A DNA stretch of 47,176 nucleotides from a virus, in the IMG/VR virus record IMGVR_UViG_3300045283_000085, positions 1-47,176 of that record; one strand, written 5' to 3'. The first letter of the stretch is position 1; each line of letters starts with the position of its first letter. This document shows positions 1 to 47,176 of the stretch, piece by piece. Made by a program: the position numbers and the translations under genes. A model generated the notes under the pieces. The model did no database searches. It was not told the DNA's origin and saw only the letters and a program-made list of their open reading frames with translations.

Positions 1-1429
1 CTCGCAAGTGAGCCAGCGCAATTTCGGTACTGTAGTCGTCATCGGTATCAATATCGTCATCGGTGCCGATGTGTTCTACCTGGGTTTCATCCATCGTATA
101 TTTGCTGGTGACTTGCGCCGCTTCTTTTCCGTCTGTTGCTTTGGCGGAGTTAGTGGCGTGCGATAACATCATTGACACCTGATACTGGCTCGCTTTCGCG
201 TATTTAGAATAGGTGGCCTTGGTGCGGCGCAAGTCATGGCGAGACCAGCGACTAATACCGAGCTTGCCTTCTATCTCCTCGTCCTCCGCATCATCGTGGT
301 CAAGCGTTACTTCGTCATCGAGTAACCGCTGTCGCCGTCCTGGGTTGCTTCCCCACATTGAGATAACGGTCGCAGGGAATACGGTTTCACGCTTGGCGAT
401 CTTTTGCGGCTCACGCTTCACATTCTTTGCCGCCGTATTTTCGGCCTCTTGTGCGGCCTTCTGTTCTAGTTCGCGGTGAAGCCTAAAGTGATTCACAATA
501 TTGAGTGAATCGCCTATTAGCATCGTTAGCCCGACGTTGTGTTTTTGTAGCGGGATGCGCCAGATGCGTGACTCATGCTCTTGGCCGTCTGGTGTTTTGA
601 TTTTTTCGATGGAATCCATATCGGTCCATTTCATCGCGAGCGCTTGGCCCAAGCGTGCGCCAGTCGCCAATAGGAAGCGCAGCATCATGCCGCCGTCTCT
701 TGGTAGCTTATCGATCAGCGGCGCAATGATTTGCCACTCGCCGGGTAATAGGAAGCGAGTGCGTGGGTCATAGGGATCGGGCACAAGTTTTTTTATTTCC
801 TTTGGCTTTACCCATCCCTCATCCACTGCATAGTTAAACGCTTGGATGACGTTGGCCCACATTGGACGCTGCGGCTGTATTTTGTCCTCTAGGTAGTCGT
901 CTTTCGTTAGCTTGCCGCCGCGATTGTGATCTTGCTTTAGCGCCTCATCCTCTTGGCACTTCCTAAGCTCCGCCCTGACAATGGTCTCGATGTCCCGATC
1001 TAAAAGATGGGAAGCCATGACTTCAAATTTTGCAAAACTTTTGACCCATGCTTTTGGCAATCCTTTGATCTTACCGCCCGCGTTCTTGTCTCCCTTGCGG
1101 CGCATTGCTGTTACCAGTGCGAGTACCTCCCGCAATGGGTGCCCAACGGTTTTCACCGCTGGCCCGTTATCCACCCAGTTGTATTTTTGCTGACGCGCTT
1201 TTTTGACCGCTTCGTCCAACGGGAAGTGTTTCGGGTCGAATGTGCCGATGGCCTGGGCGATGCGCTTCCCCCTTACCTTGGCCCGAACTTGAAAGGTGAT
1301 CTTGCGGTTACTGCCTAGTCGGGCGGATAACCCAGGCTCCAAAGGATAAGAAAAGGTTTCGCCAATATTGGCGGGATCGTCCGCCAAGGTTTCAAACCAG
1401 CGCTTAGAAAACGGCTCTGCGGGGGGCAT
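1..1429 (-). CDS. int: Tyrosine integrase, cut at the window edge
   Basis: Site-specific recombinase that would integrate and excise the phage at tRNA-Lys. The leftward frame is open without a stop from the ATG at 1429 (GGAG seven bases upstream) to base 1, at least 476 residues. Visible family marks are ATGARLGQ (box I arginine) near residue 280, SRHDLRRT (the H-x-x-R of box II), LSHAT, and SKYTMDE with the nucleophilic tyrosine near residue 450, followed by an Asp-rich tail. An unusual insertion of about 60 Lys/Glu/Asp-rich residues lies just before box II. It sits directly beside attP. Only a few residues are probably missing. Family assignment is firm. Confidence 0.95.
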   Translation of the reverse strand, partial: MPPAEPFSKRWFETLADDPANIGETFSYPLEPGLSARLGSNRKITFQVRAKVRGKRIAQAIGTFDPKHFPLDEAVKKARQQKYNWVDNGPAVKTVGHPLREVLALVTAMRRKGDKNAGGKIKGLPKAWVKSFAKFEVMASHLLDRDIETIVRAELRKCQEDEALKQDHNRGGKLTKDDYLEDKIQPQRPMWANVIQAFNYAVDEGWVKPKEIKKLVPDPYDPRTRFLLPGEWQIIAPLIDKLPRDGGMMLRFLLATGARLGQALAMKWTDMDSIEKIKTPDGQEHESRIWRIPLQKHNVGLTMLIGDSLNIVNHFRLHRELEQKAAQEAENTAAKNVKREPQKIAKRETVFPATVISMWGSNPGRRQRLLDDEVTLDHDDAEDEEIEGKLGISRWSRHDLRRTKATYSKYAKASQYQVSMMLSHATNSAKATDGKEAAQVTSKYTMDETQVEHIGTDDDIDTDDDYSTEIALAHLR

Positions 1430-1464
1430 AAATCAACTCCATAGTGAGGTAACTGGGAGTTCCA

Positions 1465-1483
1465 TGTGGCACAGGTGTGGCAC
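1465..1483 (+). promoter_or_regulatory. Putative integrase arm-binding sites, left pair
   Basis: Two direct copies of TGTGGCAC at 1465-1472 and 1476-1483, one helical turn apart, between int and the attP core. Two more copies lie on the other side of the core. Paired direct repeats flanking the core are the usual layout of integrase arm sites; the binding is inferred. Confidence 0.6.
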
Positions 1484-1500
1484 GGATGGCAAGTTTTTTG

Positions 1501-1540
1501 GGAAAACCGGGAAACGCTAGGAAACACTAGGATACAAGCG
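1501..1540 (-). repeat. Tandem 10-bp repeats in the attP arm (Cox/Xis-like sites)
   Basis: Consecutive decamers GAAACGCTAG, GAAACACTAG and GATACAAGCG occupy 1511-1540, preceded by a weaker GGAAAACCGG. The same repeat, including the GATACA variant and the exact 10-bp period, recurs in inverse orientation at 45758-45797 upstream of the repressor. The array lies between the int start and the tRNA-derived core, where excisionase sites are usually found. The likely ligand is the AlpA-like protein at 46257-46757 (inference). Confidence 0.6.
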
Positions 1541-1595
1541 CCAATCTGCAATTTGTGGATTATCAATCACTTACAGCATCCTAAGTCGGGAAAAT

Positions 1596-1642
1596 TGGTG
1601 GGCCGTGCAGGGGTCGAACCTGCGACCAATTGATTAAGAGTC
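1596..1642 (-). other. attP core: 3' half of tRNA-Lys(CUU)
   Basis: The minus strand reads from the anticodon loop CTCTTAA (anticodon CTT, lysine) through the variable loop, a perfect T arm (GCAGG, loop TTCGACC, CCTGC), the 3' acceptor strand ACGGCCC and ACCA. The 5' half of the tRNA is absent, so this is not a working tRNA gene. tRNA-integrating phages carry this 3' part so that integration rebuilds the tRNA. CCA points toward int, so the prophage would have int next to the restored tRNA gene. An inverted repeat CTATCGG/CCGATAG (1756-1786) lies farther along the arm. Confidence 0.88.
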
Positions 1643-1702
1643 GTGTCGTATGCGCACAACAAGCGCTATTTTTAAAGGCAATTCCATGATTTGTGGAGTC
1701 CG

Positions 1703-1722
1703 TGTGGCACGGCATGTGGCAC
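1703..1722 (+). promoter_or_regulatory. Putative integrase arm-binding sites, right pair
   Basis: Two direct copies of TGTGGCAC at 1703-1710 and 1715-1722, identical to the pair on the int side. Their presence on both sides of the tRNA-derived core argues that the site is an intact attP rather than a prophage attL or attR. Confidence 0.6.
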
Positions 1723-1800
1723 GGCCAATCGAGGTCTTTGGTTTTCGTCAGTCGGCTATCGGTCTACAGTCAGTCTATGCCGATAGGCCACAGCTTGTGA

Positions 1801-1825
1801 AATAAAAAGCCGCCCGAAGGCGGCT
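1801..1825 (-). terminator. Intrinsic terminator of the leftward small-gene operon
   Basis: On the minus strand, AGCCGCC-TTCG-GGCGGCT forms a perfect 7-bp hairpin with a TTCG tetraloop, followed by TTTTTATT. It lies 28 bases after the last leftward gene. Confidence 0.9.
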
Positions 1826-1852
1826 AATTAGCGGTCACTTTTTTTTGCTGAC

Positions 1853-2062
1853 TTATGAACTTTTGCCAGCCGCCACGTACTGCGCTGCGTAGGCATCATC
1901 ACTTGGCTCAATTTCCCAACTAGAACCAATCGGCCCAACGCCATTGCGAGCCGGGAACTCACAGCTAAATAACCCTGGCGCAATGGGCGTGAATATCGCG
2001 CCCCGTTCGACAAGGGTTTGCATTGAGACCGATGGCCCGCGCCGATCATGGGTGCATTTCAT
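1853..2062 (-). CDS. Small unknown protein, last gene of the leftward operon
   Basis: 69 residues, not recognised. The ATG at 2062 overlaps the TGA of the gene before it (ATGA), indicating translational coupling. The sequence has an N-terminal MKCTHDRRG stretch and no membrane segment. It is the last cistron before the terminator at 1801-1825. Confidence 0.6.
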   Translation of the reverse strand: MKCTHDRRGPSVSMQTLVERGAIFTPIAPGLFSCEFPARNGVGPIGSSWEIEPSDDAYAAQYVAAGKSS

Positions 2063-2277
2063 GTTGCCTCCGTTGGTGGTTCGACGAGCGTTACTCGCTT
2101 ACGCGGGCTGACGATAGCCACGGTTCGCGTGCCATCCGACAAGTGCCATTTGCCGGTGGGAGTGCGAATGCAGGCCGATGCAATTATCCCGCTTGGCGTT
2201 TTACCCTGACGGTTGACGTGCGCCTTGTACTCTTTGATGGCCAATTCAAGGCGTAGTTTGCCCAGTTGGAAGTGCAT
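2059..2277 (-). CDS. Small unknown basic protein
   Basis: 72 residues, function unknown. Its ATG shares a base with the TAA of the gene before it (TAATG), so it is probably translationally coupled. The first half is rich in Lys and Leu; the second half (TGKWHLSDGTRTVAIVSPRK) looks like a short beta-rich fold. No catalytic motif is visible. Confidence 0.6.
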   Translation of the reverse strand: MHFQLGKLRLELAIKEYKAHVNRQGKTPSGIIASACIRTPTGKWHLSDGTRTVAIVSPRKRVTLVEPPTEAT

Positions 2278-2477
2278 TACTTGCCCGCCTTCAACATGGC
2301 AATTTCGTCCTGCAATGCGCGCAGCTCGTGTGCGTAGCGACTCTCGCGGGCTTGGATCACAAACAGATGGCCAATGACGCAGCCCAGGGCGAAAATGCCG
2401 CACGTCACGCGTGCCCACAAAGGGTTGCTGGGAAACTGGGTTGCCATCGCAAAGAGGCCGGAAATAAACATGAACAT
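2277..2477 (-). CDS. Small membrane protein with coiled-coil tail
   Basis: 66 residues. The N-terminal half holds two hydrophobic stretches (residues about 1-12 and 22-41, WARVTCGIFALGCVIGHLF), followed by a charged heptad-like tail (YAHELRALQDEIAMLKAG). The topology suggests an inner-membrane anchor with a cytoplasmic coiled coil. The ribosome site is TAGGAGCTACCACC, and repeat element E1 lies just upstream. Function unknown; small phage membrane proteins of this sort can serve exclusion or lysis, but nothing here decides it. Confidence 0.65.
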   Translation of the reverse strand: MFMFISGLFAMATQFPSNPLWARVTCGIFALGCVIGHLFVIQARESRYAHELRALQDEIAMLKAGK

Positions 2478-2495
2478 GGTGGTAGCTCCTATGGA

Positions 2496-2538
2496 AACAA
2501 TTCCAGCCTGTACCGGCGAGCCGATACAGGGTGCAATT
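2496..2538 (-). ncRNA. Intercistronic hairpin element E1
   Basis: On the minus strand this reads AATTGCAC, a 10-bp stem (CCTGTATCGG / CCGGTACAGG, loop CTCG), then CTGGAATTGTT. It starts right after the upstream stop codon and ends 18 bases before the start of the next gene. One stem pair is U-G in the leftward transcript but would be a C-A mismatch in a rightward one, which favours function as leftward RNA. Three more copies with different stems follow the same plan. Confidence 0.8.
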
Positions 2539-2729
2539 TATTCGCCTTGAGTGCGCAGCGCGTGATGGCAGACGCGCGTGAATATTTCCTCCTCCGTGCG
2601 CTCCAATCGGTTGGCAATTTGCTTAAGCGATTTTCGCGACCGTAGGACCACGAGCAACTCATCATCGTCCCAATTATTCCAAGGCATCCCCGCCTTGGCG
2701 GGTAGCGCGGAGTTTTTGTCATTCCGCAT
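2538..2729 (-). CDS. Small Myb/SANT-like helix-turn-helix protein
   Basis: 63 residues. Residues about 18-52 (WNNWDDDELLVVLRSRKSLK and the following QIANRLERTEEEIFTRV) match the spacing of a Myb/SANT-type three-helix domain. A DNA-binding or DNA-associated role is likely. The ATG at 2729 follows an AGGAGG site that overlaps the end of the previous gene. The domain call rests on pattern only. Confidence 0.65.
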   Translation of the reverse strand: MRNDKNSALPAKAGMPWNNWDDDELLVVLRSRKSLKQIANRLERTEEEIFTRVCHHALRTQGE

Positions 2730-2731
2730 GA

Positions 2732-3148
2732 TTAGCCCTCCTGTGTGACCGGTGGAAGCAAACCGCGAGCGCGTGCAATTTCAATGGCGTTGCGTATCGT
2801 GTAATCCGGCACGTCCGCATCATCGACGCCAAGCATGTTGCCGCACACCGGGCAGCAACCTGCCGCCATAAATTCACCGGGCGCTACGCGCTCGTGAATG
2901 TCGTCAATTTCGTCTAGCTCATCAATGGTGCCTGTGAATGGCCCCTCCTCACTAAATTCATCGTCATTGTCGTGATCGCATTCGTAAATAGTTTCTGGTT
3001 TGGTTTCGGTGGGCATCGTCGTAGCTCCTGGTTTATTAAGCGGGATTTGATTAGGGTTGCGCCAGCATTCGCAATAGCCTTCGATGCGGCCATGCTTGCA
3101 GACTGGCATCTTGGATAGATGGCCGAATTTAACGGTTACGGTAAACAC
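2732..3148 (-). CDS. Acidic Cys-motif protein with two in-frame starts
   Basis: A single open frame with two well-formed starts. GTG at 3148 follows GAGGAGCTACGAC and gives 138 residues; ATG at 3016 follows CCAGGAGCTACGACG and gives 94 residues. The long form adds a basic Cys/His segment (VCKHGRIEGYCECW). The shared part is very acidic (residues about 50-90) and contains CCPVCG, a likely metal-binding knuckle. The same ribosome sequence precedes both starts, so two products from one frame are plausible. Function unknown. Confidence 0.65.
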   Translation of the reverse strand: MFTVTVKFGHLSKMPVCKHGRIEGYCECWRNPNQIPLNKPGATTMPTETKPETIYECDHDNDDEFSEEGPFTGTIDELDEIDDIHERVAPGEFMAAGCCPVCGNMLGVDDADVPDYTIRNAIEIARARGLLPPVTQEG

Positions 3149-3172
3149 TCGTCGTAGCTCCTCACAGTGGTT

Positions 3173-3219
3173 AACAGTTCCAGTCTGTGCCGGTATAGTT
3201 ACCGGCACAGAGTGCAAGT
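3173..3219 (-). ncRNA. Intercistronic hairpin element E2
   Basis: Minus strand: ACTTGCAC, a perfect 12-bp stem (TCTGTGCCGGTA / TACCGGCACAGA, loop ACTA), then CTGGAACTGTT. It follows the stop codon of the gene at 3222 and precedes the GAGGAGCTACGAC ribosome site. Stem sequence differs from E1, E3 and E4 while pairing is kept. Confidence 0.8.
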
Positions 3220-3221
3220 GT

Positions 3222-3890
3222 TTACCCTTTGCGCTTGGCCGCTTTCAATAGTTGCAAAATTTTGTAGCCGGTGTCGTAGTCACAGTAAAAGCGCTCAAAA
3301 TCAATCGACGTATCACAAAGCGAGACCTGCGGCATTCCGCCCGATCCGGGATACATCCGCGCTCCATGTTCTTTGGATTTTGTGTAGTTGGGGAAGGTTT
3401 TCACAAAATGCGCGGCTCGTGCTTGCTCGCTGTCCTGTTCTTGCAATTCCGCTTTAATGCGTTCCAGTGTGAGCGCATAGACGGGGCGCATTGGCTCTAC
3501 TAGGCGGCGCGTCATATCCTTAGCAATCGTGGCAGCGGGGCGTGATTGGCTTAGGCTAATTTGCCACGGGTATTGGGCGCGGTCCTGTGTATTTAGCACG
3601 CTCGTGCCTTGCATGGTTTGCTTGTAACCATCGCGCCCTTTGTACGTTGGCCAGCTTATCGAGCATTTTAGTCTGCCATCGTTGCCGTAACCGTTCGCGT
3701 GAATATAGACGGTCATGTCGGTTAGCGCGATGGTTCCATACACGTCAGTATAGAGACGCTCGTGTTCGCTTTCCTGTTCCTTCCATTTTCCGCCCATTGC
3801 CTTTGCTACTTGAATTAATAGCGCGGTGGAGGCGTCGGCCTTGGCTTTGTTTGCAGCGCGTTCTGCTGCCTTCTGTTCATCGTAAGTCAT
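3222..3890 (-). CDS. Unknown protein, 222 residues
   Basis: Not recognised. The N-terminus is Ala/Lys-rich and helical (residues 4-22), followed by a mixed alpha/beta body with repeated aromatic motifs (VYIHANGYGND, CSISWPTYKGRDGYKQ) and a C-terminal YDTGYKILQLLKAAKRKG. No membrane segment. The ATG at 3890 has GAGGAGCTAC upstream. It is the largest protein of the leftward operon and is isolated between hairpin elements E2 and E3, so it could be made from its own processed transcript. Confidence 0.7.
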   Translation of the reverse strand: MTYDEQKAAERAANKAKADASTALLIQVAKAMGGKWKEQESEHERLYTDVYGTIALTDMTVYIHANGYGNDGRLKCSISWPTYKGRDGYKQTMQGTSVLNTQDRAQYPWQISLSQSRPAATIAKDMTRRLVEPMRPVYALTLERIKAELQEQDSEQARAAHFVKTFPNYTKSKEHGARMYPGSGGMPQVSLCDTSIDFERFYCDYDTGYKILQLLKAAKRKG

Positions 3891-3923
3891 TGTCTGTAGC
3901 TCCTCATATATCGTCTAGCGGGT

Positions 3924-3968
3924 AACAATTCCAGTTTGCGCACTGTCGGCCGTGCGCAAAGTGCAATC
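3924..3968 (-). ncRNA. Intercistronic hairpin element E3
   Basis: Minus strand: GATTGCAC, a perfect 9-bp stem (TTTGCGCAC / GTGCGCAAA, 8-base loop), then CTGGAATTGTT. It starts two bases after the upstream TGA. The outer flanks GATT/AATT can pair through a compensating G-U where other copies have AATT/AATT. Confidence 0.8.
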
Positions 3969-3969
3969 G

Positions 3970-4206
3970 TCAGTTAACTAACTTCCAAAGCGGTTCGCCT
4001 TCTAGTGTGTCCACGGTTTTACGAGTCACTTCCATGCGCGGTTTGCCATACGTGTAAATAACCGTATTTGCCGGACCCGGTGAACATGCCGCGACAGTGC
4101 ATTTTTTTTCATCGGCGTATTTATTAAAAAAATCGTCTGCCGCTGCGCGCGGAGACACTTGTAGGCCAGCCGTGCGACCCTTGTGTGAGGCAAGAAAATG
4201 GGACAT
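3970..4206 (-). CDS. Small unknown protein
   Basis: 78 residues, not recognised. Residues 14-32 (GLQVSPRAAADDFFNKYAD) look helical, and the C-terminal half is beta-like with TVIYTYGKPRMEV. The ATG at 4206 follows ATAGGAGCTAATTCG. It is flanked by hairpin elements E4 (upstream) and E3 (downstream). Confidence 0.65.
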   Translation of the reverse strand: MSHFLASHKGRTAGLQVSPRAAADDFFNKYADEKKCTVAACSPGPANTVIYTYGKPRMEVTRKTVDTLEGEPLWKLVN

Positions 4207-4226
4207 CGAATTAGCTCCTATGTGTG

Positions 4227-4271
4227 AATAATTCCAGCTTGCGCACTCGTGAGAATGCGCAAGGTGCAATT
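4227..4271 (-). ncRNA. Intercistronic hairpin element E4
   Basis: Minus strand: the upstream TAA stop runs straight into TAATTGCAC, then an 8-bp stem (CTTGCGCA / TGCGCAAG, 10-base loop), then CTGGAATTATT. The flanks TAATT and AATTA can pair over five base pairs, giving an outer stem around a GCAC/CTGG internal loop. Confidence 0.8.
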
Positions 4272-4500
4272 ACTTGACGCGTGTGACCGCATTCTGCGAA
4301 TCGAAAGCGAAAAGCATGTCATTTGCATGGATGTGATAGCCGCGACCCATGCGCACGTTGCGCGGTGGTGTGCGTCCTGTGCGATGCAGGAATTCGCCGA
4401 TGCGATGCGCGAACCAATGCGCGGACGTGGCTAGGTGTGGGTTTGCATTGCCGTCATAGCCAACGCGGGCAATGGCGGTCAGATCATTTGCTTTGCTCAT
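4270..4500 (-). CDS. Small His-rich unknown protein
   Basis: 76 residues, start ATG at 4500 with GGAG eight bases upstream. Rich in His, Asn and Arg (PHLATSAHWFAHRIGEFLHR) with no clear domain. It follows the 72-residue gene by only seven bases, without a hairpin element between them. Function unknown. Confidence 0.6.
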   Translation of the reverse strand: MSKANDLTAIARVGYDGNANPHLATSAHWFAHRIGEFLHRTGRTPPRNVRMGRGYHIHANDMLFAFDSQNAVTRVK

Positions 4501-4507
4501 TAGTGAA

Positions 4508-4726
4508 TTACTCCAACGCACGGGTGACTTTGGTTTCGGCTTGCGTCAATGCAATGCTGGCCTTTTCCCAATTGCGCGCGGTTTGTGGCTCCTGCCAATT
4601 AGCGCGCAAGTGTTCGGCCTTGCCTTCGCATATGACGGCCAGCGCTGCCGTCATCGTGGACAGCCCGTACATATCCACCATTTGCTCCAACGCGATTGCA
4701 TCGCCTTGGGTTAGTTGTTTGCTCAT
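4508..4726 (-). CDS. Small helical unknown protein
   Basis: 72 residues, almost entirely predicted helix (GDAIALEQMVDMYGLSTMTA, then AEHLRANWQEPQTARNWEKA). The ATG at 4726 follows CTAGGAGCTACACGA. Its leader is made by the hammerhead ribozyme: cleavage would leave a 25-base 5' leader with a 5'-hydroxyl. Function unknown. Confidence 0.65.
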   Translation of the reverse strand: MSKQLTQGDAIALEQMVDMYGLSTMTAALAVICEGKAEHLRANWQEPQTARNWEKASIALTQAETKVTRALE

Positions 4727-4745
4727 TCGTGTAGCTCCTAGTTGA

Positions 4746-4800
4746 AACACTGACACGCCCACCTAGGCGTGTTTCGTCCTTACGGACTCGTCAGAGTGTT
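4746..4800 (-). ncRNA. Hammerhead ribozyme (type I topology)
   Basis: The leftward transcript contains every canonical hammerhead part in order. Stem I strand AACACU is at 4800-4795 and the core CUGACGA (CUGANGA) at 4794-4788. Stem II GUCC/GGAC with a GUAA tetraloop spans 4787-4776, followed by GAAA at 4775-4772. Stem III CACGCC/GGCGUG with a six-base loop spans 4771-4754, then U16.1 (4753), C17 (4752) and the pairing strand AGUGUU (4751-4746). Stem I is the open helix. Predicted cleavage is between 4752 and 4751, after GUC. Stem I overlaps the upstream stop codon, so cleavage would separate the 129-residue and 72-residue cistrons. Confidence 0.95.
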
Positions 4801-5188
4801 AGTCGATTGACCACGGGGCCGTGTCATATCCAGGCAATTCGCTAATTGCGACCGATTTCAATGCGCTGATAATTTTCGCCTCACGCGATGCGCGCCAGTC
4901 CTGCACTTCGCACGATTGATAGTCCAAGCATTGCAGCGCCTTGATCGCTTCCACGGCGGTCAGTTCGCGCGCTCGCGATGGACGCCAGACAAACTTTTCA
5001 GGCTCGCTTTGCGCTTCTGGCTTGTGCGCATAGCGATAATTCACGCTCGCTATGTTCGCATCGAGTAACAACTGGCCAAGGCGCTCTGGATCATCGGCCA
5101 TCGTGTCTGACGACAATTGACGATGGAAGTGATTCGCCCAAGTGACAATCGCGTTTATGTGCGCTTGATCCACAACGAAAGCGCTCAT
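4799..5188 (-). CDS. Unknown protein, 129 residues
   Basis: Not recognised. Residues 8-60 are helical (AIVTWANHFHRQLSSDTMA) and the C-terminal half contains REAKIISALKSVAISELPGY. The ATG at 5188 overlaps the TGA of the gene before it (ATGA), so the two are coupled. The TAA stop is embedded in the 5' strand of the hammerhead ribozyme, so ribosomes reaching the stop could hinder ribozyme folding. Confidence 0.7.
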   Translation of the reverse strand: MSAFVVDQAHINAIVTWANHFHRQLSSDTMADDPERLGQLLLDANIASVNYRYAHKPEAQSEPEKFVWRPSRARELTAVEAIKALQCLDYQSCEVQDWRASREAKIISALKSVAISELPGYDTAPWSID

Positions 5189-5787
5189 TGCTGCACCATC
5201 GCGGGCACTGGGTGCGCTTCAAAGGCAGTCATTGCATCGTAGTCGGCCAGTAGTTGCTCCAAGCGTTCAGCGTCCTGATCTGCGCTATCGGCATTGCCCG
5301 TGAACTGCGGAAACTTGGCGCGGTATTGCGTGGCATGTTCGCGCGCTCGTTTGGCGTTGCTTTCCGCTTGCTGACGACTGACAAGGCAGCGTGTACCCCA
5401 TAGGCCAGCCATTTCACGAATCGGCGTGAAGCCATCGATGCTGGCGGGATAGCGATTGATAAATTCCCAATACGGACCTTCGAAGAAGGTGCGCCAGCCA
5501 TCGGTCACGCGTTGCTGTGCAGTGAGTACGCCATTCACGCAGGTATAGCGATACTCCGTATCGCCGTGATGCTGGTGCGAATCCGTGAGTTCGGCGCGGC
5601 CATTGGCGCGGATGAATGCCTCCGTGAATCCGCCGTGCGTGTTACCTGCGAAGTGGTGCGCCTGCCAAAAGTAATACGCGGCCCCTGTGGGATAGCCATC
5701 GTGATGAATGTACAACGTCAGGACGGGATAGTTCGGCCCCGAACGCGTGAAGTGCTTTGCAAAGCTATAGGTAGCACGCGTACTCAT
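5185..5787 (-). CDS. Unknown protein with HHDGYP motif
   Basis: 200 residues. The N-terminal 110 residues are aromatic and beta-like (TLYIHHDGYPTGAAYYF, with further Tyr/Trp-rich strands); residues about 140-180 form a charged helix or coiled coil. I recognise the HHDGYPTGAAYYF pattern as one that recurs in proteobacterial phages but know no function for it. The frame extends upstream, but the ATG at 5787 is preferred because it overlaps the stop of a 25-residue ORF that has a good ribosome site. Confidence 0.7.
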   Translation of the reverse strand: MSTRATYSFAKHFTRSGPNYPVLTLYIHHDGYPTGAAYYFWQAHHFAGNTHGGFTEAFIRANGRAELTDSHQHHGDTEYRYTCVNGVLTAQQRVTDGWRTFFEGPYWEFINRYPASIDGFTPIREMAGLWGTRCLVSRQQAESNAKRAREHATQYRAKFPQFTGNADSADQDAERLEQLLADYDAMTAFEAHPVPAMVQQ

Positions 5788-5861
5788 GCTTGCACCATGC
5801 GAACGAGTGGACGGGAAAGCGTGTAGCCGGTAATGCAGCACGCAAGTAGAACGAAGGTCAT
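5784..5861 (-). CDS. 25-residue leader or mini membrane protein
   Basis: ATG at 5861 after TTGGAGCTACCACT, the ribosome sequence shared by this operon, and TGA overlapping the next ATG (ATGA). The peptide is hydrophobic at its N-terminus (MTFVLLACCITGYTLSR). It may be a real mini membrane protein or a leader that couples translation to the 200-residue gene. Confidence 0.55.
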   Translation of the reverse strand: MTFVLLACCITGYTLSRPLVRMVQA

Positions 5862-5892
5862 AGTGGTAGCTCCAAGTGAGAGTGAAAGTCCC

Positions 5893-5914
5893 TTCATTGC
5901 TAGCGGGCAATGAA
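5893..5914 (-). other. Leader hairpin of the leftward operon
   Basis: Perfect 8-bp stem TTCATTGC/GCAATGAA with a six-base loop, 31 bases upstream of the first leftward start. It lacks the TTGCAC/CTGGAATT flanks of elements E1-E4 but has the same placement before an AGCTACC ribosome site. No T-run, so not a terminator. Confidence 0.5.
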
Positions 5915-6086
5915 AGTAACGCGGCAAACTTAGCACGCGTGGCTGTCAGGTGTCTACTGATTGTCACTGACGACTGTACTAACTTGCTAAACCCGTCACA
6001 GAAGGACTAGGCTCGCAGGGGCGGAGGGGCGGCGGCAGCAGACAAAACTGTGCTTCTTAGTCCGGTCTGTGTCAGTCCGGTCTTAC

Positions 6087-6141
6087 CTGTCCAGGCTGAC
6101 GTTCCAGTATGGACATACTTGTTTTTGTACAGTTTGGACAG
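6087..6141 (+). promoter_or_regulatory. Operator cluster between divergent operons
   Basis: Three copies of a 12-bp motif with consensus CCAGTYTGGACA: TCAGCCTGGACA (complement strand, within 6087-6100), CCAGTATGGACA (6104-6115) and ACAGTTTGGACA (6129-6140). The last ends nine bases before the ATG at 6150. Just upstream AGTCCGGTCT is repeated directly at 6059 and 6074. Further copies of the 12-mer occur only before other operons (6838-6864, 41356-41395), so it is probably the site of a phage regulator. Confidence 0.6.
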
Positions 6142-6149
6142 ACTCAACT

Positions 6150-6650
6150 ATGACCAAGCAATCTGGTACCGCACTTGAACCAATAGCGCCCTCTGCGCTC
6201 GATCAATTGCTTCCCGCTTTCGATGCAGAACCTAATCACGAGCTAGCCATCGTGTTACTCGCGTCTGGTCAATCGCAGCAGTTCGTGCGTGAACAGTGCG
6301 GGTTTGTATCAATGCGGGATGTGCAGGCGTTTGCGAAGGACTCGGATGTAAGGCAGGCGATCAAAGACCAAAGACAGATGCGTGTGCAAAGGGTTAGTGA
6401 TAGGGCCTTGGTGAATCTTGAGACCATCCTAAGCACAGATCACAAAGACCTGCGTGCGCATGTGCTGGCAATCCGTACTGCGCTTGATGTGGGTGGCGCA
6501 CTGAACAAAGAAGCTGCACTACCAGTGAAGGAAGTCTCAGACCTGTCTGTGCATGAGCTAAACGAATTGATTGCAGCAACTAAGCACGAGCTTTCACAGC
6601 GTTTGGGCGAATATCGGCCAGACGGACAAGCATCGATGGTGAACAAGTGA
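6150..6650 (+). CDS. Putative small terminase subunit
   Basis: 166 residues, mostly helical. Residues 30-75 resemble a helix-turn-helix (ASGQSQQFVREQCGFVSMRD), followed by a long helical middle and a C-terminal SVHELNELIAATKHELSQRL. This layout fits small terminase proteins, which recognise the packaging site. An upstream GTG at 6069 is in frame but would place coding sequence over the operator cluster, so the ATG at 6150 is chosen, although it lacks a clear ribosome site. TerL lies 9.4 kb downstream. A different DNA-binding role is possible. Confidence 0.45.
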   Translation: MTKQSGTALEPIAPSALDQLLPAFDAEPNHELAIVLLASGQSQQFVREQCGFVSMRDVQAFAKDSDVRQAIKDQRQMRVQRVSDRALVNLETILSTDHKDLRAHVLAIRTALDVGGALNKEAALPVKEVSDLSVHELNELIAATKHELSQRLGEYRPDGQASMVNK

Positions 6651-6837
6651 GGCGCGTCAATGGCTTGCGTGTGGTGAGCAAGTGACTACAAGTCAGTCGC
6701 CCAACGCTTGCACCCTGCCCGCTTGCCCTATGCACGCGTCCGACCCCCGGCCGCATCCGCGACGTCGTGTGTAAATATTATTCTCGACCCCCACTAAAAA
6801 CCTTTCCCCTTCCGAAACACCAACTCATGCAATTGCA
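6651..6837 (+). other. Non-coding stretch after the putative small terminase gene
   Basis: About 190 bases without a credible gene. It has a small inverted repeat (TGACT-ACA-AGTCA near 6682), a C-rich stretch (CGACCCCCGGCCGCATCCG, 6729-6747) and an AT-rich TAAATATTATT (6772-6782). A packaging (cos or pac) site beside the small terminase gene is possible but nothing proves it. A promoter for the following genes probably lies at its end. Confidence 0.3.
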
Positions 6838-6864
6838 CAGTTTGAAAGTTGTCCAGTCTGGAAC
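6838..6864 (+). promoter_or_regulatory. Operator pair before the rightward small-gene operon
   Basis: CAGTTTGAAAG (6838) followed by TTGTCCAGTCTGGAAC (6849-6864), whose core TCCAG-T-CTGGA is a perfect palindrome. It repeats the 12-bp motif found at 6087-6141 and 41356-41395 and ends seven bases before the ATG at 6871. Confidence 0.55.
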
Positions 6865-6870
6865 GTCAAC

Positions 6871-6993
6871 ATGAGCAAGTTCGCTTACGTTGTGTGCATG
6901 ACCTGTCTGTGTGGTGGCGTGATGGGATTTATTATTTTGCTGATTCGATCGGTGATCCACTTTTTGTTTCCCGGTTGGTACTCGTCTTTTTGA
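6871..6993 (+). CDS. 40-residue Cys-rich membrane peptide
   Basis: ATG at 6871, TGA at 6991. The peptide begins MSKFAYVVCMTCLCGGVMGF and continues IILLIRSVIHFLF, a single strong membrane segment with three cysteines. No clear ribosome site precedes it, and the operator palindrome ends only seven bases upstream, so the start could lie very near the transcript end. A small holin-like or anchoring peptide is possible; translation is unproven. Confidence 0.4.
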   Translation: MSKFAYVVCMTCLCGGVMGFIILLIRSVIHFLFPGWYSSF

Positions 6994-7037
6994 AATTGTC
7001 ATTTGCTTAAAACACCAAAATAGGAGCTGACCTACGC

Positions 7038-7436
7038 ATGACGATCGAATTTGACGACTCCATCCGTGCGGTGTGGTACGTGCAGTTGAATGCGGAAGCC
7101 GACTGGATGTGCGGACTCAACAAGGCGGACGACGGTTTTCGGGTGCAATACCGTTTTCGCTACTACGAAACGCTCGGTGCGTGGGATGGGCTGGATCGCA
7201 AAAACTGGTATCGCGCTGAGTTGAAGGGTGAGTCGCCCGATCAGGTGATCGAGGCAATGCGCAAGATGATCGCCGTGATGCAGGATAAGGGGGCGGGCCA
7301 AAGTTTCGAGCTAGTGCGTGATGCGGATGAAACGGTGGAGGCGTTTCTCACGCGCTTTACCGCGATGCCTTTTGCGCACAAGCGCACGCTGACCAAGGAA
7401 GAATGGGAAGCCGAGCAGGCGAAGGGCAAAGCATGA
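7038..7436 (+). CDS. Unknown protein, 132 residues
   Basis: Start ATG at 7038 with AGGAGCT upstream. N-terminal half is aromatic and beta-like (AVWYVQLNAEADWMCGLNKA, then YRFRYYETLGAWDGLDRKNW), and the C-terminal part is charged and helical. This compact, Trp/Tyr-rich type is common in phage early operons. No catalytic motif; function unknown. Confidence 0.7.
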   Translation: MTIEFDDSIRAVWYVQLNAEADWMCGLNKADDGFRVQYRFRYYETLGAWDGLDRKNWYRAELKGESPDQVIEAMRKMIAVMQDKGAGQSFELVRDADETVEAFLTRFTAMPFAHKRTLTKEEWEAEQAKGKA

Positions 7437-7503
7437 AAGGCACCCACCGTTTCCATTTTTGTAAATTGTTTTTGTTGTAAAAACCCAAACCCCGCTAGCC
7501 GTC

Positions 7504-7758
7504 ATGTTCCCAAATCAAATCAATACCAGTTCGTTAAGCGCTGACGTGCGCGATGCCATTGATAATTTTGTGAACTCACACGAGCGCGGCGATTTAGCCT
7601 TGCGTCGGTGGTGGGAGTTTGAATCTTTTTGTGCCGTGTGGTGGATGCTGCGCGCTGCCGATGACACGCCGGAAGTTTTTCCCAAGGGTAAGTCGGCCAC
7701 GTTGCAAGTCATGGAGCAAATGATTGAAGCGTCGATCAAGGAGATTAACGCGCTATGA
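7504..7758 (+). CDS. Small unknown helical protein
   Basis: 84 residues, ATG at 7504 without a good ribosome site. Contains a Trp-rich helix (RRWWEFESFCAVWWMLRAAD). Overlaps the next gene by four bases (ATGA), so both are probably co-translated. Function unknown. Confidence 0.6.
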   Translation: MFPNQINTSSLSADVRDAIDNFVNSHERGDLALRRWWEFESFCAVWWMLRAADDTPEVFPKGKSATLQVMEQMIEASIKEINAL

Positions 7759-8015
7759 CCCCACTTGAACAACATTGGGACCGTCTACGTTCCATGCTCC
7801 ACTCGATCGAGCTAACCGAAACGCAGTGGGGCGAAATGCGTCAAACTTTTTATTCCGGTTGCTTCGCCATGTTTCTCACGATGGCGGAATTAAATAACAA
7901 TGTGAAAGACGATACTGAGTTTGACCGGCGCATGAATGATTTATTTAGGGAAGCGTTAAGCGGCATCGTCGATCGGTTCAAGTTGGACAAGCCGGAATTG
8001 AGACGGAGGCATTGA
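7755..8015 (+). CDS. Small unknown helical protein
   Basis: 86 residues. Almost all helix: HWDRLRSMLHSIELTETQWG, then GEMRQTFYSGCFAMFLTMAE and a charged C-terminal helix. Coupled to the previous gene by ATGA. No motif that assigns a function. Confidence 0.6.
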   Translation: MTPLEQHWDRLRSMLHSIELTETQWGEMRQTFYSGCFAMFLTMAELNNNVKDDTEFDRRMNDLFREALSGIVDRFKLDKPELRRRH

Positions 8016-8016
8016 C

Positions 8017-8232
8017 ATGAGTACCGCAAGGATCAATCACATTTATGATCGTCTGCGTGACGATGTGGAGTTTTCACGATTGAAAGCCGTGTTGTCGGTG
8101 AACGAGCTACGGGATTTTATTCACCTGTGTTCACTGGCGTATGGCTTTTGCTCGTTGTGTGGCACGTCATGGACCGGGGACGTGTATGTATGTCCGGCGT
8201 GTCAGGAGGCTGAAAACAATCATGGACAATGA
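8017..8232 (+). CDS. Small zinc-ribbon protein
   Basis: 71 residues. The C-terminal 30 residues hold two Cys pairs, CSLCG and CPACQ, separated by about 14 residues, a typical zinc ribbon. The N-terminal 40 residues are helical. Ribosome site GGAGG upstream. Probably a small nucleic-acid or protein adaptor; function unknown. Confidence 0.65.
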   Translation: MSTARINHIYDRLRDDVEFSRLKAVLSVNELRDFIHLCSLAYGFCSLCGTSWTGDVYVCPACQEAENNHGQ

Positions 8233-8407
8233 AACCTACTTAGGCGATGCCGTCTACGCGTCGTTTGATGGTTATCAAATATGGTTGCGGACAACTGACG
8301 GCATTCGCACGCTGAATAGTATTGCGCTGGAACCGTCTGTGTATGCGGCGCTGGTTCGGTATCGTAATTCGCTTTATGAAAAACCGTCCAAGGAGGAACC
8401 CGAATGA
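8222..8407 (+). CDS. Small unknown protein
   Basis: 61 residues from the ATG at 8222, overlapping the previous gene by 11 bases. Beta-rich start (YLGDAVYASFDGYQIWLRTT) followed by one helix. This short fold, with an AVYASFDGYQIWL-like pattern, is common in phage small-gene clusters. The longer upstream frame is the shadow of the zinc-ribbon gene. Confidence 0.65.
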   Translation: MDNETYLGDAVYASFDGYQIWLRTTDGIRTLNSIALEPSVYAALVRYRNSLYEKPSKEEPE

Positions 8408-8664
8408 GCCTGTCCGCCGAACGATTGGAAGACTTGAAACAATCGCCCCGCTCCGCGAACGTCACCGACGTGGAAGACTTGTGCGATGAAGTGGAACGCT
8501 TGCGAGCGGAGATGAAATTGAACGGCAGGGGTAAGCGTGAGTACCTTATTTTTTTCCTTGGGTTTATCACGATGGACATTACCGAGCTTCTCAATGTGAA
8601 TCGGGATCAGTTGTTTGCGGCGGTGGATCGCTTTTTAGAAACGATGAAGGGTGAACCTAAATGA
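8404..8664 (+). CDS. Small unknown helical protein
   Basis: 86 residues, coupled to the previous gene by ATGA. A coiled-coil-like stretch (VTDVEDLCDEVERLRAEMKL) is followed by YLIFFLGFITMDITELLNV, which could be a buried helix or a weak membrane segment. Ribosome site AGGAGG lies within the end of the previous gene. Confidence 0.6.
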   Translation: MSLSAERLEDLKQSPRSANVTDVEDLCDEVERLRAEMKLNGRGKREYLIFFLGFITMDITELLNVNRDQLFAAVDRFLETMKGEPK

Positions 8665-8927
8665 ACTTCGATTGGGAAATTGACGAATACGGTTGCCACA
8701 ACTTGCATGTCGATAACGTCCATGTGTGGATTGAGAAGCGGCCAGCGTATTGTGATCGTGGTCATTACGTGGCGAAGGTCAATGGCATTTTCGATCCGGT
8801 CACGGGGATCAATAGCATTGATGATGGCGATGCGTTTCCACGCTACTACATGAACTTGGACCGGGCCAAAGCCGAGTTGGAAGAATGGTTGCAGTGGCGA
8901 TTGCGAAGTGAGCGACATGACCCGTGA
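8661..8927 (+). CDS. Small unknown protein
   Basis: 88 residues, ATGA coupling to the previous gene. Acidic, beta-rich first half (NFDWEIDEYGCHNLHVDNVH) and a C-terminal helix containing YYMNLDRAKAELEEWLQWR. Possibly a small adaptor; function unknown. Confidence 0.6.
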   Translation: MNFDWEIDEYGCHNLHVDNVHVWIEKRPAYCDRGHYVAKVNGIFDPVTGINSIDDGDAFPRYYMNLDRAKAELEEWLQWRLRSERHDP

Positions 8928-9159
8928 AGTCTGGGCCTGCGTCCGCATCGAACGCTGGAACAAAGACACGATGACATACGTGGCGTTTGCCGAAAAGGAA
9001 ATGTTGATGCAAGTGAAGAAGCGCTATTTGTACGATGAGTTTGGCCGCAAGTTCAGCATCGACACCGGCCTGTGTATGAATCGGTTTTTTCCTGGGCAAA
9101 AGTATCGTTACAGTTTGAAGCCGGAGGTGAAGCGTGAGCCAACAAACCAAAATCAGTGA
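8917..9159 (+). CDS. Small unknown protein
   Basis: 80 residues from the ATG at 8917; an in-frame GTG at 8908 is an alternative. It overlaps the previous gene by 11 bases. Basic, beta-like (VWACVRIERWNKDTMTYVAF) with a Lys/Arg-rich C-terminal half. Confidence 0.55.
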   Translation: MTREVWACVRIERWNKDTMTYVAFAEKEMLMQVKKRYLYDEFGRKFSIDTGLCMNRFFPGQKYRYSLKPEVKREPTNQNQ

Positions 9160-9412
9160 CGATCGCTTAGCGCAAATCATCGATGGCGACATCGATAATT
9201 CGGCATTCGATTGGGAAATCCCGATCATGGCGGCGGAATTGCTCGCACGTCGGGCAAGCGCAAGACAGGAACACATGGCGTCGATGCGGATGATGCTCGC
9301 CATGCGCGAATCACCGGAGAAAGGCGAAGCCGATGGGCCAGACGTGCCGGATGGTCCGGTCAGCGAAGGCTTCGCGCCAGGGTTTGAGGAACGCGGCGGT
9401 AAGTCTGAGTGA
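9134..9412 (+). CDS. Small unknown protein, GTG start
   Basis: 92 residues from GTG at 9134, preceded by GGAGGTGAAGC, overlapping the previous gene by 26 bases. Helical, with a Met/Arg-rich centre (LLARRASARQEHMASMRMML) and an acidic Pro/Gly-rich tail. Function unknown. Confidence 0.6.
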   Translation: MSQQTKISDDRLAQIIDGDIDNSAFDWEIPIMAAELLARRASARQEHMASMRMMLAMRESPEKGEADGPDVPDGPVSEGFAPGFEERGGKSE

Positions 9413-9570
9413 ATGATTCGACTTACACCTTCGCCGAACCGCTGAAGTTTGTCGGTCATTGGAAAATCGGCGGGCCGATTGGCTTGCGTGTGAGTTTGAT
9501 GGTGCGTCCGCGTTGGCTGACGCGCGTGATGTGTAAGTGGTTACTTGAATGGGAATGGGAGGATACGTGA
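9409..9570 (+). CDS. Small unknown Trp-rich protein
   Basis: 53 residues from GTG at 9409, overlapping the previous stop (GTGA). The frame fills the gap exactly and ends in GTGA with the next gene. Contains PLKFVGHWKIGGPIGLRVSL and a Trp-rich C-terminus (KWLLEWEWEDT). Supported mainly by coupling at both ends. Confidence 0.55.
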   Translation: MNDSTYTFAEPLKFVGHWKIGGPIGLRVSLMVRPRWLTRVMCKWLLEWEWEDT

Positions 9571-9824
9571 GCAAGCGTATTCCCATGTGGTGCGAACTCG
9601 TATGCCATGTGTGCAGCCGCTGCTGCATGGGACAGTTTTGCACCGCTGGTTCGCCGCGTAATGACTTGGTGAAACAAGCGCGTCACGAAGGCTGGCGCTT
9701 TGAGTTTGACGAATGCTTTTGTTCGGATCAGTGTTTGCATGTGTACACGGAAAACTTAGTCAAGCGATTGGAGGCGGACCATGTTGACGAACGACGGTTA
9801 CAATCAAGCGTTAATGCGCATTGA
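9567..9824 (+). CDS. Cys-rich zinc-binding protein
   Basis: 85 residues from GTG at 9567 (GGGAGGA upstream, coupled by GTGA). Two Cys clusters are clear: CHVCSRCC plus a nearby Cys, and CFCSDQC, separated by about 35 residues, consistent with a metal-binding domain. The longer frame from 9549 ignores the coupled start. Function unknown. Confidence 0.65.
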   Translation: MSKRIPMWCELVCHVCSRCCMGQFCTAGSPRNDLVKQARHEGWRFEFDECFCSDQCLHVYTENLVKRLEADHVDERRLQSSVNAH

Positions 9825-9948
9825 GGAGTTGATGGAAACCGACCCGGCACCGGACACCGACGAGGGCCGCGCGCTCATCGCGCTCGTCGATAGCGTCATC
9901 GAATACGAGCTGGAACACTTTCCTGATTTTCGGAGTGACGCCGCATGA
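9781..9948 (+). CDS. HigA N-terminal-like protein without HTH
   Basis: 55 residues, ATG at 9781 inside the end of the previous gene, ending in ATGA with the next. The sequence YNQALMRIEELMETDPAPDT followed by about 22 residues ending EYELEHFPDF matches the N-terminal segment of HigA-type antitoxins (COG5499). These have a Y-x-x-A-L-x-x-I/V start, an acidic DP segment and E..E..HFP before their helix-turn-helix. Here the HTH is missing. It may be an orphan antitoxin-like module that binds a host or rival toxin. Similarity is by eye but specific. Confidence 0.65.
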   Translation: MLTNDGYNQALMRIEELMETDPAPDTDEGRALIALVDSVIEYELEHFPDFRSDAA

Positions 9949-10277
9949 GAATCACCAAAGAGGATATTGCGGATTTTCGCGGTGGCATTCCAACGCTGTG
10001 CGATTTTTGTCATCAACCGCGCACCATTGAGGAGTTGGAACCCGAGGAGGCGGGCGATTGGGCGTGTCATCCCTGTTTGCGTAAATGGCTCGATCGCGAT
10101 GTGGACGCCATCAAGGCGATTTTAGAATGCGTGTTTACCGAACTCGATGCAGCGAAATGGTGGTTCACGCCGCAGCAATACCTATCCGATCGCACGCCAC
10201 ACGAGTTGATTCTCTCTGACCAAAGCGATGCGCTGTTGTATCACTTGACGCAGTTTGCGGAGGGCAAGCATGTCTAA
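9945..10277 (+). CDS. Zinc-ribbon protein with possible antitoxin-type tail
   Basis: 110 residues, coupled to the HigA-like gene by ATGA. N-terminal CDFC and CHPC pairs form a zinc ribbon (residues about 19-45). The last 40 residues (WWFTPQQYLSDRTPHELI and beyond) resemble the toxin-binding C-terminal domain of Xre/ParS/MbcA antitoxins (DUF2384), whose mark is TP, then L-x-x-R/K-T-P-x-E-L. The DUF2384 reading is tentative. Adjacent placement beside a HigA-like segment makes it worth testing. Confidence 0.6.
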   Translation: MRITKEDIADFRGGIPTLCDFCHQPRTIEELEPEEAGDWACHPCLRKWLDRDVDAIKAILECVFTELDAAKWWFTPQQYLSDRTPHELILSDQSDALLYHLTQFAEGKHV

Positions 10278-10464
10278 GCCGCAGTTGTTGTCGGTGACTT
10301 TCCTGTTGTATGAACTTGAGCGATTGAAGTCGCCGAGCGCGCAAGCGAAATACAAACGCTTTATCCCCATCCTGCGCGACGCCATCGAAACCATCGACCA
10401 TTACGAAACAGAAAACAAAGTGCTGAAAGCGCAGCTTGCGAAGTTGACGGCGGAACCCAAGTGA
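10270..10464 (+). CDS. Small coiled-coil protein
   Basis: 64 residues, ATG at 10270, overlapping the previous gene by eight bases. Helical throughout, ending in a heptad-like HYETENKVLKAQLAKLTAEP. Probably oligomeric; function unknown. Confidence 0.6.
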   Translation: MSKPQLLSVTFLLYELERLKSPSAQAKYKRFIPILRDAIETIDHYETENKVLKAQLAKLTAEPK

Positions 10465-10679
10465 GACGCTTCAAAAAGTCACCGCCAACGTACAGTACCA
10501 AGCGTCCGCCGAAAGAAAAGGATGCTAACGAGTATGGCTATGTGTTGGCGCGTCACGCCGGAAGTATGTTTAACAGCTACAGCGGTGTGAAGTGGAATGA
10601 GGCGCGATTGCCGAAGTATGATCGTTGGTGTCGCGTCGGTGAATTGCAAAGCGAGCATGAAAACAATGACGGCTATTAA
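10461..10679 (+). CDS. Small basic unknown protein
   Basis: 72 residues from GTG at 10461 (GTGA coupling). The first 22 residues are Lys/Arg/Pro-rich and probably disordered or nucleic-acid binding, followed by GYVLARHAGSMFNSYSGVKW. Function unknown. Confidence 0.55.
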   Translation: MRRFKKSPPTYSTKRPPKEKDANEYGYVLARHAGSMFNSYSGVKWNEARLPKYDRWCRVGELQSEHENNDGY

Positions 10680-11067
10680 CTGCGACACCCAGGGCCATCT
10701 ATGGAATGCGGGCGGCTTATGCGTGATGTGTAAAACGCCGCGCCCACCGGATGACGATCCCATTAAAGGCTGGCGACAAGTCAATCAAGGCATCGACGTA
10801 CCGAGCGAGCATTTTTCCATGCGCGCGTTTGTCAAAGGCGTCTGCCGCGTCATCGTCACACACGAGGATCACGACGGACGAATGCGCTGGCATTTATCTA
10901 TCTCGTGCGAAAAACGCTATCCCGGTTGGGAGGAAATCAAAGACGCACGTTATTCGCTGTTGCCGCTGCCGATTACCTTCGCGATGATCCTGCCCCCGCC
11001 TGACAAGTATGTGAACATTCACCCCAACTGTTTTCATTTATGGGAGATTGACGATGGAGAGTGGTAA
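10657..11067 (+). CDS. Zinc-binding unknown protein, 136 residues
   Basis: ATG at 10657 (a second in-frame ATG at 10666 is equally possible). An N-terminal C-x(16)-C-x-x-C arrangement (CDTQGHLWNAGGLCVMCKTP) is a small metal site often seen in phage proteins. The rest is mixed alpha/beta with HEDHDGRMRWHLSISC. Overlaps the previous gene by 23 bases and the next by 14. Confidence 0.65.
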   Translation: MKTMTAINCDTQGHLWNAGGLCVMCKTPRPPDDDPIKGWRQVNQGIDVPSEHFSMRAFVKGVCRVIVTHEDHDGRMRWHLSISCEKRYPGWEEIKDARYSLLPLPITFAMILPPPDKYVNIHPNCFHLWEIDDGEW

Positions 11068-11365
11068 AAATAATAAGACGCCTGAACAACTGCGTGAGTT
11101 GGTTGACCGCGTGACGAAAGAGTGCGCCGATAAAGGCAATCTCATCGAAGGCGGTTGGCAAGCGTTTCGGATACTGCAATTAGCTGGCGCGCGTGATGAA
11201 CAAATACGTGAAATGCGCAAGGCGTATTTTCTGGGCGCTCAACACTTGTACGCCAGCATTATGAGTTTCATGGACGATGGCAGCGAACCGACTGACGGTG
11301 ACTTGAGTCGCATGGCAAAGATCGATAAGGAGCTGGCCGCGTTTATCAGGAGCATCATGCAATGA
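11054..11365 (+). CDS. Unknown helical protein, 103 residues
   Basis: ATG at 11054 with GGGAG upstream. Helical: PEQLRELVDRVTKECADKGN, then WQAFRILQLAGARDEQIREM and a C-terminal MAKIDKELAAFIRSIM. Coupled to the next gene by ATGA. Function unknown. Confidence 0.65.
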   Translation: MESGKNNKTPEQLRELVDRVTKECADKGNLIEGGWQAFRILQLAGARDEQIREMRKAYFLGAQHLYASIMSFMDDGSEPTDGDLSRMAKIDKELAAFIRSIMQ

Positions 11366-11658
11366 CCACGCACTTTGAACACGAAATTGAGTTAGCGTTA
11401 CAGTCGCTTGAAATGTGCGGCGTCCCGCGCGAGCGCGCTCGCTCCGTTCACAATGGCATTCAAGTATTGGCGACGCGCTATCAAAAACAGGAGATTGCTT
11501 ACACGGAATTGTTGACGCGTGTGGCGCAGCTCGAAATACAATCCGCTCGCTACGAAAAATTGCGCAAGCTCAATCCGCGTCAGTATGGTGAATTGTGGCA
11601 GCGTAACTTGGAAGGCGATTATCACTTTGATGAGTTGGTAGACGCCCTGCCGACATGA
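11362..11658 (+). CDS. Unknown coiled-coil-like protein, 98 residues
   Basis: Coupled to the previous gene by ATGA. Helical with a long amphipathic stretch (YTELLTRVAQLEIQSARYEK). No motif that assigns a function. Confidence 0.6.
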   Translation: MTTHFEHEIELALQSLEMCGVPRERARSVHNGIQVLATRYQKQEIAYTELLTRVAQLEIQSARYEKLRKLNPRQYGELWQRNLEGDYHFDELVDALPT

Positions 11659-11661
11659 GCC

Positions 11662-11826
11662 ATGTTCGTCTCCCCCGCCGCCAAAATGTGTACCAACAAG
11701 CGCGTATTTTTAACGCTCGTGTGGGCGCAGAAAGCCGCGAAGCGAAAACACCAACGCGCGTACCTTTGCCCGCGTTGTTACTTTTGGCACTTGACCACGA
11801 AAAATGTCCCTCCTTGCACAGATTAA
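11662..11826 (+). CDS. Small zinc-ribbon protein
   Basis: 54 residues, ATG at 11662, TAA at 11824. This frame is preferred over the competing longer one starting at 11655. It gives a protein-like KRVFLTLVWAQKAAKRKHQR followed by YLCPRCYFWHLTTK, a CPxC knuckle with following His that is typical of small phage proteins. It overlaps the next gene by 23 bases. Confidence 0.6.
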   Translation: MFVSPAAKMCTNKRVFLTLVWAQKAAKRKHQRAYLCPRCYFWHLTTKNVPPCTD

Positions 11827-11998
11827 CGCGCCGCACTTTTGCGCCGGGATCGTCTTAGAAAACGATCGCGTCGTGAAGGTGCCGCCCATCCTCAACTATA
11901 TGTGGGGATGGCATCGCGATTACGTGCGTAACTACTGTGATCGCAAACACTGGACCATCAAAGTCGTCACCGAGTTCGGTGCGTCAGTAGACACATGA
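11804..11998 (+). CDS. Small unknown phage protein
   Basis: 64 residues. The sequence SLLAQINAPHFCAGIVLEND followed by PPILNYMWGWHRDYVRNYCD is a pattern I associate with a recurrent family of short proteobacterial phage proteins of unknown function. Start ATG at 11804. An overlapping frame from 11995 that would fill the gap to the tail fibre is not convincing. Confidence 0.65.
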   Translation: MSLLAQINAPHFCAGIVLENDRVVKVPPILNYMWGWHRDYVRNYCDRKHWTIKVVTEFGASVDT

Positions 11999-12056
11999 CT
12001 GACAACAGCGTACCGTTCGCGCCGGGGCAAAGGTGTTGGTGGTGGGTGGAGGCGTC

Positions 12057-14486
12057 ATGGCGTACCCGCCAAGTTACGAACGCGATTATTCGTTTACGGA
12101 ATTCGAGACGCTTAATCCTGGTCAACCCAAACCGGGCGCGGCCCTCGATACGGAATTCGATGATGTCAGCAATGCACTCACGGCAACGCAAGACGCCCTC
12201 GCACTCATTCAACGCAGTGATGGCGCACTCGCCAATGATTCAGTCGGCGAGGATCAATTACAAGATGACGTGTTTGATGGGTTAGTCGATGGAATCACCG
12301 CCGAAGCCGAAGCCGCACGAGACGCCGCCGCAGTCAGCGCAGACGCCGCCGCCGCAAGTGCAATCGCCGCCGATGCGTCGGCCGACGCTGCACTTGCCAG
12401 TCAAAACCTCGCTGCCGGTTCCGCCGCCTTGGCTGGCTCATCACAGACCATTGCACAAGACGCGGCGAATGAAGCTGCGTTAAGCGCCGCAGACGCCGAC
12501 GCCTCCGCCGACGAAGCGGAACTCGCCGCCAACACCACGGCGGGCAGTGTCGCCGAAGCGCAAATGAGCGCCGAACTCGCGTTCAAGTGGGCCGAGTATT
12601 TAGCGGGGCCGGTGGAACCTGCGCCGCCCGGTTGGCCGGAAGCCGTTGACGATGGCATGTTCTCCTCGAAGTGGTGGGCGATACGCTCACGCGATTACAA
12701 CACCGTCACGCACATTGATCTTGGCAGCGGACAAACCGACATCGGCGCAGCGTGGGAAGAATGGATCGCGCTCGGTAACGAGCAACCGCTTGGATTGATT
12801 TATGTGACGTGGGGAACGCCGCCACTGGAATATGCGCTGACCGATCCCACGGCACCGGAAGACCCCGACAGTTGGACGCTTATCACGGGCGGTGTTGGAC
12901 CGGCTGGCCCACCGAACACGTTAACGATGGGCACTGTGACAACCGGCGTACCCGGAAGCGCGGCGAGTGCGAGCATCACGGGCGTCTCACCGAATCAAGT
13001 ATTGAACCTCACGATTCCGCGCGGTGATGTCGGGCCACAAGGTATTCAAGGTAATCCAGGACCGATTAACACGCTAACGATCGGCACCGTCACCACGGGC
13101 GCAGCGGGATCACCGGCTGACGCATCAATCACGGGCGTTGCGCCGAATCAAATACTCAATCTCGCTATTCCCCAAGGAATACAGGGCGTCGTCGGCCCTC
13201 CGAATAGTTTGGCGATTGGCAGCGTGACAACGCTCGCCCCCGGCGCACCGGCAACCGCGACGATCACTGGCACGCCGCCCACTCAAACACTTGATCTTGG
13301 TATTCCGCAAGGCGCGACCGGCAGCGCGGGAGTGGGATCGCCTGCGAATCCCACCGCATTGATTGGACTTGCCGCAATCAATGGTGTTGCCACGTCATTC
13401 ATTCGTTCCGATGGTGCGCCGGCGTTATCGCAAGCGATTGCGCCGACATGGACGGCGCAGCATATTTTTTCTGGGCCGGGCGGTGGCGCACTCACTTCGT
13501 CAATTATTCTAAATGGTGCTGGCGGTGGCTCCATCATGTTCGCGCACCCTACTGCGCCCGTGAATAAACGCCAATGGGACATTGTGGCGGGCGGTGATGG
13601 GCGTTTTTATTTTCGCGCGTTGACCGACGCGGGCGCGGCCGGTGCGGCATGGATGTTTGTTACTCGCACGGATGCTGCAACGATTGACTCGGTGACGTTT
13701 CCATCAAATTTCCGCGCATTAAAAAATGGGCGCTTTGCGGGATGGCACAACGCAGCCGCGAGTGATCCGCAAGGACCGGCTGTTGAGATTGGTTACGATA
13801 CTGGCGAAGGTTGGCTAATTTCCTATAACCGCACAGGTAGCGCGTATATCCCGCTCAATTTTGATGCGTCTGTGTTGAAGTTTTACACCGCTGGCGTGTC
13901 GCGCATGACGTTATCGGCGACGGGATTGTTAGACGTTGGCGGGTCAATCCATTCAAGCGGGTGGGTGCGGTCGGTTGGTGGTGTTGCGAATATAGCGTCG
14001 GATAAATACCTTGCATGGGGCAACATGGGTTCGTATCCATACGGCTCGTGTTATGTGTACGGCGCGTCATCTGGATACACCGGACTCGGGCTTTATGATG
14101 GCATACAGTACCCGTATTTTATGAGTAACGGAACGGCCGTTGGGTTGTACATGTCGGTGGATGGGAAGTGGCTTATCTATCGGCAATCGGCAACGGTCGC
14201 AAATACGGGCTATAACTTGGAGGCGCTTTCTTTTAACGTCACGTCAGCGCGCAAATTCAAACGCGAAACCGGCAAGCCAACGCGCGCCGCTGACATTCTC
14301 TCGCGGTTGCGTCCGATCCTTTATCGCTTGCTCAAAGACGAATCACGCGAACAGCTTGGCTTAATTGCTGAGGAAGTTCACGACGTTTGCCCGCAGATGA
14401 GCGACGGCAAAACCATTTCCTATGATCGCCTTGCAATCCTTTTACTCGCGGACTGGCAGGAGTCGCGCGGGATAGCAGCTAATTGA
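12057..14486 (+). CDS. Tail fibre with S74 chaperone domain
   Basis: 809 residues, ATG at 12057 with GGTGGAGGCG upstream. Order: particle-binding N-terminus (YPPSYERDYSFTEFETLNPG), a long Ala/Asp-rich helical rod (residues about 80-175), a WAEYLAGP/WWAIRSRDY segment, three ~45-residue collagen-like/beta repeats (about 287-426), a receptor-binding head, and an S74 intramolecular chaperone (about 729-809). The chaperone segment has SARKFK, a Ser/Lys pair fitting the S74 autocleavage dyad, and ILYRLLKDESREQLGLIAEE. Such chaperones trimerise the fibre and then cleave themselves off. It sits upstream of the terminase rather than at the end of the virion genes. Confidence 0.9.
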   Translation: MAYPPSYERDYSFTEFETLNPGQPKPGAALDTEFDDVSNALTATQDALALIQRSDGALANDSVGEDQLQDDVFDGLVDGITAEAEAARDAAAVSADAAAASAIAADASADAALASQNLAAGSAALAGSSQTIAQDAANEAALSAADADASADEAELAANTTAGSVAEAQMSAELAFKWAEYLAGPVEPAPPGWPEAVDDGMFSSKWWAIRSRDYNTVTHIDLGSGQTDIGAAWEEWIALGNEQPLGLIYVTWGTPPLEYALTDPTAPEDPDSWTLITGGVGPAGPPNTLTMGTVTTGVPGSAASASITGVSPNQVLNLTIPRGDVGPQGIQGNPGPINTLTIGTVTTGAAGSPADASITGVAPNQILNLAIPQGIQGVVGPPNSLAIGSVTTLAPGAPATATITGTPPTQTLDLGIPQGATGSAGVGSPANPTALIGLAAINGVATSFIRSDGAPALSQAIAPTWTAQHIFSGPGGGALTSSIILNGAGGGSIMFAHPTAPVNKRQWDIVAGGDGRFYFRALTDAGAAGAAWMFVTRTDAATIDSVTFPSNFRALKNGRFAGWHNAAASDPQGPAVEIGYDTGEGWLISYNRTGSAYIPLNFDASVLKFYTAGVSRMTLSATGLLDVGGSIHSSGWVRSVGGVANIASDKYLAWGNMGSYPYGSCYVYGASSGYTGLGLYDGIQYPYFMSNGTAVGLYMSVDGKWLIYRQSATVANTGYNLEALSFNVTSARKFKRETGKPTRAADILSRLRPILYRLLKDESREQLGLIAEEVHDVCPQMSDGKTISYDRLAILLLADWQESRGIAAN
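12914..13335 (+). repeat. Three repeats within the tail fibre
   Basis: Three consecutive units of about 45 codons share the plan N-(T/S)-L-x-(I/M)-G-(T/S)-V-T-T, A-S-I-T-G, N-Q-x-L-N-L-x-I-P, then Gly-Pro-rich spacers. They begin near 12914, 13066 and 13202. They are degenerate at DNA level, so they are old duplications or selected repeats, likely forming a trimeric shaft. Confidence 0.75.
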
Positions 14487-14508
14487 AGTTTCAACGAGGA
14501 ACGCCCAC

Positions 14509-14892
14509 ATGATTAACGCGCAAGTCAAACATATTTCCAACGGGTTCATCGTCACGCAGACGAGTCCGCCGCCCGCACAAGGCGGCATCGACACGGTGTA
14601 TGCAGGCACGGTGCCGGAAGTCGTCTATTGGTTGGGTCGCATCTTTGATCCAGTGAACGGCGCGCCCGCCGCCGCCAGCGCAAGCGCGCCGACGCCGCAG
14701 ATTATTGATCCGTCTACCGATCCAACGGTAGGCCAGTTCGCAAGCGTTTCAACTGTCGCGAGCGGCGGCTTTGTGGTGACGCAAGTCGCGTTTCCTGGTT
14801 CGGGTGCGCAGCAAGTTGAATTGTATTGCGCGAACATGGACGCCGTGAGCGCGGCACTCACGGAAATTTTCACGCCGCCAGTCGTGGAGTAA
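14509..14892 (+). CDS. Unknown tail-associated protein, 127 residues
   Basis: Start ATG at 14509 after a GAGGAACG site, 22 bases after the tail fibre. Beta-rich with two related halves: NGFIVTQTSPPPAQGGIDTV and GGFVVTQVAFPGSGAQQVEL, each followed by a short helix, which suggests an internal duplication. A tail-fibre accessory or particle protein is plausible from position only. Confidence 0.6.
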   Translation: MINAQVKHISNGFIVTQTSPPPAQGGIDTVYAGTVPEVVYWLGRIFDPVNGAPAAASASAPTPQIIDPSTDPTVGQFASVSTVASGGFVVTQVAFPGSGAQQVELYCANMDAVSAALTEIFTPPVVE

Positions 14893-14895
14893 TCA

Positions 14896-15444
14896 GTGGC
14901 CAGCGGACTACTCAAGGCCGGTGTTGACTTGGATACGTTATTCAGGGCGCGCGTCAGTGCAAAGCGTGCCGATGTCGGTTTCAAAGTGGGTGGCACTGAC
15001 ATTTCAAACCGTTATGAAACGATTGGTGGCGCAGCCGCCATTGCGGCAACCGGTTTCAAAGCGGCGAGCATTGATTTAGCGAGTTTATTTTTAGGCGCTT
15101 CGCAACATAGCTTAACCGCTGGGGCGGGAACGGTTACGCCTGGATATACCTTTATCGGCCTTTTTGTCAGCTTGGCGGTTGGGTCAATTACGCCGACGAC
15201 GTTTGGCGGACTGCAAATACTTGCAATGGCGGATCAAACAAACACGGGTGATTCAAGCATTAATGGTTTTATTGTGCAGCTTAATACTGTCGTGGCACAG
15301 TCGTTTTTTAATACGATCACAATCAATGGCCGCACTTACACGTCCGCTTCCTCAGCCTTTTCTACTGGCTCCGCATCACAGTGGCGCTGGCCCACTTATG
15401 CGGGACTGGCTAATACAGGTGTTTATCCTGTCGGTATTTCCTAA
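14896..15444 (+). CDS. Unknown probable tail accessory protein
   Basis: 182 residues from GTG at 14896, three bases after the previous stop. It begins with a helix containing LLKAGVDLDTLFRARVSAKR and continues Gly/Ala/Thr-rich and beta-like (SITPTTFGGLQILAMADQTN). The low charge and Gly/Thr-rich strands are like adhesive or fibre-tip proteins. Position supports a receptor-binding or fibre-assembly role; not recognised by family. Confidence 0.6.
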   Translation: MASGLLKAGVDLDTLFRARVSAKRADVGFKVGGTDISNRYETIGGAAAIAATGFKAASIDLASLFLGASQHSLTAGAGTVTPGYTFIGLFVSLAVGSITPTTFGGLQILAMADQTNTGDSSINGFIVQLNTVVAQSFFNTITINGRTYTSASSAFSTGSASQWRWPTYAGLANTGVYPVGIS

Positions 15445-15458
15445 CGAACGAGGCACCC

Positions 15459-15698
15459 ATGAATCCCAACGGCAAACCAAACGGTAACGGTCAACAGCAA
15501 ATCAATCCCATCGAAGCGGCGCAATTCGCTTTAATCTTTTTGGGACGCGCGACGTTCACGCGCCAAGAAAGACAAATGTTTGATGTGGCGGATGCGTTAC
15601 TCAATGCGATTGTGAGCGGCCAAGTGCAGCTTGCGTCGCCGCCAATGCCAGCGCAGTTAGTGGCAGACGCATCACAGCAATCGGAACCGCTGCAATGA
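15459..15698 (+). CDS. Small unknown protein
   Basis: 79 residues, start ATG at 15459. Disordered Asn/Gly/Gln N-terminus, a helical centre (IEAAQFALIFLGRATFTRQE) and a Pro/Ala/Gln tail. Coupled by ATGA to the lipoprotein gene. Function unknown. Confidence 0.6.
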   Translation: MNPNGKPNGNGQQQINPIEAAQFALIFLGRATFTRQERQMFDVADALLNAIVSGQVQLASPPMPAQLVADASQQSEPLQ

Positions 15699-15871
15699 AA
15701 TTACTGGTCGCGCTACTGGCGTGTTCCGGGTGCGTGTTATCGCCCCTGCCGCAAACATGCAGTCGCACGACCGTCGTAGTGTTATGCGCGTTCGCTAAGT
15801 GCGACGTGCCGAAAGTCCCGGTGCCGAATGTGCCGGGGGATTGTTTAGCAAAGCAAGGTAAGACGGATTAA
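15695..15871 (+). CDS. Small lipoprotein, possible outer spanin
   Basis: 58 residues, ATG at 15695 overlapping the previous stop (ATGA). MKLLVALLACSGC is a short lipoprotein-type signal with candidate lipobox cysteines at residues 10 and 13; the mature part is Val/Pro-rich with four further cysteines. Size, lipobox and prolines fit an Rz1-like outer spanin, but no inner spanin or endolysin is recognisable beside it, so the lysis role is a guess. Confidence 0.55.
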   Translation: MKLLVALLACSGCVLSPLPQTCSRTTVVVLCAFAKCDVPKVPVPNVPGDCLAKQGKTD

Positions 15872-15881
15872 AAGATCGCTG

Positions 15882-15946
15882 GCCCCTTCTCCCACACTTA
15901 CGGAGTGTAACCACGTCGGCCGTCACCGACGTGCGGGGGAAGGGGC
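15882..15946 (+). ncRNA. Three-way-junction RNA upstream of terL
   Basis: A compact fold explains all 65 bases. P1 is GCCCCTTCTCCC (15882-15893) with GGGGGAAGGGGC (15935-15946), 12 pairs including one G-U. P2 is ACACT/AGTGT (15894-15908). P3 is a perfect 8-bp CACGTCGG/CCGACGTG (15912-15933) with a six-base loop. Single-stranded linkers are AAC and C. There is no T-run, so it is not a terminator. It lies between the lipoprotein stop and terL, where no gene fits. It may be a trans-acting RNA, a cis regulator of terL or a processing signal. Confidence 0.8.
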
Positions 15947-16007
15947 ACAGCCTCATTAAGACCATGACGACAGGAGTGTGATGCCTAGGTAACACGAGGC
16001 AAGTGCG

Positions 16008-17684
16008 ATGACCGCCACACTCCCGCAGCCCAAGCGCAAGCGACAGCCGCGAGAATCGAAAACCGAGGTAGCGCCGCTACCGCCACCCGAAAACAGTAAC
16101 GGGATTGGCGAAGCGAGCGACATTCAAGCGATGCGCAGGCGCTTGGAGGCTTTAGAGCGCCTCAAAATATTGCGCGATGCGCGCGATGATTTTTTGCAGT
16201 ATTGCAAAATTATGATGCCGACGCCGGACGCGCCGGATGACTTAAATGACACGCTGTACGAAGTCGCGAAGCATCACAAAATTTTAGCGGCAGCGCTTGA
16301 GGAAGTGGAAAAGGGCACGATCCCGCAGCTCATCGTGACCATGCCGCCGCGTCACGGTAAGACGCAACAGATTAGTAAATTTTTTCCGGCTTGGTATGTG
16401 GGCCGCGACCCGTATCGCTCCGTCATCACCGCGACGTACAACGATGATTACGCCGGGGACATCGGCCGTGATACGCGTGACCTTCTACGGCACCGACGCC
16501 ACCAGCAAGTATTTCCCGCCATGAAATTGCGCCAAGGCGCGCAAGCGGCGGATCGCATACAAACCACGGCTGGCGGGCAACTATCTTTTGTCGGGCGCGG
16601 CTCATCCTCCACCGGACGCGGCGGTCATCTCCTCATCGCCGACGATTTAATCAAAGACGCCGAAGAAGCGGACTCGCCCGCGATGCGCGAGAAAATTTGG
16701 AACTGGTTTGTGAAAGTGTTTTTAACTCGCCGAATGAAATGCGGTGCGTGCGTGATTATCGTGATGACCCGCTGGAATGAGGATGATGTGGTGGGCCGTC
16801 TCACCGATCCGCACAATCCCGCCTACAACAAAGAAGAAGCGGCGAAGTGGAAGGTCTTAAACCTGCCCGCGATTGCGGAGCTGAATGATCCAATGGGACG
16901 CAAACCCGGCGAAGCGCTTTGGCCGGAACGCTTTCCGCTCGCGATGTTGGAAGCGCAAAAGCGCTTAGACCCGGCCGGATTTATGGCGCTCTATCAACAG
17001 CGTCCCTCACCAGAAGAAGGCGCGTTTTTCCGCACCGCATGGATGAAAACCTATGTGGCCAGCAACCGCCCGCCCGCGAATGAAATGCGGATTTACGCGG
17101 CATCGGATCACGCCATCGGCACGGATCGCAAGAAACATGACGCCAGTTGCATGTTGATTGCCGGTGTCTGCCCAAACAAATACTTGTGGCTACTCGATTG
17201 CTATTGGGATCGACGCCCGCCCGATCAAACGGTGGAGGCGATGCTGGACCTTGTGCAGTTGTGGAAGCCTTCGATGTGGTTCGCGGAGGATGAAGCGATC
17301 TTGCGCTCGATCGGGCCGTGGATTCACAAACGCAAAATTGAGCGCGGTATCTCCGTCGTCATCGATTCCATTTCCGTTCACAAAAACAAAATGGCAATGG
17401 CGCAATCCGTGGCCGGTCTCATGCAAGCCGGACGCGTCATCTTCCCCAAGGCCGCGCCGTGGTTTCAGGAAGCGAAGCATGAATTGCTGCATTTCCCGCA
17501 CGGCGGCAATGACGATTTTGTGACGTCCATTTCCTTGATGGGCCTGAAAGTATTGCAACTGATTGCAGGCACCCCGCAGCGTGATACCCCGTCGCATACC
17601 ACGGGCACCTGGGGATGGTGGAAAAAGGAAATTGCGTATCAGCAAAGTTTGCGTGAAGCGACGGATAAGTTGGAGGTCTTCTAA
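16008..17684 (+). CDS. terL: Terminase large subunit
   Basis: 558 residues. ATP-driven DNA packaging motor and headful/cos nuclease. Walker A MPPRHGKTQ near residue 112, Walker B LLIADDLIKD near residue 210, then MTRWNEDDVVGRL. The C-terminal RNase-H-like nuclease starts at YAASDHAIG (first Asp, about 366) and ends with HGGNDDFVTSI (last Asp, about 505). Length fits the family. Start ATG at 16008 with GAGG upstream; the N-terminal 40 residues are Pro/Lys-rich. Overlaps portal by TAATG. Confidence 0.95.
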   Translation: MTATLPQPKRKRQPRESKTEVAPLPPPENSNGIGEASDIQAMRRRLEALERLKILRDARDDFLQYCKIMMPTPDAPDDLNDTLYEVAKHHKILAAALEEVEKGTIPQLIVTMPPRHGKTQQISKFFPAWYVGRDPYRSVITATYNDDYAGDIGRDTRDLLRHRRHQQVFPAMKLRQGAQAADRIQTTAGGQLSFVGRGSSSTGRGGHLLIADDLIKDAEEADSPAMREKIWNWFVKVFLTRRMKCGACVIIVMTRWNEDDVVGRLTDPHNPAYNKEEAAKWKVLNLPAIAELNDPMGRKPGEALWPERFPLAMLEAQKRLDPAGFMALYQQRPSPEEGAFFRTAWMKTYVASNRPPANEMRIYAASDHAIGTDRKKHDASCMLIAGVCPNKYLWLLDCYWDRRPPDQTVEAMLDLVQLWKPSMWFAEDEAILRSIGPWIHKRKIERGISVVIDSISVHKNKMAMAQSVAGLMQAGRVIFPKAAPWFQEAKHELLHFPHGGNDDFVTSISLMGLKVLQLIAGTPQRDTPSHTTGTWGWWKKEIAYQQSLREATDKLEVF

Positions 17685-19777
17685 TGATTATCAAAGGCTA
17701 TGACATCGAAGTCCCGGATGCGCGGGCCGCGCTCGTGAAGGAGCTGCAAGAGGAGGTGCATGCCGACAAAAAACACTTCCGCGACGCCTTCAAGCAAATG
17801 CTCGATGACATGGAACTCGCGTGGAATGGCGCACCCAAGTCATGGGGTAAATCCAACTACAAAGTGAATATCACGCAACGCTTCGTGAAACAAAAGGTCG
17901 CGTCGCTGTATGCGAAGAATCCGCGTTGTGTGGCGAAGCGTAAACCGCGCATGAACTTTGCGGTGTGGGATGGGTCGATGTCGCAGATTCAAGGCGCGGC
18001 ACAAGGCATGCCCGATCCCATGACGGCGATGGCGATCATTCAAGATGCGCAAAACGGCAAGGCGCAAATGGAAATGTTCGACAAGCTAGGCAAGACGATG
18101 GAAATTTGTTTCCACTACTACATCAACGAACAAATCCCGTCCTTCAAATCGCAGATGAAACGCTGTGTGCGCTCTGCGATCCAAACTTCGATCGGGTATG
18201 TGAAACTCGGGTTTCAGCGCCAAACGGATTTATCCCCCGACAACAAAGCCAAGATCGCGGATTTTGAGCAACGCATTGCGCACATTGAGCGATTGATCGC
18301 CGACACCGGCCCCGATGGCGAGAAGGATCAATACTGCGGCGAGGCAGAGGAACTCCGCTTGTCCGTGGAACAGTTGCACAAGGAGCCGATGGTCATCATT
18401 CGCGAGGGCGTGGTGTTTGATTTTCCCAAACCGACGAGCGTGGTGCCCGATCGCAAATGTATTTCCCTCGATGGTTGGATCGGAGCCGACTGGCTCACCG
18501 AGGAAATATTTTTAACGCCCGATGAAGTGAAGGAGTTTTATAAACTCGACATCGGCACCGCAGGCAGTGGCAGCGGCAACATGACGGATGGGTACACCGC
18601 GTATTCCACGCAAGGGTTTGAGTATCGCCAAAACCCCCGCAACGATTTAACCGGCAAGCGCGCGGACCTCGTGTGTTGCTGGATGATGTATCACAAACCC
18701 ACCGGCCTCAAATTCGAAATGGCCGATGGCTACAAGGATTTTTTGAAGGAACCCGAAGGCCCGGAAGTGTCCATTGAGCGTTTCTTCCCGATTTACGCGC
18801 TCTGCTTTAACGAGCTGGAACATCCCACCCGCCTTTTCCCACCGTCCGACGTCAACAACATGACGCCGCAACAATTGGAATTAAACCGGCAAAAGGAAGC
18901 GCTGCGCGAACATCGCAAGGCCAATCGCCCAGGCTATGTGACGCCGAAAGGCACACTGTCCGAAGAAGACAAAAAGTCACTACAAAGTCAGGAAACCAAC
19001 GTGGTGGTGGAGCTTGATGGCATGACGCCGGGATCAAAAGTTGGCGACCTCATTCAGCCGTTGCCGAAAATTGGCGTGGACCCCAATTTGTACGAGTCGC
19101 AAACCATCATGGACGATGTGTACAAAACGGTGGGCATGGCCGAACCCTCATTCGGTGGCTCATCCGGGGATACCGCAACGGCCGTTGCCACCGCCGAACA
19201 AGCGCGCACCGCCGCGCTCGAAGCCGAGTCCGATCAGCTCAATGATTTTCTATCGACGCTGGCGCGTGATGCCGGTCAAGTCATGCTCATCGAACTCGAT
19301 CCTGAAACGGTGAAGCAGATTGCGGGACCGGGCGCGGTGTGGCCGGAGATGAATCGCGATCAGATTGCGCAGGAGCTGTACTTGGAAATTGTGGCGGGCA
19401 GCAACGGACGGCCGAACAAGATTCAGCGGCAACAAGCGCTTCAACAGTTAGCTCCCTTTCTCATGCAAATTCCCGGCATCAATCCGCAGTGGCTGGGACA
19501 AAAGATGATTGAAGCGATTGATGATTCGATTGATATGACGGAGGCGTTCGTCGGTAACTTGCCGTCTATCTCGATGATGAATCAAGCGCCACCAATGCAA
19601 CCGGGCGCGGCCGGTCCCGCGAGCGATCCGCGCGCACAAGGCGCGGAAGGTGGCGACAACGCAGAGCAGCCACAAACACAACCGCAAGGCACGGGACCGG
19701 CCGCGCCTGCATTACCCGGTCAAGGCGGTGTCGGCCGTCCGCCGATGGTTGCCTTACCGACGAGTGCCGCCGCCTGA
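17684..19777 (+). CDS. Portal protein
   Basis: 697 residues, following terL with a one-base overlap and GGAGG upstream. Portals form the dodecameric ring through which DNA enters the head. The size, the position right after terL, the helical stem region with DDVYKTVGMAEPSFGGSSGD and the following long Ala/Glu helix (ATAVATAEQARTAALEAESD) fit large podovirus portals. The last 80 residues are Pro/Gln/Gly-rich and likely disordered. Confidence 0.85.
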   Translation: MIIKGYDIEVPDARAALVKELQEEVHADKKHFRDAFKQMLDDMELAWNGAPKSWGKSNYKVNITQRFVKQKVASLYAKNPRCVAKRKPRMNFAVWDGSMSQIQGAAQGMPDPMTAMAIIQDAQNGKAQMEMFDKLGKTMEICFHYYINEQIPSFKSQMKRCVRSAIQTSIGYVKLGFQRQTDLSPDNKAKIADFEQRIAHIERLIADTGPDGEKDQYCGEAEELRLSVEQLHKEPMVIIREGVVFDFPKPTSVVPDRKCISLDGWIGADWLTEEIFLTPDEVKEFYKLDIGTAGSGSGNMTDGYTAYSTQGFEYRQNPRNDLTGKRADLVCCWMMYHKPTGLKFEMADGYKDFLKEPEGPEVSIERFFPIYALCFNELEHPTRLFPPSDVNNMTPQQLELNRQKEALREHRKANRPGYVTPKGTLSEEDKKSLQSQETNVVVELDGMTPGSKVGDLIQPLPKIGVDPNLYESQTIMDDVYKTVGMAEPSFGGSSGDTATAVATAEQARTAALEAESDQLNDFLSTLARDAGQVMLIELDPETVKQIAGPGAVWPEMNRDQIAQELYLEIVAGSNGRPNKIQRQQALQQLAPFLMQIPGINPQWLGQKMIEAIDDSIDMTEAFVGNLPSISMMNQAPPMQPGAAGPASDPRAQGAEGGDNAEQPQTQPQGTGPAAPALPGQGGVGRPPMVALPTSAAA

Positions 19778-19780
19778 GTT

Positions 19781-19842
19781 TACTGACGGCGACTGACCGT
19801 CAGTAGCTTCTTTACAACGGTGGGTGTACAGTCCGCACCGTT
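19781..19842 (+). other. Tandem hairpins between portal and scaffold genes
   Basis: Hairpin 1: TACTGACGG/CCGTCAGTA, 9 perfect pairs with a 7-base loop (19781-19805). Hairpin 2: AACGGTG/CACCGTT, 7 pairs (19816-19842). They fill the 84-base gap before a TTG start. No convincing T-run follows either stem, so they could tune scaffold expression or processing rather than terminate. Confidence 0.6.
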
Positions 19843-19860
19843 CGCCCACGAGACGTAATT

Positions 19861-20928
19861 TTGGACACTAGCGAAAACACAACGCAGCCAACCCAAACAC
19901 CGGACCCGTCATCCGGTAGCGAGCAAGTTGTCTCCGACGCAGCCTTGGAAAAACCATCGCACGCAGACCCGTCATCTGCACCGGACGAGAGTAAGAAAAC
20001 CCTCCTTGATGCTGTCCGCTCCGCCATCGATGAAAAAAACATCGAAGACGAAGACGCGCCAAGTGAGCGTTCAAAACTCAAAGCGGAACCGTCCACCGCC
20101 GAAGGCGAAAAATCAAAGCCTGACCCGACAAGTAAACCGGATAGCAAAGATGACGTAAGCGACGATGCGTTGCTTGCGGCACTCGATCAACTAAAGTCTG
20201 ACGTCCCGCTCAATAAAATTGAACGCTTCCGCGAAGTGGTCAATGAGAATCGTCAGCTCAAGGGAGCCAACGAACGCTACCGCGCCATCGATCAAACCTT
20301 AACCGACATCGGCACCGATGCGAAACGGGTGGGGTTATCGGACGATGACGTGGCGCAGTTGTTTGCATGGCCCCGCTTGCTTGCCCGTGATCCCGCCGCC
20401 GCCGTTGAACAGCTTCAAGCGTTCAGCGATCGATGGCAGGAAAAGGTGGGAAGGCGTTTACCAGCCGACATCAAACAGAAAGTAGATGACGGTTTGTTAG
20501 ACGAAGACACCGCCAAGGAAGTGGCCCAGCTACGTGCCGGACGTGAGTTCGACAAAACACGCAGCGAAGCCGACCGAGCCGAGCAAGAGCGATCGAGTTT
20601 CGTAAAAACGCAAAACGATATGCGAACCGCCGTCGATCACTATCAAAGTGAACTTAGACGATCAGACCCCGATTACACGCCGGAAAAACACGCGATGACG
20701 GTCGATGCGTTGACCGCACTGGTGGCGACTCGGGGTGTACCGGCGAAAGTTGAGGACGCGGTGGCAATGGCGAAAGAAGCCTATACCACGGTGACGAAAC
20801 GACTCTCCGCCTTCAAACCGCAGCCACGCCAAGTTGCGAATCCAAACATCGGCCGACGTTTAAACAAACCGGCCGAGTTCCAACCCAAGACGATGCTTGA
20901 GGCAGTACAAAACGTCTTAGGTGAGTGA
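19861..20928 (+). CDS. Scaffold-like protein, TTG start
   Basis: 355 residues. Highly charged, with a disordered Ser/Pro/Glu-rich first 100 residues, then helical segments (FREVVNENRQLKGANERYRA and a long C-terminal coil). Composition, length and position between portal and major capsid are those of a capsid scaffolding protein that is removed after prohead assembly. No ATG is suitably placed; TTG at 19861 is the most upstream usable start, and the weak start plus preceding hairpins suggest controlled expression. Confidence 0.75.
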   Translation: MDTSENTTQPTQTPDPSSGSEQVVSDAALEKPSHADPSSAPDESKKTLLDAVRSAIDEKNIEDEDAPSERSKLKAEPSTAEGEKSKPDPTSKPDSKDDVSDDALLAALDQLKSDVPLNKIERFREVVNENRQLKGANERYRAIDQTLTDIGTDAKRVGLSDDDVAQLFAWPRLLARDPAAAVEQLQAFSDRWQEKVGRRLPADIKQKVDDGLLDEDTAKEVAQLRAGREFDKTRSEADRAEQERSSFVKTQNDMRTAVDHYQSELRRSDPDYTPEKHAMTVDALTALVATRGVPAKVEDAVAMAKEAYTTVTKRLSAFKPQPRQVANPNIGRRLNKPAEFQPKTMLEAVQNVLGE

Positions 20929-20954
20929 CGTCGGCCTTTTCGGAGGCTGCAATC

Positions 20955-22013
20955 ATGGCATTTACCGCTGGCGAGTTGGCATCCATTGCGAATGCCGCAC
21001 TCGATTTTCATTTCAAGGGTCAACCCCTTCCTCAATCCATTCAAGACAAACCGCTGCTTTCGAAACTGGAAGGCGCGCGTAAAACTTTTCCGGGCGGCAA
21101 AGGTGACATCACCATTCCCGTCAAAGGCAAGTATGCGTTTGAAGGCGCAGCGTCACCGCTCGCAGGATCACTGCGCGGTTACACGCATGATGATCCGGTG
21201 GCCTACGGCAACATCGCCGGAATCGAGCGCGTTAAATATCCTTGGCGCGAAGTGCATACCGGTTGGAACGTCACTTTCACCGAGTTGAAAGTGGACGGTA
21301 TCAGCGTGGTGGATTCTGCGTTTGGTGAAAACACCAGCAAACACAGCAAGCGCGAAGTCACCGCGATCACCAACATCATGCAAGACAAGGTGGAGACGTT
21401 CGGCGAAATTACGTCGAAGGCGCTCAACACCATGTTTTGGGGTGATGGCACCGTGGACCCACTGGGGTTCATTGGCGTGCGGTATTTCATCACGCCGACG
21501 CCTGCGGTGGGTGTCACGGGCGGATTGGATCGCGCCACGAATACGTGGTGGCAGAATCGCTTTGCCTCGTGGGCCGCTGCGACAGTGGACATTCCCACCG
21601 CGATTCACACGGAAATGCGTCAACTGCGCCGCTATGGCGGTAAGCCTACGTTGGCACTGGCCGGTTCCGTGTTCCTCGATGCGTTAGTGACGCAACTGCG
21701 CGCCAAGGGGTATTACACGGATGCGGGTTGGAGCAAGCCAACGAGTACGGATATCGCCGTGGCGGACATCCGTTACGCGGACCTCGTATTTCAATACGAT
21801 CCGTCGCTCGATGACTTGGGCGCGGGCTACACCAATGCCTGCTACATCATTGATCCAAAGCATTTGTACATTTATGCGATGGAGCAAGAGTACGGCAAGG
21901 ATCACGCGCCCGCACGGCCGCACGATGTGTACGGCTTGTTCAAAGCGCGCACCTACACGGGCCAACTCGTGGCAGATCAACTCAACTGTCACGGCCTCTA
22001 TCGGGTCACTTAA
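20955..22013 (+). CDS. Major capsid protein
   Basis: 352 residues from ATG at 20955 (CGGAGG upstream; the frame's earlier start at 20925 overlaps the scaffold stop). Gly/Ala-rich helix-strand organisation with FPGGKGDITIPVKGKYAFEG and an acidic KREVTAITNIMQDKVETFGE helix, ending in PHDVYGLFKARTYTGQLVAD. Position after the scaffold gene, length and a following terminator support the HK97-fold head protein. Confidence 0.85.
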   Translation: MAFTAGELASIANAALDFHFKGQPLPQSIQDKPLLSKLEGARKTFPGGKGDITIPVKGKYAFEGAASPLAGSLRGYTHDDPVAYGNIAGIERVKYPWREVHTGWNVTFTELKVDGISVVDSAFGENTSKHSKREVTAITNIMQDKVETFGEITSKALNTMFWGDGTVDPLGFIGVRYFITPTPAVGVTGGLDRATNTWWQNRFASWAAATVDIPTAIHTEMRQLRRYGGKPTLALAGSVFLDALVTQLRAKGYYTDAGWSKPTSTDIAVADIRYADLVFQYDPSLDDLGAGYTNACYIIDPKHLYIYAMEQEYGKDHAPARPHDVYGLFKARTYTGQLVADQLNCHGLYRVT

Positions 22014-22022
22014 TTGGTGAAC

Positions 22023-22051
22023 GAGCGCGGTCAACCGGCCGCGCTCTCTTT
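22023..22051 (+). terminator. Terminator-like hairpin after the capsid gene
   Basis: GAGCGCGG/CCGCGCTC, 8 perfect G+C-rich pairs with an 8-base loop, followed by TCTTT. The T-run is short, so partial termination or 3'-end protection of the abundant capsid transcript is likely. Confidence 0.65.
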
Positions 22052-22066
22052 AACGGTGGAGGAAGT

Positions 22067-22408
22067 ATGCAATTACTGAACGCATTGGTCGCTATCACGG
22101 GCGATCGAAACAACATGCTATTGCGCACGGAGTTGACACCAGCGGAAATTATTCTGCTGCAACAACTTCACGGTGATAGCTCCGTCTCGCAAATCGAACC
22201 GGTGGGCGAAGTGAAGCGCGAACCACAAGCGGAGATTGAGCGCTTGAAATGGCTGTATCCGCGTGAAAGCGAACGCATCCAAAATATTTGGCGCGATCAT
22301 CCGGGCGCTGCGTTTCCGACTCGCCTCGATATGTTGCTCATCAATCCCGCGTTTTTGAAGTCGGCCGAATCCTCGCAGCCTTACATGGTTGACGCGAAGG
22401 TCGCGTGA
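22067..22408 (+). CDS. Unknown head-tail region protein, 113 residues
   Basis: ATG at 22067 with a strong GGAGGAAG site. Begins with a helix (QLLNALVAITGDRNNMLLRT), then LTPAEIILLQQLHGDSSVSQ and an acidic/basic C-terminal half. It lies between capsid and tail-adaptor genes. Likely a minor head or completion protein by position; not recognised by sequence. Confidence 0.65.
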   Translation: MQLLNALVAITGDRNNMLLRTELTPAEIILLQQLHGDSSVSQIEPVGEVKREPQAEIERLKWLYPRESERIQNIWRDHPGAAFPTRLDMLLINPAFLKSAESSQPYMVDAKVA

Positions 22409-22411
22409 TGT

Positions 22412-23173
22412 ATGCGCGGCGAAACATTGGGGCAGCTTTTAACGGAGCTGCGCGCGGAGTGCGGGTATAGCTCAAACGCGGCGCACGGCATCAACAATCG
22501 CGATTCGTTGGTGCAGATTCTAAAACGCACGCAGCGCAGGCTTTGGGCATCCTGGGATTGGATGCACATGCGCGTGTCTCGCGATATTCCGCTGATGGCC
22601 GGACAGCGGTACTACAACGTGCCCGCCGATCTGTATTACGAACGCATTGCCGACAATGGCGGTGAAGTGAAGTTCGGCGGTATGTGGATACCGCTTTGCT
22701 TTGGCATCGACGAGCGCGATTACTCCATCTTTGATCCCCGCATCGATTCGCGCTCGTGGCCGATTCAAAAATGGGACGTGGCCGAAGACCCCGCCGATGC
22801 AGGCGGCACCATCGATGCACGCGGCATGATTGAAGTGTGGCCGCTGCCTTCTGATAGTGGCGTAATCGGTGGCAACTTGGAAGGCAACTTGCGCCTCACC
22901 GGGATTCGCAATCTCAACCCCATGAATGCGGAAGCCGATCGCTGCGACCTCGATAGCGACATGATCGTGTTGTATGCGGCGGCGGAAATTTTGGCGCGTG
23001 ACAAGAAGGATGACGCGCAAGCGAAATTGCAAATGGCGCAGCAGTTATTCAACCAACTGAAAGGCAACGCCGACAAGCGGCGCAAATTTAAGTTGGGCGG
23101 TGACGATCACGATCAAGGTCATCAAATCGATGTGTTCGCGCATCCGGTGCCGTTTTCTATCTCGGGGCACTAA
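22412..23173 (+). CDS. Head-tail adaptor / tail tubular A-like protein
   Basis: 253 residues. The opening (ETLGQLLTELRAECGYSSNA, then IKxT-like VQILKRTQRRLWASWDW and IPLMAGQRYYNVPADL) is the pattern of podovirus adaptor or tubular A-type proteins, which start with long helices and a W-rich turn followed by beta strands. It precedes the large hub protein with a one-base overlap. It probably forms the ring below the portal. Confidence 0.65.
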   Translation: MRGETLGQLLTELRAECGYSSNAAHGINNRDSLVQILKRTQRRLWASWDWMHMRVSRDIPLMAGQRYYNVPADLYYERIADNGGEVKFGGMWIPLCFGIDERDYSIFDPRIDSRSWPIQKWDVAEDPADAGGTIDARGMIEVWPLPSDSGVIGGNLEGNLRLTGIRNLNPMNAEADRCDLDSDMIVLYAAAEILARDKKDDAQAKLQMAQQLFNQLKGNADKRRKFKLGGDDHDQGHQIDVFAHPVPFSISGH

Positions 23174-25332
23174 TGGGCTACAGCGTCATCAAATCCTTTG
23201 AGCGCGGTATCGATACACGGAAAATGATCGATACCACGGAAGCAGGCGCATTGCTTGATGCACGCGATTGTCACATCACACGCGGTGGCGAGATTGAAAA
23301 ACGCGCCGCGTTCATCGTGACGGCGACCTTACCCGCGAGTACGAAAGGGTTTTACGCCACGCGCGGCCCCGTGTTTCATACCTGGGGTATTGGCGCTGCG
23401 CCTGCCGGGATGCCGCCGCGTGGTGTGTATCACAACGTGCAATTACCGAATGATCCCGATACCCCCGTCGATGAATCAACATTAACCATTGATTCAATTT
23501 TATCGGTTGAGGAGTGGCGCAATCTTTTGTATGTGATTGTGAAATATTCCGATGGTGTCGTGCGGCATTGGTACAACGATGCGCTGGTGATGACGGTGCC
23601 CATTCCGGCAGCGGCACTAGGCTCGCTCAATGCCCCACTGCCCGCGCCAACGCTGCCCTTACCACAACTGCCCGCGCCGCTGGTCACGCCTGCGCCGCAA
23701 GCGCCCACCGTTTTATCAACGCCCATTCCGCTGCCGGGACCGACGCCGCCCACCATGCCCGCAGCGGGAAGGCCGCAATGCAGTTTCTATCTGTTGGTCA
23801 ATCCGATCGGAGCGACGCTGGCGCTGAAACATATTTCAATGGCGTCACCGAGCGCGGCGATCCCGCAGACGGTCGCGATGTGGAACGAACCGGGCGGTGA
23901 CTACAAGCGCTTGATGGACAACATGGCGGATTGGGTGGACCTCGGAATTATCGGCGGCATCACGTTCACGTATGCCTATTGGACTGGCTACACGTTGTCG
24001 GAGCAAGGCGCTGGCGCTGAACAACAACTTGCTTCGCTCATCAATGCGCATGTGCCTGCGGCCGGTGATCCGAAAGCGTGGTGCATTGTTGCTGCCGATG
24101 GACGGCTCACGGTTTGGATTGAGGAGCAAACCCCGAAGTGGAACGGATGGGGATTATCGTTTCAGGGGGATGGCTTTGTTTTCACACTCAGCGGCCCCGC
24201 CACCGATCCGACCCTGGTTTTTATTCAACCGGTTTTCAGTGGGGGTGTTGAAGCGCCGCCGCCGCCGCCCGTCACGGAAGACCCCGGCACGCCCTTTGTA
24301 GCGAAGCCGGAAAACAAAGGAACGTTTGTTTTGGCTCACAACGAAAAATTGTATTGCACTCAGCAGCAGTACCTTAACTTTACGAAGTTACGCACCCCGG
24401 CTTATGCGCCGACCACAGGTGACTTTATTTCAGGATGGTGGCCGACCGAGGGTAGCGGCTACATCGATCACTCGATGATGGGAGAAGGAACGCCCAATTT
24501 AATATCGCTTGCCGACTATGGCGGTGACTTGGCGGTATTTGGCGAGCGTCATATTTTTATCTGGCGCATGGACCCCGATCCGCTGCAAAACTTTAAGAAG
24601 CAAGCCTTGCATCGCGCGGGCACGATCGCGCCACACAGCGTAGTGTCGTTTGGTCAAAACGAAGTGATGTATCTCGATCGTTCCGGCATTCGCAGTTTGC
24701 GTCAACGCGAAGCGCAAGATGCGGGGTTTGCGTCCGACCTGGGGAATAACATTGACGATCTAGTGACGGCGAAAATAAGGAACTCCACTGTCACCGAGCA
24801 ACAGCGAAATTTTTGGGGCGAAGTGGAGCCTAACAGCGGCCGTTTGTGGATGGCGTTGCATGATGTCATTTTTGTGTTGTCGTACTACCCCGGCAATCGG
24901 ATCGCCGGGTGGACGTGGTATGACGCGAGCGCATATCCCATCGATATGCTGAATGCGACCGATGAGCATATATATTGGCGATCGGGAAACAATGTTTTGG
25001 TGTACGGCGGTGAAACCGGTGTGGACTATGACATGACGGAAGCGATGATCCGCGTGCCGTACATTGATGCAGGCAAACCCGCGACGTTTAAAAGTTGGAG
25101 TGCGCTGGATGCCGCCGTGTTAGGCACATGGCAGATAAAAGGTTCATTCGATCCCACGCAGCCAACGGCATTTGATCTGTTAGCCAACATCACCAAGAGT
25201 ACTTACGCGCAGGGAAAAATTGCAGTGAATGGTAAATCACCGTCACTGTCATTGGAGCTGCGCACCACCTTCAACGGCCCCGCGAGGATCGGAAATGCAA
25301 CCCTGCACTACGAACAAGACTTCGCAGACTGA
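23173..25332 (+). CDS. Tail hub / tubular B-like protein
   Basis: 719 residues. The N-terminal IKSFERGIDTRKMIDTTEAG with DARDCHITRGGEIEKRAAF is the typical beginning of podovirus tail-tube/stabilising proteins, and the C-terminal half contains a propeller-like series of Trp/Gly strands. A Pro-rich linker of about 45 residues (residues ~155-200, PLPQLPAPLVTPAPQAP) interrupts the domain. It would form the tail nozzle or tube. Its length is near that of T7 gp12. Confidence 0.7.
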   Translation: MGYSVIKSFERGIDTRKMIDTTEAGALLDARDCHITRGGEIEKRAAFIVTATLPASTKGFYATRGPVFHTWGIGAAPAGMPPRGVYHNVQLPNDPDTPVDESTLTIDSILSVEEWRNLLYVIVKYSDGVVRHWYNDALVMTVPIPAAALGSLNAPLPAPTLPLPQLPAPLVTPAPQAPTVLSTPIPLPGPTPPTMPAAGRPQCSFYLLVNPIGATLALKHISMASPSAAIPQTVAMWNEPGGDYKRLMDNMADWVDLGIIGGITFTYAYWTGYTLSEQGAGAEQQLASLINAHVPAAGDPKAWCIVAADGRLTVWIEEQTPKWNGWGLSFQGDGFVFTLSGPATDPTLVFIQPVFSGGVEAPPPPPVTEDPGTPFVAKPENKGTFVLAHNEKLYCTQQQYLNFTKLRTPAYAPTTGDFISGWWPTEGSGYIDHSMMGEGTPNLISLADYGGDLAVFGERHIFIWRMDPDPLQNFKKQALHRAGTIAPHSVVSFGQNEVMYLDRSGIRSLRQREAQDAGFASDLGNNIDDLVTAKIRNSTVTEQQRNFWGEVEPNSGRLWMALHDVIFVLSYYPGNRIAGWTWYDASAYPIDMLNATDEHIYWRSGNNVLVYGGETGVDYDMTEAMIRVPYIDAGKPATFKSWSALDAAVLGTWQIKGSFDPTQPTAFDLLANITKSTYAQGKIAVNGKSPSLSLELRTTFNGPARIGNATLHYEQDFAD

Positions 25333-25744
25333 CGCGGCGATCAATCCGCGCTTTCGCTTAGTTGAAGACCATCGCAGTGTGTGGATCAACATCCTGCCCG
25401 GTCTGCAAGCCTTGCGCGAGCAAGACGATATGGAGTGGTCAATCGAAGGCATTGATGAAATGTTGCGCAATGGCGAGGCGTCCTTACTGGTGGATGAAGA
25501 CGACGCCACCGCGTTTGGCATCGTGAGCGTGACCACGTACAAAAACGAACGCGCGCTACTCATCTATGCCATGTGGCACCAATGCGGAAATGCGATCGAG
25601 CGTTTTTATCAACACATCGAATTCATGGCGCGTGCGGCGGGATTTAAATACGTGCGCTTTTATTCGCAGCGTCCCGGAATGGCCCGCCTCGTGGCGCGCT
25701 TTGGGTATCGCGTGCGATCCATCGAGTTTTTGAAGGAGTTATAA
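25295..25744 (+). CDS. GNAT-like acetyltransferase-type protein
   Basis: 149 residues, ATG at 25295 inside the end of the tail hub gene. Contains LLVDEDDATAFGIVSVTTYK and a C-terminal FKYVRFYSQRPGMARLVARF, GYRVRSIEFLKEL. This is the strand-helix-strand ending of GNAT folds (late helix plus G-Y/F-x). The acetyl-CoA loop is not clear, so it may be a structural derivative. Similar genes occur in podovirus virion clusters. Enzyme activity is unproven. Confidence 0.6.
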   Translation: MQPCTTNKTSQTDAAINPRFRLVEDHRSVWINILPGLQALREQDDMEWSIEGIDEMLRNGEASLLVDEDDATAFGIVSVTTYKNERALLIYAMWHQCGNAIERFYQHIEFMARAAGFKYVRFYSQRPGMARLVARFGYRVRSIEFLKEL

Positions 25745-25746
25745 AC

Positions 25747-26355
25747 ATGGGTGACGGTGGCGCAGCAAAACAAGCGGCTAAAGCGGAACAAAAGGAGTTT
25801 GAACGCGAGGGCAAAATTAGGATGGGAACGCAGGACATTCGCAATAAGTTTGCGAGTGCGTTCAATGATGACTATTACAAGGACTTTGAAAAAGCGGGAA
25901 CGGAGTATTACAAGCCGCAGCTTGATTCGCAGTACAAGGAAAGTTTGAATCAGCTACAGGCGGCGCTTGCGCGCAATGGGTTAGGACAATCGAGTGTTGC
26001 GGTGACGCAGGCCGATCGCTTAAAGCGTCAGAATCAAACGGCCAACGATCAAGTCGCTGAAAATATTCGCAACCAATCCAATCAACGCAAGTCCGACGTG
26101 GCGAATCAAGAATCGGTAGCCGTGGGGCAACTGCAAGCCTCCGCCGATCCTGCGGCAGCATCGCAACAAGCGGCTAATCTCATCAAGTCGCAAACGGCGC
26201 TTCCCGGATGGTCGCCATTGGGCCAAGTGTTCACCGATGCAACGGCGGGCCTTGCGACGCAAGGGGACTTAGAGCGCGCCAATCAAAATCGGTACAACGC
26301 GGGCGTGAGCCAATGGGGTAATAACGCGCGACGCTTCCTGCAAAACGTCGGATAG
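25747..26355 (+). CDS. Probable internal virion protein A
   Basis: 202 residues, ATG at 25747, three bases after the previous stop. Lys/Ala/Gln-rich and helical (KQAAKAEQKEFEREGKIRMG, LQAALARNGLGQSSVAVTQA). Low-complexity helical proteins here in podovirus clusters are ejected with DNA. No specific family recognised. Confidence 0.65.
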   Translation: MGDGGAAKQAAKAEQKEFEREGKIRMGTQDIRNKFASAFNDDYYKDFEKAGTEYYKPQLDSQYKESLNQLQAALARNGLGQSSVAVTQADRLKRQNQTANDQVAENIRNQSNQRKSDVANQESVAVGQLQASADPAAASQQAANLIKSQTALPGWSPLGQVFTDATAGLATQGDLERANQNRYNAGVSQWGNNARRFLQNVG

Positions 26356-26362
26356 GTGATCT

Positions 26363-27133
26363 ATGAATCCGTTACTGGTAATGGCGATTTTGGAAGCGGC
26401 CTCGATGGGCGCGAACTACGCCGGTCAAAAAAAGATCGACAAGGGCCGCGCCGTCGCGATGCGACAGCAACAGGAACGAAACGATGAATTGGCGCGGAGA
26501 GGAGAAGCCTCCTCTAAATCAACCACGGACCTATTGATTGGTACGCCAGAGAAAGAGAAAGCCGCCGCCGCCGAACGGCTTGCCGCCGTGGAAGCCGCGC
26601 GCACGCAAGTTAATCCGCTCACCAATCAAACCACAGATCAACTTGCTGTCAGTTCGCTTTCGCCAATGGGTTCGCGCGCAACGCAGGACATCGCGGACGC
26701 GGATAAGCGGACTGCCGGTTATCTCAATCAGCAAGCGAAAGCGCGTGCGGCGCTCGGTTCGTTCGGTGATGTAATGGTTAGCAACAACATCGGCGTGCAA
26801 CGCAACCAACAAAACTTAAATCAAAATAGCAACTCGATGCAAAACTGGAATCAATTCGTGTTGCCCGCAAAATTGGAAGCCGCGAATCAAAGCGGCCGTG
26901 ATTGGCAAACGATGGCGGATTTAATACAGGCCGCGTCTGCGATTTACGCTGGCGTTGGTCTAGCGAAGGGAGCCGCAGGCGCAGGCGCAAAAGTTGCTGG
27001 CGCGAATGTCGCGAACGACACCGCTGCGAGCCTGAGCGGTGATGCACTGACGCGCGCAGGAAATAACGCGTATTGGTTGAATGGAGGCTACGGAGCCAAT
27101 TTCCGCCCGCCTGTTCCCGGCGCGATTTATTGA
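26363..27133 (+). CDS. Probable internal virion protein B
   Basis: 256 residues. A hydrophobic N-terminal helix (LLVMAILEAASMGANYAG) is followed by a long Ala/Arg/Glu/Gln-rich coil, then Asn/Gln-rich stretches and a Gly/Ala-rich tail. The build fits an ejection protein that crosses the envelope. Placed between other candidate ejection proteins. Confidence 0.65.
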   Translation: MNPLLVMAILEAASMGANYAGQKKIDKGRAVAMRQQQERNDELARRGEASSKSTTDLLIGTPEKEKAAAAERLAAVEAARTQVNPLTNQTTDQLAVSSLSPMGSRATQDIADADKRTAGYLNQQAKARAALGSFGDVMVSNNIGVQRNQQNLNQNSNSMQNWNQFVLPAKLEAANQSGRDWQTMADLIQAASAIYAGVGLAKGAAGAGAKVAGANVANDTAASLSGDALTRAGNNAYWLNGGYGANFRPPVPGAIY

Positions 27134-27143
27134 GGATAGAGTC

Positions 27144-28280
27144 ATGTCACAAGTCCCCAATCGTTATTACAACTCACCGTGGATCGCCGACGCGGCGAAG
27201 AATCTATCGCTTGCGATTGCCGGTGATCCTGAGCGCGATGCGGCGCGGTTGTCGCAGAAGCGCACTGAAATGCTGATGAAGCGCGAAGAAGAAAAAGCGG
27301 CACTAGAAGCGCAAGACCGCGCTAAAGCGGAAACGTTTGGTCCCATGCTCGCCAATATTTTTGGCGCTCCAAAGGAAGCTCAACCGGCGATGATAACGGA
27401 GGCGTTACGAAATAATTTACCGCCAAGCGCTGTGTACGACGTTTCCGGCGCGAACGATCCGAGGATTGCGGGGAAGATTGCAATACAAGACCCAAAGTTA
27501 AGCAGCGCACTCGAAATCGCCAACATAAAATTAACGTCCGCAGAAGAGCGAGAAAAAGCGCGCTTAGAGGAGGATCGCCGAAACCACGACTTCCAACACG
27601 GCGACCGTCAGCTTGGGATTACGACGCGCGCCACTACTGCGGCCAATGCGCTTAGTTTCAAAGAAAAGGCGCTGGCAGCGAAAGACGCGAAGGGCGATTC
27701 GCTACTTAAAATTTCACCGGATGAATTTGATGATTTAGATTACGAAATTAAAAGATTCTCGCGTCCGTACGGTGCGCAGCTTGATCCGCAATTGCATCAA
27801 GACGTACTCATCCGTGCATCGCAATACATGCAGCAAACGCGCAACGCAGGCACGGCGATACAGAAAGCATTCAGTGATTTAGTTCATCCCGAAGACGCGA
27901 CCGTTGAGCCGGGAACAGACCCGTGGTTCGGCGATCCGACGCCCGCGATCTTGAGGCCACGGAATCCGCGATCACGAGAATGGATGGACGCAAATCCTGT
28001 CGGTGCGCAACGAGTGTTAACGCCTCCCTCCGCGCCAACGCCAGCGATGCCGAATGGAAACCTATCCGGTGTCTTTATGAATCCCGCCGCGCAAGGAGCC
28101 TCGTTATTTGGTGAACCATTGGCACCGCAGTTTGGCCCGCGTGCAATGCCTGGATCACAACCCGCGCCAGCGATCACACCAGCGCCGCCAGCAGCGGAGC
28201 AATACCTACGAAAGAATGCAACCCCTCAAATGAAAGCTGCCTTTCAAAGTAAATACGGTTATCTGCCGCAGGGATTGTGA
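27144..28280 (+). CDS. Probable internal virion protein C
   Basis: 378 residues from ATG at 27144 (GAGGATAGAG upstream). A charged helical body (KREEEKAALEAQDRAKAETF, then EEREKARLEEDRRNHDFQHG) precedes a Pro-rich C-terminal third. The last 20 residues (AAFQSKYGYLPQG) may be a short binding motif for the giant protein or vertex. It overlaps the giant gene by one base. Internal virion role inferred from position. Confidence 0.65.
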   Translation: MSQVPNRYYNSPWIADAAKNLSLAIAGDPERDAARLSQKRTEMLMKREEEKAALEAQDRAKAETFGPMLANIFGAPKEAQPAMITEALRNNLPPSAVYDVSGANDPRIAGKIAIQDPKLSSALEIANIKLTSAEEREKARLEEDRRNHDFQHGDRQLGITTRATTAANALSFKEKALAAKDAKGDSLLKISPDEFDDLDYEIKRFSRPYGAQLDPQLHQDVLIRASQYMQQTRNAGTAIQKAFSDLVHPEDATVEPGTDPWFGDPTPAILRPRNPRSREWMDANPVGAQRVLTPPSAPTPAMPNGNLSGVFMNPAAQGASLFGEPLAPQFGPRAMPGSQPAPAITPAPPAAEQYLRKNATPQMKAAFQSKYGYLPQGL

Positions 28281-31200
28281 TGGCAACACCTAACCCCTTC
28301 GATCAATTCGATGCGATACCCGTCGCAAGGGAAGTGCCGCCTGCGCCGCAAGCAAATCCATTCGATCAATTCGATGCACAGCCAGTTGCGAACACCGACG
28401 TAATCACGCAGGACATTGCAGATCAAACAGCGCGAGCGTTGATGGGAAATGTGGTGCTGCCAGCGCCAGTGCAACAAACGCCCGAGGATTCTTGGGGCGA
28501 TGTGTTTAACAAGTTGGTGCCGCGACTCAAAGCGGGTGCAGGTAGCAAAGTTGCTGGCATTCAACGCTTTCGCGCTGATGACCTAGACGCGCAAAACAAA
28601 CTGTTTGAATCACGGTTAGCGACGTTGCCGCAAGTTATCTCAGATTGGAAACAACGCCCCAATCGCTTTGCGACTCGAATCGCTGACGATCCGCGCGTGA
28701 TTGCCGCCGCACAAGCAGCGGGCGTGGAACCTGATGCGTTCGTTGTTCCTTTCCCCTCTGCCGAGGAACTAACACCGGAGAAACGCGCGGAGCTAGTTGG
28801 AAATTTTCACACGGACATTATCAAGCAGGCTGACTTGCAAGAGTCAGCAGATGCCCATCGCGCTCGCGTGGAACAGCTCAACAAAGACGCTCAACTCAAT
28901 GCAGGCGATTGGAGTCCTAAGACGCTGCTATCAGAAGCGATCGGCACCGCGCCGGATTTACTCGCCGCAGCGGGTGGCGCGATGGTGGGCGGTCCGGCAC
29001 TCGGTGCCGGTGCGTTGGTGGGCGAGATTGCGCCAACATCCTACGAAGAAGGCCGACAAAAAGGCTATTCACAAAACGATGCAGCGAAGTACGCATCATT
29101 GATGACTGGCGCGGAATTCATTGGTGAGGTTCCGGTGTTTGAAGTGATGGCAAAAACGCCAGCCGGGAAAGCGTTGATGAAAAAAGTTGTCGGTAAATAT
29201 GCCGATAAACTTATTGGCAAAGTTGCGGGAACGGCCGTTGCGGAAGGCGTTGGCGAAGACATCACCGAAGCGTTGCAGATTGGTATTCAAACCGGTCTTT
29301 ATGATGAAAAGGTGTCAACGGCCGAAGCGCTTGATCGATTAGCTAAGGCGGGTGTACTCGGTTCCATCTTGGGCGGCACGATGGGCGGCGGTGCGCATCT
29401 CGCGGAAGGCAAACGAGACATCGGCCCAACCCCCGCGCAAATCGAAGAAAAGAAACGGATCGACGCAGCGCTAGGCCGCACGCAACACGGTGCGCGGATC
29501 GAAGGCGAGGCACCCCCATCAACAAATAGTGGAAATTCCATACCTTCCGAATCGGCACCGGGTACAATGCCGCCGTCCTCTAGCGGGGAAAGTCCTTCCC
29601 CTGATGTGGTCGCGCCGAAGGTAGCTCCGACACGCGAAACCACTCAGGGGTTGGCAACCCAACCGACTGATACGACCGCGCCATCTACTGCGCCGTCCAC
29701 CGCACCAACTGAAACCACTGGCGAAACGCCACCGGCACCGACGCAAGCCGCGCCGCCGTCAGTCGCGGCTGAACCGACTGCACAAAAAACGGAAGTCCCG
29801 CCCGCCCAAACTGCGCCCCCAGTTTCCACACCGACGCCTACGCCCCACGTAGAAACGGTCGAACAACCGGGTACAGAGCAGGTGGGCGGGACGACCGAAC
29901 CGGCTGCGATTGAATGGCAACCGCATGACAAGAAAGCAGCGGTTGCGCCTGCGCCGATTGCCACCACTGGCAAACCACTGACTGCAACGGTGTATCGCGG
30001 CAGCGGCAAAAGTGGCGAACAAATTTATTCTGGCGCACAAGTGCCGGTCGCGGGCGAAGGTGGCTACTACGCATTCAATCCAACCGATGCGGCGAACTAC
30101 GGCGATACGATTCATCAAGGGCAAGCGACGATCACGAATCCGCTGGTAATTACCAATGATGCGCAGTGGCGAGCGCTGACGAAGAATCGCGCCGGATGGA
30201 AGTATCCCAATCCCACCGGGCAAAGCGAACAAACCGTTAAAGAATGGACGGCAGCGCTTCGCGATGTCGTGACGAAGGACGGCCACGATGGGCTTGTTAT
30301 TCAGATGGATCAACAAGGCGACAACGCGAAGACGTTGCGCGATGTGTTCGATCACGATCAAATCGTTGATTACCGCGCGCCCGCACCGATGCCCGCGACC
30401 GCGCCAGCATCGCAGACGCCAGTGTCAAAACGTGAGACTGCGCCAGCTAAAACGCAAATCGAGAAACTAGAAGCGTCGGCCGACGTCGCTGAGAAAGAAG
30501 GCGATGCGCCGCGCGCTAAACAATTGCGTGAGCAAGCGAATCGCCTGCGCAAGTCAGCGGGCGAGATTGAACAGAATCAGCCGAAAAAGGCTGCGGGAAA
30601 ACCTGAATCCACAGAAAGTAGACTCGACCAAAAAATCCCCGGCTATACTGTTGAGGAAAGCAACGCCCCTGATGATGCCGATTCCGGCATCACGGTGGAG
30701 GAAGGTAACGACGATGCCCACGCCGAATTTGAACGACTCCGCCAACGACAGAATCAAGAGTCTGTCGGAACTGGCACTGGAACACCCGAACGACAAGATG
30801 ATTCAAGCGGGCGCGGATCGCGAGTTGTATCTCCTCAAGGAAGCCGCAGCGAAGGGACACCAACCGGCGATAGATCACCTCGCGAAAATCGAACAACTGC
30901 GAGCGAAGGCAAGCCGCTAAAAGCGCATCGCGGCGCGCATAGCGCGCTTGCGCCCGAACACTTCAATGACGAAGCGCTTGGGTTTGCATCGGGCCACCCG
31001 TCATCCGGTCTCGGTGTCTGGTTCACAAACGACAAATCCGAAACGCCGCGCTTTGGCCCAATCCAAAGTTCGCATGACGTGGACCTTCGCAACCCGCGCG
31101 TCTACACGCCAAGCGATCCGATTCCTGGGTTTAGTTCACTAGAAGAAGCGGCGGCACTGCGTCGGTCGCTCAAAGCGCAAGGTTACGATGGCATCGTGCA

Positions 31201-34200
31201 AGACTTCCGAAGCGTCGGCGGTCCTGTTCATTTTGTAGCGTTTGATGCGAGTCAGGTTAAGAACACTGCCGCTGCCGTTGAGCCGCCATCGCAAGCGCAG
31301 ATGGCAAAAGATAAAGCAACCGATGCGGAGCAGGCCCCCAACGAGTTCGATTTATCGGATGAGTTCGACGAGGACACGGACACACTAGAATCACGCGCGC
31401 CGGAAACAACGGAAGGGCAAGCCGATGACACGCTTGACCTACGTCGCGACCAAAAGAAACCAATCAAGTCAAAACCCGGTCCCTACTCCGCGACCCGTGA
31501 GGGCGAGGTTCGCGCGTCCGCTCACGAACAAATTTGGAAAGACGCGGGCCTTGATCCTGATGCAATGGAGTTGATGGAACCGCCGCAACGCTTTGCGAAA
31601 GCGGCGGAGATTGTGAAGCAACACTTTGGCTTCGCTTCCGTCTCCAAAGACAAAACACTCAATTGGGGCGAAGCGATCGATGTGTTGAAAGACGCGTATG
31701 TTGGCTTGACCAATCAAGCGGCCATCGCCGGAGTGAACCCGGCCGAAATGAGCTTGAATGGCGAGCTGCATTTACTACTTAAAAGCAATGCGGGCGGCGC
31801 GCTCGCCTACTATCAGCCTGGGTCAAAAGTGATTGCGATGGTTCGGCGTAACGATGCGTTTGCGCATGAGTATGGTCACGCGGTAGATGATTGGTTGCTG
31901 CAACACTTCGCGCCGGAATTAAAACCAGAACGCGGACAACTCCTGTCCGGCAAGATTCGATCTGGCGGCACGCCCACCACACTCAACGCGCAAGTAACCG
32001 AAGCATTCATCGATGTAATGAACGCATTGTTTTTTAATGAGGCTCAAGCGGCGCTGTATGTGCAGGACTTGCAACACAAGATTGCAACGGCGAACACCGC
32101 TAAACAAAAAGCCGCTTTTCAAAAACAACTCGACAACTTCACCGCAGGCCATGCCCGTGCGCAAGGTATCGAATCCGATTACTACAAGCGCGCCAAAAAG
32201 TTTGATGGCGGCGCGTTTGAACCGGGCGGCAAGGATGGCTATTGGCAGAAGCCTACGGAAATGTTTGCGCGCGCCTATGAAGCATGGGTGGCAAACAAAA
32301 TCGAAGGGCTTGGTGCCGATCATCCATTCTCGACGCAATCCGATCGCATGTATAAAGAATCGCGTACCGGACAGTTTCGTTCGGTGTATCCGAACGAAGT
32401 CGATCGCCAAAACATTTTCGCCAAGATGGATACGTTGATGAAGGCGATGCGCGATAACAATCTAGTGAATACCAAGGACGCCCCCGCTGCGATCGATGCA
32501 ACCGATACGCGCTATTGGAAGAAGCAGGCACCAAACTTAAAACCGAAGCAAGCCGCGCAAGCGCGCGGTGTGATGGCGCGCATGGTGCAGCCGTTTAAAA
32601 AAGCTATCGCCGAAACCAAGAAAGCGGACAGCGCAGCGCATGAGCGAAGCAAACAGGATAAAGCAATTCGTGACGCGCGACTCAATGCAGCGAACCGTAA
32701 AGGATTGCGCCGTTGGGTGAGCAACGTGGGACTTACTGTCACCGATAAACTAAACATTGCGACCGCCAGCATGGCGCAGTCTATTCGCGGCCTCATCTTT
32801 GGTCTTGAAGAAAAGCACGCTGGCAACAAAGGGATTAAACAGTTTCGCCAATGGTTCGCCACCGATCCGGGATCTGGCGAGTTCACCGGCCAAGTATTCA
32901 ACGAGGAAGTACAAACCGATGAACGTCGGTTTCAGGGACGGTTTTCTAACATCGTTGCCAATCACGACATCAAAAGTTTTGACGATCAAAAGCTGCGCTC
33001 ATTGCGCGATGTACTGGTGAATGCGGTGCCCGTGGATTCTGTTGCGCCGGACGTACGCGCTGCTGCCGCTGACTTACGCCGATTCTTAAATGACCTTTAC
33101 GCGTATAACCAGCAAAACGGCGTTCACATCGGTTACGCGCGCAACGGTTATTTACCGCGCGTGCCGGACGCGATGAAAATAGAAAACGATTTAGACGGCT
33201 TTCGCAAGCAAGCGAACAAGCTGTATTCCAATGTATATGAAACCGAGATTGGCAGCACGGAAACGCTGATGAACAACACCGGCAAACTCAGCTCGTTACT
33301 AAAGTACGTTAAGGAGATTGCGAAAGGCGGCAATGTCCCAACTGCTAAAACGCAAGCGCAAGCGCAGCGTCAACTTGCCAAGGACATCGTGAAGTTACAT
33401 CGTGAACTGACCGCCGCCAAGAAAGACCCGGCGAAGTCAAAGGAGCTTGAGGCAATGGTCGATAAGTTGCGCGAAGCGATGCGCGATCCGTGGGCAACCG
33501 AAGCGGCGAACGATTGGGAGATGCGCATTCGCGGCATTGGCACATCGCGTGATTTTGCGTTTGAAGCGCGCGGGCCTGCGAGCAAGTACGCTAAGTCACG
33601 AACGTTGCCAGTCGAAGCCGACGCCATCATGGGCGATTACCTCATCAACGATCCACTCTCGCTTATCTCGACGTACATTTCACAGAGCGCGAAGCGTGTG
33701 AACTATGGAAAGTTTTTTGGCAATCCAAAAGGCGATCGTCCACTTGGTTGGAAACTCGATGATGCGCTGAAATCGATACGCGAACCGTACACCGCCGCCG
33801 ATGGATCAACGCAGCGCGTGAACGTGGACGATGCCCAGGTACTTGAGAAAGCGGTCAACTTACTCACCGGTCAATTCCAAACCAATATGACCAGTTGGGG
33901 AATGCGCGCACGATCAAAGTTCAATTCACTGATGACGCCAGTGATTCTAGCGCGCTCTATGTGGTCACAACTTGCGGAGCCAATCACCGTCAGTATTCGC
34001 AGCGGCGATTTAAGCGATGGCCTGCGCGTGGTGTACAAACAGATGCAGGACGTTGCTGCAAAACTTGGTATTAAGAGCGCGCAACAACAAGCGGAATGGC
34101 GTAGTGAAATGGCGGAGTATTTTGGTATCGTCACCGATCACCTAACCGATCAACTCATGCAGTCGCGTTACAACTTGATGTACCAAACATCCGGTAGCGC

Positions 34201-35311
34201 GGTAAAACTTGCGCGCTTCTTCACCATCATCGGCGTGCATCCCCACGCAATGAGTATGCGTCGCGGTGCGGCTGATATTTTTATGAAGCGGTATGCGCCT
34301 AAGATGGCAAAGCGTGCGCTCACCGATACGCCGAAAGGAAAGCAGGCGCGTGAAGCACTCGCTGAACTCGGTATTGATACGAACAACAAGGAACTGTTGG
34401 CGGAGATGGCTTCGCTTGGCGAGATTCAGGGATTGGACGCGCTAGAAAAATTACGCCATCTTGAAGTGATTCGCACGGCCATCAATCGGTTTGTCGATGA
34501 GGGGATTGCAAACCCCAAGATCGTCGATAAACCCATTTGGGCTACGCAACCGGAAACGTCATTCATGTATGGGATTATGAGCTTTCAATTCGCCTTTCAG
34601 CGCAACATTATGATTGGCAGCGCGAAGCGCATTGGCAAAGCATGGGAAAATAATCCAAAGGTTTTCGCCGCTACGACCGGCTCAATTGCCGCTGGCTTTG
34701 GTATGTTGATTGCGGGACAAATGGCCTCATGGATCGCTCGATCGCTGCTGTTCAATGGCGATGATTGGGACGACATGAAAAAGAAAATCGATGAGGATTG
34801 GTTATGGCAATCGATGTCTCGCGCTGGTTTGTTTGGGGCGGTTGATCCTATCGTAAATGCTTTCTTGAGCTTAAAGTATGAGCGTGACTTAACCGCGCTC
34901 ACGGCCGGACCCATCACCGGCATTCCGCTTGCAGCCGCGCAGACGATTGGAAACTTCATCGGTGATTCATCGTCAGCGGTAAAGGCACAGAAAGCATCGA
35001 CAATCGTTTGGAATAATGGCGTTGCGCCGCTCATCACAGCGGGAGCGCTTTCGATTGCTAGCGCTAATCCGTACGTCGATGCCGCGCTTGGTGTCGGCTT
35101 GCCGTTCTTAACTTCCAAGCGAGTGACCGGCCCTATCACCGAATGGGCAGCGGAAAAGATGACCGGCAAAAACTACAAAACGGCGGACGAGAAACGGGCC
35201 GAGTCGGAATCCGATGCGGGACAACGGCAAGCGGAAAACAAAGAGCGAAACGCACCGAGGCGCGCCGATGCGAAAGTGCGACGCGAAGACCGACAACGAA
35301 CTGAGGAGTAA
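28280..35311 (+). CDS. Giant polyvalent virion protein (2 ART-like, metallopeptidase-like)
   Basis: 2343 residues from ATG at 28280. Order: duplicated NPFDQFDA motif (residues ~5-35); hydrophobic Gly/Ala segment (~220-265); Thr/Pro-rich linker (~400-540); ART-like domain 1 (~565-700) with VYRGSG, GYYAFNPTDAANYGD and GHDGLVI; coiled linker; ART-like domain 2 (~880-995) with KAHRGAH, GVWFTND, DLRNPRVY, GYDGIV and VAFDASQVK; HEYGHAVDDW (~1196), a zinc-metallopeptidase HExxH-type motif; long helical region; hydrophobic C-terminal segments (~2120-2160, ~2245-2285). This matches phage polyvalent proteins injected with DNA. ART activity and protease target are unknown. Confidence 0.85.
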   Translation: MATPNPFDQFDAIPVAREVPPAPQANPFDQFDAQPVANTDVITQDIADQTARALMGNVVLPAPVQQTPEDSWGDVFNKLVPRLKAGAGSKVAGIQRFRADDLDAQNKLFESRLATLPQVISDWKQRPNRFATRIADDPRVIAAAQAAGVEPDAFVVPFPSAEELTPEKRAELVGNFHTDIIKQADLQESADAHRARVEQLNKDAQLNAGDWSPKTLLSEAIGTAPDLLAAAGGAMVGGPALGAGALVGEIAPTSYEEGRQKGYSQNDAAKYASLMTGAEFIGEVPVFEVMAKTPAGKALMKKVVGKYADKLIGKVAGTAVAEGVGEDITEALQIGIQTGLYDEKVSTAEALDRLAKAGVLGSILGGTMGGGAHLAEGKRDIGPTPAQIEEKKRIDAALGRTQHGARIEGEAPPSTNSGNSIPSESAPGTMPPSSSGESPSPDVVAPKVAPTRETTQGLATQPTDTTAPSTAPSTAPTETTGETPPAPTQAAPPSVAAEPTAQKTEVPPAQTAPPVSTPTPTPHVETVEQPGTEQVGGTTEPAAIEWQPHDKKAAVAPAPIATTGKPLTATVYRGSGKSGEQIYSGAQVPVAGEGGYYAFNPTDAANYGDTIHQGQATITNPLVITNDAQWRALTKNRAGWKYPNPTGQSEQTVKEWTAALRDVVTKDGHDGLVIQMDQQGDNAKTLRDVFDHDQIVDYRAPAPMPATAPASQTPVSKRETAPAKTQIEKLEASADVAEKEGDAPRAKQLREQANRLRKSAGEIEQNQPKKAAGKPESTESRLDQKIPGYTVEESNAPDDADSGITVEEGNDDAHAEFERLRQRQNQESVGTGTGTPERQDDSSGRGSRVVSPQGSRSEGTPTGDRSPRENRTTASEGKPLKAHRGAHSALAPEHFNDEALGFASGHPSSGLGVWFTNDKSETPRFGPIQSSHDVDLRNPRVYTPSDPIPGFSSLEEAAALRRSLKAQGYDGIVQDFRSVGGPVHFVAFDASQVKNTAAAVEPPSQAQMAKDKATDAEQAPNEFDLSDEFDEDTDTLESRAPETTEGQADDTLDLRRDQKKPIKSKPGPYSATREGEVRASAHEQIWKDAGLDPDAMELMEPPQRFAKAAEIVKQHFGFASVSKDKTLNWGEAIDVLKDAYVGLTNQAAIAGVNPAEMSLNGELHLLLKSNAGGALAYYQPGSKVIAMVRRNDAFAHEYGHAVDDWLLQHFAPELKPERGQLLSGKIRSGGTPTTLNAQVTEAFIDVMNALFFNEAQAALYVQDLQHKIATANTAKQKAAFQKQLDNFTAGHARAQGIESDYYKRAKKFDGGAFEPGGKDGYWQKPTEMFARAYEAWVANKIEGLGADHPFSTQSDRMYKESRTGQFRSVYPNEVDRQNIFAKMDTLMKAMRDNNLVNTKDAPAAIDATDTRYWKKQAPNLKPKQAAQARGVMARMVQPFKKAIAETKKADSAAHERSKQDKAIRDARLNAANRKGLRRWVSNVGLTVTDKLNIATASMAQSIRGLIFGLEEKHAGNKGIKQFRQWFATDPGSGEFTGQVFNEEVQTDERRFQGRFSNIVANHDIKSFDDQKLRSLRDVLVNAVPVDSVAPDVRAAAADLRRFLNDLYAYNQQNGVHIGYARNGYLPRVPDAMKIENDLDGFRKQANKLYSNVYETEIGSTETLMNNTGKLSSLLKYVKEIAKGGNVPTAKTQAQAQRQLAKDIVKLHRELTAAKKDPAKSKELEAMVDKLREAMRDPWATEAANDWEMRIRGIGTSRDFAFEARGPASKYAKSRTLPVEADAIMGDYLINDPLSLISTYISQSAKRVNYGKFFGNPKGDRPLGWKLDDALKSIREPYTAADGSTQRVNVDDAQVLEKAVNLLTGQFQTNMTSWGMRARSKFNSLMTPVILARSMWSQLAEPITVSIRSGDLSDGLRVVYKQMQDVAAKLGIKSAQQQAEWRSEMAEYFGIVTDHLTDQLMQSRYNLMYQTSGSAVKLARFFTIIGVHPHAMSMRRGAADIFMKRYAPKMAKRALTDTPKGKQAREALAELGIDTNNKELLAEMASLGEIQGLDALEKLRHLEVIRTAINRFVDEGIANPKIVDKPIWATQPETSFMYGIMSFQFAFQRNIMIGSAKRIGKAWENNPKVFAATTGSIAAGFGMLIAGQMASWIARSLLFNGDDWDDMKKKIDEDWLWQSMSRAGLFGAVDPIVNAFLSLKYERDLTALTAGPITGIPLAAAQTIGNFIGDSSSAVKAQKASTIVWNNGVAPLITAGALSIASANPYVDAALGVGLPFLTSKRVTGPITEWAAEKMTGKNYKTADEKRAESESDAGQRQAENKERNAPRRADAKVRREDRQRTEE

Positions 35312-35316
35312 AATTT

Positions 35317-35619
35317 ATGCGTGACATCGAACTACTTCCTGTCGGCGATGTGGCTTACGCATCACCGTCAACAGCGGGTCTGCCAGCGTCCACTACGCTC
35401 GTTGATCCTTCATTCACCGACGTGGCTTATGCTAAACCGAGTTTAGGCGGCGAGTTTGGTCCCGGCCGCGTCACGTTATTATCCGGTCCCACTGACGGAG
35501 GCGTTGCGTTACTCGCGGGTGAGCCGGAAGCGGAACCCGAAAGCGATCCAGTGCCGGAACCCGAGGCGGAAGTGGAACACGAAAGCAAACACGCACGGAA
35601 GCCAAAGCGCCGCCACTAA
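35317..35619 (+). CDS. Small virion-associated protein with DVAYA motif
   Basis: 100 residues, five bases after the giant gene. It carries two copies of a GDVAYA/DVAYAKPSLGGEFGPG motif, then a Glu/Pro-rich acidic stretch and a basic Lys/Arg/His tail. The motif is shared with the following gene, so the two are paralogues. Function unknown; it may decorate or anchor virion parts. Confidence 0.6.
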   Translation: MRDIELLPVGDVAYASPSTAGLPASTTLVDPSFTDVAYAKPSLGGEFGPGRVTLLSGPTDGGVALLAGEPEAEPESDPVPEPEAEVEHESKHARKPKRRH

Positions 35620-35648
35620 TTCATCTTGTTATTACGAGGAATACCAAC

Positions 35649-36206
35649 ATGCGCGACTTACCAGCTCCACCCTTCAAAACGGGCGATGTTGCCTACACGC
35701 GCCCTGCGCCTGCGGGTTATGCGTCCACTGCGGCAACGCCCACCGATCCCGCTGGTGATGTCGCGTATGCGGTGCCGTCATTGGGCGGCGAGTTTCAACC
35801 GGGCAGTGGTGCGCCACAACCCACCGGCAACCCGATCACCAAAGGCGCGGATGCTGATGGCGGCGCAGCGGATATTGCCGCAGCGCCACGCCTTGGCGCA
35901 CCGACGCCACCAACGCCACCGGCAGCAGTGGAGTTAAGCGGCTCCGTCAGCGGTAACTTTGTCGTGTTTGTCGGCAAGGCATCCAAGGCGGGCACCGTTG
36001 ACGTGGGCTTTACGGCCGATGTGCCAACGCATGTGATTACCAACGTCGCGATCGGTGACACCGCTGGCGCAGTGGCGGCGAAAGTCACGAAGCGTCTCAA
36101 TGAAAACAACAAGACCGAAGCCGTGCAAACGAGCAATGGCGTTCAAGTGTTGAAGGCGGATGGCAAACCCGCCACCGCACTCACTGTGGTTGTGACTTTA
36201 GCGTGA
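35649..36206 (+). CDS. DVAYA-motif protein with beta-rich C-terminal domain
   Basis: 185 residues, ATG at 35649 after ACGAGGAATACC. The N-terminal 60 residues repeat the DVAYxxP / PSLGGEFxPG motif of the previous gene, followed by an Ala/Pro linker. The C-terminal ~95-residue domain is beta-rich (VSGNFVVFVGKASKAGTVDV). It could be a head-decoration or adhesive protein. Not recognised by family. Confidence 0.6.
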   Translation: MRDLPAPPFKTGDVAYTRPAPAGYASTAATPTDPAGDVAYAVPSLGGEFQPGSGAPQPTGNPITKGADADGGAADIAAAPRLGAPTPPTPPAAVELSGSVSGNFVVFVGKASKAGTVDVGFTADVPTHVITNVAIGDTAGAVAAKVTKRLNENNKTEAVQTSNGVQVLKADGKPATALTVVVTLA

Positions 36207-36216
36207 GGTAAATTTT

Positions 36217-36357
36217 ATGATTACCGTAACACTGGTTTTAATTGTTGGCGCGTTACTGACGGCGATTGCATCGGCGTTTAGCCCGCCGAAGTGTCCGTTG
36301 TGGGTGTCGGTCATTCTTCTTTGCGTGGCGTTTGCGCTTCAAGTACTTCCGAAGTAA
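36217..36357 (+). CDS. 46-residue membrane protein, possible holin
   Basis: ATG at 36217, TAA at 36355. Two hydrophobic segments (VTLVLIVGALLTAIASAF and LWVSVILLCVAFALQVL) separated by SPPKCP, ending in PK, so it is a small two-pass membrane protein. It is the last rightward gene and overlaps the convergent leftward gene by 47 bases. A holin is plausible, but no endolysin is adjacent. Confidence 0.6.
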   Translation: MITVTLVLIVGALLTAIASAFSPPKCPLWVSVILLCVAFALQVLPK

Positions 36358-36721
36358 TCGCGTCGCGACGTTCAGCGCGCATCACTTCCATGTGTTCACG
36401 AACCCACGCGCAGGCACGCGCGTGGCCCTCCTTCGCTTCCGCAAGCGTTTCATAGCGCCATTGTGGTTGCGATCCTTTATCGTGCATCACTAGATCAAAG
36501 ATCATCGTTTCAAACCACAGCGGGCGATTGCCGTGACCAGATTGGATACCAAGGAACACGGTTGAAACGTGCGCGCCCTCGATGTGATCGGAACCAACAC
36601 GACAGTTTTTTTCAAAGTCGGTGAACTGCACGGACCATTCACTCATCTCGCAAGGAACCACGACGCCGTTGAATAGCTTCCCAAGCAAGGGCCAGCGATC
36701 AATATTGTATTCGTCGCTCAT
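36311..36721 (-). CDS. Unknown phage protein, 136 residues
   Basis: Last gene of a leftward operon; ATGA coupling to the gene before it. Contains STVFLGIQSGHGNRPLWFET, WRYETLAEAKEGHARACAWV and a charged C-terminus. The FETMIFD plus YETLAEAxxGH pattern recurs in small proteobacterial phage proteins, function unknown. Its 3' end overlaps the convergent membrane-protein gene. Confidence 0.7.
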   Translation of the reverse strand: MSDEYNIDRWPLLGKLFNGVVVPCEMSEWSVQFTDFEKNCRVGSDHIEGAHVSTVFLGIQSGHGNRPLWFETMIFDLVMHDKGSQPQWRYETLAEAKEGHARACAWVREHMEVMRAERRDAITSEVLEAQTPRKEE

Positions 36722-37095
36722 TCAATAATAATCTCAATGCGTTCATGCTGCCATTCAGGATGCAACACCACTTGATCGCGGATCACGTTGGCGCAGCGGT
36801 CTAGCTCCGTGCATTCTTTCAGCATGTATTTGTAGGCGAGACCCAAGCCGCTGCTAATCACAAACTGAATAATCACAATGCCAAACAAAAGACCCAACAG
36901 GAGAAACGACACCTCCTGTTGAATGACACAAAGGGCAAGGTAAGCGGCGGCAATCGGAACATAAATCCACGAAAGCGCCTTCATCACACGCGATGTAATC
37001 TCCGTGTAACGCATGTGTTTGTTCATTCGATACAGCTTGCGCGCGAAGTCACGGCAGTCTTCATTAAAGGATTGTTTTTCGGCGTCACTCATCAT
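36718..37095 (-). CDS. Membrane protein, 125 residues
   Basis: The ATG at 37095 is coupled to the previous stop (ATGA); a GTG/ATG nearby could also serve. Two membrane segments lie centrally (IYVPIAAAYLALCVI and LLLGLLFGIVIIQFVISSGL) between a charged helical N-terminus and a soluble C-terminal tail. Possible exclusion or lysis-related membrane protein; function unknown. Confidence 0.7.
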   Translation of the reverse strand: MMSDAEKQSFNEDCRDFARKLYRMNKHMRYTEITSRVMKALSWIYVPIAAAYLALCVIQQEVSFLLLGLLFGIVIIQFVISSGLGLAYKYMLKECTELDRCANVIRDQVVLHPEWQHERIEIIIE

Positions 37096-37346
37096 AGCCA
37101 TGTTTCAACTATCGTTTGGTCATCGGTTGGGGCGCGGCCCATGCGCACACTTGCGCCGTCCAACACAACATGCTCGCGCGCTTGTTGCAACGATTCAAAC
37201 AGCCAGCAGCGCGGCTCAGGGACAAGGCCGAACCAGACGCGCACCACAAAATGATCGGGGTAATCACGCGGACGATCACAGACAACCCAGATCGGCGGGA
37301 ACCGTTTACGCGCATCCTCAAGCAGCATGATTTTATCGGCGGTCAT
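37092..37346 (-). CDS. Unknown phage protein, 84 residues
   Basis: ATG at 37346 (KIMLLEDARKRFPPIWVVCD, HFVVRVWFGLVPEPRCWLFE, SLQQAREHV). I recognise the FVVRVWFGLVP-WLFESL pattern as a recurrent unknown phage protein. The only strong SD-like sequence, AGGAGG at 37389-37394, lies about 43 bases upstream, so a short leader ORF or another start may be used. Confidence 0.65.
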   Translation of the reverse strand: MTADKIMLLEDARKRFPPIWVVCDRPRDYPDHFVVRVWFGLVPEPRCWLFESLQQAREHVVLDGASVRMGRAPTDDQTIVETWL

Positions 37347-37425
37347 CTTATGCGTGCCGACTGACGGGTGTACACTGTCAGTTGGCAACCTCCTATCGTC
37401 ATGGTTGTCGCGATTAGTCCCTGTT

Positions 37426-37461
37426 GGCCGCGCCCTTTAGTTAGTGCGCGGCCGTTTTTTT
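37426..37461 (+). terminator. Rightward intrinsic terminator inside leftward genes
   Basis: GGCCGCGC/GCGCGGCC, 8 perfect pairs with a 12-base loop, followed by G and TTTTTTT on the + strand. In the minus direction the T-run is missing, so it stops rightward transcription. The nearest rightward gene ends at 36357, so late transcripts would run about 1 kb antisense through the leftward genes at 36.3-37.3 kb. Confidence 0.8.
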
Positions 37462-37686
37462 GCCGTCTTCGTATCGCTCAAGGGTTTCCATTTCCTGAAA
37501 ACGAACAAGGCGCAGCGATTGTTTCAGTGCGCCTGTGTGCGCAATCGCTAGGTGGCGGTAGCGCTCAATCGCTTCACGGCTACTCGCAATGAGCGGGGTG
37601 TGCGAGCCAAGCATAGCGACCCCTACGAGCGAGTCTCGCCCGTCTACTTCCGTTATCCACGCGAACATTTCCTTTTGCACTTCCAT
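37441..37686 (-). CDS. Small unknown protein, 81 residues
   Basis: ATG at 37686 with a G-rich but weak ribosome site. Starts MEVQKEMFAWITEVDGRDSL and contains a helix-rich GREAIERYRHLAIAHT-like stretch. Its stop codon is inside the rightward terminator hairpin. Function unknown. Confidence 0.6.
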   Translation of the reverse strand: MEVQKEMFAWITEVDGRDSLVGVAMLGSHTPLIASSREAIERYRHLAIAHTGALKQSLRLVRFQEMETLERYEDGKKTAAH

Positions 37687-37705
37687 TTAAGCCCCCACAC
37701 CAAAG

Positions 37706-37721
37706 TGTTTCATGTGAAACG
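37706..37721 (+). promoter_or_regulatory. parS-like palindrome
   Basis: TGTTTCATGTGAAACG matches the bacterial parS consensus TGTTTCACGTGAAACA at 14 of 16 positions and is a palindrome over its central 14 bases apart from the middle T-G pair. It lies in a 53-base gap between leftward genes. It could bind host ParB (chromosome partition) or a phage regulator; a chance palindrome is possible. Confidence 0.4.
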
Positions 37722-37739
37722 TCAGTCCGCGTCAGTCGC

Positions 37740-38216
37740 CTACTTTTTGCCGAAAAAGAATAACCAATCGTCGTGATCGAGCCTCACCCGCGATTCTGGA
37801 TTCGCGAGCAAAAGCTGAACCCATGCGTCGTACTGTTTGCTGTAGTCGGTATGGGTGCGAATCTTTTGCACGCATTCATCAAGGTCCGCTTGCATGGTGG
37901 CGTCGATTAACACCGTCGCGCCGCGTCCGCCGCTGTGCCCATACTTGGGACTCCCTATCGATAATTGATCGGATAAGGACTCATCAATGGTCAATCCTTC
38001 CGCTTTAATTTTTTCCATGACGTGTTGTTTTTTCTCCGTCCAAAACAACACGCGTTGATCGCGAAAGTGACGTTGTTCAACCGCCGCATCGGCCAGCGCC
38101 TTGGCGGTGTATTCAAATTCCCACTTGGTTCGTAGTGTCATAGTCGTTACCGCCTTTACACGATTCAGAAAGGTTAATGTTGATTCAATTCCCTCGATCG
38201 ACAGGCCCTGATTCAC
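37740..38216 (-). CDS. Unknown protein, 158 residues
   Basis: ATG at 38216 coupled to the previous gene (ATGA). Helical body (FEYTAKALADAAVEQRHFRD, FWTEKKQHVMEKIKAEGLTI), a Gly-rich GSPKYGHSGGRGATVLID turn and ending in LFFFGKK. The helix plus SGGRG loop is seen in small phage proteins of unknown function. Confidence 0.65.
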   Translation of the reverse strand: MNQGLSIEGIESTLTFLNRVKAVTTMTLRTKWEFEYTAKALADAAVEQRHFRDQRVLFWTEKKQHVMEKIKAEGLTIDESLSDQLSIGSPKYGHSGGRGATVLIDATMQADLDECVQKIRTHTDYSKQYDAWVQLLLANPESRVRLDHDDWLFFFGKK

Positions 38217-38422
38217 TGCTTTTCTCCCGGTAATTCAACGCCCGCATCAAGCAGCGCTTGCTTCATCGTCTCCTCTGTCTTGCCGTAAAAAATCAATATG
38301 TTCCCTCTGTCGGCACCAAGCTCACGTAAGTCAATGTGGATCGGGCGACCTTGCTGTAGTAATTCAATATTGCGAGCGGACAGGCCAAAAACAAACCTGT
38401 CGCCCGTGCGTGCTTTCAACAT
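38213..38422 (-). CDS. Small unknown phage protein
   Basis: 69 residues from ATG at 38422, two bases after the previous stop (frame open upstream to 38536, but that would overlap the upstream gene). Contains FVFGLSARNIELLQQGRPIH and ILIFYGKTEETMKQAL, a recurrent, uncharacterised small phage protein pattern. Confidence 0.7.
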   Translation of the reverse strand: MLKARTGDRFVFGLSARNIELLQQGRPIHIDLRELGADRGNILIFYGKTEETMKQALLDAGVELPGEKQ

Positions 38423-38424
38423 AG

Positions 38425-38715
38425 CTATGACCTGTGCAACTTGTGAAGATGATTCAGACGGCGATCGATGCCTCCCTGGTTTTGTAGTTGAATGGACTTG
38501 ACGAGCGCAGGCATACAGCCACATGAATGCGTCCATGCTTTGCGCTTCAAGTCACTGCCGGACTTCACACACGGCTTACCGCAATCGCACCGGCACACCC
38601 ACCATGAACCCGGTAAGTGCGTTTCGTGTTCGGCAATCACGGTGACGAGGCCGAAACGCTGATTGAGTAAGTTGTGTTTGATGCCGCGCAATTGATGTGC
38701 CGTCCACTTAATCAC
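38425..38715 (-). CDS. Zinc-binding AP2/HNH-associated-type protein
   Basis: 96 residues from GTG at 38715, overlapping the previous stop by eight bases. The motif FGLVTVIAEHETHLPGSWWV followed by CRCDCGKPCVKSGSDLKRK and HSCGC is the zinc-ribbon-like domain common beside HNH endonucleases or AP2-like DNA-binding domains in phages. Here it stands alone, so DNA binding is likely. Function unknown. Confidence 0.7.
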   Translation of the reverse strand: MIKWTAHQLRGIKHNLLNQRFGLVTVIAEHETHLPGSWWVCRCDCGKPCVKSGSDLKRKAWTHSCGCMPALVKSIQLQNQGGIDRRLNHLHKLHRS

Positions 38716-39343
38716 CGCTCTTCGCGTTAGCCATCGACATGATAGCCATTGCGACCTCAAGCGGCATTTCCCCTTGTAGGGTGAGCAATACCAGTGACTG
38801 GTGTTTTTTGGACGTCTCAAACTTCACGGTGGGCGCGGGAACCCCAGGCGGTAACACCCATCGCGTATCGCTCGTGTCGTGGCCGTTCGCTTTCTTCGCT
38901 AGTTTGTCTTTAGTCTTCCATTCCGAGCGCGGCGGCATGGTGCGCATCGGGCGGACCATCGGCGTATTGGGATCGAACGGAATAGTGGGTTCTAATAAGC
39001 GCTGCATGGAAACGCCTAATACTTGCGCGACGTAACCCGCCTCCTTCTCGGTAGCAAATCGGCCCGTTGCTCTCACCCATTCACGAGCAACACCAATATT
39101 GCGAGCGTTGTCGCGATCGTCCGTTCCCCATAGCGTTTTGGCGAGCGTGACGTGCGAACCGTTTTGTAGCGGCAATAGTTCCTGTAACGTGGCAGCGAAA
39201 GCTTGTTTTTCTTTATTGGTCGCATCGCGAAAGTGCGGCCACTTGAAGTTTTTTGGTGAAGGTTTCGGCTCTGATGGCTTGCTTTTTATAGCGTTAATTA
39301 AGCCTAATTTAGAGGGGGGGGGGGGGGTAGTCACAGTACTCAT
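38708..39343 (-). CDS. Putative DNA-binding regulator with C14 contingency tract
   Basis: 211 residues from ATG at 39343. The sixth and following codons come from a run of 14 C (39314-39327), read in frame as ACC plus four Pro codons. One base more or less gives an early stop within about three codons of the run. Residues ~85-112 (EWVRATGRFATEKEAGYVAQVL, GVSMQRLLE) resemble an HTH-type segment; the C-terminal part is basic with Pro-rich stretches. It starts the leftward operon at 36-39 kb. A phase-variable regulator is inferred. Confidence 0.7.
   Translation of the reverse strand: MSTVTTPPPPSKLGLINAIKSKPSEPKPSPKNFKWPHFRDATNKEKQAFAATLQELLPLQNGSHVTLAKTLWGTDDRDNARNIGVAREWVRATGRFATEKEAGYVAQVLGVSMQRLLEPTIPFDPNTPMVRPMRTMPPRSEWKTKDKLAKKANGHDTSDTRWVLPPGVPAPTVKFETSKKHQSLVLLTLQGEMPLEVAMAIMSMANAKSGD
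39314..39327 (+). repeat. G14/C14 homopolymer in a coding start
   Basis: Fourteen consecutive G on the + strand (14 C in the coding strand) just after codon five of the 211-residue gene. Runs of this length are prone to slippage, and only lengths congruent to 14 modulo 3 keep the frame. Confidence 0.9.
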
Positions 39344-39398
39344 CGTGGTTTCTCGTGCCCTGAGAGAGCGTTAATGATTGATTCTTTTTTGCTGCTAG

Positions 39399-39671
39399 TT
39401 AATGAACTCGCGACTCTTGCGCACGCTGACGTGCGGCCTTCACGGCACGCTTGGCGTTGTTCATTATTTTGAGAACACGCGGCTCGTAATATTCGATGCG
39501 GTGCGTGTATAGCTGTAGTTTTAAGCGGCGCTCCTTCGCGGCTTCGACGCCTTGTTTTTTCCAGTAGTAGGAACTGGTTCGGCAGTTCGGGCAGATCATC
39601 AAGCCGCCCATCGATCCGGTTCCCTCCGACAGCTCCGTCCCGCAACCATCAATCTCACACACTAGTTTCAT
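39399..39671 (-). CDS. Zinc-ribbon protein, 90 residues
   Basis: ATG at 39671 after AGGAGTTGAACC. N-terminal Cys pairs CEIDGC and CPNC (residues 5-30) form a zinc ribbon. The rest is a long basic helix (AKERRLKLQLYTHRIEYYEP, NAKRAVKAARQRAQE). A nucleic-acid-binding adaptor is likely. Confidence 0.7.
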   Translation of the reverse strand: MKLVCEIDGCGTELSEGTGSMGGLMICPNCRTSSYYWKKQGVEAAKERRLKLQLYTHRIEYYEPRVLKIMNNAKRAVKAARQRAQESRVH

Positions 39672-39685
39672 GGTTCAACTCCTAT

Positions 39686-39754
39686 CTAAGCGGTTAGTCC
39701 ACGTCGCGAACGGTACTCCATGCCTTTAACAAAATCCACATTTTGCAGATTCAT
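39686..39754 (-). CDS. Possible 22-residue peptide (uncertain)
   Basis: ATG at 39754 to TAG at 39686 (MNLQNVDFVKGMEYRSRRGL). The frame is open upstream to 39850 and reads protein-like (YIGAIVSDGEGFIDSVGSKR), but no canonical start or ribosome site lies there. Either a short peptide, a remnant, or a gene with an unusual start. Confidence 0.3.
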   Translation of the reverse strand: MNLQNVDFVKGMEYRSRRGLTA

Positions 39755-39865
39755 GGGGAACTTTTTAAAAAAGACAGCCGTCAGTCGCTTGCTTCCAACG
39801 CTGTCAATAAAACCTTCCCCGTCGCTGACGATTGCACCAATATAAACAGTTCACGCGCGTTGCGA

Positions 39866-40195
39866 TTAAAACGGGATGTCACTGTCATGCGTTGGTAAAT
39901 TTTCTTGAGCGGGTTCTGTCGGCTCCTCGCGACGTGGCGCTTTGCGCTCGGTTTTTTCCGCACAATATTGCTTCGCGTCCGCGTCTGTCATCGGTTTTGC
40001 GCTCACGGAAATCATCTCACCGTCGCGGGCGCTGCGCACCCAACCGGACAGCCAATACCAGCCGACGCCTTCAAGGTAAATGCGACCTCGATAGTGCGGG
40101 GAGTTGTCGGACTTGCGCGAAGGGTTGGCCGCAATGTAGCCGCCTGACTCCTCCTTACCTTTGTAGACTTTGGGGAACAGTTGGGAGGCGCTCAC
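39866..40195 (-). CDS. SSB-like or DNA-binding accessory protein
   Basis: 109 residues, coupled by ATGA. Beta-rich core (YRGRIYLEGVGWYWLSGWV) and a Lys/Arg/Glu-rich linker ending in HDSDIPF, an acidic tip like the protein-interaction tail of single-stranded DNA-binding proteins. This tail and the neighbourhood of recombination genes suggest a ssDNA-binding accessory role. The core is not a clear OB fold by eye. Confidence 0.6.
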   Translation of the reverse strand: MSASQLFPKVYKGKEESGGYIAANPSRKSDNSPHYRGRIYLEGVGWYWLSGWVRSARDGEMISVSAKPMTDADAKQYCAEKTERKAPRREEPTEPAQENLPTHDSDIPF

Positions 40196-40425
40196 GGTGT
40201 GTCCTCCACCTGATAGCCGTTCACGATGCGCATGGCGTTCATCAAGCCAAGGAGCCGATGACGCTGCCGGTTATCGACGCTGACGCCATGACGCAGGCCC
40301 GCGTCATACGCATCGGCAACGTCCTGCCATCGTGGTTGTTCCGTCGCTCGTCGCTGTATCGCGTCCAGGTACGTGATCGCAAAGTGGGTGTTTACGACCG
40401 GCAAATTTTTAATGTTGCTGTTCAT
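40192..40425 (-). CDS. Small unknown protein, 77 residues
   Basis: ATG at 40425 coupled to the ParB-like gene by ATGA. Helical, with FAITYLDAIQRRATEQPRWQ and NRQRHRLLGLMNAMRIVNGY. An upstream in-frame ATG at 40512 would overlap the previous gene heavily and is rejected. Function unknown. Confidence 0.6.
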   Translation of the reverse strand: MNSNIKNLPVVNTHFAITYLDAIQRRATEQPRWQDVADAYDAGLRHGVSVDNRQRHRLLGLMNAMRIVNGYQVEDTP

Positions 40426-41291
40426 AGGATATTGATCCGTTGTTCGTCGGACGATGAAAGGGAGATGGTTTGATAGGTGGCGGTGGGCATGCCGCGACGT
40501 TTCCAGTTCCAACCCTTGATGGTCATGCGGACCTTCACGGAGGGTGGAAACTTCGACGTTAAGCGCTGTGCGTCTTTCTGAAAGGCGGCGCGCAGGAGAA
40601 AGGCCACATCGGTGCGCTCTAAGTTTTCACCCGTGTACAGATCGGCCATGAACGCATCGGCGAGTTCCTCATTCTTGCGGGCGAATACTTCATACAGCGC
40701 AGTGCCGACGCCAATCGATACCGGCCGGTTGTCTTTCGGATAGCTTTGCAAGGTTTCGGCGTGTTGAAACAAAGACAAGTGATCCTTCGCGTATTCGATG
40801 ATGTCGGTGTTGGATAGTTTGGTATTGGCTTTGTGAATGTTGCCGCGCTCAAGGGGTCGCACCCACGTCACGGCGGTGGCAACCGCTTTCACAATGTGCA
40901 GCGAATAATCCGAAAAATGGAGGCACAACGCATCGGCCCCGGAACGCACCGCCCCTGTATCGATCGTGGCAAACGCTTCTTCTTTGACGCCATACACGAC
41001 CAGCGTTTCAATGGCGCGCCCGGATTCAATACACGCCATCAACCGATGTTGACCATCCAGGACGTTTTCATTGTCCGCAATGATGATCGCCTGCCCGTTG
41101 ACCTTCCAATTTTCATTATTGATTTCACTGGCAAGAAACTGCACATGACGTTTACGCACGGGCCGATTTTTATTGTTCGCACGAAGCCAATTGGTTGCCA
41201 TCGCTGGCGTGATCTTAACGACCTCCGACACAATCGTGCCGTCGCCTCCATGCAGCTTTTGTGCGTGTTTCAACTCGATGATGTTCGCCAT
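40422..41291 (-). CDS. ParB/Srx-fold-like protein (DGQHRL motif)
   Basis: 289 residues. VRKRHVQFLASEINNENW, NVLDGQHRLMACIESGRAIE and VVYGVKEEAFATIDTG give the DGQHRL signature of the ParB/DUF262-type N-terminal fold, often found in phage proteins with nuclease or nucleotide-dependent roles. No centromere-binding HTH is visible, so it is not a typical ParB. First gene of the leftward operon below the operator pair at 41356-41395. Confidence 0.75.
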   Translation of the reverse strand: MANIIELKHAQKLHGGDGTIVSEVVKITPAMATNWLRANNKNRPVRKRHVQFLASEINNENWKVNGQAIIIADNENVLDGQHRLMACIESGRAIETLVVYGVKEEAFATIDTGAVRSGADALCLHFSDYSLHIVKAVATAVTWVRPLERGNIHKANTKLSNTDIIEYAKDHLSLFQHAETLQSYPKDNRPVSIGVGTALYEVFARKNEELADAFMADLYTGENLERTDVAFLLRAAFQKDAQRLTSKFPPSVKVRMTIKGWNWKRRGMPTATYQTISLSSSDEQRINIL

Positions 41292-41355
41292 GATGGTGTC
41301 CCCGGTTCAGTTATTTTCAAAGCGATTTAGAAAATCATTCAACAAGCATCAAACC

Positions 41356-41395
41356 TGTCCAGACTGGCTAAGAATCGGATTCAAACTGGTTCAGA
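41356..41395 (-). promoter_or_regulatory. Operator pair before the ParB-like operon
   Basis: On the minus strand CCAGTTTGAATC (centred near 41387) is followed by CCAGTCTGGACAG (41368-41356). These are two copies of the 12-bp motif found before the rightward operons at 6150 and 6871. They lie about 65 bases upstream of the ATG at 41291. Confidence 0.55.
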
Positions 41396-41444
41396 AAGAG
41401 AGAAGGAACGGAGGCGGAAAATTTGTTCCCTGCAAAATATGAAC

Positions 41445-41480
41445 AAAACCCGGACTTCCCGCGTTAAGCGAGAATCCGGG
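41445..41480 (-). terminator. Intrinsic terminator of the recT operon
   Basis: Minus strand: CCCGGA / TCCGGG outer stem, a one-base bulge and a 7-bp inner stem TTCTCGC/GCGGGAA (one G-U), 5-base loop, then TTTTGTTC. The inner G-U becomes a mismatch on the other strand, so the hairpin is built for leftward RNA. Confidence 0.75.
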
Positions 41481-41646
41481 TCTTAGGTTCAAGGCCCGTA
41501 TGGCGGTGAAACCCGTGATCGCAGCTCACAGCCACTTATTCCCGTGACTGCCGGTTATCGCGCCCTGCGGTCTTAACCCTGCGGCGCGTCGTGTTTTCCC
41601 GGTTCCCCCGCTACACGAATCTCGAACGGGCGCGGTGCATGTTCAT
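41481..41646 (-). ncRNA. Structured RNA region with a possible leader peptide
   Basis: No gene of normal size fits this stretch. Minus strand hairpins include CGTGT/ACACG, a bulged GCC-GGTTA/TAACC-GGC, CAGTCAC/GTGGCTG (7 pairs with one G-U) and GTGA/TCAC, leading into the terminator. At its start GGTGGAGACGC precedes ATG at 41646 opening an 11-residue ORF (MNMHRARSRFV, stop at 41611). It may be the folded 3' end of the recT operon, a separate ncRNA or an attenuator-like segment. Confidence 0.45.
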
Positions 41647-41710
41647 GCGTCTCCACCGTTCGTTTGCTTGCTAACTCAACAGTTCGTCACTACTCTCGCG
41701 GCATGTACCG

Positions 41711-41962
41711 CTATACCCAATCCGCCTGTGCCACTTCACGCCCTTCCGGCTCCGCTTGTCTGTAACCCTCAACTCCTCGCTCACGTTGAGCGGCAACTAG
41801 CGCTTGTCGGTATTGCTCTGCACACGCTGAATGACACCACTTGTGTCCTACTGCCTTGCCGTACCAATACGGGTTCACGTCCTGCCCCAGTGCGCCTCCC
41901 GTGCCACAAACGTCGCACGGGAGGTAATTGACTGATTCGTTCCTAACCTTCCGCTTGCCCAT
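41711..41962 (-). CDS. Zinc-binding protein, 83 residues
   Basis: ATG at 41962 overlaps the recT stop by 20 bases; other in-frame starts at 41968 and 41971 are possible. CDVCGTGGALGQDVNPYWYG followed by KWCHSACAEQYRQALVAAQ gives Cys-x-x-Cys and His/Cys pairs like a short treble-clef or zinc-finger. The C-terminal third is charged. Last gene of the recT operon. Confidence 0.65.
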   Translation of the reverse strand: MGKRKVRNESVNYLPCDVCGTGGALGQDVNPYWYGKAVGHKWCHSACAEQYRQALVAAQRERGVEGYRQAEPEGREVAQADWV

Positions 41963-42881
41963 CGTCATCACCCGCGCCTAACACTTCGTCCTCGTCCAAA
42001 ATGCGGCCGGTTTCAGGGTCCACCCGTAAATCGGGTCTATCGCCTTCGACTGACCGCACCTGACGCGTGATCGACGCGGGCGCTGTGTCGGTTGGCAAGT
42101 CATCGAGCGCGCTCCTACGGCGCTTAGGCTTCGCCTCGGTGGCTTCCTCTGCTAGTGGCTCGTCGCTGACCACGGTGCCGTCGATCACCTGGGAGGGGCG
42201 CTGTAGCTCCTCGTGCAGTTCGCTCACGCGGAAGGCGTTTGCGGCGGTGGTGGACAGCGGCAGGAGTTTGGATAACCGGCGCAGGGCGGTTTTCTTGCCC
42301 ATTTCCTCATAGTCGTTTGTCCAGGCGGGACCATTGGCCGCTTGTGATCGGCCGCGAATTTGATCCACTTGGTACTTGGTCATCACAACACGGGCGGCAA
42401 TGCCCCCATCGCGGAACTTGGCCAGTGCATAGAACCCTTCCAGCGGGCCGCGATCTTTCCAGTTCACATGCACTTCGAAGTGCGATTCATCGCCGTTGAC
42501 CCACGTCACGCGATCATTGGCGTGAATGGTGTCCGCCTCCACGTAGCCGATGTCGCCTTGGCGGGCGAGTTTGATGAGGCCGCGATAGCCGGGGATCAGT
42601 TGGACCTTGCCCTTGAACGGGACGAAATACGCCTCACCCAATTGCGAGTCCGGTAGTAATCCGAGTTGTGCGGACGTAACCACTGCTGCAAACAGCGAAT
42701 TGCGATCCGCAGATAACAGCGAAGGGTTTTGCTGTATGGCGGTGATTGCAACACGTAAAAACTTTTCAACGGTGACGTGATGCGGCAGTGCCATCACTAA
42801 CTGTTCTTTCATCGTGGGCAGACTTAGCTGCGCGCGTACCACGTCGATTGGTTTCATTGGCGCTTTGACTACGGAGTTCAT
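41943..42881 (-). CDS. recT: RecT-type single-strand annealing protein
   Basis: 312 residues. Family marks in order: PMKPIDVVRAQLSLPTMKEQ, LPHHVTVEKFLRVAITAIQQ, AQLGLLPDSQLGEAYFVPF, VQLIPGYRGLIKLARQGDIG, YQVDQIRGRSQAANGPAW and a MGKKTALRRLSKLLPLS helix. RecT anneals complementary ssDNA and works with a 5'-3' exonuclease, here the YqaJ protein encoded at the start of the same operon. The Pro/Glu-rich tail is variable. Confidence 0.95.
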   Translation of the reverse strand: MNSVVKAPMKPIDVVRAQLSLPTMKEQLVMALPHHVTVEKFLRVAITAIQQNPSLLSADRNSLFAAVVTSAQLGLLPDSQLGEAYFVPFKGKVQLIPGYRGLIKLARQGDIGYVEADTIHANDRVTWVNGDESHFEVHVNWKDRGPLEGFYALAKFRDGGIAARVVMTKYQVDQIRGRSQAANGPAWTNDYEEMGKKTALRRLSKLLPLSTTAANAFRVSELHEELQRPSQVIDGTVVSDEPLAEEATEAKPKRRRSALDDLPTDTAPASITRQVRSVEGDRPDLRVDPETGRILDEDEVLGAGDDDGQAEG

Positions 42882-43404
42882 TGATAGCTTCCTCTATTGA
42901 AGTGCTGAGTTCGCGCATGAGCGCGCGGGGTGGGAGTGCGAGATACACATCGATGATTTTTAGAATGGTGTTGTAGGAGTTCGACCACAGCGCGGCATAG
43001 CCTTGCTCGCGGGCCGCTTTGAGAAACTCCAACTGGGAAATGGTGGGGCGGTTTTTGTTGACCTTTATTTCCAACACTAGGCCGTGATACCCGCCCGAGG
43101 GTTTTAGGATCACGATGTCAGAGACGCCAGCGCGTGCGCCAAGCGCATGAAAGCGACCCGCTGAATGGTTATCGCGGCGCAGTAATTCCAACGGGACGTG
43201 AAAGCAAAGCGATCCGATGGCCGGATATTTTTTATCGATGTAATCGATAACGCACTTTTGAAACTGCTCCTCGCGATAGATGAGCGCTTCCGGCAGGATA
43301 TTTAAGTTGACGTACAACGCGGCTTGCATGGCAATCATGTCCAGCGCGCCCGCATCGTGAACAAACTTGTAGGCTTTCTTAGGGAGCCAGCGAAGTCCGC
43401 GCAT
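42766..43404 (-). CDS. VRR-NUC-type nuclease
   Basis: 212 residues. RAGVSDIVILKPSGGYHGLV followed by LEIKVNKNRPTISQLEFLKA, REQGYAALW matches the VRR-NUC fold (GVSD, L-E-I/V-K, Q, Y/A). Structure-specific endonuclease related to Holliday-junction/FAN1 nucleases. Its last ~38 codons, Arg/Ser/Glu-rich, overlap the recT start by 116 bases, an unusually long overlap. Confidence 0.85.
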   Translation of the reverse strand: MRGLRWLPKKAYKFVHDAGALDMIAMQAALYVNLNILPEALIYREEQFQKCVIDYIDKKYPAIGSLCFHVPLELLRRDNHSAGRFHALGARAGVSDIVILKPSGGYHGLVLEIKVNKNRPTISQLEFLKAAREQGYAALWSNSYNTILKIIDVYLALPPRALMRELSTSIEEAINELRSQSANETNRRGTRAAKSAHDERTVSDGTAASRHR

Positions 43405-43649
43405 TACTGCATCACTCCGCTGCTCGCGCTGGAATGCAATGCGTTGACCGCACAGGAAATCATTCCATCGGTCGCGTCGTCAGATTCACAGCGCGTTACC
43501 AGTGAAACCACTTTCTCGCCAGCGGGGGCGGCAATCACAATCAAGTTGTATTGCTTACCAAACTGTTCAAACAGCAACGCATTCAGTACCTGCATCCCCA
43601 TGCGCATGCAGTTAACGCGGTTTTCATCCTCTGTCTTTTCATCGGTCAT
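43404..43649 (-). CDS. Small unknown protein, 81 residues
   Basis: ATG at 43649 coupled to the gene before it (ATGA); ends beside the VRR-NUC start. MQVLNALLFEQFGKQYNLIV and APAGEKVVSLVTRCESDDAT suggest a small alpha/beta domain. Function unknown; its place between nuclease genes suggests DNA metabolism. Confidence 0.6.
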   Translation of the reverse strand: MTDEKTEDENRVNCMRMGMQVLNALLFEQFGKQYNLIVIAAPAGEKVVSLVTRCESDDATDGMISCAVNALHSSASSGVMQ

Positions 43650-43864
43650 GCGTGTTGCTCAACGTGCGCGTAGCCAACCCAATCCAATTGTTTGCCGCGC
43701 GCTAACTGCAAACGATCCCGCTCCACTTCCTCCTCTACCCATTCTTGTGGATGAAAGACGCCGTGGAATTCACCGCCGCAACGACACTTGCAGCGTTTAT
43801 GTTTGGCCGTCTCGCAACGATCAGCGAGGTGGCGTAGCTGGTCCAAGGAGATTGCCTTGCTCAT
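43646..43864 (-). CDS. Small Cys-rich protein, 72 residues
   Basis: ATG at 43864, overlapping the upstream nuclease-like gene by 44 bases. KHKRCKCRCGGEFHGVFHP has a dense Cys/His cluster like a zinc finger. Helical flanks. Function unknown. Confidence 0.6.
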   Translation of the reverse strand: MSKAISLDQLRHLADRCETAKHKRCKCRCGGEFHGVFHPQEWVEEEVERDRLQLARGKQLDWVGYAHVEQHA

Positions 43865-44384
43865 CGGTTGCGCCCTCCATCAACTTGTCTAGTTCGCTCA
43901 TGGGAATAAGGTCTTTGCGCCATACGCGATAACTCAACTCACCCTCTTCAAAGGGAATGCAGGGTGTCTGTTGCAAAAGGACTTCGCGCCGCACCCATCC
44001 AAGTAGCTTCGCGTGGTCTTGGTTCGCGTCATACGGATGCAAATGAAATTGAGCGAGGACGAGAATGTCCGCGCAGTCGGCAGCGGCCGATACTTTTAGG
44101 TACAAAAAATTAGGTATGGTGGCCGTCTTCACGTTGAACGTGACGGGTTGGCCTTTGATAAGCGCGGTAAAGTCAATGCCGCCATCGCCACTCGGGCGAT
44201 AACTTTCATCAACGGGAATGTGATAGCGCTCCTCAAAGGCTATTTCGCCGTAGATACCCTTCATATTTCCTTCAAGCGTCGATTGCTTGATGGAGTGCCC
44301 CGTGGTTGCGCAATCCTTGTCGCGTATCATTGCGATGCGCAGTGCGCGCAGGCATCGCGGTTCCTTACGCATGGCGGCGCTCAT
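43821..44384 (-). CDS. Putative PD-(D/E)XK-like nuclease
   Basis: 187 residues, coupled to the YqaJ gene (ATGA). GIYGEIAFEERYHIPVDES, then GDGGIDFTALIKGQPVTFNV and VKTATIPNFLYLKVSAA give an E, G-x-I-D-F, x(9-12), V-K-T core of the restriction-like fold, with LVLAQFHLHPYDANQ next. A DNA endonuclease acting with the recombination genes is likely. Activity unproven. Confidence 0.65.
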   Translation of the reverse strand: MSAAMRKEPRCLRALRIAMIRDKDCATTGHSIKQSTLEGNMKGIYGEIAFEERYHIPVDESYRPSGDGGIDFTALIKGQPVTFNVKTATIPNFLYLKVSAAADCADILVLAQFHLHPYDANQDHAKLLGWVRREVLLQQTPCIPFEEGELSYRVWRKDLIPMSELDKLMEGATDEQGNLLGPATPPR

Positions 44385-45304
44385 GCCTTCGCTACCGTGA
44401 TGCGCATTTCAATTTTTTCTTGTTGAGCCGCGCGCTCGATAACATGAGCTTCTTTCGCTGGCCGCGTCTTCACGCTAATGCGTCCGGCGTTGCACTTCAC
44501 ACTGGCGTATCCAGCATCGACGCAATACTTGAGGACGCGGCCCTCGATAATTTCCTTCTCAGTTTCAAAGCGTTTGATGTTGGCGCGTAGTTCGGCGATG
44601 GTGGCGATCCACGTTTCAACATCGGGATCACCGCTTAGATCGATTGACCCTTCGCCTGCGCCCCAAACACGTTTCATCGCATCAAGGTCGCGCGGTAGCT
44701 GCGCCTCGGGTTCAGTGCCGTCAATGATCGATTCCCAAAACGCCGTGACGCGCCGCCGTATCTCCTCGATCGATGCTTGATGGCGTGGAATGTCGCAGCG
44801 AACGATGCGGTCGCCACTGATTAACGCGATCAAGATGCCGCGCGGTGCGTTGAGGCAAGCAAGCTGCGTTTGCACTTGCAGTAAGTAACGCAGTGGAGGT
44901 TCCACGCTGCCATCCTCGTGCGTGATCCAGTTGTCACGCCACGCACCCCATGAAGCGTTTTTCACTTCAACCGGAATCTCAATACCCGCATCGCTTAGAA
45001 AGTAATCAGGCGTTGAGGCAAGCCCGCGTGTTGCATCATCGGTGACGTAGCAATCCGCCTTGTACAAGTTGAGGCCGTACAGTTCGGCGGCAGCGGTGGC
45101 AATACCGCCTTCCAGGCAGCGGCCTAACACCACGCGTTCGTTGTCGGTTAGGTCCTCGCGCGCTAGCGTGCCGCGCTTCTCGTGCCAAAGTTGAAAGCGG
45201 GATTGAAAGCCGCAATCGAATAACGCGGCAACGTCAGACGCGCCAACATTCTTGGCGCGTAGCTCATGCCACTGCGAATCGCTGTGGAGGGTTTGGCGCG
45301 CCAT
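44381..45304 (-). CDS. YqaJ-type viral exonuclease
   Basis: 307 residues, ATG at 45304 overlapping the previous stop. GASDVAALFDCGFQSRFQLW, TPDYFLSDAGIEIPVEVKNA and YLLQVQTQLACL are the conserved YqaJ blocks (E-x-G..., D, E-V-K, Q-x-Q). It belongs with lambda-exonuclease-like 5'-3' exonucleases and is the partner of RecT in the same operon. The C-terminal third is a coiled stretch and small domain typical for phage versions. Confidence 0.9.
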   Translation of the reverse strand: MARQTLHSDSQWHELRAKNVGASDVAALFDCGFQSRFQLWHEKRGTLAREDLTDNERVVLGRCLEGGIATAAAELYGLNLYKADCYVTDDATRGLASTPDYFLSDAGIEIPVEVKNASWGAWRDNWITHEDGSVEPPLRYLLQVQTQLACLNAPRGILIALISGDRIVRCDIPRHQASIEEIRRRVTAFWESIIDGTEPEAQLPRDLDAMKRVWGAGEGSIDLSGDPDVETWIATIAELRANIKRFETEKEIIEGRVLKYCVDAGYASVKCNAGRISVKTRPAKEAHVIERAAQQEKIEMRITVAKA

Positions 45305-45579
45305 CACGCCACCTTTTTACGTTTACGCGATCCCTTCTCGGTGGCTTCGATGTAATCCCACACATTGAGCCTTACTTTCTTGTCGCTCTCCATCATCACG
45401 ATAGTGAGCAGTTGCATAAGCCGTTCTAGCGGCATCGAGCCGCGCTCAAACCACGCATAAATTCCATTGCGGGTGAGTTCGATGCCAAAGTGTTTTTGAA
45501 ATAGATCGGGAAGCTCGGGAACTTCCAACTTGATGTCAGCCTTTAGCCGACGAAAGTTAAATGCAATGTCGTAAGCCAT
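45304..45579 (-). CDS. Cro-like helix-turn-helix protein
   Basis: 91 residues, first gene of the leftward early operon. FQKHFGIELTRNGIYAWFER and GSMPLERLMQLLTIV form an HTH-like segment, with a basic tail (GSRKRKKVA). Position opposite the repressor across the promoter region suggests a Cro- or antirepressor-like regulator. Its stop overlaps the YqaJ start. Confidence 0.7.
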   Translation of the reverse strand: MAYDIAFNFRRLKADIKLEVPELPDLFQKHFGIELTRNGIYAWFERGSMPLERLMQLLTIVMMESDKKVRLNVWDYIEATEKGSRKRKKVA

Positions 45580-45713
45580 GTCCTGCGCCTCGCCCGTGGG
45601 TTCTTACTGCGGGGGCGGACGTTCTTCTTTGCGCGCTACATCGTCAACATGATGGCAGCGTTTCTACCTCGTAAAGCATTGATGAACCTAGTTAAATATA
45701 TTCGATTCCACAA

Positions 45714-45756
45714 TTTGTATGAGCCTGTACCGTGTCAGTCAACGTCCTGTGGACGT
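45714..45756 (-). promoter_or_regulatory. Leftward early promoter with overlapping operator
   Basis: Minus strand TTGACT (45742-45737), a 17-base spacer and TACAAA (45719-45714) make a good sigma70-type promoter for the recombination operon. A perfect inverted repeat ACGTCC-TGT-GGACGT (45742-45756) touches the -35 box and is a likely repressor site. Confidence 0.55.
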
Positions 45757-45757
45757 A

Positions 45758-45797
45758 CGTGTTCCCTTGTGTTTCTATATGTATCCACGCGTTTCTA
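45758..45797 (+). repeat. Tandem 10-bp repeats upstream of the repressor gene
   Basis: Four adjacent decamers: CGTGTTCCCT, TGTGTTTCTA, TATGTATCCA and CGCGTTTCTA, with exact 10-bp period. Read on the other strand they match the attP-arm array at 1501-1540, including the GATACA variant. The array lies between the leftward early promoter and the repressor start. Confidence 0.65.
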
Positions 45798-45813
45798 AAA
45801 ACAGTGAAAAAGA

Positions 45814-45835
45814 ACAACTGTTGTGCGCGAACAAC
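45814..45835 (+). promoter_or_regulatory. Inverted repeat before the repressor start
   Basis: ACAAC-T-GTTGT (45814-45824) is a perfect palindrome, followed by a third half-site ACAAC (45831-45835) right before the AGGAGCT ribosome site. A candidate autoregulatory operator of the repressor. Confidence 0.45.
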
Positions 45836-45851
45836 TAGGAGCTGAACAAGA

Positions 45852-46256
45852 ATGAGTAATCGATTAGATGCTGATGACTTTGGACCAACGATGCAGCGCA
45901 GAGCGTTTAAGGATCAACTGAAAGCGCGAATGGCTGCACTCAAAATTTCCGCTGCCGAACTATCGCGGCGGGCGGATATTTCCAAAGATGCGGTGAGTTC
46001 GTATACCAAGATGCGGAGCTTGCCGACTGAGGCGACACTTGAAAAGCTCGCTAGAGCGCTTAAGTGCAAACCGGAAATGCTGCTTAAGATCACAGACCCG
46101 GAAGAGGACATTGCAACGCTGGTGGAAATTCGCGAATACAGCAAGCCCGGTTACAAGCTATTAATCGCTCGCGTACCAGTGCCGGTAAATGATGCAGCGG
46201 ATTTATTTAAGAAGCTGCTTGGGTACGCGCAGGCGCATGCCACTGCAAAGGGGTAG
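45852..46256 (+). CDS. XRE-family repressor
   Basis: 134 residues, ATG at 45852 after AGGAGCTGAACAAGA. Residues ~22-75 (LKARMAALKISAAELSRRAD, ISKDAVSSYTKMRSLPTEAT, LEKLARALKC) form a clear XRE helix-turn-helix. The C-terminal 60 residues are short and lack a LexA/CI-type protease domain, so RecA-stimulated self-cleavage is unlikely. Placed opposite the recombination operon, so it is the best candidate for the lysogeny repressor. It ends directly at the stop of the AlpA-like gene. Confidence 0.85.
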   Translation: MSNRLDADDFGPTMQRRAFKDQLKARMAALKISAAELSRRADISKDAVSSYTKMRSLPTEATLEKLARALKCKPEMLLKITDPEEDIATLVEIREYSKPGYKLLIARVPVPVNDAADLFKKLLGYAQAHATAKG

Positions 46257-46757
46257 TTACTTTCCTTTGCGGTGCTTGGATTGATTTGCTTTGAGTGCAG
46301 CGCGAACTTTGCGTAGGCTAAGTTGGCTGCTGTCCTGGTGAGGGGAAGGTGGCTCCGGTTTTGGGGCTAGTCCCTTCCAAAGCGTGCGCTGCTCGCGTTC
46401 TTTGGCTTGCGCTCGCTCCTGCGCTAGTAGTTTGGCCTGCGCCCTCTCCGTTTCTTCGCGTTCGCGATCAATGGCGGCTTGCTCCTGTTTCTCTGCTTGT
46501 ACCTTCCGGTACATTTTTTCCATTGAGGGATCGATCCCCACAATATTAAGCGGCGCTTCTGCGTAGCAGGTAGGGGGAAACAAGTCCGGCCGCGTGCGTC
46601 GCCATGCGGTAATGGCGTCATCGTAAAAAAAGTTACTCTTCCCGACGCGTGCATATTTTGGAAAGCCTTCGTTGCGTATGAGCGCATATAACCGCTTCCG
46701 GCCGCACTTCAATTGCGCACAAACTTCCTGCATTGTCGATGTTTCGGATGGCTTCAT
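46257..46757 (-). CDS. AlpA/excisionase-like DNA-binding protein
   Basis: 166 residues from ATG at 46757 (GGGGGAG upstream). Residues 9-55 (MQEVCAQLKCGRKRLYALIR, KYARVGKSNFFYDDAITAWR) match the winged HTH of the MerR/AlpA/Xis class. A long Glu/Arg/Gln coil and a basic tail follow, which is longer than usual for an excisionase. It is tail to tail with the repressor, with no gap. Likely excisionase or Cox-like; the 10-bp repeats at attP and before the repressor are its expected sites. Confidence 0.75.
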   Translation of the reverse strand: MKPSETSTMQEVCAQLKCGRKRLYALIRNEGFPKYARVGKSNFFYDDAITAWRRTRPDLFPPTCYAEAPLNIVGIDPSMEKMYRKVQAEKQEQAAIDREREETERAQAKLLAQERAQAKEREQRTLWKGLAPKPEPPSPHQDSSQLSLRKVRAALKANQSKHRKGK

Positions 46758-46820
46758 GTGGCTCCCCCGTTGGCAGTTCGTTAACGTTGCGTGTCTACGA
46801 AGTGTAGGCGGATGTAAGAC

Positions 46821-46849
46821 AAAAAAAAAGCGCACGGTTAAGTGCGCTT
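46821..46849 (-). terminator. Intrinsic terminator upstream of the AlpA-like gene
   Basis: Minus strand AAGCGCAC-TTAACC-GTGCGCTT followed by an unbroken T-run. It stops leftward transcripts coming from the int side before the AlpA-like gene, which then needs its own promoter in 46758-46820. Confidence 0.9.
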
Positions 46850-46857
46850 GCCAAGGT

Positions 46858-46956
46858 GACGGCCATAGTACAGCCGTCTATCGCCTCACATTTTTTCTAG
46901 GTTTGTGATTGAGTTAGGACACACAGCCGTGTCAGTAAGCGCGGCTGTGTGTCCTA
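46858..46956 (-). other. Two strong hairpins after the edge ORF
   Basis: TAGGACACACAGCCG/CGGCTGTGTGTCCTA is a perfect 15-bp stem with a 12-base loop (46915-46956), starting three bases after the stop at 46960. A second hairpin GACGGC/GCCGTC (46858-46878) follows in the leftward direction, then the terminator. Neither hairpin has a T-run. They may protect or mark the 3' end of the transcript, or form a small RNA. Confidence 0.6.
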
Positions 46957-46959
46957 CCA

Positions 46960-47157
46960 TCACGCGTTTTGTTGGCTTACGGTATCGCCTGAATTTGGAG
47001 CGCAAACTAGGGTTGATTTTTGTTTGGCTTCTTTAATCTTGATGAGCGAAGCATGGATACCGTAGCGCACTCGCATCTCGTTGGTCTTAACGCCGGTTGC
47101 GCCGCTAAGTGTTTTCTGAATGCGCGCCAATGTCGGGGATAGTTCGCCTCGCTCCAT
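46960..47157 (-). CDS. Basic unknown protein, probably cut at the window edge
   Basis: 65 residues from ATG at 47157. The frame stays open to the window edge (ELFKQ precedes this Met), so the true start may lie outside. LSPTLARIQKTLSGATGVKT, NEMRVRYGIHASLIKIKEA is basic and helical, like a small DNA-associated protein. If the window ends are joined in a circle, it is downstream of int but not in the same frame as int. Confidence 0.55.
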   Translation of the reverse strand: MERGELSPTLARIQKTLSGATGVKTNEMRVRYGIHASLIKIKEAKQKSTLVCAPNSGDTVSQQNA

Positions 47158-47176
47158 CTGCTTAAATAATTCCTGT

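Follow-up and report, generated by a model that had tools for sequence, protein, structure and literature searches.

The stretch of viral DNA considered here, the whole 47,176-nucleotide record IMGVR_UViG_3300045283_000085 (the window), carries a hammerhead motif at the junction of two small genes, and the question that it raises is what a self-cleaving RNA would do between two cistrons of a phage. Hammerheads share the consensus C3UGANGA9, G12AA14, the pair A15.1-U16.1 and H17, set among three helices, and they cleave themselves after H17 to give one product ending in a 2',3'-cyclic phosphate and another beginning with a 5'-hydroxyl group. The window is a tailed-phage contig, encoding the large subunit of terminase, a major head protein, a tail protein, RecT, a RecE-like exonuclease and repressor-like genes, and the motif sits within a leftward run of small genes without assigned function.

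Anatomy and gene setting of the motif

Read directly, the minus strand from 4800 to 4746 comprises a complete type I hammerhead, AACACT-CTGACGA-GTCC-GTAA-GGAC-GAA-ACACGCCT-AGGT-GGGCGTGT-C-AGTGTT. Its core is exact at C3 U4 G5 A6 N7 G8 A9, G12 A13 A14, A15.1-U16.1 and C17, and is surrounded by the three helices of the class: stem I of six pairs, stem II of four and stem III of eight, the last being U-G. Stem I is open and stems II and III are closed by loops, the arrangement that defines type I. The first-pass annotation had described just such a canonical hammerhead in the leftward transcript, with an exact core, three helices and a GUAA tetraloop, and had placed the predicted cut between 4752 and 4751, leaving a leader of 25 nt to the ATG at 4726; both the description and every coordinate proved correct. 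It had also noted that stem I overlaps the upstream stop codon, and indeed the TAA at 4801-4799 runs into stem I (4800-4795). The features of the locus are as follows.

4746-4800, minus: type I hammerhead, whole motif (sequence; R2 covariance model, 64.9 bits, E 9.4e-18)
4795-4800, minus: 5' strand of stem I (AACACU), of which the first two bases belong to the upstream stop UAA (sequence)
4788-4794, minus: core CUGACGA, C3 to A9 (sequence)
4776-4787, minus: stem II (GUCC/GGAC) with GUAA loop (sequence; RNA fold)
4773-4775, minus: core GAA, G12 A13 A14 (sequence)
4753-4772, minus: stem III, A15.1-U16.1 and seven more pairs, loop AGGU (sequence; RNA fold)
4751-4752, minus: predicted cleavage site after C17 at 4752 (established hammerhead chemistry)
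4746-4751, minus: stem I, 3' strand AGUGUU, with the predicted new 5'-OH end (sequence)
4745, minus: U1.7, which probably contacts the stem II loop in the tertiary fold (loop/1.7 counts in the family)
4727-4751, minus: 25-nt leader of the predicted downstream product, with Shine-Dalgarno AGGAG (sequence; placement survey)
4508-4726, minus: downstream gene, 72 aa, no assigned function (ORF; 73% identical homologue in L177)
4799-5188, minus: upstream gene, 129 aa, no assigned function, its stop overlapping stem I (ORF; 97% identical homologue in L002)
5185-5967, minus: operon gene before the 129-aa gene, 260 aa with a GTG start, family start MSTRATY (homologues in L019, L032 and L022)
1808-1825, minus: terminator-like hairpin and U tract, putative end of the leftward operon (consensus match only)

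That the genes around the ribozyme are early genes, as had been supposed, is plausible; the label itself is without support, since neither the 72-aa nor the 129-aa protein matched anything in PHROGs or Pfam. The terminator-like hairpin with its U tract at 1825-1808 is a strong one and directly follows the final leftward gene of the operon. No tRNA genes were found in the window. Covariance model and pattern search returned a single hammerhead copy in the window, and hence the hammerhead is not a per-gene rule here.

Chance controls, search models and the wider viral family

The hammerhead is the minimum free energy fold of its sequence (-21.6 kcal/mol, z -2.8), with 2 of 200 shuffles equally good. 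When 80 nt of upstream context is included, the thermodynamic model gives stem I a probability of only 12%, so competing folds exist. A covariance model, R2, was built from 45 viral hammerheads, with the window and six of its relatives (L002, L019, L022, L031, L032 and L035) left out and L008, a more remote gene-sharing contig, retained; it scored the window motif at 64.9 bits (E 9.4e-18) and found no second match in the window. Simulated windows of matching dinucleotide composition, 400 in all, yielded no match to a mechanical descriptor that requires the exact core.

Beyond the window, a pattern of stem I plus core matched 30 viral contigs, nearly all with complete hammerheads; applied to 257 billion bases of cellular genomes, it gave 26 matches and no hammerhead among them. 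A pattern limited to the core yielded at least 146 distinct viral matches and is the fair test, because no pairing is demanded in stems I and III. Among the matches listed, stem II was fully paired in 145 of 146, 82 closed as type I and 42 more as type III, and the remaining 22, inspected by eye, mostly resembled type III forms whose stem III is short; no shuffled flanks of these matches closed as type I (0/2920). Across an alignment of 56 sequences, 14 of 16 pairs changed on both sides and 99.9% of cells were paired; the covariation of 0.83 (0.15 when shuffled) is inflated by the descriptor that gathered the 132 family members, which itself demands pairing, a fault from which the core-only test is free.

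The first-pass annotation had proposed a check with the Rfam hammerhead models, and this check came back empty at the gathering level of Rfam 15. The closest partial scores, for RAGATH-1-hammerhead (RF03152; 25.8 bits, gathering threshold 56.3) and Hammerhead_3 (RF00008; 22.3 bits, threshold 48.5), fall far below both cut-offs. None of the hammerheads at 12 related loci reaches any Rfam gathering threshold either, and this shared failure points to a gap in the Rfam models. Silence of Rfam is the sole point in favour of regarding the motif as chance hairpins that resemble a hammerhead; against the E-value of the R2 match, the 400 empty simulated windows and the absence of type I closure in 2920 shuffles, that reading retains next to no probability and is refuted at the sequence level; the hammerhead is genuine, as first claimed.

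The family further displays a coupling between the loop of stem II and position 1.7 beside stem I. With a four-base loop (mostly NNAA), U stands at 1.7 in 86 of 89 members, and with a five-base loop, A stands there in 24 of 27; the window, with its GUAA loop and U at 4745, follows the four-base-loop members. For the tertiary docking of hammerheads, one A-U Hoogsteen contact can be enough, and the coupling, as a pattern of sequence, would fit a stem II loop that docks on stem I. Such docking gives natural hammerheads their speed (PMC6155905). The five-base-loop variant, often UCAAU and with A in place of U at 1.7, occurs at L062, L066, L075, L121, L134, L144 and L151, and this coupled change resembles the exchange of one tertiary contact for another. 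Type III hammerheads make up a further large group in viruses, many of its members having a conserved GUGUGU/GAGUGN-like stem I loop; its loci include L068, L074, L085-L087, L093, L099, L103, L119 and L124-L127.

Placement relative to genes

For a survey of placement, ATG frames of at least 30 codons were counted, with random positions in the same loci as controls. Among the type I hammerheads, 114 of 132 (86%; 35% for the random controls) have such a frame starting no more than 60 nt past the predicted cut. The median distance is 27 nt (interquartile range 24-33), and a Shine-Dalgarno-like site is found in 86 of these 114. The type III-like hammerheads are similarly placed; 58 of 61 lie 5-80 nt ahead of an ATG frame, again with a median of 27 (control 40%). 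As the two types share a spacing of about 27 nt, what is constant is a cut position between genes just before the ribosome site, and this holds whichever product keeps the ribozyme. No common function was found among the genes behind 73 hammerheads. Given the same placement in about 130 viral relatives, intercistronic cutting is the best reading of the locus. The co-directional junction, the location on the coding strand and the shared placement thus uphold the intercistronic position of the processing site that had been proposed for the window, the cutting itself having the standing of a hypothesis.

On the other side, the longest upstream frame terminates within the ribozyme, or on the first nucleotide of it, in 82 of 132 cases (62%, against 14% at random positions), the preferred sites being the foot of stem I at offset -1, mostly as UAA (31/121), and the core UGA (23/121). 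Stops at such preferred places might indicate a switch coupled to translation, a coupling already conjectured in the first-pass annotation, whereby a ribosome ending the upstream gene melts the ribozyme and the cut is made only if that gene is poorly translated; the ribozyme would then act as a sensor of how well the upstream gene is translated. The motif itself, however, supplies a UGA and often a UAAC, such that any frame entering it tends to stop, compact packing of phage genes would also explain the overlap, and there is no sign of regulation; the switch is judged unlikely.

Close relatives and rearrangement around the ribozymes

In the closest relative, IMGVR_UViG_3300046725_000025 (L002), a gene product 97% identical to the 129-aa protein is likewise followed by a hammerhead, and at this orthologous junction all three stems differ in sequence from those of the window. 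The stop codon of the 129-aa gene is the core UGA in the relative and the UAA over stem I in the window. A second hammerhead of L002 lies ahead of its MSTRATY gene. The 72-aa gene, found 3' of the ribozyme in the window, is located 5' of both hammerheads in IMGVR_UViG_3300046725_000025, which means that genes have changed places around the ribozymes, as if cassettes of small genes had been moved about them. In L177 (5001-6597, closest relative), the order of the 72-aa and 129-aa genes is reversed with respect to the window (4508-5188). At L019, L032 and L022, a homologue of the 260-aa gene stands directly before a hammerhead.

These comparisons bear on the view that the motif is a functionless relic or a selfish RNA element. 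A function for phage hammerheads is hypothetical and the adjoining genes vary, as that view would have it, yet the stem sequences are replaced over time whereas their pairing, the core, the loop/1.7 contact and the spacing to the start codon all persist, and L019, L032 and L022, at protein identities of 41-44%, retain a hammerhead behind the MSTRATY-gene homologue. It is the least probable of the alternatives to intercistronic cutting that accept a genuine hammerhead.

When their whole records were searched, seven gene-sharing relatives were each found to hold 2-5 clustered hammerheads, versus one in the window. RNA excised between two such copies would bear a 5'-OH and a 2',3'-cyclic phosphate, and the ribozyme itself, or an RtcB-type ligase, could in principle join these ends to give circular or re-spliced mRNAs, an idea that had been raised by Perreault et al. 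(2011; PMC3088659). Among neighbouring hammerheads of one phage, 27 of 48 cases do have stem I strands able to cross-pair at five or six of the six positions, compared with 13% between different loci. This excess is equally explained by shared ancestry within a phage, from which circularization through stem I cross-pairing is indistinguishable, and on that ground the candidate was rejected; all six positions match in just 7 of 48, the single copy in the window leaves no segment to be excised, and circular or spliced products were sought without success by Perreault et al. (2011). Ligation of this kind is therefore considered improbable, and the preferred reading continues to be a simple cut between cistrons.

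At L022, L031, L032 and L035, a tRNA gene encoded on the opposite strand lies no more than a few kb from the hammerhead array. Neither half of the window had a megablast match among phages, a plasmid search with the window was likewise negative, and none of the terminase relatives in GenBank (RHph_N65, Mae-Yong1326-1, phiAO1 and ctsTn925) has such a hammerhead. A BLAST match to Rhodobacter RcPutin was dismissed as it is not a hammerhead.

Proposed mechanism

The motif is proposed to be a self-cleaving type I hammerhead that separates or insulates two neighbouring phage genes at the level of RNA, and a probability of roughly 0.7 is assigned to this reading. Upon transcription of the leftward operon, the RNA would fold and the loop of stem II would dock on position 1.7 of stem I, whereupon the transcript may cut itself co-transcriptionally after C17 at the gene junction. 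The downstream product would be an mRNA with a 5'-OH that starts AGUGUUUCAAC and possesses a 25-nt leader holding the Shine-Dalgarno site, and the upstream mRNA would keep stems II and III as a structured 3' end that carries a 2',3'-cyclic phosphate. What the sequences themselves establish is the motif, its covariation, the placement across the family, the stop overlap and the loop/1.7 coupling; the cut, the ends of its products and any effect on gene expression are predictions. The likely purpose would be the insulation of small neighbouring genes, each with its own leader and its own decay. Removal of the upstream RNA raises the predicted accessibility of the start site from 0.55 to 0.60 on average; this change is too small for cutting simply to unmask the ribosome site, and unmasking was rejected as the benefit. 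By analogy with RiboJ, insulation or altered decay appears the likelier gain.

Relation to known systems

RiboJ is a self-cleaving insulator placed ahead of a gene, where it raises transcript and protein levels in Escherichia coli (PMC6206723). It is engineered and follows a promoter, whereas the ribozyme of the window is natural and lies between two genes, and hence the analogy is one of function only. The type I hammerhead of Schistosoma mansoni has the same core, an open stem I and a stem II loop that docks on stem I (PMC6155905); it differs in that the contact in the window is seemingly made by the single base 1.7 next to a six-pair stem I, not by a large internal loop, and in residing in satellite DNA and not in a phage operon.

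The closest precedents are those of Perreault et al. (2011; PMC3088659). Hammerheads were described as flanking single genes in prophages, in clustered arrays, and long phage transcripts were proposed to be processed into gene-length mRNAs; phage-type arrays cleaved in vitro and when expressed in E. coli, and intergenic hammerheads were reported in phages PaP3 and Bcep176, together with an array at ardA of Agrobacterium. With the covariance model used here, one hammerhead was found in PaP3, between orf67 and orf66 of a leftward operon, which is consistent with its being the intergenic one of that report. The earlier assertion that no intercistronic phage hammerhead had been described is contradicted both by this literature and by the PaP3 match; the ribozyme of the window adds one to a kind already described. 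It resembles the Perreault systems, whose hammerheads flank single genes or short blocks, in its position beside genes, with transcript cutting as the proposed role, and in its viral setting with co-directional neighbours on the same strand. It differs as one canonical type I copy free of core variants, compact (six and four pairs) and with a four-base loop. Multiple flanking copies, frequent in that kind and not required, are absent from the window, and PaP3 also has one. Spacing to the start codon and overlap with the stop come from the present analysis and were not found in the available part of PMC3088659.

What seems of lasting value at the level of the family is the placement, the stop overlap, the loop/1.7 coupling and the blindness of Rfam, though the literature search covered open-licence papers and these may be described elsewhere. 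What hammerheads do in bacteria and phages was characterized as unclear in 2011 (PMC3088659), and a 2017 review, which noted how persistently they are associated with phages and small ORFs, called their role open (PMC6155905); the placement rule, the regular short leader and the stop overlap turn this into measurable predictions. A broader proposal would make compact hammerheads of types I and III the usual gene separators in many lineages of tailed phages, natural counterparts of RiboJ at a fixed distance of about 27 nt before the start codon, with the moment of cutting set by ribosomes that terminate at the overlapping stop; as a whole it is tentative and rather doubtful. If true, it would reveal a general, protein-free layer of mRNA processing in phage gene expression that Rfam-based annotation misses; Rfam 15 failed on all members tested, and annotation that relies on it would overlook the group.

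Two isolated phages contain the same type I motif, unannotated in their records. In Xanthomonas phage RiverRider (L183, 3998-4051), the motif lies beside a tRNA cluster. In Cellulophaga phage phi19:3 (L184, 3994-4046), it is situated between gp051 and gp050, and as this phage is cultured, it offers a testable system.
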